Shown here in pieces: positions 1 to 51,370 of a stretch of DNA of 51,370 bases. The translations under genes were made by a program, and so were the position numbers. This DNA is from Methanomassiliicoccales archaeon (GTDB lineage: Archaea > Thermoplasmatota > Thermoplasmata > SG8-5), in assembly GCA_030612505.1 (NCBI GenBank), contig JAUWNU010000003.1:1-51370 (forward strand), written 5' to 3'. The stretch's first letter is position 1, and each line of letters starts with the position of its first letter. The notes under the pieces are model-generated. The model did not search any database. It saw only the letters and a program-made list of their open reading frames with translations, and was not told where the DNA came from.

Positions 1-1
1 A

Positions 2-3842
<3,841 letters not shown>

Positions 3843-3857
3843 GCAAAAGAAAATAAT

Positions 3858-3880
3858 GAGCTGGTCAATTGGGCCAGCTC
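3858..3880 (+). terminator. Hairpin terminator after icd
   Basis: A perfect 7-bp inverted repeat (GAGCTGG / CCAGCTC) with a 9-base loop lies 15 bases after the icd stop and is followed by a T-rich run (ccttttcatttt). It marks the likely end of the ACL-icd transcript. Confidence 0.6.
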
Positions 3881-3920
3881 ACCTTTTCATTTTAATAATC
3901 TTGTTAATTGTATTTGTCTT

Positions 3921-3971
3921 ATTTCGAGAACTGTACAACAAATCCTTATATACATTTCGAGAAGTGTACAA
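3921..3971 (+). promoter_or_regulatory. Paired 18-bp direct repeats, operator-like
   Basis: ATTTCGAGAACTGTACAA (3921-3938) recurs as ATTTCGAGAAGTGTACAA (3954-3971), 17 of 18 bases identical and start-to-start 33 bp (about three helical turns). Each copy contains the palindromes TTCGAGAA-like and TGTACA. A TATA-like CCTTATATACATT lies between them. Placement upstream of the giant membrane-bound wHTH gene suggests binding sites for a dimeric repressor or activator, possibly that protein itself (inference). Confidence 0.55.
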
Positions 3972-4027
3972 ATCTTTACTTATAACCTCTTTTATATTTA
4001 GTTCAATTAGCAGAGAACTTTCCCTTG

Positions 4028-4036
4028 TTATAAAAA
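4028..4036 (+). promoter_or_regulatory. TATA box for the membrane-tethered regulator
   Basis: TTATAAAAA lies about 50 bases before the chosen start and is followed by GAGGTGA (4070-4076), a good ribosome-binding site. An upstream alternative core promoter is the TATA-like sequence between the 18-bp repeats. Confidence 0.4.
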
Positions 4037-4081
4037 TGAGGAGGCAGTGGGTGCGGAAGCTTCTCTGTTGAGGTGAAGATG

Positions 4082-7000
4082 ATGGATAGGAATCAAGGGA
4101 AGAAAATCTTTGAAATGAAAAGTGTGATATGGATTGTCGCAGGAATGCTGATTATTTTACCCTTTTTTGGAATTATTGGAGCTAATGAGATAGGTCAATC
4201 AACTGTCAATACTATGCCTATAATAGATGTCACAAAGACAGCTCCTGCAACTGCCAACCCCGGCGAGACCATAACCTATACTATTAATTATCAAAATATA
4301 GGGAATGACACTGCGTTTAATGTGACTGTAAATGAATTTTATCCATCTGATATCACATTCGTGGATGCAAATCCTGTCCCTGATGTGGGAATTGATACCT
4401 GGTTCATCGGAACATTGGCATCTGGCGAGTGGGGGGTTATATACATCAATGTCACGATTAACGTAAATGCCATTGGCGTATTGAACAATACGGTCTCTGT
4501 TGATTACACCAACGATACAATGACTCCCTTTGGTCCCGAATACCATAGCGCATTCACGACTATTATAGAATCAGAAATAACTCTCAATGTTACAGTGAAT
4601 AATCCAAATCCGAACCAGGGAGATACAATCACAAAAACGATCACATACGAAAACGTCGGAACAGACATAGCAGACAATGTGGTGATAACAGAAACATACC
4701 CGCCGAATCTGACCTTTATCGGCGCAGTTCCCCCTCCGAGTGCGGGTAATAATGTCTGGATAATTAGCTCTATAGCTCCTGGCGGTAGCGGAATGATTCA
4801 AATCACACTTCAGGTAGGCATGGCTATTCCAAACGGTACTGTACTCACCAACTATGTGACATGCGATTATGACCCCGGTGCCAAGCAGAGCAATGACTCG
4901 GTGGAGATAATTGTTGGAAATGCGACTGGCTCAGTCCACAATATCGACACCGGCGAATACTTCTCCACAATTCAGGAGGCTATTGATGATGCAGACACTC
5001 TGAATGGGCATACAATTGAGGTTGATGCTGGAACTTATTATGAAAACGTGTTTGTGAATAAATCACTGACACTAATTGGTGAAAATAGGGATACGACGAT
5101 TATTGATGGTGGAGGGAGTGGTGATACAATTAATATCACTACGGATTGGGTAAATGTGAGCAGATTTACAATAATTGGTAGTGGCCCTCTTTCATTTGAT
5201 ACCTTCGACTCAGGTCTAGAATCAAAAGGGAACTATACTAGCATATCTGATTGTAAGTTCTCTGAGAACGCTATTGGGATACATTTTACTACCTCTAATC
5301 ATTCGGATGTTGCCAACTGCGAATTATCCCCCGATCATTCAACAGCAATCCGTTTAAATTCCAGTTCTAATATCCTCATAGTAAATTGTAATATTTCTGA
5401 CAACTGGTATGGGGTGGTCTTGGACAATACAAACGCTAGCACAATTGAGAAATGCACCTTACTAAATAACACATATAGTATCTACTTCAAATTTTCGAAT
5501 TACAATACTATCTCCGATTGTCGCCTTCTGGATCAGACTTATGGACTTTATTTTATTTTTTCATCGGGTAATAATATAGTTACTATATGCAACATTTCTG
5601 ATTCTGAGAGGGCTGTGAGCTTTGAGGTAGATAGTTATCAAAACCTCATCTTGAACTCTAGCATCTCAAATGCTTCTTTATATGATTTTCGCATCGGGAC
5701 CGGAGGAGTACTTTTATTGAATACGACATTTAACTCTTCAAAAGTACAAATAACTTCATTATATTCAAATTTGACAGTTCAGTGGTATTTACACATATAT
5801 GTAAACGATTCCTTTGACACTTTAGTTTCTGGGGGCCAGGTAGAGGTGGAGGATATAAATGAAAACCAAGTATTCACAGGAGTAACGGACATATCTGGAT
5901 ACTGTCGTTGGGTAATCTGTACTGAATATACCCAGAATTCTACTACTAAGAAATACTACACCCCTCACAAAGCTCATGTATGGAACACTACGCACCAGGG
6001 ATATGCCTATCCAAACATGGATATTTCAAAGAGGGTCACAGTTACTATCACTCCTTTACCAAAACCCGTCCGTAACATTGACACAGACGAATACTTCAAT
6101 GAAATCCAGGAAGCCATTGATGATTCTGATACTTTGAATGGCCACACAATCGAGGTCAGTGCCGGAACCTATAGTGAGAATGTTTTTGTGAATAAACAGC
6201 TGACTCTTGTTGGTGAAGACAGAAATACAACAACCATAGACGGTGGCGGAGTCGGTGATGTTGTACATGTCTTTGTGGATGGAGTAATTATTTCCGGTTT
6301 TACTATAACAAACAGTGGAAACCCAGGAGATTCAGGCATTTATGTTAACCAAGCTAGTAATTGTCAGTTTTTATACAACAATTTGTGGGACAATTATTAC
6401 GGAATATTAATCGAGTACTGCTCAAATAATACAGTATCTTATTCTAATTTCATTTCAAACGAACACGGCCTAAAATTTGTTGGCACTGTTATGGGCGGCA
6501 TACCTAAATTCAACACAATATCACACAATATATTTGAGAACATTGGCTATGGCTTGTGGTTGTCCCCCTCACAAAACAGTACAATAATTAATAACACCTG
6601 TACCGGCAATAATGTGGGCGTACTATTTCAGGCAGGGTCTAATTACAACACATTTTCAAATAACATTATCTCCTCAAATAGCCAGAATGGTATTTATTTG
6701 GGAGGAGACGCCAATAATACATTTACTAACAATAACATTTCATATAACAACATAGGCGTTAACTTGGAGAACCTGTTTTCAATGTGTAATACTTTTTATC
6801 ACAATAATTTCATAGGCAACACTGTTCACGCACTGGACAATACCGTAAATTATTGGGATAATGGCTACCCCTCTGGCGGAAATTACTGGAGTGATTACAC
6901 TGGCTCGGATGTTTATTCTGGCCCCGGACAGGATATTCCGGGCAGCGATGGCATAGGTGACACGCCTTATCTCGGAATAACTGGTGTTGCAGGAAACCTG

Positions 7001-9772
7001 GACAATTATCCATTATGGCAACCCACGGCAGAGGAAAGGCCAGTGGCAGTGGCAGAACCCAATAGCCAGACAACTTATGTTAGCTTAAGCGTCGGCTTTT
7101 CAGGCAACCTGTCCTTTGATTCTGATGGTTCCATTGTTTCGTACCTATGGAATTTTGGTGATGGAACAACCGGTGCAGGCAGCACCGCCACCCATGTATA
7201 CAATATATCTGGAAACTACACGGTAACCTTGACAGTGATTGACAATGACGGGCTGACAGACACTGACACTTGCATGGTTACTGTATATGGCTTCCAGGCT
7301 CCGGTAGCCATTGCCAGCCCGGATTATCAGATGATACTTAATGGAGAACTCCCTCTTGATGCGGCGATTTTTAATGCTAGCCTGTCCTATGACCCCGACG
7401 GAACCTTAGTCTCTTATCTATGGAATTTCGGTGATGGTCACACCGGTTCAGGAGAATTCACATCCCATGTTTACACGACAACCGGAAATTATACTGTGAC
7501 TTTGACTGTAACGGACAATGATGGCCTCACCGACACCGATACCTGCATTGTAAGCGTAGTCGGAGTGCAGCCGCCAGTCTCCATTGTGAAACCTGCATAC
7601 CAGGAAGTTGGAATCGGAGAAAATGCCACATTCTATTGCAAGGACTCCTATGACCCGGACGGCGTAATCCTGACATTTGAGTGGGCTTTCGGGGATGGTG
7701 AAATCTTTACCTCCACTTTATTCAGCAACGTGAACCATTCCTACAATGTCTCTGGAAATTACTCAGTAACATTAATGGTCTATGACAATGACGGGTTCAA
7801 TGACACCGATACTTGTACAGTGCGTGTAATTGGTATTCAGGTTCCAGTGGCAGTTGCGGCTCCTGATGCCCAGGAAATAATGGTCGATGAAAACGCATAT
7901 TTCTTCGCTAATCAATCCTTTGATATGGATGGCATAATCACAGGCTATTACTGGAACTACGGTGACGGCCACACTGGAACTGGCATCGCAGTGAATCACA
8001 GCTATTCGACATCCGGCTTTTACACAGTCATACTAACCGTGATGGACAATGACGGTCTCACTGGCACCACAATATGTTATGTGAATGTAACTGGCCTGAG
8101 CATACCTGTGGCCATAATAGAGCCAAGCTATCAAGAATGGCAGATAGGCGAAGTAGCGATATTTGATGGAAATCTTTCCTATGACCCTGACGGTGTGATA
8201 GTGACATATGAGTGGGACTTCGGGGATGGTCAGACCGGGATTGGTCCGATACAGGCCCACATTTACTCTTTACCTGGAAATTATACGGTGACCCTTACGG
8301 TTACTGACAATGATGGACAGACAGATACTGACACCAGCATAGTAATAATCATAGATTCCGCTCCGCCGGCGATATATGATGTCATGGTGGCACCGTCCGA
8401 ACCTAATAACAGGGCCAGAATTACGATACTATGCAGGGTCACTGACAATGTGGATATTGCCTCGGTCACACTTTCCTATCTCCACAATGGCACAGACTGG
8501 GTAACACTTCCAATGGCCAATGATGTATCCCAAGTATATCATGTGATATTCGGCCCGGTGAATCAGAATTTCACTTTCTATATCAATGTCACGGACACCA
8601 GTGGAAATGTGGCCTCCTATTCGGATGATGTGGTGGTCAGAACAGTTACGATAGAAACTACAGGGGAAGTTCCAGATGATGTAGGAAGTGGCTCAGAGGT
8701 TCATATCACAGGAACTGTATACGTGGATGGCGAGCTTAATGGAACTGGCTTCACAATTGTCATTCTCATTGACGGCGAAATTGTTGATAGTTGTGTTGTA
8801 CAGGAGGATGGAAGTTATAGCCTAGCCTTCATCCTACCTTCAGGAGGTTCTGCTGATTCTGTCCTTGAGATACAGTTACTGGACACTATCAGTGGGGAGG
8901 TGCTGCCCATAAGTTCATTTATCATTCCGGGAGAACAGCCGTTCCCATGGTTTATGATAATGATCGGTTCGATAATCTGTGCCTCTGCGGCTCTTGGTCT
9001 GGCCACCGAAGTTGGGAAGTTCAGTATATTGCTCTTTTTCCTGCCATTGTACACGAAGCTGAAGAAGGACGAGGTACTGGACACTTACACCAGGGGAAAG
9101 ATTCACGGTTACATCATGGCAAATCCCGGAGAACATTACAATGCTATAAAGAGGGCTCTTGGAATGAATAATGGCTCTCTGGCCTATCATCTTAATGTTC
9201 TCGAGAAAGAGGATTTAGTCAAGTCCAAAACTAATGGAATGTACAAGAGATTCTATCCCAAGGACATGATTCTCCCCAATGGGGGTCCCATATATCTCAC
9301 TGAAGCTCAGAAACTCATAATCAAGAACATCGAAGAAACACCTGGCATATCTCAGAAGGACATTGCCGCATTGCTGGGCATCAGTGCTTCCACTGTCAAC
9401 TATCACATAACCAGATTGGTTGAGATGAACGCGGTGAGAACCGAGAGAAAAGGAATTGGTGTGAAATATTACAAAACCCCCATGTCCCTTGACCATTTTG
9501 TGGCAGTAACATCTGCCCCGTCTCACCCTCCTGCGCAGCCAATGCCAGAAGAGCCACAATCGAAAGCAGTGGAGAGTATTGACTGCCCAAACTGTGAAAT
9601 GTTAATAGAGCCAGACATGAAGAATTGTCCATTTTGCGACCATACTCTGGAATCAGAGGACCCGGAAACCCAGAAAAAAAGGGAATTCCTTGAAAGGTTG
9701 GATAAGGCCTACAAGGAAGGAAGGATATCCGAATCTGCATATCAGAAAAACAGGGAAAAGTTTGGAAGTTGA
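4082..9772 (+). CDS. Giant membrane-tethered one-component regulator (DUF11, beta-helix, PKD, TM, double wHTH, zinc ribbon)
   Basis: About 1,896 residues. An N-terminal hydrophobic signal/anchor (~10-35) is followed by two DUF11-type repeats (~45-270). Two parallel beta-helix modules follow (~285-560 and ~660-960), each opening with a near-identical cap (IQEAIDD, DTLNGHTIEV, ENVFVNK). Five PKD repeats (~985-1425, each with WNFGDG-like and TVTLTV motifs) and two Ig-like segments come next. The transmembrane segment is FPWFMIMIGSIICASAALGL (~1620-1640). The cytoplasmic part has winged helix 1 (GKIHGYIMANPGEHYNAIKR), winged helix 2 (GISQKDIAALLGISASTVNY) and a CPNC-x11-CPFC zinc ribbon (~1835). 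Such a layout would couple an extracellular ligand, probably glycan or surface, directly to DNA binding; this role is inferred from architecture. GAGGTGA at 4070-4076 favours ATG 4082 over GTG 4073. The PKD-rich exterior could also act in adhesion. Confidence 0.88.
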   Translation: MDRNQGKKIFEMKSVIWIVAGMLIILPFFGIIGANEIGQSTVNTMPIIDVTKTAPATANPGETITYTINYQNIGNDTAFNVTVNEFYPSDITFVDANPVPDVGIDTWFIGTLASGEWGVIYINVTINVNAIGVLNNTVSVDYTNDTMTPFGPEYHSAFTTIIESEITLNVTVNNPNPNQGDTITKTITYENVGTDIADNVVITETYPPNLTFIGAVPPPSAGNNVWIISSIAPGGSGMIQITLQVGMAIPNGTVLTNYVTCDYDPGAKQSNDSVEIIVGNATGSVHNIDTGEYFSTIQEAIDDADTLNGHTIEVDAGTYYENVFVNKSLTLIGENRDTTIIDGGGSGDTINITTDWVNVSRFTIIGSGPLSFDTFDSGLESKGNYTSISDCKFSENAIGIHFTTSNHSDVANCELSPDHSTAIRLNSSSNILIVNCNISDNWYGVVLDNTNASTIEKCTLLNNTYSIYFKFSNYNTISDCRLLDQTYGLYFIFSSGNNIVTICNISDSERAVSFEVDSYQNLILNSSISNASLYDFRIGTGGVLLLNTTFNSSKVQITSLYSNLTVQWYLHIYVNDSFDTLVSGGQVEVEDINENQVFTGVTDISGYCRWVICTEYTQNSTTKKYYTPHKAHVWNTTHQGYAYPNMDISKRVTVTITPLPKPVRNIDTDEYFNEIQEAIDDSDTLNGHTIEVSAGTYSENVFVNKQLTLVGEDRNTTTIDGGGVGDVVHVFVDGVIISGFTITNSGNPGDSGIYVNQASNCQFLYNNLWDNYYGILIEYCSNNTVSYSNFISNEHGLKFVGTVMGGIPKFNTISHNIFENIGYGLWLSPSQNSTIINNTCTGNNVGVLFQAGSNYNTFSNNIISSNSQNGIYLGGDANNTFTNNNISYNNIGVNLENLFSMCNTFYHNNFIGNTVHALDNTVNYWDNGYPSGGNYWSDYTGSDVYSGPGQDIPGSDGIGDTPYLGITGVAGNLDNYPLWQPTAEERPVAVAEPNSQTTYVSLSVGFSGNLSFDSDGSIVSYLWNFGDGTTGAGSTATHVYNISGNYTVTLTVIDNDGLTDTDTCMVTVYGFQAPVAIASPDYQMILNGELPLDAAIFNASLSYDPDGTLVSYLWNFGDGHTGSGEFTSHVYTTTGNYTVTLTVTDNDGLTDTDTCIVSVVGVQPPVSIVKPAYQEVGIGENATFYCKDSYDPDGVILTFEWAFGDGEIFTSTLFSNVNHSYNVSGNYSVTLMVYDNDGFNDTDTCTVRVIGIQVPVAVAAPDAQEIMVDENAYFFANQSFDMDGIITGYYWNYGDGHTGTGIAVNHSYSTSGFYTVILTVMDNDGLTGTTICYVNVTGLSIPVAIIEPSYQEWQIGEVAIFDGNLSYDPDGVIVTYEWDFGDGQTGIGPIQAHIYSLPGNYTVTLTVTDNDGQTDTDTSIVIIIDSAPPAIYDVMVAPSEPNNRARITILCRVTDNVDIASVTLSYLHNGTDWVTLPMANDVSQVYHVIFGPVNQNFTFYINVTDTSGNVASYSDDVVVRTVTIETTGEVPDDVGSGSEVHITGTVYVDGELNGTGFTIVILIDGEIVDSCVVQEDGSYSLAFILPSGGSADSVLEIQLLDTISGEVLPISSFIIPGEQPFPWFMIMIGSIICASAALGLATEVGKFSILLFFLPLYTKLKKDEVLDTYTRGKIHGYIMANPGEHYNAIKRALGMNNGSLAYHLNVLEKEDLVKSKTNGMYKRFYPKDMILPNGGPIYLTEAQKLIIKNIEETPGISQKDIAALLGISASTVNYHITRLVEMNAVRTERKGIGVKYYKTPMSLDHFVAVTSAPSHPPAQPMPEEPQSKAVESIDCPNCEMLIEPDMKNCPFCDHTLESEDPETQKKREFLERLDKAYKEGRISESAYQKNREKFGS

Positions 9773-9821
9773 ACGTGATTTCGGGAAAACCATTAATATT
9801 ACTGCCAGCCATATCTGGTTC

Positions 9822-10856
9822 GTGACCAGCAAAGGCCTTGAGAAGAAAGCCAAGCTTCTGGAAATAGGGGAGATTTATATTCCCAGGGAGGTAAACATGC
9901 CTTGTTTTGCAAGCCGTTCCACTGCAGGTCCGGATGCTGGCGCCTCTTCCTATGCTTTCATTTTTGAGGATATGCGAATAAAGCTTGAGACAACAAAGAA
10001 CCATGACGCAGCTTTGAGGCTGGTTCAGAACAATGATAATTTCAGCATATTTCTGGACACTGATAAATACATCGAGGATGTGAAGGTCTTACCTCTACTG
10101 GCCCATGCTCCCAATCAGACTTTTATGAACTTAAGCAGCAAATGCATAATGAACTGCGCTTTCTGCACAACTGTGGAACTCCTTAGAGGCAATGGCGGAG
10201 ATATGACCACTGAACGTGTGCTAAAAATAATCCGCATAAATGCCAAGCACCCAAGTTTCGAAGCTATTGCCCTGACCAGCGGCATTCCAGACTCAGTTGC
10301 CGAAACAAATATGCGAATGGTGGATATGATTAAAGCAATAAGAGCTGAATTCCCTAATGTCCCAATAGGTGCAGAGGCCTATTTCGAAGATGTCCAGTGC
10401 ATACAGCGAATGAAGGATGCCGGTGCCGATGAGATAAAGATAAACATAGAGACATGGCCCCTGGACCTGTTCAAGAAAATATGCCCCAATAGAGACCGCG
10501 ATAAAACACTGGCAGCCCTGGAAGAAGCCGTCAAAATATTCGGAAGAAACAAGGTTCAGACCAATTTCATCATCGGTCTGGGGGAAACAGATGATGACAT
10601 AATCGATGCCCTGAAAAAGCTCAGCCACATGGGCGTGGTGGTGAATATCAGAGGCATAAGGCTTGGAAATCTTAATCGGGAAAGGCTGGAAAAGGCACTT
10701 GGCAAGGTTCCCCAGAGAGTTTCAGCAGAGCGATTGATAAAGCTGGCCAAGGTCCATAGAAATATTCTGGAAATGAACCATCTGACAACTGATAGTTTCA
10801 AAACAATGTGCTTTTCCTGTGAATGCTGTGATATAATGCCTATGCAGGATTTATAA
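9822..10856 (+). CDS. Radical SAM protein, biotin/lipoyl-synthase-related
   Basis: 344 residues from GTG 9822. The radical-SAM [4Fe-4S] motif is CIMNCAFC (C-x3-C-x2-C), followed by TSGIPDS and an SPASM-free barrel with GLGETDDDIIDAL. Extra cysteines near the C-terminus (MCFSCECCD) could hold an auxiliary cluster. The N-terminal block KLLEIGEIYIP...SRSTAGPDAG looks conserved, which argues against starting at the ATG at 9897 despite its good ribosome-binding site. A TATA-like AATATTA lies about 26 bases before GTG 9822, fitting a leaderless transcript. An open frame extends upstream to 9690 but overlaps the preceding gene. It resembles the archaeal biotin-synthase-related group; the substrate is unknown. 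Confidence 0.75.
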   Translation: MTSKGLEKKAKLLEIGEIYIPREVNMPCFASRSTAGPDAGASSYAFIFEDMRIKLETTKNHDAALRLVQNNDNFSIFLDTDKYIEDVKVLPLLAHAPNQTFMNLSSKCIMNCAFCTTVELLRGNGGDMTTERVLKIIRINAKHPSFEAIALTSGIPDSVAETNMRMVDMIKAIRAEFPNVPIGAEAYFEDVQCIQRMKDAGADEIKINIETWPLDLFKKICPNRDRDKTLAALEEAVKIFGRNKVQTNFIIGLGETDDDIIDALKKLSHMGVVVNIRGIRLGNLNRERLEKALGKVPQRVSAERLIKLAKVHRNILEMNHLTTDSFKTMCFSCECCDIMPMQDL

Positions 10857-10897
10857 GTGCTTTTTCTTTGAGGCTCAGAACTGCGCTGGCTTACCCT

Positions 10898-11126
10898 CCG
10901 CAATCGTTTATTTTACGCAAGTGTGATTGCGGGCCTATGATATTCTACTAGCATATTGCTTTCAGTCATACCAGGTAGGGTTCTACATTAGTTTTTATTT
11001 AGACATCGAACCCAACAATTGTTTTCAGGTTGTTTCGAGCAGTATGGCATTAGATTTAAGTTGAATATGTTGCCATGCCATTGTCGAATTCTCTGTTTGG
11101 ACTATTATGTAAGGCGAATTCAACTT
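10898..11126 (+). repeat. Dispersed 229-bp repeat, copy 1
   Basis: This segment is matched along its whole length, with scattered substitutions, by 36683-36910. Shared blocks include the CCGCAAT stem, GATATT, TTCTACATTA, AGTATGGCATT, ATGTTGCCATGCCATTGTCGAAT and a terminal ATTCAACT. Two stems are visible: CCGCAATC/GATTGCGG (10898-10905 with 10925-10932) and ATGGCAT/ATGCCAT (11044-11050 with 11075-11081). It fills the space between two convergent genes. No terminal inverted repeats or coding frame are seen. A MITE remnant, a structured RNA or a 3'-end element are all possible. Confidence 0.8.
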
Positions 11127-13074
11127 ACCAGTCTATTATCCATATCGTGTCTGCCGGCACGTGAACCCAATACCCTTCACCAGGCTTCATAATATAGGTT
11201 GCTTCAACCTCATCAATCAGATACGGTGAGCTTGCATTGAAAACCTCTACACGGTCTGCACCAGTGCCCCACAAAGCGTTTCCTACAGTTTCTGTGTTCA
11301 GTGAGGGATAACTAACAAGATTCCAACCAGCATGTAGATTGATAGTAGTGGAGGATGGTAAAACACCGCTTACTGTTAAGGTCACATTCGGCTCGGTGAT
11401 GTTAATCCAGAAGCCCATAGTGTTATCGATGTCAGCCAAGTCATTGGTTGAAGCACCTACACGATAGGTCTTCCAGGGGTCGGCACTATCAGTATTGTCA
11501 TGATATTTCACAACATTCCATTTGCCAGTAATGTTCTCCAGAACTTTATCTATTGATTCGTCTCTTTGAATCAATGGTGTTGAAATCAAGTTCCAGCCAG
11601 GGGATAAAGGTATACTGAATATCTGAGGTGGCATCCAGGGTTTTATAAATGGATAATTGTCTTGGCTATCTCCGTCAATTATGTATGGCGTATCTCCAAT
11701 TCCATCTGATGGGGGTACATCTTGGGTTGCTGTGCTATTGAAGTCCACGCCATTGTAATCAGACCAGTAGTTCCCACCATCTGGATAGCCGTTGTCCCAA
11801 AAATTGACATTATCGTCAAATGCCTGGATTGTATTATTGATTATATTGTTAAAGAAGATAAGATTGTTGACTGAGGTCATGAGGTGGAAGCCAATGACGT
11901 TCGAAAATATTGTGTTGTTGGTGATAGTGTTGTTAAGGGAAGCATAGAGACCAAGCCCATAATTGTTGTTTGATGCGGAATTGTTGATTATCGTATTGTT
12001 ATTTGACCATCCGATATCAATGCCATTTCCCGTGTTCGGAACATCGTTATTTGCGATTCTATTATTATTTGAATACCCAAGAGAAATGCCGACCTCATTA
12101 TTCCACGATACCGTATTATTACTGAGAATATTGTTATCAGAAAATGTCATACGTATGCCAACGTCGCCGTCAGATATGGTATTATTAGCAATAATATTAC
12201 CATCCGAAATATCAAGGCTGAAGACAATGGATGTATTTCCAGACATTCCACCTGAAACAGTGTTGGTGATGATAGAATTGTTATTGGATGAGGAAAGAAA
12301 AATCCCAGATTTATTGACAAAATTATTCATAATAATATTATCATTTGCAGATGAAAGGTAAATGCCAATATTAACATTCGAGAAAGCTGAGTTGTTTGTC
12401 AGCGTATTGTTGCTGGATTGGATAAGAAAAATGCCCCTGCCGTTCAAGGAAACGTTGTTATTGGATATGGTATTGTAGTTGGAGCGTCCGATGCTGCTGA
12501 TGGCAAATCCAAGATAAATGCCTTCAAAGTTATTCAAGGCGGTATTGTTGGTAATTGTAATATTGAGAGATGAGGCAAGGGCTATTCCACTATGGTCGTT
12601 AAATGATGCAGTGTTGTTGTTGATATTATTGTCATGACATTCGTAAATGTATATTCCATAACCATTATTCGAGGCGATGTTATTCCATAAAGTGCCATTC
12701 ATGACATTATTCATAGCAAATCCAGAGTTAGGGTGGTATGGTGCAAGACCAAATCCTCTGGCATTGTAGAGAGAGCAGTTTCTTATCACGAAATGCTCGG
12801 TCGTATTTCCAACGTAGATACAATAACCATATCCAGTTCCATTAATTTCGTAATTCTCAATTATCCAAGGGCTGATGAGACTTCCATCCCCGGAAGTTGC
12901 AATACCAGGGAAATCAGCATTGGAATCAATTCTGATTGGTGCATGGGGGGTGTAGTTTATTCTATTGGTATCTTCTGGTATTTCGCCAGTAGTCAAAGAT
13001 AAAGGCATAACCAAGCTTAAAAATACAAAAAATGCGACTGCACCCACAACCTTGGAACTGTGCTTGCTTCCCAT
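11125..13074 (-). CDS. Secreted NosD-like right-handed beta-helix protein
   Basis: 649 residues. An N-terminal signal peptide (VVGAVAFFVFLSLVMPLSL) is followed by the GDGSLISPWIIENYEING entry motif. About 15 short beta-helix rungs rich in NN and NNTI/NNTV follow (~75-430), then the closing module WDNGYPDGGNYWSDY...SDGIGDTPYI. The same closing module occurs in the 4082-9772 protein. The C-terminal ~170 residues contain two GWNL(I/V)S repeats and end in GEGYWVHVPADTIWIIDW. I recognise this kind of tail from other Thermoplasmatota secreted proteins, and it may be a surface-sorting or attachment domain (inference). It is likely extracellular and carbohydrate-related. The gene stands alone with its own TATA box. 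Confidence 0.85.
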   Translation of the reverse strand: MGSKHSSKVVGAVAFFVFLSLVMPLSLTTGEIPEDTNRINYTPHAPIRIDSNADFPGIATSGDGSLISPWIIENYEINGTGYGYCIYVGNTTEHFVIRNCSLYNARGFGLAPYHPNSGFAMNNVMNGTLWNNIASNNGYGIYIYECHDNNINNNTASFNDHSGIALASSLNITITNNTALNNFEGIYLGFAISSIGRSNYNTISNNNVSLNGRGIFLIQSSNNTLTNNSAFSNVNIGIYLSSANDNIIMNNFVNKSGIFLSSSNNNSIITNTVSGGMSGNTSIVFSLDISDGNIIANNTISDGDVGIRMTFSDNNILSNNTVSWNNEVGISLGYSNNNRIANNDVPNTGNGIDIGWSNNNTIINNSASNNNYGLGLYASLNNTITNNTIFSNVIGFHLMTSVNNLIFFNNIINNTIQAFDDNVNFWDNGYPDGGNYWSDYNGVDFNSTATQDVPPSDGIGDTPYIIDGDSQDNYPFIKPWMPPQIFSIPLSPGWNLISTPLIQRDESIDKVLENITGKWNVVKYHDNTDSADPWKTYRVGASTNDLADIDNTMGFWINITEPNVTLTVSGVLPSSTTINLHAGWNLVSYPSLNTETVGNALWGTGADRVEVFNASSPYLIDEVEATYIMKPGEGYWVHVPADTIWIIDW

Positions 13075-13107
13075 TATCCAATCTCCATAGAAAAGATTCT
13101 CATGATA

Positions 13108-13135
13108 CTATATAAATCTATAGTGGTTATAACCA
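13108..13135 (-). promoter_or_regulatory. TATA box plus 12-bp palindrome upstream of the beta-helix gene
   Basis: On the minus strand TTTATATAG (13108-13116) sits about 35 bases before the ATG at 13074. Immediately upstream is the perfect palindrome TGGTTATAACCA (13124-13135). Its position next to the TATA box suits an operator for a dimeric regulator. Confidence 0.5.
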
Positions 13136-13271
13136 TTAAATAATCAACATGGGCATTACTAACAATAATGCTATTATGATTGAAGCCCACAGTTTTTCTC
13201 TCATCAATAGTGAAATGAAGTTACTGGCGTTTAATTGTTTTGGTTATGGTACTAATTAATCCTTTCATTCC

Positions 13272-13300
13272 AAAAATGATCGTCGTGCACCGTCATTTTT
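13272..13300 (-). terminator. Hairpin downstream of tfs
   Basis: An 8-bp perfect inverted repeat AAAAATGA / TCATTTTT with a 13-base loop lies about 90 bases past the tfs stop on its transcribed strand. It is a plausible terminator for the wecB-wecC-tfs transcript. The rest of 13136-13388 shows no gene. Confidence 0.4.
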
Positions 13301-13388
13301 CGTTAAGCTGGCGTAATAACGACAGCTTTGGAAAAATAGGTCGTACGACTGCCTCACAGTTGAAGTATTCTGGCACAGCCAGATAACT

Positions 13389-13688
13389 TCAATTTTCTCT
13401 CCACTTATGTTTACATTTTACACACTGATATATACGGGTCTCGGGTTCATCGGCCGCCCTCATCTGCCTCAGCACCCAGAATGCCATATTATGCCCGCAT
13501 TTGGGGCATTCGGCCTTTGTTTTAGGTAGCGTCTCGGTGTTCTCGTCAATGACTAAAATTTCCTTGTCCTCATTCCTCTTTGTAACTATGCATTCTTTGC
13601 CAGTGGCATCACACAGATACCCGCATTTCTTGCATATCCACTTACCTTCCGAGGGTGTCATCATTGACTTACATTTTTTGCAGAACAT
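13389..13688 (-). CDS. tfs: Transcription factor S (TFIIS/RPB9-like cleavage factor)
   Basis: 99 residues from ATG 13688; an upstream extension of the frame has no homology and would run into wecC. The N-terminal zinc ribbon is FCKKC...WICKKCGY. The C-terminal TFIIS-type ribbon is CPKCG...YQCVKCKHKW, with the acidic tip ADEPET that inserts into the RNA polymerase active site to stimulate transcript cleavage. The length is typical of archaeal TFS. It lies 62 bases after wecC on the same strand and is either read with it or from a weak TATA-like CTTTTTATCC about 40 bases before its start. Confidence 0.93.
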   Translation of the reverse strand: MFCKKCKSMMTPSEGKWICKKCGYLCDATGKECIVTKRNEDKEILVIDENTETLPKTKAECPKCGHNMAFWVLRQMRAADEPETRIYQCVKCKHKWREN

Positions 13689-13749
13689 GTTTGCACCTAC
13701 AATTACCCTATTACTGTCTTGGATAAAAAGATTGCTGGTTATTATTGCT

Positions 13750-15057
13750 CTATGACCTGCCGTCTCCGAGATACCTGAAGTCCCAGCCAGCTTTGGCCCA
13801 CGAGTCCCGGTCCAGCACCCTTCTGGTATCAAGTATGGAATTGCCCTTTGCCTTTTCCAGCATCTCTGCTCCATTGATATTTTTAAAGTCGCTGTGGCCG
13901 GTGGTTACCAGCACGGCGTCAGCATCTTCCATTGCCTCTGCAAGCTCATATAATTCAAATCCAGCATTCTTCACATATGGGTCATGGACCTTGCATTTTG
14001 CTCCACCGGATTCTAAAATTTTCATTATCTCCAGTGCCGGACTTTCCCTGCAATCCCCAACATCTGCCTTGTATGCCAGTCCCAGAATTGCTATGTTTTT
14101 GCCCTGAAGGCCGCCAAGCATATCACTCAATATTTTTACGACCAGCCCTGGCATTTCCGTGTTAACAATTCTGGCAAGTGCCAGCATTCTGGCGGTTTCC
14201 GGTGCGCCGTCGATTATGAAGTAGGGGTCTACAGCAATGTAGTGTCCGCCTACCCCTGGTCCTGGCTGGAGAATGTTCACCCTTGGGTGACGGTTGGCAA
14301 TCTGGATTGCGTCCCTAACATCAATTCCAAAATCATATGATAATTGAGCAAGCTCATTGGCAAATGCTATATTTACATCTCGATATGAATTTTCCACCAG
14401 CTTCACAAACTCGGCAGTTGTGGAATCTGTGATCACTATCTCGCCTGTCACAAAGCATGAGTATAATTCTTTGGCACGGCTGGCTGCCTTTGGAGTTAGG
14501 CCGCCTATTACCCGGTCAAGGGTGGAAAGCTCCAGAAGGATATCTCCTGGTATCACCCGCTCAGGTGCAAATGCCAGGTCAACATCATTCTCCGGGTCAA
14601 GGCCAATTTCCTTAACCAGGCCTGCCACAAGGTCTGAGGTCGTGCGCGGCGGCACTGTGGACTCAAGTATCACCATATTGCCCTTTTGAAGTAAAGGAAG
14701 TATTGATCTGACTCCTTTTTCCACATAGGACATATCTGCCTTCTTGTTTGGCAGTATTGGAGTTGGTAAACAGATGATGAAAACGTCTGCTGCTTCCGGT
14801 TTATCCGAGAGTGTGAAACGTCCTGACTCCAGCTCTCCAAGGACAAGCTGCGCCAGTCCTGGCTCCTCCGGGGTCGCGCCCTGCTTTCGTATATCATCCA
14901 GGACCTGTGGAATAACATCCATGCCTGCCACATTGTGTCCTTTACTGGCCAGTATGGCTGCAGTTGGCAGTCCAATGTATCCCAGTCCTATAACACATAT
15001 CGAGAAACGAGAATTTGTTTCGAGCAAGGGGGAAACTTGTTTTCCTCGCAGTTTCAT
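13750..15057 (-). CDS. wecC: UDP-N-acetyl-D-mannosaminuronate dehydrogenase homologue lacking the catalytic Cys
   Basis: 435 residues of the UDP-glucose/UDP-ManNAc dehydrogenase family. The N-terminal Rossmann motif is VIGLGYIGLPTA (~22-33), followed by ESTVPPRTT, AFAPERVIPG, the lysine helix EFVKLVENSYRDVNIAFANE, and a C-terminal domain with ILGLAYKADVGDCRESPA. The closest family by motif is WecC (UDP-ManNAc to UDP-ManNAcA), normally carrying GVGGHCIAVDP. Here the stretch reads GVGGHYIAVDP: the codon is TAC on the coding strand where TGC (catalytic Cys) is expected. It overlaps the wecB stop by one base. As written the enzyme should be inactive or altered; a sequencing error is the alternative. 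Confidence 0.88.
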   Translation of the reverse strand: MKLRGKQVSPLLETNSRFSICVIGLGYIGLPTAAILASKGHNVAGMDVIPQVLDDIRKQGATPEEPGLAQLVLGELESGRFTLSDKPEAADVFIICLPTPILPNKKADMSYVEKGVRSILPLLQKGNMVILESTVPPRTTSDLVAGLVKEIGLDPENDVDLAFAPERVIPGDILLELSTLDRVIGGLTPKAASRAKELYSCFVTGEIVITDSTTAEFVKLVENSYRDVNIAFANELAQLSYDFGIDVRDAIQIANRHPRVNILQPGPGVGGHYIAVDPYFIIDGAPETARMLALARIVNTEMPGLVVKILSDMLGGLQGKNIAILGLAYKADVGDCRESPALEIMKILESGGAKCKVHDPYVKNAGFELYELAEAMEDADAVLVTTGHSDFKNINGAEMLEKAKGNSILDTRRVLDRDSWAKAGWDFRYLGDGRS

Positions 15058-16139
15058 TACAAGGCCTCCACAATTATTCTGGCAATGTTCTTTCCTGCAT
15101 TTCCATCACCGTAGGGCGATGGGACTGAAGGGGCCTGGCCAGCCGAGACTTCATTCTCAATGGCCCTGGCAATATCTCCGGCATCTGTGCCAACCATTGT
15201 GGCGTAGCCAGTATCAATGGCTTCTGGTCTTTCGGTGCTCTTGCGGAATACCAGCACACGTTTTCGAATAGACGGGGACGTAGCTTCCTCCTGAATGCCT
15301 CCTGAATCTGAAAATATAAAACGACATTTTCTCATCATTGCCAGGAAGTCGAAATATCCTGCCGGCGGTATAAGATGAACATTATCAGAGCTAGCTAGTT
15401 TATCATATAATCCAAATTGACCAAGCATTTTCTTGGTTCTTGGGTGAAGTGGATACACAACTGGTAGCGGGGCCTTGTCAAGAACATCCACCAGTCCTGA
15501 AAGTACTGACTGGTCATCAACATTCTCTGCCCTGTGAGCAGTCACCAGGATATAATCATCAAAAGGTATTTCTTTGGCAACCTGGCTTTTTTCTTCTGCA
15601 AGCTTGACATATCTCTCGCATGCGTCAATAACCGTATTGCCGGTCATGTGAATATCGCCCCATACTTTCTCATCCTCCAGAATACTGGCGGAGTCCGGTG
15701 TCGGGGCAAATAGATAATGTGAGATGTGGTCAGCGATTCTTCGATTGTATTCTTCAGGCATGCGCCTGTCATTGCTTCTTAATCCTGCCTCAACATGCCC
15801 AACCTTGATGCCCATTTTAACCGCAGTAAGCGCGCCAGCTAGGACCGTATTTGTATCTCCCTGGACAAGTACGCTGTCAGGCCTTTTATCCTCAAGTACC
15901 TTTTCCAATTTGTACATGCAGTCAGCAGTTTGTGCTGCCTGGGTCCCAGAACCTACCTTGAGATAATGATCAGGAGTTCTCATTCCAAGGTCCCTGATGA
16001 AACTTTCTGAAAGCGCATCATCATAATGCTACCCACTGTGAATCAATATCACTTCCTCGCCCATCCCCTCCAGGGCAAAGAGTACAGGAGCCATCTTGAT
16101 AAGTTCAGGGCGTGTGCCGAGTACTATCGCAGTTGTCAC
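15057..16139 (-). pseudogene. wecB: UDP-N-acetylglucosamine 2-epimerase with in-frame amber codon
   Basis: The family frame starts at GTG 16139 (TTAIVLGTRPELIKMAPV) and reads in phase to 15057, about 360 codons, near the E. coli WecB length of 376. A TAG at 16029-16031 interrupts it at the conserved Gln of the HSG-Q-HYD motif, so CAG to TAG is the simplest change. Downstream motifs are intact: QGDTNTVLAG, HVEAGLRS, TAHRAEN, SDSGGIQEEA, ERPEAI. Restart at ATG 15983 would give 308 residues without the TRPExIK loop that binds substrate. The gene would convert UDP-GlcNAc to UDP-ManNAc for the adjacent wecC. Alternatives are amber suppression or an assembly error. Confidence 0.85.
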
Positions 16140-16158
16140 GCTGGGGGTATCAACCGAC

Positions 16159-16213
16159 CTATAATAAAAAACTTTCACTTGTTATATTATTACGATACCT
16201 TTATAATATATTA
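16159..16213. promoter_or_regulatory. Divergent leaderless promoters between wecB and the GT4 gene
   Basis: On the minus strand a TATA-like TTTTTTATTATAG (16159-16172) lies about 25 bases before wecB GTG 16139. On the plus strand TTTATAATATATTA (16199-16212) lies about 24 bases before GT4 ATG 16230. Both spacings fit archaeal leaderless transcripts. Confidence 0.5.
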
Positions 16214-16229
16214 GAAATTGCATATAAAC

Positions 16230-17357
16230 ATGAGAGTACTCATGCTTCTCTCGAACCCATTCACTCATGACGCCAGGGTCTACAATGAGGCCATATCGCT
16301 TCACAAGGCAGGCCATGAGGTCACGGTCATTGGGTGGGACAGGGGCTCCCAGCATCCTGGAAGGGAAATAATAGACGGTATCAATGTAGTCAGAACAAGA
16401 AATACTGGCTACATGAACATATTGCCCTATGACATATTCAGATTGAGGCCATGGTGGCGGCAGCTCTACAAAATAGGAAAAATGCTCCATGATAAATCTC
16501 ATTTTGACGCTGTTCACTGTCATGATTTTGATACACTTCCAGCAGGTATCCAGCTAAAGAAGAAATTGGGTATCAACCTGATATATGACGCCCATGAGAT
16601 ATGGGGCTACATGGTTGCCAGGGACATTCCACAATGGTGGGCCAATCATTTTCTCAGAAAGGAAAGTAAACTGGCACCCCAGGCAGATCACATTATCACT
16701 GTTGCTGAACCTCATGAGTCCTATTTCAAGAAGATGGGCTGTAAGAACGTGACCCTGATAAGAAGTAGCAAGCCACTGGTCAGCACTGAATATCAGGCTC
16801 CATCAAATCAAGTATTCACATTAATTTACATAGGCGGATTGAACAATAGCCGATTCCTTCTTGAGGCCATTGATATATGCAAGGGTCTTGAAAACGTACA
16901 TTTCACCATAGCTGGCTATGGTTCAATTGAATCAGAAATTAAGGAGCTAGCCAACAAGATTTCCAATGTAAAATTCCTGGGCAAGTTACCCATGTCAGAG
17001 GTATTGCCGCTTACCCTGAAGGCAGATGCAGTTCACTGTGTTTTCAATCCCTCAAACAAGAACAATCAGGTGGGTCCACCGAATAAGGTATTTGAGGCAA
17101 TGGCAACAGGAAGGCCCGTACTGGCCACCAAGGGTATTTATAGTGGGGATTTGATTGATAAATACCAGATGGGCCAGACTATTGGATTTAATAGTGAAGA
17201 ATACACCAAGGCCCTGATAAAGCTCCGGGATGATCCTCAGCTTCGTGAAAAGCTTGGAAGAAATGCTCTGGAAGCAGCCAAGGGAGAGTTTAACTGGGGG
17301 GTTCAGGAAGCGAGACTTCTTGATATCTACAAAAATCTGGAGGTGCAGAATGCATAG
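16230..17357 (+). CDS. GT4-family glycosyltransferase
   Basis: 375 residues, GT-B fold. The N-terminal acceptor domain starts MRVLMLLSNPFTHDARV. The nucleotide-sugar domain has IYIGGL, FTIAGYG and the GT4 donor motif GPPNKVFEAMATGRPVLAT (E-x7-E type). ATG 16230 is preferred to the upstream in-frame TTG at 16218 because it sits at leaderless distance from a TATA box. The cytoplasmic enzyme transfers a sugar to a lipid-linked or protein acceptor; donor and acceptor are unknown. Its stop overlaps the next start (ATGCATAG), so the two are translationally coupled. Confidence 0.9.
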   Translation: MRVLMLLSNPFTHDARVYNEAISLHKAGHEVTVIGWDRGSQHPGREIIDGINVVRTRNTGYMNILPYDIFRLRPWWRQLYKIGKMLHDKSHFDAVHCHDFDTLPAGIQLKKKLGINLIYDAHEIWGYMVARDIPQWWANHFLRKESKLAPQADHIITVAEPHESYFKKMGCKNVTLIRSSKPLVSTEYQAPSNQVFTLIYIGGLNNSRFLLEAIDICKGLENVHFTIAGYGSIESEIKELANKISNVKFLGKLPMSEVLPLTLKADAVHCVFNPSNKNNQVGPPNKVFEAMATGRPVLATKGIYSGDLIDKYQMGQTIGFNSEEYTKALIKLRDDPQLREKLGRNALEAAKGEFNWGVQEARLLDIYKNLEVQNA

Positions 17358-18519
17358 GAAATCTCTAGAAAAATTGGATAGCTGGATAAGGCAGAACGGC
17401 TGGGCTGGCTATGATCCATATGACATAAAGGGAAAACCGCCATTTCTTCTTTTTTCCAAATCAAAATACACTGCTTTTGCGGCTCACAATGTTCTCAGAC
17501 GATTCCCCATGGTTACGCGCAAGTTGTTCCGTGTAAAAAAAGAGGTGAACGCAAAGGCAATGGCCCTCATGGCCAGGGCCTATCTTAGGATGTTCAAAAC
17601 TTCTGGTGACGAGTCCTACAAGAAGCTGGCCATGGAATGTCTGGAATGGTTGAATGCCAATTTCAGTCCGAACTACTCCGGTAAATGTTGGGGCTATCCC
17701 TTTGACTGGCAGGGCAGGACATTTATTCCCAAGGGCACGCCTTCAATAGTTGTTTCATCCATTGCAGCCCACACATTTCTGTATGCCTATGAGATATTAG
17801 GTGAAAAGAAATATTTGGATGTGGCAAGAAGTACATGTGATTTTATCATGAACGACCTGAACAGAGATGAAAATGAAAATACACTATGTTTCAGCTACAC
17901 CCCAGCTGACAATTGGCATGTTCATAATGCCAATCTATTCGGTGCATCTGTCCTTGCTAGGGTCGGAGCATTTACCAGAGAAGATGAATTAAAAAAACTG
18001 GCAATCAAGAGCATCAACTTCACAATGAACCATCAGAATGATGACGGCTCATTCTATTACTGGGCACCACCGACACCAGTGGACAAACTTTTCAAGCTCA
18101 TTGACAATTATCATACTGGTTTTGTACTTGAAAGCCTGAATGTTTGCCGAAGGGCATTGGGCTCTGACTTCAAATGTGATAAGGAATTGAAGAAAGGTCT
18201 TGATTTCTATGCCAGGGAACTTTTCACAGAGACAGGAGAGGCATTAATCTCCACCAAGGACAGGTATCCCATAAACATTCACAGCTGCGCCCAGGGTATT
18301 ATCACATTCATAGAACTGGCCGATTTTGATGCAACCCACAAGATGATATCCAAAAAGGTGGCAGACTGGACAATAGAGAATATGCAGGATTCTTCCGGAT
18401 ACTTCTATCATTTGATAGATGGAAAAGGTTATGTAGATAAAATGCCGTACATCAGATGGGGCCAGGCCTGGATGCTTCTGGCATTATCTTACCTTGTAAA
18501 AGTGGAGGCTGAAAAATGA
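17350..18519 (+). CDS. Alpha/alpha-barrel protein of a glycan cluster, function unknown
   Basis: 389 residues from ATG 17350, preceded by GGAGGTG at 4-base spacing; the longer frame from 17230 lies inside the GT4 gene. The protein is helical with repeated aromatic hairpins (WLNANFSPNYSG, MNHQNDDGSFYYW, NMQDSSGYFYH, MPYIRWGQAWMLLALSYL). This is the pattern of six-hairpin (alpha/alpha)6 glycosidase, lyase or C5-epimerase folds. No signal peptide is seen, so it is probably cytoplasmic. In other genomes similar proteins sit beside bi-domain sugar dehydrogenases in polysaccharide loci. Its reaction is not known. Confidence 0.75.
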   Translation: MHRKSLEKLDSWIRQNGWAGYDPYDIKGKPPFLLFSKSKYTAFAAHNVLRRFPMVTRKLFRVKKEVNAKAMALMARAYLRMFKTSGDESYKKLAMECLEWLNANFSPNYSGKCWGYPFDWQGRTFIPKGTPSIVVSSIAAHTFLYAYEILGEKKYLDVARSTCDFIMNDLNRDENENTLCFSYTPADNWHVHNANLFGASVLARVGAFTREDELKKLAIKSINFTMNHQNDDGSFYYWAPPTPVDKLFKLIDNYHTGFVLESLNVCRRALGSDFKCDKELKKGLDFYARELFTETGEALISTKDRYPINIHSCAQGIITFIELADFDATHKMISKKVADWTIENMQDSSGYFYHLIDGKGYVDKMPYIRWGQAWMLLALSYLVKVEAEK

Positions 18520-20648
18520 AGCAAGTTTTCAATAAGAGCGGAGAAGTCATAATAGATGAAGTTCCTGCTCCTACTGTAAGGCCAGGCAGAATTCTTGTAG
18601 CCAATCTTTATTCTGTAATAAGCTTGGGCACAGAATCCCAAAATCTGGAAAATGTTTCTGGAAGTGTTATATCCAAAGCCATAAAGAATCCTGAACTTGT
18701 TAAGACTGTCATTGAAAAGGTTAAGCAGGATGGCCTGAAAAAGACCCTGGGCATGGTGAAGGACGAAGGTCAGAAGCTTCTTCCAATGGGCTATTCCAGT
18801 TCTGGAATCATCATAGCCAAAGGGGACAATGTTCACGGTTTTGAAGTTGGAGATTTAGTTGCCTGCGCAGGTGATGCATATCACGCTGAAATCGTAAGCA
18901 TTCCAGTTAATCTGGCCGTTAAAATTCCAGAGAATGTTTCGCCGGAGCAGGCGGCCTTCATGACAATAGGTTCCATAGCACTCCAGGGCGTTCGGCGTTC
19001 GGAAGCTCATCTGGGAAGCATTGTAGCTGTCATTGGCTTAGGCCTTATCGGACAACTAGCTGTGCAGATTTTGAAATCCGCCGGATGCCAGGTTATTGCA
19101 GTGGACATTGATGATTCCCGTGTACAACTGGCTAAAGATACTGGCGCACATCTAGCCCTCAAGGTCGAAGAGGGCTATGTTGACAAGATTAAGCATTTCT
19201 CAGATAATCATGGAGTTGATGCTGTTCTGATATGCGCAGCAACCAGCAGCCAGGCACCTGTGGATGATGCCTTGAAAATGACTCGCCGAAAAGGAAGAAT
19301 TGTTGTTGTTGGGGCAGTTCCAATGAACATAGACAGAAAATTGTTCTACCAGAAAGAACTGGACTTCCTAATTTCCACTTCATATGGCCCTGGCAGGTAT
19401 GACCCATCATACGAGGAAAATGGTCTGGATTATCCAATTGGCTATGTCAGATGGACCCAGAATCGGAACATGGCCGAATTTCTGCGGCTAATTTCACATG
19501 GCCAGGTAAATTTAAAATTATTAATTTCAAAGATTTTTCCAATGGAGAAGGCATCAGAGGCCTATGCCTATGCCAGAAGCCCGGAACAGAAGCCAATAGG
19601 CATTCTTTTCAAGTATCAGAATGCCGAGAAACTGAAGCCAGTTTCTGAGGTTGTGAAAATAACCGACTCTGGAAAAAAGATAGGCCTGAATGTTGGTCTT
19701 CTGGGAGCCGGAAACTTCGCCAAATCATATCACTTACCTAATCTAGCTTCAATGCCAGATGTCAATATCAGGGCAATAGCCAGCAATAAAGGGTTCAATT
19801 CAAAACAACTGGGCCAGAAGTATGGTGCAACATATTGCACAACTGATTATGACAAACTAATTGCTGACAAGGATATTGACATGATTGTAATTGCCACCCG
19901 ACATGATCTCCATGCACCATTGGCTGTCAAGGCCATCCAATCAGGCAAAGCGGTTTTCACCGAAAAACCAATGGCCATGAACCAGGAGGAATGCGACTCA
20001 ATCATCAAAGCACTGGAATTAAACAAAGTTCCCTTTGCAGTTGGATTTAACCGTAGATTTTCCCCACTGGCCGTTAAATTGAAAAGCCATTTGACCAAGG
20101 GGAAGCCAATAATAATCAATTACACAGTGAATGCTGGCAAGCTGCCAAAAGACCACTGGGTCCATGATCCGGTCCAGGGTGGAGGGCGACTCATAGGCGA
20201 GGCCTGCCATTTCTTTGATTTCTTCTGCTGGCTTACAGGAAGCAAGCCAGTTTCTGTTTTCACCCACGCAGTATCCGGAGGTCCAGAGGACATTTCAGAT
20301 AACAATTTTGTCTCCACAGTGAAGTTCCAAAATGGTTCTGTTGGCAACCTGACTTATTCCAGTGAGGGCCATTCATCTCATCCCAAGGAAACAATAACTG
20401 TTTTCTCCGGCGGTAAGGTCATGCTATTGAGAGATTTCATTTCTCTGGATGTTTCTGGTTCAAAGTCTGAGAACCACAAGCTCAAGAAAATGGACAAGGG
20501 ATTCCGCGCCTGTCTGGAAGATTTTATTCTGTCGGTGAACGGAAAGAAATCACCTTCTGGTTATGAAACATATCTATGGCCGACCATGTGTTCATTCAAG
20601 GCGATAGAGAGTATGAGAACGGGTAACCCAGTTAAATTTGAGGAATGA
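18516..20648 (+). CDS. Fused zinc-type alcohol dehydrogenase / Gfo-Idh-MocA oxidoreductase
   Basis: 710 residues, two enzymes in one chain. Residues ~1-370 are an MDR (Zn-ADH-like) domain with GLGLIGQLAVQIL and VDIDDSRVQLA. Residues ~390-710 are a Gfo/Idh/MocA domain with VGLLGAGNFAKSYHLPN, the EKP motif (VFTEKPMAMN) and GEACHFFDFFCWL. This bi-domain type is a known companion of heparinase-like and FemAB-like genes in capsule or exopolysaccharide loci. It probably oxidises and reduces a nucleotide or lipid-linked sugar; the substrate is unknown. It overlaps the preceding stop by 4 bases (ATGA). Confidence 0.88.
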   Translation: MKQVFNKSGEVIIDEVPAPTVRPGRILVANLYSVISLGTESQNLENVSGSVISKAIKNPELVKTVIEKVKQDGLKKTLGMVKDEGQKLLPMGYSSSGIIIAKGDNVHGFEVGDLVACAGDAYHAEIVSIPVNLAVKIPENVSPEQAAFMTIGSIALQGVRRSEAHLGSIVAVIGLGLIGQLAVQILKSAGCQVIAVDIDDSRVQLAKDTGAHLALKVEEGYVDKIKHFSDNHGVDAVLICAATSSQAPVDDALKMTRRKGRIVVVGAVPMNIDRKLFYQKELDFLISTSYGPGRYDPSYEENGLDYPIGYVRWTQNRNMAEFLRLISHGQVNLKLLISKIFPMEKASEAYAYARSPEQKPIGILFKYQNAEKLKPVSEVVKITDSGKKIGLNVGLLGAGNFAKSYHLPNLASMPDVNIRAIASNKGFNSKQLGQKYGATYCTTDYDKLIADKDIDMIVIATRHDLHAPLAVKAIQSGKAVFTEKPMAMNQEECDSIIKALELNKVPFAVGFNRRFSPLAVKLKSHLTKGKPIIINYTVNAGKLPKDHWVHDPVQGGGRLIGEACHFFDFFCWLTGSKPVSVFTHAVSGGPEDISDNNFVSTVKFQNGSVGNLTYSSEGHSSHPKETITVFSGGKVMLLRDFISLDVSGSKSENHKLKKMDKGFRACLEDFILSVNGKKSPSGYETYLWPTMCSFKAIESMRTGNPVKFEE

Positions 20649-20652
20649 TAAA

Positions 20653-21135
20653 ATGAGCCAGGTAGATGAAGCAAAAATGAAGTCTCTGGAGGTTTTCTAC
20701 GAGAACCTGGCAAAGAAAACCGAACATAGCGGCGGATACTATGGCAATCCTCTTGGCCTAACCAGAAAGTCCATGGTTCTTGAACTACTGGCTGCAAAAT
20801 CCAGCCACAAAATTTGTGATATTGGTTGCGGGTACGGCGACCTTTCAATGGGTCTGGTTGACCAGACAGCGGAGGTCCATGGAATTGACATTTCACCCAC
20901 AAGGGTTGAAAGGGCAAAACTACGAGGCATAAAAGCAGTATCTGGAGATGCTTCAAAAACCCCATTTGAATCTGACTTTTTTGATGGCGTAATATGTTCG
21001 GAGGTAATCGAGCATATTGTTGATCCGCTGGCCCTCATGATTGAAATTCATAGAATCCTGAAGAAGGATGGAACCGCGGTTTTAACAGTTCTATTTAGTC
21101 CGGAGATTGAGAAGACGCTTCTTGATACCTTATAG
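20653..21135 (+). pseudogene. SAM-dependent methyltransferase, C-terminally truncated
   Basis: Starts at ATG 20653, 4 bases after the preceding stop. Class I methyltransferase motifs are clear: CDIGCGYGDLS, HGIDIS, FFDGVICSEVIEHI and RILKKDGTAVLTV. The family fold then stops abruptly: only about 14 non-homologous residues follow before TAG at 21133-21135, and the C-terminal ~60-90 residues are missing. The next gene is missing its N-terminus, so a deletion probably joined two former genes near 21095-21118. Loss of the C-terminal strands likely inactivates it. Confidence 0.75.
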
Positions 21136-21520
21136 TAGGGAGCTTGTAAAGCACTTGGATACTGCCTGTGCAGGACATAATGCCCGAAAAATATTATTTG
21201 CAGTGGATAGAGAGAAAAGAATCCACGCAGCGATTTACATAATATGGGATAAAAATTCTGCTTACTATTTAATGGGGGGTAGCGATCCAGATCTCCGTCA
21301 CAGCGGTGCAACATCATTGCTAGTGTGGGAGACTATAAAATATGCCGCAACAGTGACCAAGAGGTTCGATTTTGAAGGATCTATGATAGAACCAATTGAG
21401 CGATTCTTTCGAGCCTTTGGTGCACAACAGAGCCCTTACTTTCATATAACAAAAACCACTTCTGTTTTACTAAATATTGTTCTAAGCATCAGACTCGCGT
21501 TTCAAAACTTCAGGAAATAG
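21086..21520 (+). pseudogene. FemAB/GNAT-like acyltransferase, N-terminally truncated
   Basis: The frame is open from 21086 (stop at 21083), and family-like sequence begins around IPYSRELVKHLD. It continues with RKILFAVDREKRIHAAIYII, YYLMGGSDPDLRHSGA, FDFEGSMIEPIERFFRAFGA and PYFHITKT, the C-terminal GNAT half of FemAB-like proteins in polysaccharide clusters. Full-length relatives have about 170 more residues at the N-terminus. The only possible start in the remnant is TTG 21107, which lies inside the truncated methyltransferase. It reads as the second half of a deletion scar. Confidence 0.75.
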
Positions 21521-21529
21521 GTTAAACTA

Positions 21530-22453
21530 CTATTGAGAACGTTTTCCAAAAAGACGACGAATATCACCAAACATGTTGTATCCATACTGTACAAAAACAG
21601 CAGGAATTACTGTAACAATCAAGGCAATTTTTTCTTTGAAGGGAATGGGGCTTCTACGGATAACAATAAGATATTCATATGGAATTCGCCAATGAGAAAG
21701 CTTGGCCTTAGCATATTTCCCTGATGGAAGAAGTGTTCTTTGGTATCGCTCTAATCTTTGGTCTGTTGTTTCATCTTCTCGGGCTTTTCTTCTATACCAT
21801 GTCGCCTCTAGAACATGGGCAAATGCCCCAACTAGGGAAAGTCCACCTAACATTACAAGAAAAGTTCCAATATATTGTGGTCTAGGCCAACTTATTTTTT
21901 TCAAAGCGTCAGAACGAATAACTCCATAAATTGCATGGTGATTTTCCTTGAGTGAGAGAATTAATCTGGAAACATTTCCACATCCACGCGTGTCGATGAA
22001 GCTATCTTTGATGTCCAGTTCTTTATTATTTTCATCGATCCATACTGTTCGTGGAGTAGCGATTACAACAGATAAATCCTTCTCCATGATTTCAAGGCAA
22101 CTTCGAATATAATTATCGCTCCATAAATCATGACCTCCAGCAAACATAAAATATGGTGTCTTGACATATTGCATAATTTTAATAAAGTTAGCCAATGCAT
22201 AGATATTACGTTCATTTCGGTAATATTTAATCCTGTTATCCTTTTCTAAATACAGTTTACAAATTTCAGGGGTGCGATCTGTAGATGCATTATCGGAGAT
22301 AATAAGTTCAAAATCTTTGAAATTTTGTGCCAACAGAGACTCGAGTGCTTGTTCCAAATATTTTTCTTCGTTAAAAATCGGCATACAGATACTCACTAGT
22401 GGTGCTTTGCTCTTCATTTTTCTTTTTTCCTCAGAAAACGATTGATTATTCAT
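21530..22453 (-). CDS. GT2-family glycosyltransferase
   Basis: 307 residues. GT-A motifs: LVSICMPIFNEEKYLEQALE, ELIISDNASTDRT and, at the metal-binding position, FAGGHD. Hydrophobic segments (GTFLVMLGGLSLVGAFAHVL and ALIVTVIPAVFVQYGY) suggest membrane association. ATG 22453 follows GGAGGTG by 6 bases and overlaps the stop of the 59-aa ORF upstream (TAATG), so translation is coupled. It is the last gene of the minus-strand glycan operon and convergent with the truncated FemAB gene. Donor sugar unknown; the operon suggests a CDP-activated branched deoxysugar. Confidence 0.88.
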   Translation of the reverse strand: MNNQSFSEEKRKMKSKAPLVSICMPIFNEEKYLEQALESLLAQNFKDFELIISDNASTDRTPEICKLYLEKDNRIKYYRNERNIYALANFIKIMQYVKTPYFMFAGGHDLWSDNYIRSCLEIMEKDLSVVIATPRTVWIDENNKELDIKDSFIDTRGCGNVSRLILSLKENHHAIYGVIRSDALKKISWPRPQYIGTFLVMLGGLSLVGAFAHVLEATWYRRKAREDETTDQRLERYQRTLLPSGKYAKAKLSHWRIPYEYLIVIRRSPIPFKEKIALIVTVIPAVFVQYGYNMFGDIRRLFGKRSQ

Positions 22454-22632
22454 TATCCACCTCCAAGATTATTATATGTTTTTAAATCATGTAATGAAAG
22501 TATTTTTCTACAGGTACAATAGTTCCCTAAATGACACAATGCAAGTTTAGATGCAGTGAATTGTATAGGAAATTCAATTCCACAAATTTCATTTTCAACT
22601 TCACCGATGCCAATATGTTTTGGTATTATCAT
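22453..22632 (-). CDS. Small 59-aa ORF, unknown function
   Basis: A 59-codon frame starts at ATG 22632, 2 bases after the stop of the preceding gene. It ends in a TAA that overlaps the ATG of the GT2 gene (TAATG). The product begins MIIPKHIGIGEVENEICGIE and has four cysteines, including a CTC motif. The tight packing on both sides argues that it is translated. I do not recognise a family. It may be a small accessory protein or the remnant of a larger enzyme. Confidence 0.5.
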   Translation of the reverse strand: MIIPKHIGIGEVENEICGIEFPIQFTASKLALCHLGNYCTCRKILSLHDLKTYNNLGGG

Positions 22633-22634
22633 CT

Positions 22635-23375
22635 TTATACCTTCTTAATACATTTCAGATAACCGTCTGGAGCCACAGTAATCAGCAATTTATCTTGAAT
22701 GTTTTGATCTATTTCAAAACGATCATTGGTCTTTAGGAATTCCCAAACAGCAGTTTTTGGATTGTTGCCTTTACCCCATGGGCGGTCTGTGAAAGAATTC
22801 TCCGGCAGATCCTCAATAATAGTGTCAAAGACAACGAGATAGCTATCCTTGGTTACCAATGGAGAGTAAAGCTCTAGCTCTTTCAAAACATGTTCATGTG
22901 TATGATTGGAATCCAATATTACCATAACCCTTTTTTTGTCTTTGGCAAGATCATATGCCTTTTGCACAACTTCTTCAGCATCCGATGATCCAAGGATCAT
23001 TTCGATCCTATCGAACATCCTGTGATTTTCAATTTTTTTCCGATTGTGTTCTCTTATGTCGATATCAATACCCAGTACTTTTCCATCTCCCCCTATTAGT
23101 TCTAACAAGGATGCATAAAATATTATCGAGCCTCCGTGAGCGATTCCTATTTCAATTATCAGATCTGGCTTGATATCCCAGATAATCTCCTGCATAGCCA
23201 CAATATCTTGAGGGTATTGGATAATAGGTATTCCCATCCAAGAAAAGTTGTAGGAGTATTGACTTTTTATTGTTTCCTCCAAAAATCCCTGTGATACACT
23301 CTGAAGTGAGGCATTCGTGGCATGGTTTTCAATGCGTTCTTTCCTTTCTTTTTTAAAGCTCTCTATTTCGTTCAT
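22635..23375 (-). CDS. CmcI-type SAM-dependent O-methyltransferase
   Basis: 246 residues of the cephalosporin hydroxylase / rhamnosyl O-methyltransferase (CmcI) family. Motifs are IEIGIAHGGSIIFYASLL (SAM site, ~70-90), VLGIDIDIREHN, VILDSNHTHEHVLKEL and VFDTIIEDLP. Relatives methylate hydroxyls of deoxysugars, which fits this deoxysugar operon. The 4-base overlap with the upstream gene (ATGA at 23372-23375) indicates coupling. It is presumed cytoplasmic. Confidence 0.85.
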   Translation of the reverse strand: MNEIESFKKERKERIENHATNASLQSVSQGFLEETIKSQYSYNFSWMGIPIIQYPQDIVAMQEIIWDIKPDLIIEIGIAHGGSIIFYASLLELIGGDGKVLGIDIDIREHNRKKIENHRMFDRIEMILGSSDAEEVVQKAYDLAKDKKRVMVILDSNHTHEHVLKELELYSPLVTKDSYLVVFDTIIEDLPENSFTDRPWGKGNNPKTAVWEFLKTNDRFEIDQNIQDKLLITVAPDGYLKCIKKV

Positions 23376-24481
23376 TGTAATTCTCCCATTGTCCTAAAAC
23401 TGACGGTGTTATTTACCTGCTCTTTGATCTCATCAGCATAATTTTCATTCATGATCCAAATCGTTGTCTCGCCCGATAACTGGTCGAAATTAATAGAATC
23501 GGGCGAAATGATAGGGTGTCCCGTACGGGCTATATATTTGGATTGTTTATTCGGATTAATATCGATGACCTTTGACACGTACCGGCGTTCAGGGTCAAGT
23601 ATGTTCACAAAAGTACTGCCTTTTGCCCCGGCCCCCCATACCAGATTATGTTGAGATTTTTTCAGATATGCTTTATGATCATCATACATTTTTTCAAAAA
23701 GGACTTTGTATTGTTTAACTTCCGATCCTTCAATATCTCTTTTAATATCTTTCAAATCAGCCAACAAATAAATATACTGGCCATTAAAAAGTTTACCACC
23801 GCCGGATTTCTCAAACATAGATGCTAAGAGTTCTTCTGTAAAGTAATTACAATGTTCATAGAATACATCCCAAAAAGCATTTTTTGAGACGATCCAATCA
23901 AAACACGGCACTTCAATAAAGATCTTACCCTCGTAATTTGCGGCTTTTGCAATTGTTTTCAGAAAATCAAATGGATGTGCAATATGTTCAAGTGTATGTC
24001 GCAAAATAATCAGTTCCGCTCGAACATCACTGTATTTTTCTGAGAAATAATCTTTAATAATCTTAGGATTGTCACCCTCATAAGCAGGATCGAATCCAGT
24101 AACAATTAACCCTGCATCATCTATCATTTCCAGGAAGTATCCTTTTCCACACCCCACCTCTAGAACTAGATCATGTTCAGTCGATTCTTCCTTTATAATA
24201 TTCAGGATCTCATGAAGATAATCAATGAAATAATTGGAATAATTCTGCTCATTTTGATAATTATCATCATAGTTCATCAAATTAGTATCAAAATTTTTGT
24301 TAAATACAAATCCACAATGAAGACATTGGGTGAGTGTGACTGTTGCGGTATTTGCCTTTAAAGCCTCTTCCTGAGAAGGAAAAACCTTATTTTGAAAAAT
24401 GGGGATATTTTCAACATGATAAATTTTATTGAGGTCACTTCGCTTACACAAAGAACATACCCCTACTCCTTCACCCATCAT
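23372..24481 (-). CDS. Zinc-ribbon sugar C-methyltransferase-like protein (second copy)
   Basis: 369 residues. The N-terminal zinc-binding domain has CSLC and CLHCGF. A class I SAM domain follows with LVLEVGCGKGYFLEMID and LRHTLEHIAHP. The C-terminal domain contains VWGAGAKGSTFVNIL and ends near WIMNENYADEI, as in the Methyltransf_13/14 sugar C-methyltransferase architecture. The catalytic-type histidine segment is YEHCNYF instead of the YHEHLSYF seen in its neighbour, so the reaction may differ. It overlaps the SDR stop by 11 bases. It could C-methylate another position or a second sugar. Confidence 0.82.
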   Translation of the reverse strand: MMGEGVGVCSLCKRSDLNKIYHVENIPIFQNKVFPSQEEALKANTATVTLTQCLHCGFVFNKNFDTNLMNYDDNYQNEQNYSNYFIDYLHEILNIIKEESTEHDLVLEVGCGKGYFLEMIDDAGLIVTGFDPAYEGDNPKIIKDYFSEKYSDVRAELIILRHTLEHIAHPFDFLKTIAKAANYEGKIFIEVPCFDWIVSKNAFWDVFYEHCNYFTEELLASMFEKSGGGKLFNGQYIYLLADLKDIKRDIEGSEVKQYKVLFEKMYDDHKAYLKKSQHNLVWGAGAKGSTFVNILDPERRYVSKVIDINPNKQSKYIARTGHPIISPDSINFDQLSGETTIWIMNENYADEIKEQVNNTVSFRTMGELQ

Positions 24482-25319
24482 TCAACACCATCTTCAATTT
24501 CGTATTATCTCCCCAAAAGGCCATAGGCTCATAATCTGGATACGGATAATAACCTAAATTCAATTTTATGTGTTCATTCTTTTCTTCTAAATATGTTTCT
24601 ACTAACTCACGAATGGAAAGAGGTTCTCCGCTACAACAATTAATAATACCAGTTACTTTATTTTGAAGAGCTATTTTTACAATATGCTCGGCAACTTTTT
24701 CAACAGGTAAAAAATCACGTAATTGTTCACCTCCAGACATATTAAACACTTTGCCATTGTTATTCAGGGCAATATTCAATTGTGGCAAAAGCGATTGCTC
24801 ATTTTGTCCCTCTCCATACATATAAAATAAACGTACCCACTTAAATTTAAAATCCCACTGTTCGGTAAGTATTTCGATGAATTTTCTATAACAATCTTTA
24901 GCAAGTCCATACGGGTTAGATGGATTTGATATCATATCTTCACTCAAGCAACCCTCTCGCATTCCATATTCAAAACAAGTTCCGATGATCGTAACATCCT
25001 TCAATCCTTGTTTTACCATATTTTTTACAAAGAAATAATTATGATATAAATTTCTCTCAATGTGAAATAGGTCATTATAATTGGGAAGTCCTTCCCAAGC
25101 TAAATGAATAAGTAGATCCGGTTTTCCAAAAAATTCATAACTGTTCTCTGGGAGACCATTCAAATCTGCAGATATGTATTCTACTTTATGATGCCAATTG
25201 AAGGTTTTTGCTTTCTTCTCATTACGGGAAGTTGCTATTACCTCATGATTATCTTTTAAAAGCATTTCAACAACATACCGGCCAATAAAGCCAGAGGCAC
25301 CAGTAACAAGAACCTTCAT
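24471..25319 (-). CDS. NAD-dependent epimerase/dehydratase (SDR), probable 4-ketoreductase
   Basis: 282 residues from ATG 25319, preceded by GGAGGCT; an upstream in-frame ATG at 25337 has no ribosome-binding site. Extended SDR features: VTGASGFIGRYVVEML, ADLNGL, GTCFEYG, the catalytic YGLAK and FLPVEKVAEHI. Its place after the C-methyltransferase suggests reduction of the CDP-4-keto-3-C-methyl-6-deoxyhexose, the last step of sugar formation (inference from order). An epimerase role is the alternative. Confidence 0.82.
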   Translation of the reverse strand: MKVLVTGASGFIGRYVVEMLLKDNHEVIATSRNEKKAKTFNWHHKVEYISADLNGLPENSYEFFGKPDLLIHLAWEGLPNYNDLFHIERNLYHNYFFVKNMVKQGLKDVTIIGTCFEYGMREGCLSEDMISNPSNPYGLAKDCYRKFIEILTEQWDFKFKWVRLFYMYGEGQNEQSLLPQLNIALNNNGKVFNMSGGEQLRDFLPVEKVAEHIVKIALQNKVTGIINCCSGEPLSIRELVETYLEEKNEHIKLNLGYYPYPDYEPMAFWGDNTKLKMVLNDG

Positions 25320-25368
25320 AGAGCCTCCGTTTTGCACATTGCTGCTAATATCTTGATATTGTATAACC

Positions 25369-26598
25369 TCATTTAATTTTCACTTCCGGAACTGGTATAA
25401 TGAACTTTCCCCCCATCTCTTTGAATTTTACCTGTTGTTTCATGATCTCATCAGCAAAATTCCATGCGAGGATCAACATGTAATCTGCTTTGACCTCATA
25501 GATCCTTTCAGGGCTGTGTACGGGAATGTGGATCCCTGGAGTGAATTTATTGTGTTTCATTGGGTTTAAATCTGCAATAAAATCAATCAGATCAGGTCCG
25601 ATATTATAATAATTTAATAGAGTATTGCCTTTCGCAGCGGCCCCATATCCAATAATTATTTTGTTTTGGCTTTTTAATTTTTGTAGAAGCTGAACCAGAT
25701 CCTTTTTAAGTTTCTCAACCCGCTCAGCAAATTGTTCATAAGCCACGATTTTATCTAGGCCCATCTCTTCTTCTAATGATATCAATTTGTTTACATTTTC
25801 ATTAATGGTATATTTTGATCCTTTCTTACTCACAAAGATCCTGATCGTGCCCCCATGTATGCTAACTCTTTTAACATCTATCATATTCAGATTATGTTTT
25901 TCAAAAAATTTGATCAATGGGCAAACAGCAAAATAGGAAAGGTGTTCATGGTATATCGTATCAAATTCTGTTTTCTCCAATAGGTCCACCAGGTATGGAA
26001 CTTCGATCACAAAGACCCCGTCATCCTTCAAAATGATAGATACACCTTTCAGCAGATCGTCTAGATCGTTGATATGAGCAACCACATTCGTGGCAGTTAT
26101 CGCATCTGCTTGCCCAATTTCTTTTACCACCCTCTCTCCAACATCTTCAGAGAAGAAATCATTTACAGTTTTAATACCATTCTCTTCGGCTATCTTGGCA
26201 ATATTGGTCGCGGGTTCTATGCCTAAAACTTTGGTGTTTAACTTTTTAAATTCTTTTAACAGAGTTCCATCATTACTGGCTATATCGATAACTAGTGAAT
26301 CATCATTTAGTTTGTAATTATTTATTACATCTGTTGCTAGCTCTTCAAAATGCTTTCTTAACACCTCTGATGTTCCTGATACATACAAATAATCTTTAAA
26401 GAGAATCTCAGGGGCAACCACTTCATCGATTTGTAGCAAATTGCAAGAATCACACCAGACCAATCTTAGCGGGAAAAAGTTTTCTTCTTGATCTAGTTGG
26501 TTTTCATCTAAAAATGCATTTGCTAAAGGCATTTCACCTAGATCTAATATCTTTTTAAGTTTATTGTTCTTACAAATCCTACAGCCTTCGAGTTTCAT
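25369..26598 (-). CDS. NDP-hexose C-methyltransferase (TylC3/TcaB9-like)
   Basis: 409 residues with the full three-domain layout. The N-terminal zinc site has CRICK...CDSCNLL. The SAM domain has VIDIASNDGTLLKEFK and NVVAHINDLDDL. The catalytic segment is YHEHLSYF, and the C-terminal domain has IIGYGAAAKGNTLLNYY. Enzymes of this family add a methyl branch at C3 of an NDP-4-keto-6-deoxyhexose. The adjacent rfbF-rfbG-rfbC genes would supply exactly such a 4-keto sugar. All motifs look intact. Confidence 0.9.
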   Translation of the reverse strand: MKLEGCRICKNNKLKKILDLGEMPLANAFLDENQLDQEENFFPLRLVWCDSCNLLQIDEVVAPEILFKDYLYVSGTSEVLRKHFEELATDVINNYKLNDDSLVIDIASNDGTLLKEFKKLNTKVLGIEPATNIAKIAEENGIKTVNDFFSEDVGERVVKEIGQADAITATNVVAHINDLDDLLKGVSIILKDDGVFVIEVPYLVDLLEKTEFDTIYHEHLSYFAVCPLIKFFEKHNLNMIDVKRVSIHGGTIRIFVSKKGSKYTINENVNKLISLEEEMGLDKIVAYEQFAERVEKLKKDLVQLLQKLKSQNKIIIGYGAAAKGNTLLNYYNIGPDLIDFIADLNPMKHNKFTPGIHIPVHSPERIYEVKADYMLILAWNFADEIMKQQVKFKEMGGKFIIPVPEVKIK

Positions 26599-26642
26599 GA
26601 TCTTTACCCCTTGAACGGTTTTTCTGTAACGATATTATTCTT

Positions 26643-27212
26643 TTAAACATCTAATCCACCATATTCTTCAACAAAATCCTTGAATTCATTTGCTTTTGAA
26701 TCATTTTCAGATAGTATCGGATCCTTTATCGGCCAGTCTATCCCTAGATCTGGGTCATCCCATTGTAGAGTGTATGCACTATCTGGTGCATAATAATTGT
26801 CCATTTTATAAAGGAGCTCACAATTATCGGTCAGCGTACAAAAGCCATGTGCAAAACCTCTTGGAATGTAGATCATTTTCTTGTTTTCTGCACTTAATTC
26901 AACACTATCCCATTTTCCAAAGGTCGGTGAACCCTTTCTCAGATCTATAAAAATATCGATTATTTTTCCATTTAGTACTCTTATCAATTTTGTTTCAGCA
27001 TAAGGCGGAAATTGAAAATGCATGCCCCTGATCACCCCTTTATCTAAAGACAATGAATGGCTTTCTTGAACCCAGTTCACATTCATTCCATGTTCATTGA
27101 AGAGTTTGTCATCATAAACTCTCATGAAGAATCCTCTACTATCTTCGTGTGGTTCAAGTTGAATTTCAAATACCCCTTCGAACTTCCCCTTATTGATTAA
27201 CATTTCATTCAC
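26643..27212 (-). CDS. rfbC: NDP-4-keto-6-deoxyhexose 3,5-epimerase (RfbC family)
   Basis: 189 residues, normal family length, cupin fold. Motifs: HEDSRGFFMRVYD, the catalytic histidine in VIRGMHFQFPP, DLRKGSPTFGKW, IYIPRGFAHGFCTL and the tyrosine of KMDNYYAPD. Classical RfbC acts on dTDP-4-keto-6-deoxyglucose. Here the surrounding genes are for CDP-sugars, so the substrate is probably the CDP-linked 4-keto sugar (inference). It overlaps the rfbG stop by 8 bases. Confidence 0.92.
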   Translation of the reverse strand: MNEMLINKGKFEGVFEIQLEPHEDSRGFFMRVYDDKLFNEHGMNVNWVQESHSLSLDKGVIRGMHFQFPPYAETKLIRVLNGKIIDIFIDLRKGSPTFGKWDSVELSAENKKMIYIPRGFAHGFCTLTDNCELLYKMDNYYAPDSAYTLQWDDPDLGIDWPIKDPILSENDSKANEFKDFVEEYGGLDV

Positions 27213-28191
27213 TCTTCTCGAAATAGTTGTAATACCAATTCACTGTTTCAGACAAACCTTTCCTCAGGTCAAATTTTGGATGCCAATCGAGGATCTTGTG
27301 TGCTTTCTTAGCAGATAGTGATTGTTCTGGTATCTCTTTCAATTTCATATTGAGTATCTCTGGCTTGATATTCTCTTTTCCCATGATAGATATTATCTCA
27401 TTAACTATCTCAATCACTGTAGTTCTTGACTCATTGCTGAAGTTAAAGGATTCTCCTGCTGTTTTATTCATCAATAGAGAGGCAGCCTGTAAAGAATAGG
27501 CCGCGACTACATCTTTGACATATATATAGTCACGGATATGGTTTCCATCACTTCGTAGGACTGGTCTCTGATCATCGAGAAGGGAGCGAATGGTCCCTGG
27601 CACGATTCGGCTCCAATTCAGGTCTCCACCACCATAGACATTACCACATCTGGAAATGCTGACTGGTAATCCATATGAATGATAGTAGGATTGAGATATC
27701 AGATCTGCACAACTTTTGGAAACATCATAGGGGTGGGTACCCTCTAGCCTATGATCCTCATTATAAGGGAGCTCTTTGGCTATTCCATATGCCTTATCAC
27801 TTGAGGCCACTATAACTCCTTTAACAAGCTCGGAATGTTTCCTGCTAGCTTCCAGAATATGATATGTTCCCCGGATATTGCTTTCAAAGGTCTGTAATGG
27901 TTCTCTCTGTGCTGCTCCTACAATGGTCTGGGCACCTAGATGAAATATCAGCTCGATCTCATATTCATTGACCGCCCTCTCTATTGTATCCATGTCTTCC
28001 AGAGCACCGTTGACTATTGTTGTTTTCAGGTAATCTTTGCTACGGTAAAATTCAGTCTGATAATCAATGTCACGTATCAGGCAGACGACCTTCGCACCCT
28101 TGTTCAATAAATCCTTTACAAGCCATGAACCAATAAGGCCTGTGGCTCCAGTCACTAGAACTCTTTTCTCAGTCCAATTGAATTCAGTCAA
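27205..28191 (-). CDS. rfbG: CDP-glucose 4,6-dehydratase
   Basis: 328 residues, extended SDR. The NAD site is VLVTGATGLIGSWLVKDLL, with HLGAQTIV, the catalytic SSDKAYG and YDVSK, and SRCGNVYGGGDLNWSRIVPG. The last motif is typical of the CDP-glucose branch rather than RfbB. It converts CDP-glucose to CDP-4-keto-6-deoxyglucose. The start is a TTG at 28191 directly after the rfbF stop. Order and pairing with rfbF are classic. Confidence 0.93.
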   Translation of the reverse strand: MTEFNWTEKRVLVTGATGLIGSWLVKDLLNKGAKVVCLIRDIDYQTEFYRSKDYLKTTIVNGALEDMDTIERAVNEYEIELIFHLGAQTIVGAAQREPLQTFESNIRGTYHILEASRKHSELVKGVIVASSDKAYGIAKELPYNEDHRLEGTHPYDVSKSCADLISQSYYHSYGLPVSISRCGNVYGGGDLNWSRIVPGTIRSLLDDQRPVLRSDGNHIRDYIYVKDVVAAYSLQAASLLMNKTAGESFNFSNESRTTVIEIVNEIISIMGKENIKPEILNMKLKEIPEQSLSAKKAHKILDWHPKFDLRKGLSETVNWYYNYFEKSE

Positions 28192-28965
28192 TTAATCCCC
28201 CCATACTTCCCATTCAGCCTTGCCTGTTGACCAGAGGTCGCGTAGATATCTGAGATCACGTACATTGTCTATGCAACGCCAGAATCCTTCATGCTTATAA
28301 GCCATCAATTGGCCTTCCTTGGCCAATGCCTCGAGGGGTTCGACCTCTAAATGTGTACTATCATCTTTAATGTAATTTAGGACCTCTGGCTCAAAAACAA
28401 AAAAGCCTCCATTGATCCATCCCTCTCCAATTTGAGGCTTCTCCGTAAATTCTACGACCTTATCGCCTTCGAATTTCAATCCACCGAATCTTGCTGGTGG
28501 TCTAATAGCAGTCACGGTGGCAAGTTTACCATGGGCGCGATGGAAATCTATCAGATCCTTGATATTAACATCGGAAACACCATCACCATAGGTCATCATG
28601 AATGGACCATCTTTCAGCCAATCATCCAGTCTTTTAAGCCGGCCTCCGGTCATGGTCTCTAGGCCTGTATCAATAAGATGAACCGACCAATCATCACACA
28701 TCAATTCATGTTCTTTAATCGTGCCATCTTTTGTTTTAACAGTAAAATTATTACTCAATATATGGTAGTTAATGAAGAAATCTTTAATCATTTCACCTTT
28801 ATAACCTAAAGGAATAATAAATTCATTGAAGCCATGATGTGCGAAATGCTTCATGATGTGCCAGAGTATCGGTTTATCACCTATTACAACCATCGGCTTT
28901 GGGATATTGTCTGTTTCCTCTGCAAGTCTAGTACCAAAACCCCCTGCAAGAATTACAACCTTCAT
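28192..28965 (-). CDS. rfbF: Glucose-1-phosphate cytidylyltransferase
   Basis: 257 residues, the standard RfbF length. The nucleotidyltransferase signature is VVILAGGFGTRLAEET, followed by PKPMVVIGDKPILWHIMKHF, YGDGVSDVNI, GGFFVFEPEV and the C-terminal FWRCIDNVRDLRYL. It makes CDP-glucose from CTP and glucose-1-phosphate, the entry step of the deoxysugar pathway. It is the first gene of an eight- or nine-gene minus-strand operon ending at 21530. Confidence 0.95.
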   Translation of the reverse strand: MKVVILAGGFGTRLAEETDNIPKPMVVIGDKPILWHIMKHFAHHGFNEFIIPLGYKGEMIKDFFINYHILSNNFTVKTKDGTIKEHELMCDDWSVHLIDTGLETMTGGRLKRLDDWLKDGPFMMTYGDGVSDVNIKDLIDFHRAHGKLATVTAIRPPARFGGLKFEGDKVVEFTEKPQIGEGWINGGFFVFEPEVLNYIKDDSTHLEVEPLEALAKEGQLMAYKHEGFWRCIDNVRDLRYLRDLWSTGKAEWEVWGD

Positions 28966-28995
28966 ATTTTCTCACTTTATCCCCGATTCTGTTTC

Positions 28996-29008
28996 TAATA
29001 TATATATC
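28996..29008 (-). promoter_or_regulatory. TATA box of the CDP-sugar operon
   Basis: On the minus strand AAAGATATATATATTAG lies about 35-45 bases before the rfbF ATG at 28965, and GTGAG precedes the ATG. This predicts a short-leader transcript for the operon. Confidence 0.5.
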
Positions 29009-29173
29009 TTTTTGAATGCCAGTATTTTTGCGCCTACAGTAAACCATCTTTACGATTGTAGTGAGTCCATCTGAGTAAATCCGGTGTGAAATATCTCATT
29101 TTCTTTGTTGCGTGTTCGGACTCTGTTTTGATATTTCTTGTGTTCGAAGAAGATATATGCCTATTTTTCTTTT

Positions 29174-29365
29174 CTATACCTTTCCTTTTAGTTCAGATTT
29201 GAAATAATGTAAGATATCCTTTGGGTTAACTGTATCCATAAACATTCTAATATCATCCATTGTCAATTCCTTAATAAACATATCTAGCCCTAATTCCGCG
29301 ACCTTTAGGTCTGCGGATACAGGGCTTTGAGCATCTGTCCAGGCACAACACTTATTGTTTTGAAA
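29174..29365 (-). pseudogene. Gene fragment cut off by the IS element
   Basis: An open minus-strand frame without a good start reads CCAWTDAQSPVSADLK, then AELGLDMFIKELTMDDIRMF and ends HYFKSELKGKV at TAG 29174-29176. It runs back into the left end of the IS200-type element, so it looks like the 3' remnant of a gene displaced by insertion. I do not recognise the family. The stretch 29010-29173 shows no gene. Confidence 0.35.
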
Positions 29366-29385
29366 TAAAATAAAGGGTTGGCGGC

Positions 29386-29960
29386 GCGCCCCGCTGGAGC
29401 GGGGTGCATTAGGAACCGCCAGGAGTCAATATAGATGAAATCTGAGTGGTCATATAGCCATGGCTTTGGACAAAGCTAGTATCATGTGGTGCTTGTTCCC
29501 TACAAGCGATTTAAGATGTTTGGTAGGGCAGACATAAGAATGCAGTTGAACCGTATATTCTTTGTGATTGCGGAGCGGCATAATTTTGAATTGAAAGCGG
29601 TGGAAATAATGGAAAATCATGTTCATTTGTTCATCAACATCCGCCCTTCCCAGTCTATTGCAAAGGTTATGCAATATCTGAAGGGCGGCAGTTCTTATGA
29701 GCTTCGAAAGATTTTCCCTATACTGGATGCCTATCACAGATGCCGCTTATGGTCGAAAGGCAAGTTTTTTCGCCAGATTGGAGAAGTTAACGAGGAAACA
29801 ATCAAACATTATATTGATGATTCACAATCGAAGCACCACAAAGAAATCAGGATGCTAGGTGCATGGCTCCTGAGAGATTCGGAGTCCAAAAGAACTCCTC
29901 AAACTACACTGCTTTCCTTCACCAGTTAACTGTAGGGATACCCCGCCCTTTAGGGTGGGG
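29386..29960 (+). mobile_element. IS200/IS605-type insertion sequence (tnpA only)
   Basis: The element is bounded by GC-rich hairpins typical of this family. The left one is GCGCCCCGCT-GG-AGCGGGGTGC (29386-29407, one G.T pair). The right one is CCCCGCCCT-TT-AGGGTGGGG (29941-29960, one wobble). These are the structures bound by Y1 transposases. It carries a single tnpA and no tnpB. Exact ends lie slightly outside the hairpins and cannot be fixed by eye. Confidence 0.85.
29435..29929 (+). pseudogene. tnpA: IS200-family Y1 transposase with in-frame amber codon
   Basis: The natural start is ATG 29435 (MKSEWSYSHGFGQS). The frame meets TAG at 29477-29479 where relatives have a tyrosine (GQSYYHVV), then continues in phase to 29929. 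The HUH motif (MENHVHLFI) and nucleophilic tyrosine (ETIKHYIDDSQ) are intact. GTG 29486 could restart translation but would lose the first 17 residues, including the first beta strand. The reading suggests a recently inactivated copy; amber read-through is an alternative. Confidence 0.85.
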
Positions 29961-30030
29961 AGCCCTCATTTCCTTATTTAACTTAAGAATTGCTGAATGA
30001 TGCCAGTTCATTTATGCCCTTTTTTTAGCA

Positions 30031-31641
30031 TTAATCACCCGCTTGTTTCTTTGAAAATACTTTCAAAGAATCCAGAACCAATAAAACATCCTCCCTTTTC
30101 AATTCTTTGAGTACCCAGAGAATAAGAGAATATATTCCAAGACCAATCAAACCCAATATTGCCAGATAATACCATCTCATTGTAAAATCCAAGGAGGCTA
30201 AAAGATATAGGGCTATTCCCATCACTGTGGCTGCGAGCACGTGCAATAATATTCTTGGTTGAAATCTTCTGATTTTAATGATTTTCTTGGATGCCGTTCT
30301 GAACATGATACTCGTAAGTACAACCGAAATCAAAGTAGCCAATGCAGCACCATTATGACTCATTATTTCATATTTGCTCAATAGGCCGTTTTCCGGAATC
30401 AAAAGTAAGTTCAATGTGATGTTAACAATGCAACCGATTACTACTATTTTGGCATAATGTTTAGGCTTATTCATGCCAAGAATCAAATACATGTATGGTA
30501 CATTTAGAGACCAAATAAAGGCATAGACAGTAAGTATACGTAAAGTTTCGGTTGCTGGTTCGAAAGAATTGCTCAATACTATCCTGATTATATCACGACT
30601 AAAAATAATTATAAAAACGACTACGGGCAGCAAGAAAAGGGACAGATATCTATCTGCTTTGATTGTTATTTTTCTGATCTCCTTGAATTTTTTTCTTGTA
30701 TGTAAAGAGGATATAGTCGGAAACAATAGCACACCTACAGCAGTGGAAAACATCAATAGGCTTGAAGAAATTCTCTGAACAGCAAAGTAAAATCCCACCT
30801 CCTTAGCTGCCCAGAAATATCCTAATATCAATTTGTCAATATTTATGGTTATTATTCCAATAATGGACACAACCATCATTGGCAGTGCAAAAGCAAGATA
30901 ACTCTTAGCATATTCCATACTGGGTTTCTTTATTGGATATCCTCGGAACATTATTAGTGCAATAATGAAGGCAGCTAAATTTCCCAATAGGTATGTGGTG
31001 GCCAGTGTTCCTATTGCATTGTTCGCCAGAAATATTTGAAACGATTGAAGAAATTCTGGCCAAGCATATTTGGGGGCTATGAATGTTACATTGGCAATTC
31101 CACTTATGCCCACATAGGCCCCAGTAACTCCTGCCAATGCCACAGCAATCATGAGTGGGACACGGATTATTGTTTCTGTCAGGGATGATATTTGACTCTT
31201 TCCAATTTCTTTTTTTGCATTGAAGGTAAAAATGAGAATCTGAGACAAACTGAGAATCACATAAAATGCCAAAAATATGTATATAATGCTCTCTTTTGTA
31301 GAATCATAAAATCCCTGGTTCATGACATTTTTCCAAATGAAAATGCTGCCGACCACCACCACAATCATTATTCCAGTAAGGATTAATTTAATAGTCAGAT
31401 AGGTTCCGATGCAAGTACCCAGGTCCTTACCTTCAGATATCTTTTTAATATGTGCATTTCCAAATCCGAGGTCTGAAATAAAGGAGAACATGCCCACAAA
31501 GGCCATGCTAAAGCTAATCACCCCAAGAGCTTCTGTTGCAAAGTCACCCCATAACCTTGCTATTATGGAAAGCACTACTAAACCTAGAACTGCGCACACC
31601 ACATTTGATGCCATTATTACAAATGATTTCTTGGCAATCAT
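30031..31641 (-). CDS. Wzx/MATE-type oligosaccharide flippase
   Basis: 536 residues with about 12-14 transmembrane segments. The start MIAKKSFVIMASNVVCAVLG and the internal pattern GYPIKKPSMEYAKSYLAFAL followed by ILGYFWAAKEVGFYFAVQRI are typical of polysaccharide biosynthesis (MVF/MATE) flippases. It would move the lipid-linked glycan built by the neighbouring enzymes across the membrane. ATG 31641 follows AAGGGGA. It is separated from the sugar operon by the IS element but lies on the same strand. Confidence 0.88.
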   Translation of the reverse strand: MIAKKSFVIMASNVVCAVLGLVVLSIIARLWGDFATEALGVISFSMAFVGMFSFISDLGFGNAHIKKISEGKDLGTCIGTYLTIKLILTGIMIVVVVGSIFIWKNVMNQGFYDSTKESIIYIFLAFYVILSLSQILIFTFNAKKEIGKSQISSLTETIIRVPLMIAVALAGVTGAYVGISGIANVTFIAPKYAWPEFLQSFQIFLANNAIGTLATTYLLGNLAAFIIALIMFRGYPIKKPSMEYAKSYLAFALPMMVVSIIGIITINIDKLILGYFWAAKEVGFYFAVQRISSSLLMFSTAVGVLLFPTISSLHTRKKFKEIRKITIKADRYLSLFLLPVVVFIIIFSRDIIRIVLSNSFEPATETLRILTVYAFIWSLNVPYMYLILGMNKPKHYAKIVVIGCIVNITLNLLLIPENGLLSKYEIMSHNGAALATLISVVLTSIMFRTASKKIIKIRRFQPRILLHVLAATVMGIALYLLASLDFTMRWYYLAILGLIGLGIYSLILWVLKELKREDVLLVLDSLKVFSKKQAGD

Positions 31642-31698
31642 TGATTATTCCCCTTGGGATGTTAATCTATTTTGTATAAATAGATGTTTATCTGAATT

Positions 31699-33234
31699 TC
31701 ACTCCTTTTCCATATGCACAACATGCTGCGGGAACGGAATCTCAATATTTGCTTCATTGAACTTCTCAAGGATTGCTTCTCTAATCTCGGCACCGACGCG
31801 CCACTGGTCATCCAGATGATGCACCCATGTGTACACCTTGAGCCCCAGAGAGGAATCTCCGAAGTCCACCAGCCTGACGAATGGTGATTGACCTTCATCC
31901 TGTATGACGTCGGGGTGATTTAGTGCCACATCCAGCATGATGCCTTTTGCCTGTTTAATGTCTGTATCATAGGCCACGCCCACTGTAATTTTCACCTTCA
32001 TCTTGTTATCTGGCTCAGTGAGATTAATAACCTTCTCATTGGCAATCTTGCTGTTTGGCAGAATTATCATGTCATGGTCAAATGTGTTGTATAGCTTCGT
32101 GCTCCTCATGCCTATCTGTTCCACACGGCAGTAATCGCCGTTCTCCATGAGCACCAGGTCGCCGACTTTAAAGGGACGGTCGGTGAGCAAGAACATGCCG
32201 CTGATGAAATTACCCAGTGTATCCTGGGCAGCGAAAGCGATAACCAATCCAATAACGCCCATTCCTGCCAGAAGCATGGTAACATCTACACCGAAAAGAT
32301 TCAGTATCATGATGAAGGCTATCAGACTGATGACAACCATGCCCATCTTCTCGAACAGTGGTAACATGATGTCGTCCAGCGTGGTTTCGGTCTTCTCGGC
32401 GTATGTCTTGCCCCAGATGAGCAGAACGTCCTTGAGAATTTTGAGGGCCATCCAGGCGATCAGAACAATCACAATTAGAGAATATGTTATCTCAATTGCA
32501 TGAATAACGCTCCATGAGAAATTGAGAACTTCAAGTGATGAGACTGCTCCGTAAAGAACAATCATGTAGAACACTGGTCCCTTGACAATGGCCAGTACCT
32601 GATCGTCTATTTCGGTCTCTGTGGACTTTGTGAAATGCTTGACAACAGGGTCCAGAACAAGATATATCGCTGCACCTATGAGTATCCAGATGCCCAGTGT
32701 TGTTAGGAAAACGCCGTATTCACTGTCCAGGGAATCATGAACATCAGCCAGTGGATTGTCGAACCACCCTAGGACTTGCGTTGGCGGCACATATGCTCCA
32801 CCGGTGATTGTGGTAGTTACCGAACCCATATCTCTCTGCCACTGTTCTTCAGTAACCAGATCTCGAACTGTGCAGGTCATGAATATTGATATGTCCGGGT
32901 AATCCCTTGAATTGGGAGCAGTAACTGTCAATTCAACTACCTTGAATTCACCTGGAGCTATTTCAAAATAGGAGCCATCGTCTGCAACTTCGGCTATCCA
33001 TCCATCATCGGCGCCAGCAATATCAATCAAAACAACATGGGAATTGACTCCATTGTTATAAATTCCCCATTTGTAAGCAATTGAAGTATCCATGTCCACA
33101 TCTTGATTGGTGTAGGTTGGATTGAATATATTCAAGTCTCCTTCAGATGCCTGGGCCACCGGAGCAAATGCTCCAAGTGCCAGCGACATCACCGAAATGG
33201 CAATCAGTATCATACCTAGTCTTTTGATTATCAT
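31699..33234 (-). CDS. MscS-family mechanosensitive channel with extracellular domain
   Basis: 511 residues from ATG 33234 (GGAAGGT about 8 bases upstream). The signal peptide (LGMILIAISVMSLALGAFAP) is followed by an exported ~130-residue beta-rich domain resembling the archaeal CARDB/NEW3 type. Four or five transmembrane helices follow, with the MscS pore helix VIGLVIAFAAQDTLGNFISG and the beta domain LTDRPFKVGDLV. The C-terminal alpha/beta domain contains ILPNSKIANEKVIN. It acts as an osmotic safety valve. The extra exported domain is unusual against E. coli MscS (286 aa). It is divergent from the peptidase gene. Confidence 0.92.
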   Translation of the reverse strand: MIIKRLGMILIAISVMSLALGAFAPVAQASEGDLNIFNPTYTNQDVDMDTSIAYKWGIYNNGVNSHVVLIDIAGADDGWIAEVADDGSYFEIAPGEFKVVELTVTAPNSRDYPDISIFMTCTVRDLVTEEQWQRDMGSVTTTITGGAYVPPTQVLGWFDNPLADVHDSLDSEYGVFLTTLGIWILIGAAIYLVLDPVVKHFTKSTETEIDDQVLAIVKGPVFYMIVLYGAVSSLEVLNFSWSVIHAIEITYSLIVIVLIAWMALKILKDVLLIWGKTYAEKTETTLDDIMLPLFEKMGMVVISLIAFIMILNLFGVDVTMLLAGMGVIGLVIAFAAQDTLGNFISGMFLLTDRPFKVGDLVLMENGDYCRVEQIGMRSTKLYNTFDHDMIILPNSKIANEKVINLTEPDNKMKVKITVGVAYDTDIKQAKGIMLDVALNHPDVIQDEGQSPFVRLVDFGDSSLGLKVYTWVHHLDDQWRVGAEIREAILEKFNEANIEIPFPQHVVHMEKE

Positions 33235-33271
33235 GCAAATGACCTTCCTGAAGCGGCAAATACCCATTTTG

Positions 33272-33301
33272 CTTATAAATATTACGTAAGTATTAATATT
33301 T
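33272..33301. promoter_or_regulatory. Divergent TATA boxes, mscS / prepilin peptidase
   Basis: TTATAAATATTA (33273-33284) read on the minus strand serves mscS about 40 bases downstream. TATTAATATTT (33291-33301) read on the plus strand lies about 26 bases before ATG 33322, a leaderless spacing. Confidence 0.45.
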
Positions 33302-33321
33302 GAAAGGCATTATAAAGGTCA

Positions 33322-34236
33322 ATGGAAGAAATGCTTTCTCTGATAAGGCTGGCTATTGCTTTGGCCCTGATGTCCTATGCCGCAGTTCTCGATTGGCGCA
33401 CCCGCCGGGTTGCAAACTGGGTCTGGATGCTCATGGGGGCCCTGGGAATGGCAATACTGGCATTTGAGATGCTGCATTCGGATAATACGCTTGGACTAAC
33501 TAGCGATATCTGGCCATATTTTTTGATATTCATTCCAATTCTGGTTATGTTTATTGAACCTTTCCGGGAATGGGGATACGAGGTAAGAGGCATTGACATG
33601 GTCTCGATTATTCTTGGATTGATTGGCCTCATGGGAGCACTGGCTCTTTTATATTTGGAAGGAGCAACAAGACCAGTTATAGTTCTGCTTACCATCCCTA
33701 TCATGATGTTAATTTTCATGTTGTTCTATTATGCTCACTTGATCCACGGTGGGGCAGATGCAAAGGCCTTCATTGTCCTGACAATCCTGTTTCCAGTTTA
33801 CCCAGTGATTCAAAACCTGCCTTTAATAGAATATCCAGTGAACATAATTGAAAATATCCAGCTCACTTATCCATTTACTTTTCTAATACTCATGAACGCC
33901 GCAATTATCTCGGTGGTTGTGGTTTCATTATATCTATTTTTTAAGAACCTGGCCAGGGGGGATAAAGGGTTTCCGGAAATGTTCATGGGCTACAAGATGG
34001 ATATAGATGACATACCGAAAAGCTTTGTCTGGCCAATGGAGAAGTTCATAGATGGAGAACATGTTTTGGTGCTGAAACCAAGAAGAAGCGATGATATCAA
34101 AGCGGAGCTAAATGTCCTGAAAGAGCATGGGCTGACAAGGATCTGGGTTAATCCAAAAATACCATTCATAATCCCAATGTTACTGGGAATAATTTTTAGC
34201 GTTGTGATTGGGAACCTGATTGTACTGTTCTTCTAG
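33322..34236 (+). CDS. Archaeal prepilin/preflagellin peptidase (A24 family)
   Basis: 304 residues, polytopic. The two catalytic aspartates of aspartic prepilin peptidases are visible in VLDWRTRRV (~24) and in the GxxD-type motif IHGGADAKAF (~148). About six to seven membrane segments are present, plus a soluble C-terminal stretch (~215-275) before a final helix, as in the archaeal PepC-II domain. It cleaves class III signal peptides of archaellins and pilins at the membrane. No pilin or archaellum gene is in the window. Its 3' end overlaps the convergent glycosylase gene by 41 bases. Confidence 0.85.
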   Translation: MEEMLSLIRLAIALALMSYAAVLDWRTRRVANWVWMLMGALGMAILAFEMLHSDNTLGLTSDIWPYFLIFIPILVMFIEPFREWGYEVRGIDMVSIILGLIGLMGALALLYLEGATRPVIVLLTIPIMMLIFMLFYYAHLIHGGADAKAFIVLTILFPVYPVIQNLPLIEYPVNIIENIQLTYPFTFLILMNAAIISVVVVSLYLFFKNLARGDKGFPEMFMGYKMDIDDIPKSFVWPMEKFIDGEHVLVLKPRRSDDIKAELNVLKEHGLTRIWVNPKIPFIIPMLLGIIFSVVIGNLIVLFF

Positions 34237-34873
34237 GATACTGGCATCCATTATTGACAGGGCAATTTTCACACTTTGGGTTGCTGGATGTGCAATGGTT
34301 CTTTCCAAGCTCAACTAAAAGAGCATGAAACTCATTGTACACCTGAGCATCTAGCTTCACTTTCTCCTCGAAGAATGCCTTGACCTCGTCATATTTCTTT
34401 GAATCGAACATTCCGGTGCGCTGGCATATGCGTATTGTGTAGGCATCCACAACAAAGGTTGGATAATTGCCAGCATAAAGAAGAATGGAATCTGCTGTTT
34501 CCGGCCCAATCCCCCTGAATGCCAGCAATTCTTTTCTGACAGACTGAAGCTCGCCGCCCAGCAATTTTTCTATGCTGCCGTCATGATTATCAATAATCTG
34601 TTGGCAGAAATTCTTCAGATAACCTGCCTTTTGCCTGAAGAAACCAGAAGGCCGAATAAGTTCCTCCAGGTATTTTAGATCTGAACTGGCAATTTTTTCC
34701 GTGTCAAGCATTTTGGCATTTTTCAGATTCTCAATGGCCATCTCAACATTTGTCCAGGCAGTTTGCTGGGTAAGGATGGCCCCCACTGCAATTTCAAATG
34801 ATGAGTTGCCGGGCCACCAGTGCTGGAGGCCAAAATGGTCAAAAAGCTTCTTGTACAAAATCATTGGCTGCAT
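34196..34873 (-). CDS. HhH-GPD DNA glycosylase, MagIII (HP0602)-like
   Basis: 225 residues. It opens FEIAVGAILTQQTAWTNVE, the MagIII-type signature. The helix-hairpin-helix is LLAFRGIGPETADSILLYAG, where endonuclease III has a catalytic Lys after GVGR; here it is Glu, so a monofunctional glycosylase is expected. The catalytic Asp is in FVVDAYTIR. A [4Fe-4S] site reads C-x6-C-x2-C-x5-C near the end. It likely removes alkylated purines such as 3-methyladenine. A TATA-like TTTATAAAG about 25 bases upstream supports ATG 34873. Confidence 0.88.
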   Translation of the reverse strand: MQPMILYKKLFDHFGLQHWWPGNSSFEIAVGAILTQQTAWTNVEMAIENLKNAKMLDTEKIASSDLKYLEELIRPSGFFRQKAGYLKNFCQQIIDNHDGSIEKLLGGELQSVRKELLAFRGIGPETADSILLYAGNYPTFVVDAYTIRICQRTGMFDSKKYDEVKAFFEEKVKLDAQVYNEFHALLVELGKNHCTSSNPKCENCPVNNGCQYPRRTVQSGSQSQR

Positions 34874-34970
34874 CAGAACCTATTATTGACTCTTTATAAA
34901 TAATTTGTAGTCAAAAATAGGTATATCTAACTTTGACAAATATAATTTTCATTCAACTGTCAAACTTAGA

Positions 34971-35723
34971 TCAGAACCACACTGGCTTACCTGCCGCATC
35001 CCTCTTCCACTTGCCGAAATCCTCAATTTCCGCAAGCTGCTGGCCGCTGAAAACCGGACCGTCCTTGCACACAGTATATTTTCCGCACTGGCATGAGCCG
35101 CAGATACCGAAACCGCATTTCATGTACCGCTCCAGGGAGCATTGAATTGAAATATCTCCAGCAAGTCCAACAACCGCAACCATCATTGGCTCCGGCCCGC
35201 AGGCCAGTATCATATCAGGCTTTTTCTCGGCAATGAGCTTTTCGACTACCTGGGTAACAAACCCATGATGGCCACTACTACCATCATCAGTTGCCACATG
35301 AACTTCTCCAAAAGCTTTCATCCGCTCCTGAAAGAGTAAATCAGAAGCAGTTCTCGCACCAATGGCTATCCGAAGATTTTTTCCTGACTGGCTGAGCTTT
35401 TCCGCCGCCTGAGCCAGTGCCGCAATTCCTGTTCCTCCACCTACCAGTAGAAAGTTATTCTCAGATAAATCAAAGCCGTTCCCATAGGGCCCTTTTATAC
35501 CTATCTGGCTGCCTATCTCAAGAGCATGAATGGCCTGGGTTGCCTCACCAACATTGTCCACAGTTATGCCATCAGAATAAGAAAGCGACATTGGAATCTC
35601 ATCAATTCCCGGAATCCAGACCATGATGAATTGGCCGGGTTTTGATTCCACAGGCAATTTAAATTTAATAGTTTTTATATTATTAGTTTCATTTATTACT
35701 TCGCTGACCTGGACAATTTGCAT
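34971..35723 (-). CDS. pyrK: Dihydroorotate dehydrogenase electron-transfer subunit
   Basis: 250 residues, ferredoxin-reductase fold. The FAD site is PMSLSYSD, the NAD site VGGGTGIAALAQA, and the C-terminal [2Fe-2S] motif CGFGICGSCQCGKYTVC. It passes electrons between PyrD (FMN) and NAD. Its start codon overlaps the pyrD stop by one base, so the two subunits are coupled. The gene ends about 100 bases before the glycosylase start. Confidence 0.94.
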   Translation of the reverse strand: MQIVQVSEVINETNNIKTIKFKLPVESKPGQFIMVWIPGIDEIPMSLSYSDGITVDNVGEATQAIHALEIGSQIGIKGPYGNGFDLSENNFLLVGGGTGIAALAQAAEKLSQSGKNLRIAIGARTASDLLFQERMKAFGEVHVATDDGSSGHHGFVTQVVEKLIAEKKPDMILACGPEPMMVAVVGLAGDISIQCSLERYMKCGFGICGSCQCGKYTVCKDGPVFSGQQLAEIEDFGKWKRDAAGKPVWF

Positions 35724-36640
35724 TAAATCCCCTTCCTGGCCATCCCGATAATCTCGTCTAATTTTGAGTAATTCTTTCGGTCCATGAACTCTGAAATTTC
35801 CTGATTTACCTTGCTGAAAACATCAATTCCCTGATAATGAACACCAGAGCCGATCTGAACCGCACTTGCGCCTGCCATGATGTACTCAAGCGCATCCATG
35901 CCAGTGTTTATTCCACCAACACCAATAACCGGAATCTCAACCGTGCCAGAGATCTCGTAAACTGCACGAACTCCGGCAGGCTTGATTGCAGGTCCGCTGA
36001 TTCCTCCAACTTTATTCTTCAGCACTGGCATACCAAGTTCCGGCTCGATCTTCATGGCCTTGATTGTGTTAATAGCAACCACGCCGTCGCCGCCGGCCTC
36101 CTGCACTGCCAGGGCTATCTGGCCAATGTCCGGAACCATTGGACTTAGCTTGGCAAAGACCGGTATTTTCACAGAATTCTTCACTTGACCAACAATCTCT
36201 CGAACTTTCTCAGGGTCCGAGCCCATGTCCAGGCCGTATTTATCAGCATGGGGGCAGCTTAAATTCAATTCCACAGCACTTGCGCCAAATTCTTCCATTT
36301 TTCCAGCCAGTATTGAAAATTTTTCTCCGGTATCAGCAAAAATGCTGCCTATTACAGGAGCATCGCCTTTCAGTGCAATTTTTAACTCGGTTTCAAAAGC
36401 ATCAATTCCCGGGTTTGGCAAACCCATGGCATTCAGCAACCCACCATCCAGTTCCAGTGCGCAGGGACTTCCATGCCCTTCTCTTGGCTCCATGCCAATT
36501 GACTTGGTAACAACGGCTCCTGCTCCGCCCTCATTAATAATTTTTAAAAGTGATTCTCCAGTTTGGCCAAGAATTCCCGAGGCCAGCATGGTGGGATTCT
36601 CCAACTTCAGCCCTGCAATTTCCGTCCTGATGTCTGCCAT
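35723..36640 (-). CDS. pyrD: Dihydroorotate dehydrogenase, class 1B catalytic subunit
   Basis: 305 residues from ATG 36640. An in-frame ATG at 36688 adds 16 residues without family similarity, and a TATA-like ATTTATTAGG at about 36667-36675 fits the shorter form. Motifs: PTMLASGILGQTG, the active-site cysteine in VELNLSCPHADK, FAKLSPMV, GGISGPAIKPAGV and IGVGGINTG with AVQIGSG (FMN phosphate). It oxidises dihydroorotate to orotate in pyrimidine synthesis, with PyrK as partner. The promoter abuts the left edge of repeat copy 2. Confidence 0.95.
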   Translation of the reverse strand: MADIRTEIAGLKLENPTMLASGILGQTGESLLKIINEGGAGAVVTKSIGMEPREGHGSPCALELDGGLLNAMGLPNPGIDAFETELKIALKGDAPVIGSIFADTGEKFSILAGKMEEFGASAVELNLSCPHADKYGLDMGSDPEKVREIVGQVKNSVKIPVFAKLSPMVPDIGQIALAVQEAGGDGVVAINTIKAMKIEPELGMPVLKNKVGGISGPAIKPAGVRAVYEISGTVEIPVIGVGGINTGMDALEYIMAGASAVQIGSGVHYQGIDVFSKVNQEISEFMDRKNYSKLDEIIGMARKGI

Positions 36641-36682
36641 CAGGTGATGTGGAGATTGTGGAGGCCTAATAAATGTTTCCAT

Positions 36683-36910
36683 CCGCAATAGTTTCTTTCA
36701 CTCGTGTGTTATTGCGGGCTTTTTGATATTATGCCTGTGAGTTGTTTTAAGCCATATCAAGTCGGATTCTACATTAACTTTGATTTAATTTTTGAATCCA
36801 ACAATCGCTTTCAGATTAATGTAAGCAGTATGGCATTGGATTTAAATTAGATATGTTGCCATGCCATTGTCGAATGCTCTGTTTAAATAAGTTTTGAGTT
36901 GCATTCAACT
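36683..36910 (+). repeat. Dispersed 229-bp repeat, copy 2
   Basis: Second copy of the element at 10898-11126, same orientation. The first stem is CCGCAATA/TATTGCGG (36683-36690 with 36710-36717). Compared with copy 1 the eighth pair has changed from C-G to A-T, a compensatory change. The second stem is ATGGCAT/ATGCCAT (36830-36836 with 36861-36867). The right end is again ATTCAACT. It lies directly upstream of pyrD and of a possible 46-aa ORF. Confidence 0.8.
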
Positions 36911-36914
36911 ATTT

Positions 36915-37055
36915 ATGGGACTTGACCTCAACAAATTCATTCAAAAACACCCCTACTTCCTGGGTATCCGGGGCACAGATACCAACTATATCGCGAGTAA
37001 TTTTCTCACCAGTTTAGAGGGAGAAATTTACATTAATCCTCAGAGTCCTGGCTAA
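36915..37055 (+). CDS. Possible 46-aa ORF, unknown function
   Basis: An ATG at 36915 opens a 46-codon frame (MGLDLNKFIQKHPYFLGIRG...) ending at TAA 37053-37055. A TATA-like TTTAAATAAG lies about 22-25 bases upstream, inside the end of repeat copy 2, which fits a leaderless mini-gene. No family is recognised and the call may be chance. Nothing else is seen between 37056 and 37184. Confidence 0.25.
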   Translation: MGLDLNKFIQKHPYFLGIRGTDTNYIASNFLTSLEGEIYINPQSPG

Positions 37056-37184
37056 CACTATCTAATCAGCTTACATTCAACAGTCAAATTAACTAATCAA
37101 CTAAACGAAAGCTTCAAGATGTCAGTTCTGCGTTGGAAATTCGGTCAGCAGAATTGCTCTTGATGGTTTGCCCAATAAAAAGCA

Positions 37185-40100
37185 TTAATCTTCTAAGAAA
37201 GAAGTTCCACAGTGAGAACATTCTTCAGCATCTGCAGCAACAAAATTACCACAATCTTCACAATAGGTATCACACTCAGGGCACCTATACATTCCATTGA
37301 AGATTTCATACATGTGGCCACATAATTTACAATGATTAATCTTAGGTATCTGTAATTGACCATTAGGTAATTTTTCAAGGCGATTTTTTTGTTGTAAAGT
37401 AGTAACAACACTGCCCACTCTCTTTCGAACCATTTCTCCAGTTCTGTTAAAACCAAATAATCTTGCTGTCTGAGCTATAATATCTTCTCTGGTTAGGCTG
37501 AAAGCATTCTCCACTACAAGACAAGCGGCCTCACCAATCTCTTCTTTTGCTATCAAATTTATTGTTCTGGGCTTATGCCCTGGTGCAGGAATTCTAACCT
37601 TTGGAGTGGTCATTGATGTTTTCCATACAAATTCGTCTTTTAAGGACAAATTATCCGAACAATTGATTCTGTAAATGATATTGTTTATAATTTTAGAACC
37701 GGCTTTATTCATACACCAGAATTGAGCGACCCTTCGAGAGGCCTCCCTTATGTGAATTGGGCCTTCAACTTGAACAACACGATATAATATATTACCCACC
37801 TGGTAGCTTCCATAAAATTCTTTTGGTTCACCAAATATTTGAACATTTGTTTTACTATAATATTTGACATTAGAAGGCAATTTAAAGTTATCATTTTCCT
37901 CATCAACTTCTTCGGATTCTTCAAAAGATTCATCTCGTTCTTCTTCAATTTCTGGCTCAATCTTCAAAGGTTGTTTTTTTTTGACTGGAGTGGTAAGAGC
38001 TTTCTTAATCTTTTCAATCTCCCCTTTGGGATTGTCAATCCAGTCTCTAGACCATATTCTGTGGATTCTCCATCCGAGGTTTTCAAGAACTTGTTGTCTC
38101 AATCTATCCCTGTCTCGAGCAGTCTTACCTGAATGATAACTGGCTCCGTCACATTCTATTCCCAGTAGATACAGACCAGGCTTATCAGAGTCAACTATAG
38201 CTAAATCTATTTTATAGCCTGAGCAACCAACTTGCTTCTGCACTTTGAAACCTTCAGCAACAAGGGCATTCCACACTTCTTCTTCAAATGGAGAATCAAA
38301 GTCACTTTCAATTTCTTCTGCACTGTGGGCAAACATTGCTGAAGGTCCATCTTGAGCATATTCCATGTAGTTTTTGAGGAGTTTAACACCTCTGCTCTGT
38401 GTCTTAGAAACATCCATATCATAAGGTAAAATTGATGATACCAATTTAACATGCGATCGAGCTCTTGTGATGGCCACATTCAATCTTCGTTCTCCACCCT
38501 TCTGATTCAGTGGGCCAAAACTCATGGACATTCTTCCCAGAGCGTCTTTGCCATACCCAACACTGAAGAACATAACTTCACGCTCATCGCCTTGTACATT
38601 CTCCAGGTTTCGCACGAAGAAGTTTTCCTCTAAATCCTCATTGAAGAAGGGTTCAAGTGAGGTGTCCTCTCGCCTCTTCCGCTCCAACTCATCGTTGATA
38701 GCCAGCATTTGTGCTTCACTGAAGGCAACCACACCAAGGGTTTTATCTGGGTGTGTTCTGAAATGTTCAAACACTAAGTCTGCAACCTTTCTTGCCTCAT
38801 CAACATTCCTTCGGCTTTTTCCCCTGTCATAGACCCCTCCTTCAACATATACATGCTCTACTCCAGCGTAGTCGTCTTTTGCTGTAATACTTGGGAATGT
38901 GTTGAGTCTGTTCATATAGAAATTAAAATTGGAAAATGCAATTAGATTTTCATGCTTACTTCTATAGTGCCACATCAACAGTTTAGACGGGAGCCCAATG
39001 CTATCACACTCATCCAGTATGCTCTCAAATTCATCCATTTCTTCATAGGACTCATCATCAAAGTCATCAACTCCCGATGAAACAAAGAACTTGGTTGGTG
39101 GAAGCTGCTTATTATCTCCAACAACAATAACTTCACGTCCGCGCATAATTGCACCTATGGCATCTTCAGGGCATATCTGTGAGGCTTCATCAAACACAAC
39201 TACATCAAATTTATAGATATCTGGGTCAATGAACTGGCTCACAGACAAAGGACTCATAAGTATACAAGGTTTGATTGTTAGCAATAAGTTTGATATCTCG
39301 GAAAATAAAACTCTAATTGGCTTATGTCTCCTCTTCTTATTTGCTTCTCTTTTTATTATGCTTTGTTCTGAACTTGGAGCATCAACCCATTGGTTGTGTG
39401 GTTTTTTATTAGCAAGTTTCAAGACTAATCTCTTCTCTGAAATATTAATGAGTTCGGTATCTAACTTGACAAAACGTTCAATATATGCTTCATGTTGTTT
39501 GCTACTGAAGTTGATTAGAACTTCATCTTCGGAATAAACATAATCTATCCAATGCCGGTAAAATCCTTTATAAAATGCACTTTTCAGACTCTTAGAATCT
39601 AATTCTTTTTCAAATGAATTATCTATGAAATCTTGTAGTTTATGGATCTTAAATTTCTTAATAATTCCATAATACGAAATCCAATCTTTTAGTTGTTGAA
39701 TGTTCTCAATCTTCTGCTCTATCCATTGATATAACTTTAGATACTCACATTTATTAAAAGGGACTTCAGAAAACAAGTCTGGCTCCTCATCAAAGTAGCT
39801 CATGATTTTATCATGTCTTTGAGCAAGTCCTTTGTTGATATATTCTCTTATCTTATCTGGTTTCATGCCGGACAATTTGGATCTTGTTTCAATATCATTT
39901 GAGGCAATTTTAACAACCTTATCTGGAACCGTATTATTTGAGAAGATATTCTGCAATTTGCTTGTCCATTCGAGGGCATTGGATATTTGAGACCAATCTG
40001 TTTTCTCTCCAATATAATAATGTCTAAACGTTTTCTTGAAATTTATTTCATGGCCTTCTAATTGTCTCTTTAACTTCGTTACATCAATCATCTTTTTTAG

Positions 40101-42032
40101 GTCTTTAAGTGCATCATTGTATTTCAATTTTGAATTTTTGGAGTATTGGGACAACTTGTTCATATCCTGTTTATAACTCCCCTTAAATATCCTGAAAAAT
40201 GAAGTGTAGTCATTGAGGAATCGAGAGTATAGGGATTGGATATCTAAGCTGAAAATCTCTTTATCATACCTATTAGAAATAGCATTTATTTCCGTTAAGT
40301 ATTTTGAGGTTATGCTTTCCCCTTCCAAAGCCAAATCTCCAATTTCTGTGAGGTCTGAATCATTTATCCAGGCCTCTGGTGGAGATGGAGACACGGTCAA
40401 ATGTTCAGCGCATTTACAGAGCCATTCAGCGACACCCACATTTTTTGGAGGGGAGTATGACAAAATACTTGCTAAGTTATTTCCTCTTTGTTGAACATTG
40501 GTTATTGTATTTTTATATGATTCAAAATCCTCTTGAACTGTATTTTGAACTTCAAAAGAATATTGCCCTATATTACATCCTTTCCAAGGATGGCTTAAAT
40601 GATTATCATAAATATGACCCATAGAGGTAAGGCGATCCAGTAGTGTATCATACTCTTCAAAAGACTGGTCATTCACATCAGAGATATTTGGAACCTTGAA
40701 TCGTAAATCTGGGGCGTCATCTAACGCCGCGAGTTCTCCATGCACTTGGTAAGCAGAGAGATTCAACTTAGTTCTTTTCTTATGTAGTGCCATCACATAG
40801 CTGTTCAACCGTCCCCTTAATTTTTGTAATTCGTTGAGCTTTTGAAGTTGTTTACTATTAACTTTCGGCCTATTATTTTCGGCATCAAGTGTGTTTCCAA
40901 GTTCTGTAATTACTTGTTTTTTATTGGCTTTGTGACTGTGCAACTCAAGGCAGAACTCACCTAAGCTATGTTGATCCAGTCTCTTTTTGACAACTTCTAA
41001 TGCAGCCATTTTCTCACTAACAAAAAGAACTGTTTTATCTGCTTCTAAACATTCTGCAATAATATTGGCTATGGTTTGACTTTTTCCTGTTCCAGGAGGC
41101 CCTTGAATTATGAAGCTAACTCCCCTCTTTGCAGCTATAATAGCTTCCTGTTGGCTTGAATCCGCATCTAATATCTGAAATGTTTCTTCGGGTTTGATTT
41201 CATAATCTAACTTCTCTGCAGTTGGCAAATCTCTTGGCACTTTAGGCAGCTTAGAGCTGTCCCCTGCCAGAGCACAAACAATAGGATGATCACCGAGGAC
41301 TTTGCTGTAAGTTTCAAGGTCTTTGAACATTATAAATTTCTTAAATGAAAATAGGCCTAGATGAACTTCATTTGTAATATTCCAGCCAGGAAGTTTGTTA
41401 ATTTTAGTCTCTATTTTTCTATATTCAGTACTCAAATCAAAATCATCTAAATCTGGCAATTCTTGGAATGTCAGGTTAAAATCATTTAATAATTTTTGAA
41501 GAAGTGTTGGATTAAATATTATTTCTTCTTCTAATAACTTAATCTTAAATGGTTCGGTAATTGATTCCCTTTTTATTTTAACAGGCGCAAGGAACAGTGG
41601 TGATCTAATAATCTTATCACTTGCATCAGCCTCTGTCCAGTTAAGCATGCCAAAAGCCACATAAAGTATGTTAACCCCTTGTTCTAAAAAGGCAGTATTA
41701 GATCTGAGCCGGATTGTATTCAAAATTCTATTCTGGTCTCCCTCATTCTTAGCTGTAATCAAATCTTTTTGATTGAGTTTATAATTGCCAAATGAAATTT
41801 CAGATAATGACATCTCTTGAATGTCATTGAAAATTCTTCCTTGCCACTTAAAAATCATCTCACGACCTTTCTTTACTAAAGTGTCGAAAGCATCCTCTGG
41901 CTGAGGATATAAAATATTGACTGAACCGGTTTTAGTTTCCCGGAAGTTAAGAAGCCTATTTCTTTTGCTGAGGTCAATTAGGTTAGCCTTCCATTGTTCA
42001 ATTTTTTGATTCAATTCTGGGTTACTGGTCAT
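37185..42032 (-). CDS. DUF4011 - SF1 helicase - Vsr-like nuclease - DUF3320 protein (defence candidate)
   Basis: 1,615 residues. The N-terminal DUF4011-type region (LIDLSKRNRLLNFRETK) is followed by SF1 helicase motifs: Walker A IIQGPPGTGKSQTIANI (~312), an unusually long insert (~400-900), Walker B VVFDEASQI (~945), GDNKQLPPTKF, WHYRSKHE, VQGDEREV and LNVAITRARSHVKL. A Vsr/DUF559-like nuclease domain (~1244-1360) has EEEVWNAL, YKIDLAIVD, IECDGASYHS and GWRIHRIWSRDW. A DUF3320-like domain (~1410-1545) precedes a C-terminal zinc ribbon of several CxxC pairs. Single-gene proteins of this layout occur in phage-defence catalogues (sometimes as Hhe). A nucleic-acid-degrading defence role is likely but inferred. 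It lies 66 bases after the 159-aa gene, probably one operon. Confidence 0.88.
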   Translation of the reverse strand: MTSNPELNQKIEQWKANLIDLSKRNRLLNFRETKTGSVNILYPQPEDAFDTLVKKGREMIFKWQGRIFNDIQEMSLSEISFGNYKLNQKDLITAKNEGDQNRILNTIRLRSNTAFLEQGVNILYVAFGMLNWTEADASDKIIRSPLFLAPVKIKRESITEPFKIKLLEEEIIFNPTLLQKLLNDFNLTFQELPDLDDFDLSTEYRKIETKINKLPGWNITNEVHLGLFSFKKFIMFKDLETYSKVLGDHPIVCALAGDSSKLPKVPRDLPTAEKLDYEIKPEETFQILDADSSQQEAIIAAKRGVSFIIQGPPGTGKSQTIANIIAECLEADKTVLFVSEKMAALEVVKKRLDQHSLGEFCLELHSHKANKKQVITELGNTLDAENNRPKVNSKQLQKLNELQKLRGRLNSYVMALHKKRTKLNLSAYQVHGELAALDDAPDLRFKVPNISDVNDQSFEEYDTLLDRLTSMGHIYDNHLSHPWKGCNIGQYSFEVQNTVQEDFESYKNTITNVQQRGNNLASILSYSPPKNVGVAEWLCKCAEHLTVSPSPPEAWINDSDLTEIGDLALEGESITSKYLTEINAISNRYDKEIFSLDIQSLYSRFLNDYTSFFRIFKGSYKQDMNKLSQYSKNSKLKYNDALKDLKKMIDVTKLKRQLEGHEINFKKTFRHYYIGEKTDWSQISNALEWTSKLQNIFSNNTVPDKVVKIASNDIETRSKLSGMKPDKIREYINKGLAQRHDKIMSYFDEEPDLFSEVPFNKCEYLKLYQWIEQKIENIQQLKDWISYYGIIKKFKIHKLQDFIDNSFEKELDSKSLKSAFYKGFYRHWIDYVYSEDEVLINFSSKQHEAYIERFVKLDTELINISEKRLVLKLANKKPHNQWVDAPSSEQSIIKREANKKRRHKPIRVLFSEISNLLLTIKPCILMSPLSVSQFIDPDIYKFDVVVFDEASQICPEDAIGAIMRGREVIVVGDNKQLPPTKFFVSSGVDDFDDESYEEMDEFESILDECDSIGLPSKLLMWHYRSKHENLIAFSNFNFYMNRLNTFPSITAKDDYAGVEHVYVEGGVYDRGKSRRNVDEARKVADLVFEHFRTHPDKTLGVVAFSEAQMLAINDELERKRREDTSLEPFFNEDLEENFFVRNLENVQGDEREVMFFSVGYGKDALGRMSMSFGPLNQKGGERRLNVAITRARSHVKLVSSILPYDMDVSKTQSRGVKLLKNYMEYAQDGPSAMFAHSAEEIESDFDSPFEEEVWNALVAEGFKVQKQVGCSGYKIDLAIVDSDKPGLYLLGIECDGASYHSGKTARDRDRLRQQVLENLGWRIHRIWSRDWIDNPKGEIEKIKKALTTPVKKKQPLKIEPEIEEERDESFEESEEVDEENDNFKLPSNVKYYSKTNVQIFGEPKEFYGSYQVGNILYRVVQVEGPIHIREASRRVAQFWCMNKAGSKIINNIIYRINCSDNLSLKDEFVWKTSMTTPKVRIPAPGHKPRTINLIAKEEIGEAACLVVENAFSLTREDIIAQTARLFGFNRTGEMVRKRVGSVVTTLQQKNRLEKLPNGQLQIPKINHCKLCGHMYEIFNGMYRCPECDTYCEDCGNFVAADAEECSHCGTSFLED

Positions 42033-42098
42033 ATTGTGCCTCTTCCTACTGGGTAAGAGAGTTGTGATTTAACTTCTTTTCCTATTCCTACTTTAGTC

Positions 42099-42578
42099 TC
42101 AAAGTTCTAATGTCATAACAAAACCTTGCCGCATTTCTGGATGTCCTCTAAAATGCTCGTCTATTCTTGTTTCACATTTCTTTAGCTGTAATATATGTTC
42201 AATGTATAGCAATAAATCGTATCCCTCTTCATCATATGCCTTGAGTTCATCTTTGAATGCTCGATATTCTTTTTTATTGAACTTATGGTGCTGGAGTGAT
42301 TGGAGAAAATTATCAAGTTCATTAATCAGATAACGGTAATGGGAAATTAAGGCCTGGGCACTTGCTTGAACCTCAGGTTCGTCTGTAATTGAATCTAAAT
42401 ACCCAATCCAATTTTGAATTACATTCTTGTATAATTCAAATTCTACTAAAGCGACAGGGCCACCCATTACACTATGCTCTGGGCAAATCTGGGTTAAGTT
42501 GTTTGTATCCCTATCTACTCTTGCTAACATCCTATCAACATAATCGTATAATTTGTCTGAAATTTCATCTTCAGTCAT
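42099..42578 (-). CDS. 159-aa helical protein upstream of the helicase-nuclease, unknown
   Basis: 159 residues, almost all helical and acidic (MTEDEISDKLYDYVDRML; IDEHFRGHPEMRQGFVM). No membrane segment or recognised domain is present. It sits immediately upstream of the 1,615-aa helicase-nuclease on the same strand. That position makes it a candidate regulator or partner of the defence protein (inference from context only). Upstream lies a short inverted repeat TTAGA-GCT-TCTAA (42598-42610) and a TATA-like AATTTATTG. Confidence 0.6.
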   Translation of the reverse strand: MTEDEISDKLYDYVDRMLARVDRDTNNLTQICPEHSVMGGPVALVEFELYKNVIQNWIGYLDSITDEPEVQASAQALISHYRYLINELDNFLQSLQHHKFNKKEYRAFKDELKAYDEEGYDLLLYIEHILQLKKCETRIDEHFRGHPEMRQGFVMTLEL

Positions 42579-42597
42579 ATTCTCACAACCTGCTCTA

Positions 42598-42610
42598 TTA
42601 GAAGCTCTAA
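42598..42610 (-). promoter_or_regulatory. Inverted repeat between TATA-like box and start of the 159-aa gene
   Basis: TTAGAGCTTCTAA on the minus strand (arms TTAGA/TCTAA) sits about 20 bases before ATG 42578, just downstream of a TATA-like AATTTATTG. The position suits repression near the transcription start. Confidence 0.3.
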
Positions 42611-42722
42611 TACAATAAATTGATTTCCTAGGTGAACATCATTTAAAAAGAGGAACGATTTATCCGCAACCGAGATTGCTAATTTTTTCTGAACTAAGAA
42701 TGAGTCAGTGGGTTCTATTTTA

Positions 42723-42800
42723 AATCGGGAGGGCTGACACCCGGAAGCCCGAACGATATCACTCTAAGAGTGAGACGTGGTCGTAGGACCTGGCCACGAG
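42723..42800 (+). repeat. Island repeat, copy A (left and middle part)
   Basis: Starts AATCGGGAGGGCTGACACCC and is nearly identical to copy B for the first ~60 bases. It contains TCACTC-TAA-GAGTGA (a 6-bp hairpin) and GGTC-GTAG-GACC. After GGCCAC it diverges from copies B and C. It lies between the 159-aa gene and the 142-aa membrane protein gene. Confidence 0.8.
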
Positions 42801-42839
42801 TGGAGTGCCCGGCAATCTCACTGCTCGGGACGCCTGGAA

Positions 42840-43268
42840 TTATCCAAATATGCCAATGCCTAATGTTAAAAGAACTGAGATTATTGCAATATAAAGTGCT
42901 AAAATTGCTAACATGTATGAATATTTTCGGTCAAGTACCGCACCAAGTTCAAACCAAGCATTCTGTAATTTCATTATTGCAGAACTACCTTTAGCAGTTG
43001 ACCAAGATTGGAAGAAGCCCATTGAGATACCCGGGCCACTAACTGGCTCAATAAGAAGTGAGTAGCAATCCTCAATTTTTTTCTCATATATTAATTGCAG
43101 TTTTTTCTTCTGGGTATTAATTCTCTGTAATTTTACAACATTCAAAGGATTTAGAAAATTAATTGAATCCACTTTGCGATACAATTTTCGTATTGAATTA
43201 TATACTGGCTCTATAGTTTTTTCGATATTTAATGTAGGTATTAGAATAGTTCCCATATTTTTAACCAT
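42840..43268 (-). CDS. Small C-terminal membrane-anchored protein, unknown
   Basis: 142 residues from ATG 43268, which follows AGGAG at 8-base spacing. The open frame continues upstream to 43454, but that part is repeat copy B and is unlikely to be coding. The N-terminal half is charged and helical (YNSIRKLYRKVDSINFLN, INTQKKKLQLIYEKKI). The end is a single strong membrane segment (LAILALYIAIISVLLTLGIG). No family is recognised. Its location between two repeat copies in a defence-type island hints at an accessory or effector role (weak inference). Confidence 0.5.
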   Translation of the reverse strand: MVKNMGTILIPTLNIEKTIEPVYNSIRKLYRKVDSINFLNPLNVVKLQRINTQKKKLQLIYEKKIEDCYSLLIEPVSGPGISMGFFQSWSTAKGSSAIMKLQNAWFELGAVLDRKYSYMLAILALYIAIISVLLTLGIGIFG

Positions 43269-43371
43269 ATAATTTTCTCCTAACTGGCACATCTCCTTCC
43301 CTGCGTAGAACTCCGCTCGCCCAAGTGAATGCCCAAAAGCGGATAAAAGCCTTTCTACGGCTCCAGTATTC

Positions 43372-43478
43372 AATCGGGAGGGCTGACACCCGGAAGCCCG
43401 AACGATATCACTATAAGAGTGAGATGCGGTCGAAGACCTGGCCATGACTAACATGCCAGTTCTGTTTTCATCATCTTG
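43372..43478 (+). repeat. Island repeat, copy B (full length)
   Basis: The most complete copy, about 107 bp. Its left part matches copy A (AATCGGGAGGGCTGACACCC onwards). Its right part matches copy C (CCAGTTCT, then TTTCATCATCTTG). The shared core is CCCGAACGATATCACT-TAAGAGTGAGA followed by CGGTC-loop-GACCTGGCCA. Hairpins: TCACT/AGTGA and GGTC-GAA-GACC, plus GGGCT/AGCCC on the left. It lies between the AlbA gene and the small membrane protein gene. Confidence 0.85.
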
Positions 43479-43552
43479 CCACCGGAACAGACGATTTTAA
43501 ATTGTAGCCTATATTCTGCCAATCCCTCAATCTAAAATCCCTCAATCTAAAA

Positions 43553-44983
43553 TCACTCATCCGCCGCCTCCAGAAACTTCCTTCCCTTTTCGGTGAGAAT
43601 GTATCGGCCAGTCTTTGGTGCGCCTTCGAACAGTATAAGTTCGGCTTCCTTCAAGAGTGCTATGTCTCTTTCTGCCGTTGCCGTGGAGATTCCGAAGGTC
43701 TTCTCCATCATATTGCGGGTGATGGACTTCTCCCGGTATATTGTTACCAACTCTCTGGCCAACCTTTGTTTTACGCCCTCATTTACTCCCTCACGTACCC
43801 CCTCATTTACTCCCTCATATGCTATGGCCAGCATCTTCCTGATTTGTGGGGTGACTTGCGGGGTGACTTCCTCGATTTCCTCTCTGTGGAATACCACCAG
43901 AAACCCAGTCTTGAGTTTCTTGAATTCGACTCGCACACCCTCGGACTCGCATTCATCGTATATTCTCTTGAGGCCGGACCCCCATCTCTCGATGTCTTTG
44001 CTCAGAAACAGGGTGCTGGCAAGCAGGGGATTTCTTAGAATGGAGCGTTCCTCGCCCTTTATGAAGTCCTCCGGTTCGAACTCGTCCGGGAACTGGCCTG
44101 GATTGTAGATTTCTATACGATCCTTGAAAATCGCAATTTCATTTCCCTTGGGATTAACATAATCCCTGTGGCAGAGCGAGTTTACAATAGCTTCCCTGAG
44201 TGCTTTCACCGGAATTTCGGGTATTTCCTCGCGCTCAAGTTTTCCGAATTTAACACTCCATTTCATATGATTCTTGACATAAAGCTCGGATTCCTTCAAA
44301 ACATGAAAGAGATCTCCTTTCAGTTGGTTAATGTCAAGGAAAGTCAGCTTGTCGGTTCCGGCAAATATTGCGGTCTGGACCTCAAGCTGGTTATTATCAC
44401 AGAAAAGAACCTCCGCGGCTCTGGACAGTTTTCCGTCAAAGAGAAGGCCTAATTTATTCAAGGTCGGAACCAGACCCAGGTACTCGAAATCTATCCTGCC
44501 AGCTTCGTTTGCCTTTTTTGTGAAATCTATCAGCAGTTCCTCGTTCACATCATTCGGTTCAGCATTGGATGGCTGGCTGTCCCAGGGGAATAATTTCTCG
44601 CCCTTCTTTAATATCTGTTTCTCTATTTGACCGGGACTCATCTGTCTGTCCTCGTCACCAACTCTCATGTATGCTTTTCCATAGGCATAATAAAGGTTTT
44701 CTGAACCCTCGAATTCGACAATTATGCAGTCATTACCCTCTAGTTGAACAGTCTCGACTCTGGGAAATATCATGGGTTTTATATGATTGGAAATTGCCTG
44801 GGATATGTCTCTGATGGTGTCCTGACCAATTTGCTGGCCTATAACCGTGCCGTTGTTCTTGATTCCGAAATACAACTGCCCCATTTTATGCTTGTTCAAT
44901 ATTGAAGCAATTGATATGATACCCTCCTTCAATTCGGAAGTGGATTTCTTCAATTCCAGGGTTTCGGATTCTTTAAATTTCAT
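43553..44983 (-). CDS. AlbA/Schlafen-type ATPase-domain transcriptional regulator-like protein
   Basis: 476 residues from ATG 44983 (GGAG 7 bases upstream). The N-terminal AlbA_2 domain (~1-125) has SETLELKKSTSELKEGI and GQLYFGIKNNGTVIGQ. A HATPase_c_4-type domain follows (~255-345), with ALREAIVNSLCHRDYVNPKG, IEIYNPGQFP and RWGSGLKRIYDECE. A linker with four GV units (EGVNEGVREGVNEGV) leads to a C-terminal winged helix (SITRNMMEKTFGISTATAER). Such proteins are frequent companions of type I restriction loci and defence islands. An hsdM tail precedes it here. It is probably a DNA-binding regulator or defence accessory. Confidence 0.87.
   Translation of the reverse strand: MKFKESETLELKKSTSELKEGIISIASILNKHKMGQLYFGIKNNGTVIGQQIGQDTIRDISQAISNHIKPMIFPRVETVQLEGNDCIIVEFEGSENLYYAYGKAYMRVGDEDRQMSPGQIEKQILKKGEKLFPWDSQPSNAEPNDVNEELLIDFTKKANEAGRIDFEYLGLVPTLNKLGLLFDGKLSRAAEVLFCDNNQLEVQTAIFAGTDKLTFLDINQLKGDLFHVLKESELYVKNHMKWSVKFGKLEREEIPEIPVKALREAIVNSLCHRDYVNPKGNEIAIFKDRIEIYNPGQFPDEFEPEDFIKGEERSILRNPLLASTLFLSKDIERWGSGLKRIYDECESEGVRVEFKKLKTGFLVVFHREEIEEVTPQVTPQIRKMLAIAYEGVNEGVREGVNEGVKQRLARELVTIYREKSITRNMMEKTFGISTATAERDIALLKEAELILFEGAPKTGRYILTEKGRKFLEAADE
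43772..43819 (-). repeat. 12-bp tandem coding repeat in the AlbA-type gene
   Basis: Alternating 12-bp units encode (N/R)EGV four times. Next to them a second doublet (GGGGTGACTT twice, about 43849-43872) encodes VTPQVTPQ. Such slippage-prone units can change linker length between strains. Confidence 0.6.
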
Positions 44984-45080
44984 GTCCAAACTCCTTCAAA
45001 TTTTCCTTAATCTGCTCTTCCAGTTTCCGGCTTTCCTCGAATTGCTTCGTGAGTTTCTTCATTTTTTGCCAAAATGTCAT
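44973..45080 (-). pseudogene. Tail of a type I restriction-modification methylase (hsdM remnant)
   Basis: A short minus-strand frame (ATG 45080 to TAA 44973) encodes 35 residues including KKLTKQFEESRKLEEQIKEN and ending FGHEI. This resembles the C-terminal helix and ending of HsdM methylases. The frame is closed by TAA 15 bases upstream of the ATG, so only the tail remains. It overlaps the AlbA start in the way hsdM and AlbA genes overlap in intact type I loci. A deletion has probably removed the rest. Confidence 0.45.
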
Positions 45081-45173
45081 CCCCTGTGGAAGTTATCTAA
45101 GAGGGGAATACCATATGAGAATATTACCTTTGGGATACTAAAAAGTACTATCGCAAGGGCCGCCGAAACAATC

Positions 45174-45255
45174 CCCGAACGATATCACTTTAAGAGTGAG
45201 ACGCGGTCATGGACCTGGCCATGGGCGCTATACCAGTTCTTATTTCATCATCTTG
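45174..45255 (+). repeat. Island repeat, copy C (middle and right part)
   Basis: Starts CCCGAACGATATCACT and matches copy B through CCAGTTCT and TTTCATCATCTTG. Hairpins TCACT/AGTGA and GGTC-ATG-GACC are kept although loop bases differ from A and B. It marks the right edge of the accessory island, just before the conserved 45325 gene. Confidence 0.8.
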
Positions 45256-45324
45256 ACTCAACACCAATGATAACCTCATAAGAACATTTTTAACCCGCCC
45301 CCTCATCCACAAGCCAGGGAAATC

Positions 45325-46602
45325 ATGATAACCTTACTGACAATCATAATGCTGGCCTGCTTCATCGTAGCCCTGGGGCTGTTCATATTCATGATGCGGT
45401 TCGCTGTGAAGACCGAGGTTGTTGTCACCACTGCCTTGCTTACCTTGCTTGCGGCTGCTGGCTTATTCTCCTGGGCTATTCTTTCGGCTGCCGAAACTGC
45501 CCTTCCCCAGTGGTCGGATATTGCCTATCTTTGCGCGATTTTGATGTTTCCGCTTCTGATAATTCTGTTCATCCAGCGTTCCACCGCCCAGTCGCTTATT
45601 ATTACCAGCATGAAAGGCCGGATTATGGTATTTGGTCCCTTGCTTGGTCAGCTTGTCACCCACTTTTTGCTCCCTGAGGATGTCTCGAGATTTACTGACT
45701 TCATGTTCTTTATATTCTGGCTTGCACTTTCATTCATTGTCTGGAACATGCTTTTCAAGAGAATGCAGGAAACAGCCTCCGATATTAGAAAAAAACAATT
45801 GGAATTCATGCTGGCCTCATTTTTTGTGGTTATTTTATATAATATTCCCATTATATTTAGTTTATTTGTGCCAGACCTTGGAGAGTTCAGCATTTTCTTC
45901 AGCATGGGAATTGTTGTCTCGCTCCTGGTGACTGTTCGAGGTCTTGTTCAGTACCAGATGGTCATTGGTACAGAACTTCTGGTTCGGAATTCTCTTATTG
46001 TCTTATTGACATCCATAATCTGTGTTACTGGCTTCATCGTTACCCAGCTTGCGGTTCTATCCTCGGTTGGCAGTTTCGGCCCCAGTACCCAGATATTGAT
46101 TAGCACGGTGATGCTGATTGTTATTGTGCTGAGCATCAATCTTATTGGCAATATGGCAACCAACCTTGTTGAGCGTATTTCTCCCCAGCTCAAGTGGCAA
46201 GAGTCTAAAGTTCAAGAAATATTCATCCTTCACACAAACAGCCTGGTAATCGCCCATGCTGGCACCCATGAGGAAACTGGCATTGACAGGGATATGGTTG
46301 GGGGCATGCTTACTGCCATCCAGAACTTCGTCCAGGAAGCTTTTAATGCCTCTGAGATGGACAGTTTAAAGTCATTATCCATGGGAAATCTGAGGGTATT
46401 AATTGAGGCAAGGGGCTGTGTGGTTGTTGCTGTTCTGTTCACTGGTCACGAGGCCAGGGAGCTTCGCAAGGGTGTAATGCGGCTCATGGACGAGCTGGAT
46501 GAAAATTATGGGCCAGTGCTTCGTGAATGGCGAGGCGATAAACGCAGCGTCTTGGGTGTCCAGGAATGGCTTGAGGGCGTTCTTGAAAAAATGGCTAGTT
46601 AA
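45325..46602 (+). CDS. Polytopic membrane protein with C-terminal longin/roadblock-like domain
   Basis: 425 residues. About eight membrane helices fill residues 1-285 (MITLLTIIMLACFIVALGLF to STVMLIVIVLSINLIGNM). The soluble C-terminus (~290-425) begins VQEIFILHTNSLVIAHAGTH and continues with DRDMVGGMLTAIQNFVQEAF and GCVVVAVLFTGHEARELRKG. This is the strand-helix pattern of longin/roadblock domains, which in other systems bind or regulate small GTPases. A Ras-like GTPase is the next gene. A membrane platform for that GTPase is a reasonable inference. The helices resemble 7TM sensor modules; no kinase is attached. Confidence 0.7.
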   Translation: MITLLTIIMLACFIVALGLFIFMMRFAVKTEVVVTTALLTLLAAAGLFSWAILSAAETALPQWSDIAYLCAILMFPLLIILFIQRSTAQSLIITSMKGRIMVFGPLLGQLVTHFLLPEDVSRFTDFMFFIFWLALSFIVWNMLFKRMQETASDIRKKQLEFMLASFFVVILYNIPIIFSLFVPDLGEFSIFFSMGIVVSLLVTVRGLVQYQMVIGTELLVRNSLIVLLTSIICVTGFIVTQLAVLSSVGSFGPSTQILISTVMLIVIVLSINLIGNMATNLVERISPQLKWQESKVQEIFILHTNSLVIAHAGTHEETGIDRDMVGGMLTAIQNFVQEAFNASEMDSLKSLSMGNLRVLIEARGCVVVAVLFTGHEARELRKGVMRLMDELDENYGPVLREWRGDKRSVLGVQEWLEGVLEKMAS

Positions 46603-46810
46603 GGGTATGTGTATGGTTATCGTTAACAGAGGGTCTACACTTAATTACCGCTAATAAAGGGTCTATGTTTAGTTATCGTTAATGAGGGTCTTTGCTTAAT
46701 TATCGTTAGTGAGGGTCTATGTTTGGTTATTGTTACTGAGGGTCTGTGTTTGGTTATCGTTAGTGAGGGTCTGTGTTTGGTTATTGTTAGTAAGGGTCTA
46801 GGGTTTTTTG
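46598..46810 (+). repeat. Tandem ~27-bp repeat array (about seven units)
   Basis: Units of the form GTTATCGTTAGTGAGGGTCTGTGTTTG are repeated head to tail from the stop codon of the membrane-protein gene to about 46810. The first units are 28-29 bp and more diverged; the later ones are near identical. Each carries AGGGTCT. There are no spacers, so it is not CRISPR. Confidence 0.85.
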
Positions 46811-46889
46811 ACTGGATACCCTAGGCAATAAATGAGCTGGGTTTTGGTTCACTGGCCTCATTAATTTTCCCTAGGCCCTGAACCCTTCT

Positions 46890-46981
46890 GCTATCAGATT
46901 GAGTCTGATAGCTGTAGACCCTGATTTTGATACTCCAGCCTCATTAATTTATCCTTCTGCTATCAGATTAGGTCTGATAGC
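46890..46981 (+). repeat. Twin identical hairpins inside a duplicated module, with inverted TAGACCC motifs
   Basis: GCTATCAGA-loop-TCTGATAGC occurs twice (46890-46912 and 46959-46981): 9-bp perfect stems with 5-base loops TTGAG and TTAGG. Each is preceded by CCTCATTAATTT...CCTTCT and followed by GTAGACCCT. Five TAGACCC motifs follow from here to about 47070, the reverse complement of the GGGTCTA motif in the upstream tandem array. The arms could pair over hundreds of bases. No ORF is seen in 46603-47131. Confidence 0.8.
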
Positions 46982-47131
46982 GGTAGACCCTTTGTACATG
47001 AATATAAACATAGACCCTATCACTTTTGTATAGAAACTTAGACCCTAGCCCCTAGACCCAAACATAATGTAAGCAATCTATGCTCCTCACCAAAAATGTA
47101 AATATACAATCACCAATCCTGCCACGATACC

Positions 47132-48022
47132 ATGGAAGAAGTGCTGAAGAAAGTTGTACTGCTGGGGGATTCGGCTGTTGGCAAGACCAGTCTAATGAAT
47201 CGTTTTATTAAGAATGCATTTGATGATAGCTATATCAGCACAGTAGGTGCCAAGGTTTCCAAGAAGGTTGTGAACGTTTCATTTGATAATGTGGATTATG
47301 CAGTTTCATTCATGCTCTGGGATATTATTGGTAGTGAAGGATATAAATCCACCCAGTCAAGGCATATTGCAGGTCTCAATGGCGCAATAATCGTTGCTGA
47401 CCTCTCCAGGCCCGAGACCATTCAAAAGTTGGAAGAATACTGGATCCCGCTTCTTAATGAAACAACTGCTGGAGTAATGCCGCCTATCCTGTTTGTTGGA
47501 AATAAACTGGACCTGGTTGATGCGGAAGCATCCTTCAAAGCATTAACAGAATTTACAGAGATGGACAGCAGAGTACGCCAGGAAGATATTGTTGATAAGT
47601 TCAAAGCTCTCCAACCCTATGTAGTGACAAGTGCCAAGACCGGCCATGGAGTTGAGGAAGGTTTCTCTACCCTTGGAACAATGATGGTCATGGAACATGA
47701 GAGTTATGAGCCAATGACCAGGCAGATGGATGAAATTGTGGCAGACTCAATTTATGAGACCGATGAAAGAAAAACTGCCAGGTCTGTATTAGACATGGTC
47801 ATTGCTGACTTTCCCTTTGTGGTTATGTCATCTGGCGTTTCCAGGGACATTCTCCAGGAATGCTTCGGCAAGTCAAATGTATCCAAGGACAAGCCAACTC
47901 CCAAGGGCATAAAAGAACTTATTGATACCTTGCTGGCAAGGGCATTGGAAGAAGGTGCCGATGAAGATATTGTGGAACAACATCGCAAAAAATGGCTGGA
48001 TAAACTGGGAAGGTTCGGGTAG
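47132..48022 (+). CDS. Ras/Rab-like small GTPase with C-terminal extension
   Basis: 296 residues. G1 is VVLLGDSAVGKTSLMNRF, the switch I region YISTVGAK, G3 FMLWDIIGSEGYKS, G4 FVGNKLDL and G5 VTSAKTG. In G3 the usual DTAGQ reads DIIGS, so the catalytic Gln is replaced by Ser and low intrinsic GTPase activity is expected. Residues ~190-296 are an acidic helical extension unlike Ras. There is no lipidation motif. A TATA-like AAATATACAA is about 28 bases upstream. The preceding membrane protein with a roadblock-like domain is the likely partner, as in MglA-MglB pairs (inference). Confidence 0.88.
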   Translation: MEEVLKKVVLLGDSAVGKTSLMNRFIKNAFDDSYISTVGAKVSKKVVNVSFDNVDYAVSFMLWDIIGSEGYKSTQSRHIAGLNGAIIVADLSRPETIQKLEEYWIPLLNETTAGVMPPILFVGNKLDLVDAEASFKALTEFTEMDSRVRQEDIVDKFKALQPYVVTSAKTGHGVEEGFSTLGTMMVMEHESYEPMTRQMDEIVADSIYETDERKTARSVLDMVIADFPFVVMSSGVSRDILQECFGKSNVSKDKPTPKGIKELIDTLLARALEEGADEDIVEQHRKKWLDKLGRFG

Positions 48023-48043
48023 CCCCCGTATCCGCAAACATTA

Positions 48044-48066
48044 ATTCAAATTTTCCGAATTTGAAT
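48044..48066 (+). terminator. AT-rich hairpin after the GTPase gene
   Basis: A perfect 9-bp inverted repeat ATTCAAATT / AATTTGAAT with a 5-base loop lies 22 bases after the stop. It is a likely terminator or 3'-end stabiliser. Confidence 0.5.
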
Positions 48067-48191
48067 ATGCAGGCATACGGCCAATACTGGAAAACATTCA
48101 TCCTTGATGCCTGGCGATATAAAACGTCAGTTCAAGGAGGGTCGTTTTCTTCAATAATTGTTGAACAAGCCATTATAAGCTTTATAGATTA

Positions 48192-48225
48192 AGTGGATAC
48201 TAGTTTCCACTCTGTTTAAATAATC
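48192..48225 (+). promoter_or_regulatory. Inverted repeat and TATA box of the MFS gene
   Basis: AGTGGA-TACTAGTT-TCCACT (48192-48211), a 6-bp perfect inverted repeat, is followed at once by the TATA-like GTTTAAATAATC (48214-48225), about 40 bases before ATG 48261. The arrangement suits an operator controlling the exporter. The rest of 48067-48191 shows no gene. Confidence 0.4.
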
Positions 48226-48260
48226 TGCACATCTAATTAGGTGTAAGTTCGGGCGATGAT

Positions 48261-49706
48261 ATGAGCGACGAGAAAAAAGGCAAAAAAGGTATGGCAATCT
48301 TCGGTGTGATATGCTTTGGCCAGATGATTTCCATCTTTGGCTCGGCAATGACTCAATTTGGTTTGATGATATGGGCCTGGCAGCAGACCGGCCAGGCAAC
48401 CTCTCTTGCCCTTATTGGGTTCTTTGCATTTGCACCAGCACTTATCATGGCACCCATTGCCGGAGCTCTTGTTGATCGCTGGAACCGCAAGATTACCATT
48501 ATCCTCAGTGACCTTGGAGCCGGTCTCGGGACAGTTATTGGTCTGATTTTATTCACATCTGGTATGCTGGAGATATGGCATCTCTATGTCATTGCTGCCA
48601 TGGTGGGTGCATTCGGTTCATTCCATTTTCCTGCTTACTCCGCTGCCATCACCATGCTGGTTGAGAAGGAGAACTATGAACGGGCTACTGCCATATGGGG
48701 GCTGGCCGGTGCAATAGGCGGTGGAATTCTCGGGCCTGCAATGGCTGTGCTTCTCCTGGCCTTGGTTGGCTTGTCTGGCGTACTCACATTTGACATCCTT
48801 ACATTCACATTTGCAATCGGCCTGATACTGCTCATTAAGATTCCTGAGCCCAAGCGAGCAAAGGACATTGGCAAAGGAATTAAAGGTCTTTTCAAGGATG
48901 CTGGCTATGGTTTCAAATACATATTCAAGCGCAAATCGCTACTTGGGCTTCAGCTCACTTATTTTACTTCTAACTTCTTTGGCAATATGGGCATGATATT
49001 ACTTGCTCCAATGATCCTAGCCATAACTGCCAGTAATGAACTATCACTGGCCACGGTCATGGCTGGTATGGGCGCTGGAAGTATCGTAGGCGGCATTATT
49101 CTGACATTCTGGGGCGGTTCAAAGACCAATAAGATACTCGTAATAATGACTGGCATAGTGATAGAAGGTGTTTGTCAAATTTTCTTCGGTCTCAGCACAA
49201 GTGTCATAATGTGGACCACTATTGGATTCATTCTTGCAATGTCCGGGCCATTCGTGTTCGGTTCCAGCCAGGCAATCTGGCAGAGGAAAGTACCTGCTAA
49301 TCGTCAGGGCCGGGTATTTGCTGCCAGGGGAGTCATCGCAATGTCTGCCGGCGCAATTGGCATGGTTCTGGCTGGCCCACTGGCTGATTTAATATTCGAG
49401 CCTGGAATGATGGAAGGCGGCAATATGGCAATGACATTCGGTTGGCTTCTGGGCACCGGGCCTGGAACTGGAATAAAGCTCATAATGGTTATATGTGGTA
49501 TAGCTTCTGCAATGACCGCTCTTGTGGCACTTAGCATCCCCAGAATAAGAAATGTTGAAACACTGGTGCTGGATGCCGACGATCCAAAAGCAATTCTTGA
49601 AGTATTCAAGGATGATTTAATGGTGGCCTACAAAGCCAGGAAAATTTCAAAGGATAAACTTCAATCTCTATACGAGAAAAAGAAGTTAAAACTTTTACCA
49701 AAATGA
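48261..49706 (+). CDS. MFS transporter (EntS/MFS_3-like)
   Basis: 481 residues with 12 predicted membrane helices. The loop 2-3 signature is ALVDRWNRKITIILSDLGAG and the central loop is KIPEPKRAKDIGKGIKGLFK. A similar loop in the second half includes the family-typical QAIWQRKVPANRQGRVFAAR. The closest recognisable group is MFS_3, exporters of siderophores, macrolides and other drugs; the substrate is unknown. The C-terminal ~35 residues (VAYKARKISKDKLQSLYEKK) form a SHOCT-like tail. An operator-like inverted repeat upstream suggests inducible expression. Confidence 0.9.
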   Translation: MSDEKKGKKGMAIFGVICFGQMISIFGSAMTQFGLMIWAWQQTGQATSLALIGFFAFAPALIMAPIAGALVDRWNRKITIILSDLGAGLGTVIGLILFTSGMLEIWHLYVIAAMVGAFGSFHFPAYSAAITMLVEKENYERATAIWGLAGAIGGGILGPAMAVLLLALVGLSGVLTFDILTFTFAIGLILLIKIPEPKRAKDIGKGIKGLFKDAGYGFKYIFKRKSLLGLQLTYFTSNFFGNMGMILLAPMILAITASNELSLATVMAGMGAGSIVGGIILTFWGGSKTNKILVIMTGIVIEGVCQIFFGLSTSVIMWTTIGFILAMSGPFVFGSSQAIWQRKVPANRQGRVFAARGVIAMSAGAIGMVLAGPLADLIFEPGMMEGGNMAMTFGWLLGTGPGTGIKLIMVICGIASAMTALVALSIPRIRNVETLVLDADDPKAILEVFKDDLMVAYKARKISKDKLQSLYEKKKLKLLPK

Positions 49707-49742
49707 TTTTTACCTTGAAGTTAATCTATATGTGGTGAGAAA

Positions 49743-50225
49743 GTGGAACTTAAAACAGTCAAGATTAATAATCCAGATAATTTGAACATAATAATAGGCC
49801 AGTCGCATTTTGTAAAGACTGCCGAAGATATTTATGAGGCAATGATGAATTCCCTGCCTGATGCCAAGTTTGCAGTGGCATTCTGCGAGGCCAGCATGAA
49901 CCGCCTGGTCCGGATTGAAGGAACCGACGAAGAACTCAAGAAACTTGCTGGAGAAAATGCGTATGCCCTGTCTGCTGGACACTGTTTTTTCGTCATCATG
50001 AGGGATGCTTTTCCAATAAATGTTCTCGGGGCAATCAAGAATGTGCCAGAGGTATGCGGCATATTCTGTGCAACTGCAAATCAGGTGGAGGTTATTATCG
50101 TGGAAAATGAGAATGGCCGTGGAATTCTTGGAGTAATCGACGGTGAGCCGCCGGTTGGCATTGAAGGGCCAGAGGATGCCCAGAAGCGGAAAGAGCTTCT
50201 CAGGAACTTCGGATACAAGAGATGA
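49743..50225 (+). CDS. Adenosine-specific kinase family protein (DUF355)
   Basis: 160 residues from GTG 49743, preceded by GGTGAG. The whole chain matches the archaeal adenosine-specific kinase family: NIIIGQSHFVKTAEDIYEAM, FAVAFCEAS, NAYALSAGHCFFVIMRDAFP, INVLGAIKNVPEVCGIFCAT and ENGRGILGVIDGEPPVGIEG. Structures of relatives bind adenosine and AMP; the physiological role is poorly defined. It is convergent with the TPR gene, with 13 bases between stops. The overlapping minus-strand frame 49710-50249 is a shadow. Confidence 0.93.
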   Translation: MELKTVKINNPDNLNIIIGQSHFVKTAEDIYEAMMNSLPDAKFAVAFCEASMNRLVRIEGTDEELKKLAGENAYALSAGHCFFVIMRDAFPINVLGAIKNVPEVCGIFCATANQVEVIIVENENGRGILGVIDGEPPVGIEGPEDAQKRKELLRNFGYKR

Positions 50226-50238
50226 GCCAGTGAAATAA

Positions 50239-51366
50239 TCACAGGTCATTCAGGTGCTCATTCACCTTTTCCAGGTATTTCTTGGCCCCTATCTCTTCGA
50301 ATATATTAGCAGCCTTTTGCAGAAGTTTTTCTGCATTTGTTTTTTCACCTTTTTCAGCATACATGATGCCCCATTCCATGTCCAGATGTGCCGAATTGAA
50401 TGGTGAATTTATCTTGTCCAGCCGTGTTTCCGCTTCCCTGAAACTCTCCTCTGCACTGGTCCATTGCTCCTTGAATTTGTAGGCAACACCCAGATTTCTA
50501 TATGCTGCTGAAACTCCAACATGGTCATGCAGCTTGTCCAGGATTTCTATTGCTTCATTGCATTTCACAATTGCCTCATCTGGATTTCCTGACATAGCCA
50601 GTGCCTCAGCGCTATTGAAAAGGCTCCAGCCGATCATGCTAATGTGATTGATCTTTGTGGCAGATTGTTTGCACAAATCGAAATATTTTATGGCCTCTTC
50701 CCATTGCTGCAACTGGAGGAAAGTATCTCCAAGATTGTTGTAGGCCCTTGATAGTTGCTGCCATTCTCTGGCATCCTCCAATAATTTGATGCTTTCAAGA
50801 TAATGACCTATGGCCTCTTCCAGTTCACCCCTATCACTATTCACCAATCCCATTTCTATATTGACCATGCCTATCATTGCCTTGTCTCCTGACTTATTGG
50901 CATTCTCCATTGCAACCTTGAAATTTGATTTAGCATTGTCATAATCACCTTTGCGCCAGTAAACATATCCCAGGCCCCGGTGAGCATCAGCAGTTCCTGC
51001 GGCACTGTTTATGTTTTCAAGGGTTTCCAGGCTAGCCATGAAGGACTTGATTGCATTATCCCATTCGCTCTGGCGCTTGAATATGTGACCAGTGTTTCTC
51101 TGTGCCTCTGCCAATTTGAATTTATCATCCAGTTTCTGGCTGATTCTTATGACTCGCTTGTAATAGCCCAATGCATCGTCCCAGTCACCAATGGTGTAAG
51201 ATATGTTAGCAAGTTTGAGATAGGCATCCAGTTCTCTGCGCTCTGTTAAAGGATCTGACTGGTTGGATTTAATATCCTTGAGCTCGCTTAGTATTTTGAA
51301 TTTCTGAATTTCCTTGCCAATCCTCTGGGCCTTGTCATTGCCCATCATTGGCCTCAAAGCTCGCAT
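50239..51366 (-). CDS. TPR-repeat protein (possibly truncated at window edge)
   Basis: 375 residues in view from ATG 51366, only 4 bases from the window end, so the true start may lie outside. About eight tetratricopeptide repeats of the longer ~40-residue (Rapsyn/GPR-type) class run from ~45 to 370, with recurrent A-x-x-x-L-G-x-x-Y patterns (AHRGLGYVYWRKGDYDNA, AYNNLGDTFLQLQQWEEA, AYRNLGVAYKFKEQWTSA). There is no signal peptide or membrane segment in view. It is a protein-interaction scaffold; the partner is unknown. The start MRALRPMMGNDKAQRIGKEI is plausible but unproven. Confidence 0.8.
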   Translation of the reverse strand: MRALRPMMGNDKAQRIGKEIQKFKILSELKDIKSNQSDPLTERRELDAYLKLANISYTIGDWDDALGYYKRVIRISQKLDDKFKLAEAQRNTGHIFKRQSEWDNAIKSFMASLETLENINSAAGTADAHRGLGYVYWRKGDYDNAKSNFKVAMENANKSGDKAMIGMVNIEMGLVNSDRGELEEAIGHYLESIKLLEDAREWQQLSRAYNNLGDTFLQLQQWEEAIKYFDLCKQSATKINHISMIGWSLFNSAEALAMSGNPDEAIVKCNEAIEILDKLHDHVGVSAAYRNLGVAYKFKEQWTSAEESFREAETRLDKINSPFNSAHLDMEWGIMYAEKGEKTNAEKLLQKAANIFEEIGAKKYLEKVNEHLNDL

Positions 51367-51370
51367 CCTT

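Follow-up and report, generated by a model that had tools for sequence, protein, structure and literature searches.

The window, as we call the whole 51,370-nucleotide stretch of Methanomassiliicoccales DNA analyzed here, encodes an 1896-amino acid (aa) giant protein that is probably a membrane-tethered, one-component transcription factor of an ectodomain-swapped type, which would bind a tandem operator in its own promoter. The best reading of our sequence comparisons is that the targets of this regulator family are the members' own genes plus surface or uptake genes. Membrane-bound one-component regulation itself is not new, being known from ArnR/ArnR1 in archaea (PMC6396743) and CadC/ToxR in bacteria (PMC5430869). 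An earlier note on this DNA, made from the sequence alone, had suggested a possible new archaeal sensory class; as a general idea this had been anticipated by those systems. The source archaeon is uncultured, and the genome of the window is 85% complete.

Pfam, hydropathy, AlphaFold and, for the zinc ribbon, the sequence itself confirmed the layout that the earlier note had read from the single chain: an anchor, two DUF11 repeats, two beta-helix modules, five PKD repeats, a membrane segment, two winged helices and a zinc ribbon (Table 1). To this we add two further beta domains between the PKD repeats and the membrane helix. The two beta-helix modules match Beta_helix/NosD (E = 1e-46/1e-39), the first winged helix (wHTH1) is HTH_HVO_0163_N (PF24266; E = 2.6e-17, 63.1 bits against a curated cut-off of 31) and the second (wHTH2) is HTH_24/MarR_2 (E = 8e-17/1.6e-9), all by Pfam. 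AlphaFold, run on residues 1418–1896 with an alignment of 39 related C-termini, predicted a helix at 1643–1658 that carries on from the membrane helix and, as the note had expected, an HTH fold past residue 1660. Hydropathy, charge and sequon bias predict that the chain is N-out/C-in, with its termini on opposite sides of the membrane rather than both outside; a weak extra hydrophobic window (residues 724–742) sits within the second beta-helix. Neither a histidine kinase nor a receiver domain was found among the best 25 Pfam matches of the protein, and a phosphorelay was dropped on that ground, in line with the original reading. There was likewise no match to an RsgI-type N-terminal sigma-binding intracellular domain.

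Table 1. Features of the giant regulator gene and its promoter, in window positions
Feature	Position	Strand	Basis or remark
Operator copy 1, TTTCGAGAACTGTACAA	3922..3938	+	0 mismatches; conserved in G012, degenerate in G001 promoters
TATA-like box TTATATAC between operator copies	3946..3953	+	Sequence; repeat-then-TATA layout recurs in paralogue promoters
Operator copy 2, TTTCGAGAAGTGTACAA, 33 bp from copy 1	3955..3971	+	21-bp block 20–21/21 identical in four promoters
Conserved TATA-like box TTTACTTATA just past operator copy 2	3975..3984	+	Conserved in four promoters
5' leader hairpin abutting Shine-Dalgarno GAGGTGA	4007..4071	+	Single-sequence fold, -23.9 kcal/mol
Membrane-anchored regulator gene, 1896 aa	4082..9772	+	ORF; start 4079 or 4082, after GAGGTGA
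N-terminal signal/anchor, residues 15–33	4124..4180	+	Hydropathy 2.56
Two DUF11, residues about 48–265	4223..4876	+	Pfam, E = 1.5e-24
Beta-helix module 1, residues about 283–534	4928..5683	+	Pfam Beta_helix/NosD; BLAST boundaries
Beta-helix module 2, residues about 662–941	6065..6904	+	Pfam NosD
Five PKD, residues about 985–1425	7034..8356	+	Pfam PKD_4, 5 stretches, E = 7e-96
Membrane-proximal beta domains, residues about 1426–1614	8357..8923	+	AlphaFold strands, low to medium confidence
Transmembrane helix, residues 1623–1641	8948..9004	+	Hydropathy (1624–1642), AlphaFold
Conserved hinge TE.GK...PLY..(K/R)KK, residues 1642–1662	9005..9067	+	Alignment of 64 members
Winged helix 1, residues 1662–1726	9065..9259	+	Pfam PF24266; AlphaFold pLDDT mostly 92–97
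Winged helix 2, residues 1741–1798	9302..9475	+	Pfam HTH_24/MarR_2; AlphaFold pLDDT mostly 89–97
Zinc ribbon CPNC...CPFC, residues 1835–1852, accessory	9584..9637	+	Sequence
C-terminal two-helix tail, residues 1861–1895	9662..9766	+	AlphaFold pLDDT about 84–95

The C-terminal 187 residues match 46 of 61 related genomes at E ≤ 1e-10, with 21 such matches in a single 5.2 Mb genome and clear family members in 26 of the 61 (best E ≤ 9e-27). A profile of the module matches 158 of 293 genomes of the phylum at E ≤ 1e-25, although the weaker of these may reflect soluble proteins with a double wHTH. The relatives located are metagenome-assembled and carry the titles Methanomassiliicoccales, Thermoplasmata, Thermoplasmatota or Euryarchaeota. 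As the earlier note had foreseen, Thermoplasmatota share a C-terminal TM-wHTH-wHTH module that is joined to a range of exteriors; the zinc ribbon that the note had counted in the shared module is an optional part, present in 5 of 64 members. A literature search of partial coverage found no description of a TM-hinge-wHTH-wHTH family.

The 64 members that were extracted range from 342 to 2721 aa (exteriors of 143–2488 aa) and have both winged helices in common. Their hinge is conserved at E1643 (62/64), P1655 (60/64), Y1657 (60/64) and basic residues, and their exteriors are unrelated: NosD/PKD/DUF11, FG-GAP, CARDB, PKD-CARDB and VIT-VWA by Pfam, and a single Ig-like domain by AlphaFold. In one genome (G019, L081 984-2618) an SBP_bac_5 solute-binding protein is fused directly to the membrane-wHTH-wHTH module (E = 7e-35). 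An N-terminal hydrophobic segment was found in 55 members, several of the remaining nine being truncated or masked, and a membrane segment precedes the winged helices in 59. Lysine and arginine make up 5% of residues outside versus 17% inside, and N-glycosylation sequons number 1.68 per 100 residues outside versus 0.70 inside. The giant itself has the predicted exported N-terminus, single membrane helix and variable exterior of the family, followed by the hinge and the two winged helices.

A giant multidomain exterior, membrane-proximal beta domains and a single membrane helix could also serve a release mechanism, in which a ligand or shear leads to proteolysis in or near the membrane helix and frees a soluble double-wHTH factor, as in the RsgI cascade, where divergent extracellular sensors signal via successive cleavage (PMC12203970). 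We consider this unlikely, as the conservation of the hinge (E1643, PLY) looks like that of a link which is itself important, and the smallest members have just one Ig-like domain outside, as modeled by AlphaFold.

For a transcription factor that stays in the membrane, as we favor, a candidate DNA target lies in its own promoter. The earlier note had pointed to possible binding at 3921–3971, and this interval holds a direct repeat that is conserved in orthologue promoters. Positions 3922–3938 and 3955–3971 both match the 17-bp repeat TTTCGAGAASTGTACAA with 0 mismatches, for a chance expectation in the window of 0.24 sites at up to 3 mismatches, and the 2.25 Mb assembly contains no other site at up to 2 mismatches. 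The promoter reads ATTTCGAGAA(C/G)TGTACAA twice, 33 bp apart, the copies preceding TTATATAC and TTTACTTATA; ACAAATCwwTACTTATA is kept in four giant-type promoters, and the shared GTACAAAT half sits at the expected BRE position. In G012, which belongs to another family of the order, the orthologue's exterior differs, combining beta-helix modules with other repeats, and its promoter carries two identical 20-bp copies of TATTTCGAGAACTGTACAAA, 32 bp apart, with a score that none of 20 simulated sequences attained. In G001, of the same genus, an operator pair with a degenerate first copy precedes the giant's orthologue, and the pair also precedes an adjacent gene for a secreted 661-aa DUF11/PKD protein without winged helices.

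The sequence 50–110 bp upstream is only 25–33% identical between G000 or G001b and G012, whereas the 21-bp operator block is identical at 20–21 of 21 positions. Among 61 genomes, 0-mismatch sites were confined to G000, G001 and G012, exactly the genomes with a close orthologue. The three orthologue loci all lie downstream of monomeric isocitrate dehydrogenase, and because they share this one syntenic place, part of the promoter identity reflects common descent. Even with 2 mismatches allowed, the window genome, which is 85% complete, yielded no second target site. A wider regulon was also considered; the degenerate operator (up to 2 mismatches) showed no clear excess over the reversed pattern, and we therefore claim none for the giant. 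Further downstream, the leaders of the orthologues fold as that of the giant does (-26.3 in G001 and -41.0 in G012, single-sequence folds), and these hairpins hint at translational control.

Three operator groups share STGTACMA, repeated at 32–33 bp, and each paralogue group carries its own private half-site. A paralogue of ~344 aa with an Ig exterior is present in the order's genomes, and its promoters share TACAAAAnssCGTACAAAT before TATA. Across 13 genomes of the order, ACAAAN5GTACAAAT occurs at 21 sites versus 3 for the reversed pattern, preceding the small paralogue itself and an Opp-type ABC-transporter operon, which encodes an SBP_bac_5 protein bearing Ig-like Big_1/invasin domains, permeases and oligopeptide-type ATPases (two of each) and a small protein. 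In G009 this operon lies 34 kb from the regulator gene, so one promoter region common to both does not account for the shared site; the G019 fusion independently links solute binding and the regulator module. Both Opp permeases, at 680 and 774 aa, are very large and contain long insertions, one with PQQ-like repeats (L182 4457-8825). The third group, from three species of another family, has exteriors of VIT-VWA type, and its promoters contain CTGTACCAAC...GTGTACCAAC (STGTACCAA twice), 33 bp apart, with a TATA-like box after each copy.

In 150 genomes, STGTACMAN{25,26}TGTACMAA had 14 matches versus 4 for the reversed pattern. Twelve of the 14 hold a TATA-like box between the copies, all of them in the order or the third group; the other two, which have none, look like chance. 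One of the 12 (G012:C140) reaches a contig end. Two, both in G006 (L210 and L201; C97 and C3), precede genes for a 289-aa membrane protein with a zinc ribbon and for a short exported protein of 204 aa. In the promoters of other paralogues, direct repeats mostly did not exceed what chance would give, and many members in other families had no recognizable promoter repeat. These operator counts are partly circular because the patterns were derived from the same promoters that were later counted; the only counterweights are recurrence in orthologues and the comparison with reversed patterns.

The sites might instead belong to an unrelated regulator or be unusual core-promoter elements, the membrane wHTH gene being merely regulated. 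ACAAAT would suit a BRE and lies directly against TATA, and in the site-bearing G006 (59% complete) no regulator was detected. This account appears improbable to us, as the element is absent upstream of 20 other window genes, the giant's exact operator occurs solely alongside its orthologue, each paralogue group has a private half-site, and GT[AG]C[AC]AA is found in 16 of 58 member upstreams versus 7 of 198 controls (Fisher P = 5e-7, with orthologues not independent). The same sites bear on whether the protein could be a surface adhesin tethered to the chromosome, its winged helices a DNA anchor rather than a regulator. The exterior is of adhesin type, and Foldseek with the whole C-terminal model gave low TM-scores only, against generic tandem-wHTH and FNIII folds, the top matches including ScpB and other tandem wHTH architectural proteins. 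We regard such a role as highly implausible, given candidate sites that are promoter-located, few per genome and adjoin TATA, and that for the small paralogue mark a transporter operon.

Returning to a membrane-tethered regulator of its own gene, we infer site binding by the 1896-aa protein, dimerization, ligand, signal transfer and the sign of regulation as follows. The signal/anchor would export the DUF11-beta-helix-PKD part, and one membrane helix with the hinge TEvGK...PLYtklKK would join this exterior to two cytoplasmic winged helices. These would bind the two TTTCGAGAASTGTACAA copies beside the TATA-like boxes and, in the sister species, also the promoter of the adjacent secreted DUF11/PKD gene. 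Because 33 bp is about three helical turns, the copies should lie on one face of the DNA, and the tethered protein, with two winged helices per chain, would be dimeric or higher on these two in-phase sites. A surface event (ligand, matrix contact or tension) would then act on the tethered dimer, or on the way it contacts DNA, and thereby change promoter use; activation is slightly the likelier sign, given the position of the sites immediately upstream of TATA. The predicted operators of all three groups suggest feedback on the regulator's own gene, and the adhesin-type domains together with the co-regulated surface/uptake genes suggest matrix, glycan or peptide cues. A broader scheme is more tentative: members may form phylum-wide receptors, up to about 20 per genome, in which a conserved wHTH1 reads the common STGTACMA and a variable wHTH2 the private half-site, each type of exterior (matrix-binding, Ig, VWA or solute-binding) being wired to its own gene and to matching surface/uptake genes. 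We keep this assignment of half-sites to winged helices provisional because a possible BRE overlaps the half that is conserved beside TATA.

Archaeal routes from surface information to promoters are poorly known. The polarity opposite to ArnR, the swapped exteriors and the specific predicted operators and targets (self, a surface protein and the Opp transporter) make direct tests possible, and the small paralogue, with 344 aa and a single Ig-like outer domain, offers a tractable model. Elsewhere in the window, the region that directly follows the regulator and a radical SAM gene (11125–15983) encodes, on the opposite strand, a beta-helix (NosD) protein whose neighbors are genes for UDP-sugar dehydrogenase and UDP-GlcNAc 2-epimerase, and a 1615-aa DUF4011 - AAA_11/AAA_12 - MTES_1575 nuclease - DUF3320 protein (37185–42032) resembles a helicase-nuclease defence protein.

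Among known systems, ArnR and ArnR1 of Sulfolobus acidocaldarius are one-component regulators in the membrane of an archaeon, with promoter boxes of surface-structure genes as their DNA targets; ArnR starts with an HTH, continues with a HAMP and sensor region and ends in two membrane helices (PMC6396743). By prediction, the giant shares the membrane-bound, one-component archaeal design and the binding of promoters; it differs in its N-out/C-in topology, large exterior, one membrane helix and two C-terminal winged helices. ToxR and CadC likewise combine a wHTH, a membrane helix and an exported sensor in one chain. CadC begins with a cytoplasmic OmpR-type wHTH at its N-terminus, whereas the giant has the reversed domain order, with two C-terminal PF24266/MarR-like winged helices, an archaeal core promoter and an adhesin-type exterior.

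The giant's first winged helix, by exceeding the curated cut-off, also resembles the HTH_HVO_0163_N (PF24266) double-wHTH proteins, with matches in Haloferax, Methanosarcina acetivorans and M. jannaschii; the nearest solved chain is 5duk (E = 2e-12). Unlike the giant with its exterior, the haloarchaeal matches mainly cover the wHTH pair, and no giant exterior turned up beyond the phylum. A Methanomethylovorans plasmid protein (METHO_RS12575, 235 aa; L195 967-1674) has, by inspection, a signal, a short exterior, a membrane helix and two winged helices, and on this predicted layout the TM-wHTH-wHTH architecture exists beyond Thermoplasmatota. Sensor-swapping around a shared inner module has a parallel in Clostridium thermocellum, where the RsgI anti-sigma factors are paralogues that keep one inner module while their extracellular sensor domains are exchanged (PMC12203970, PMC4711584); while RsgI binds a sigma factor and signals by proteolysis, the inner module of the giant's family is itself a DNA-binding fold.
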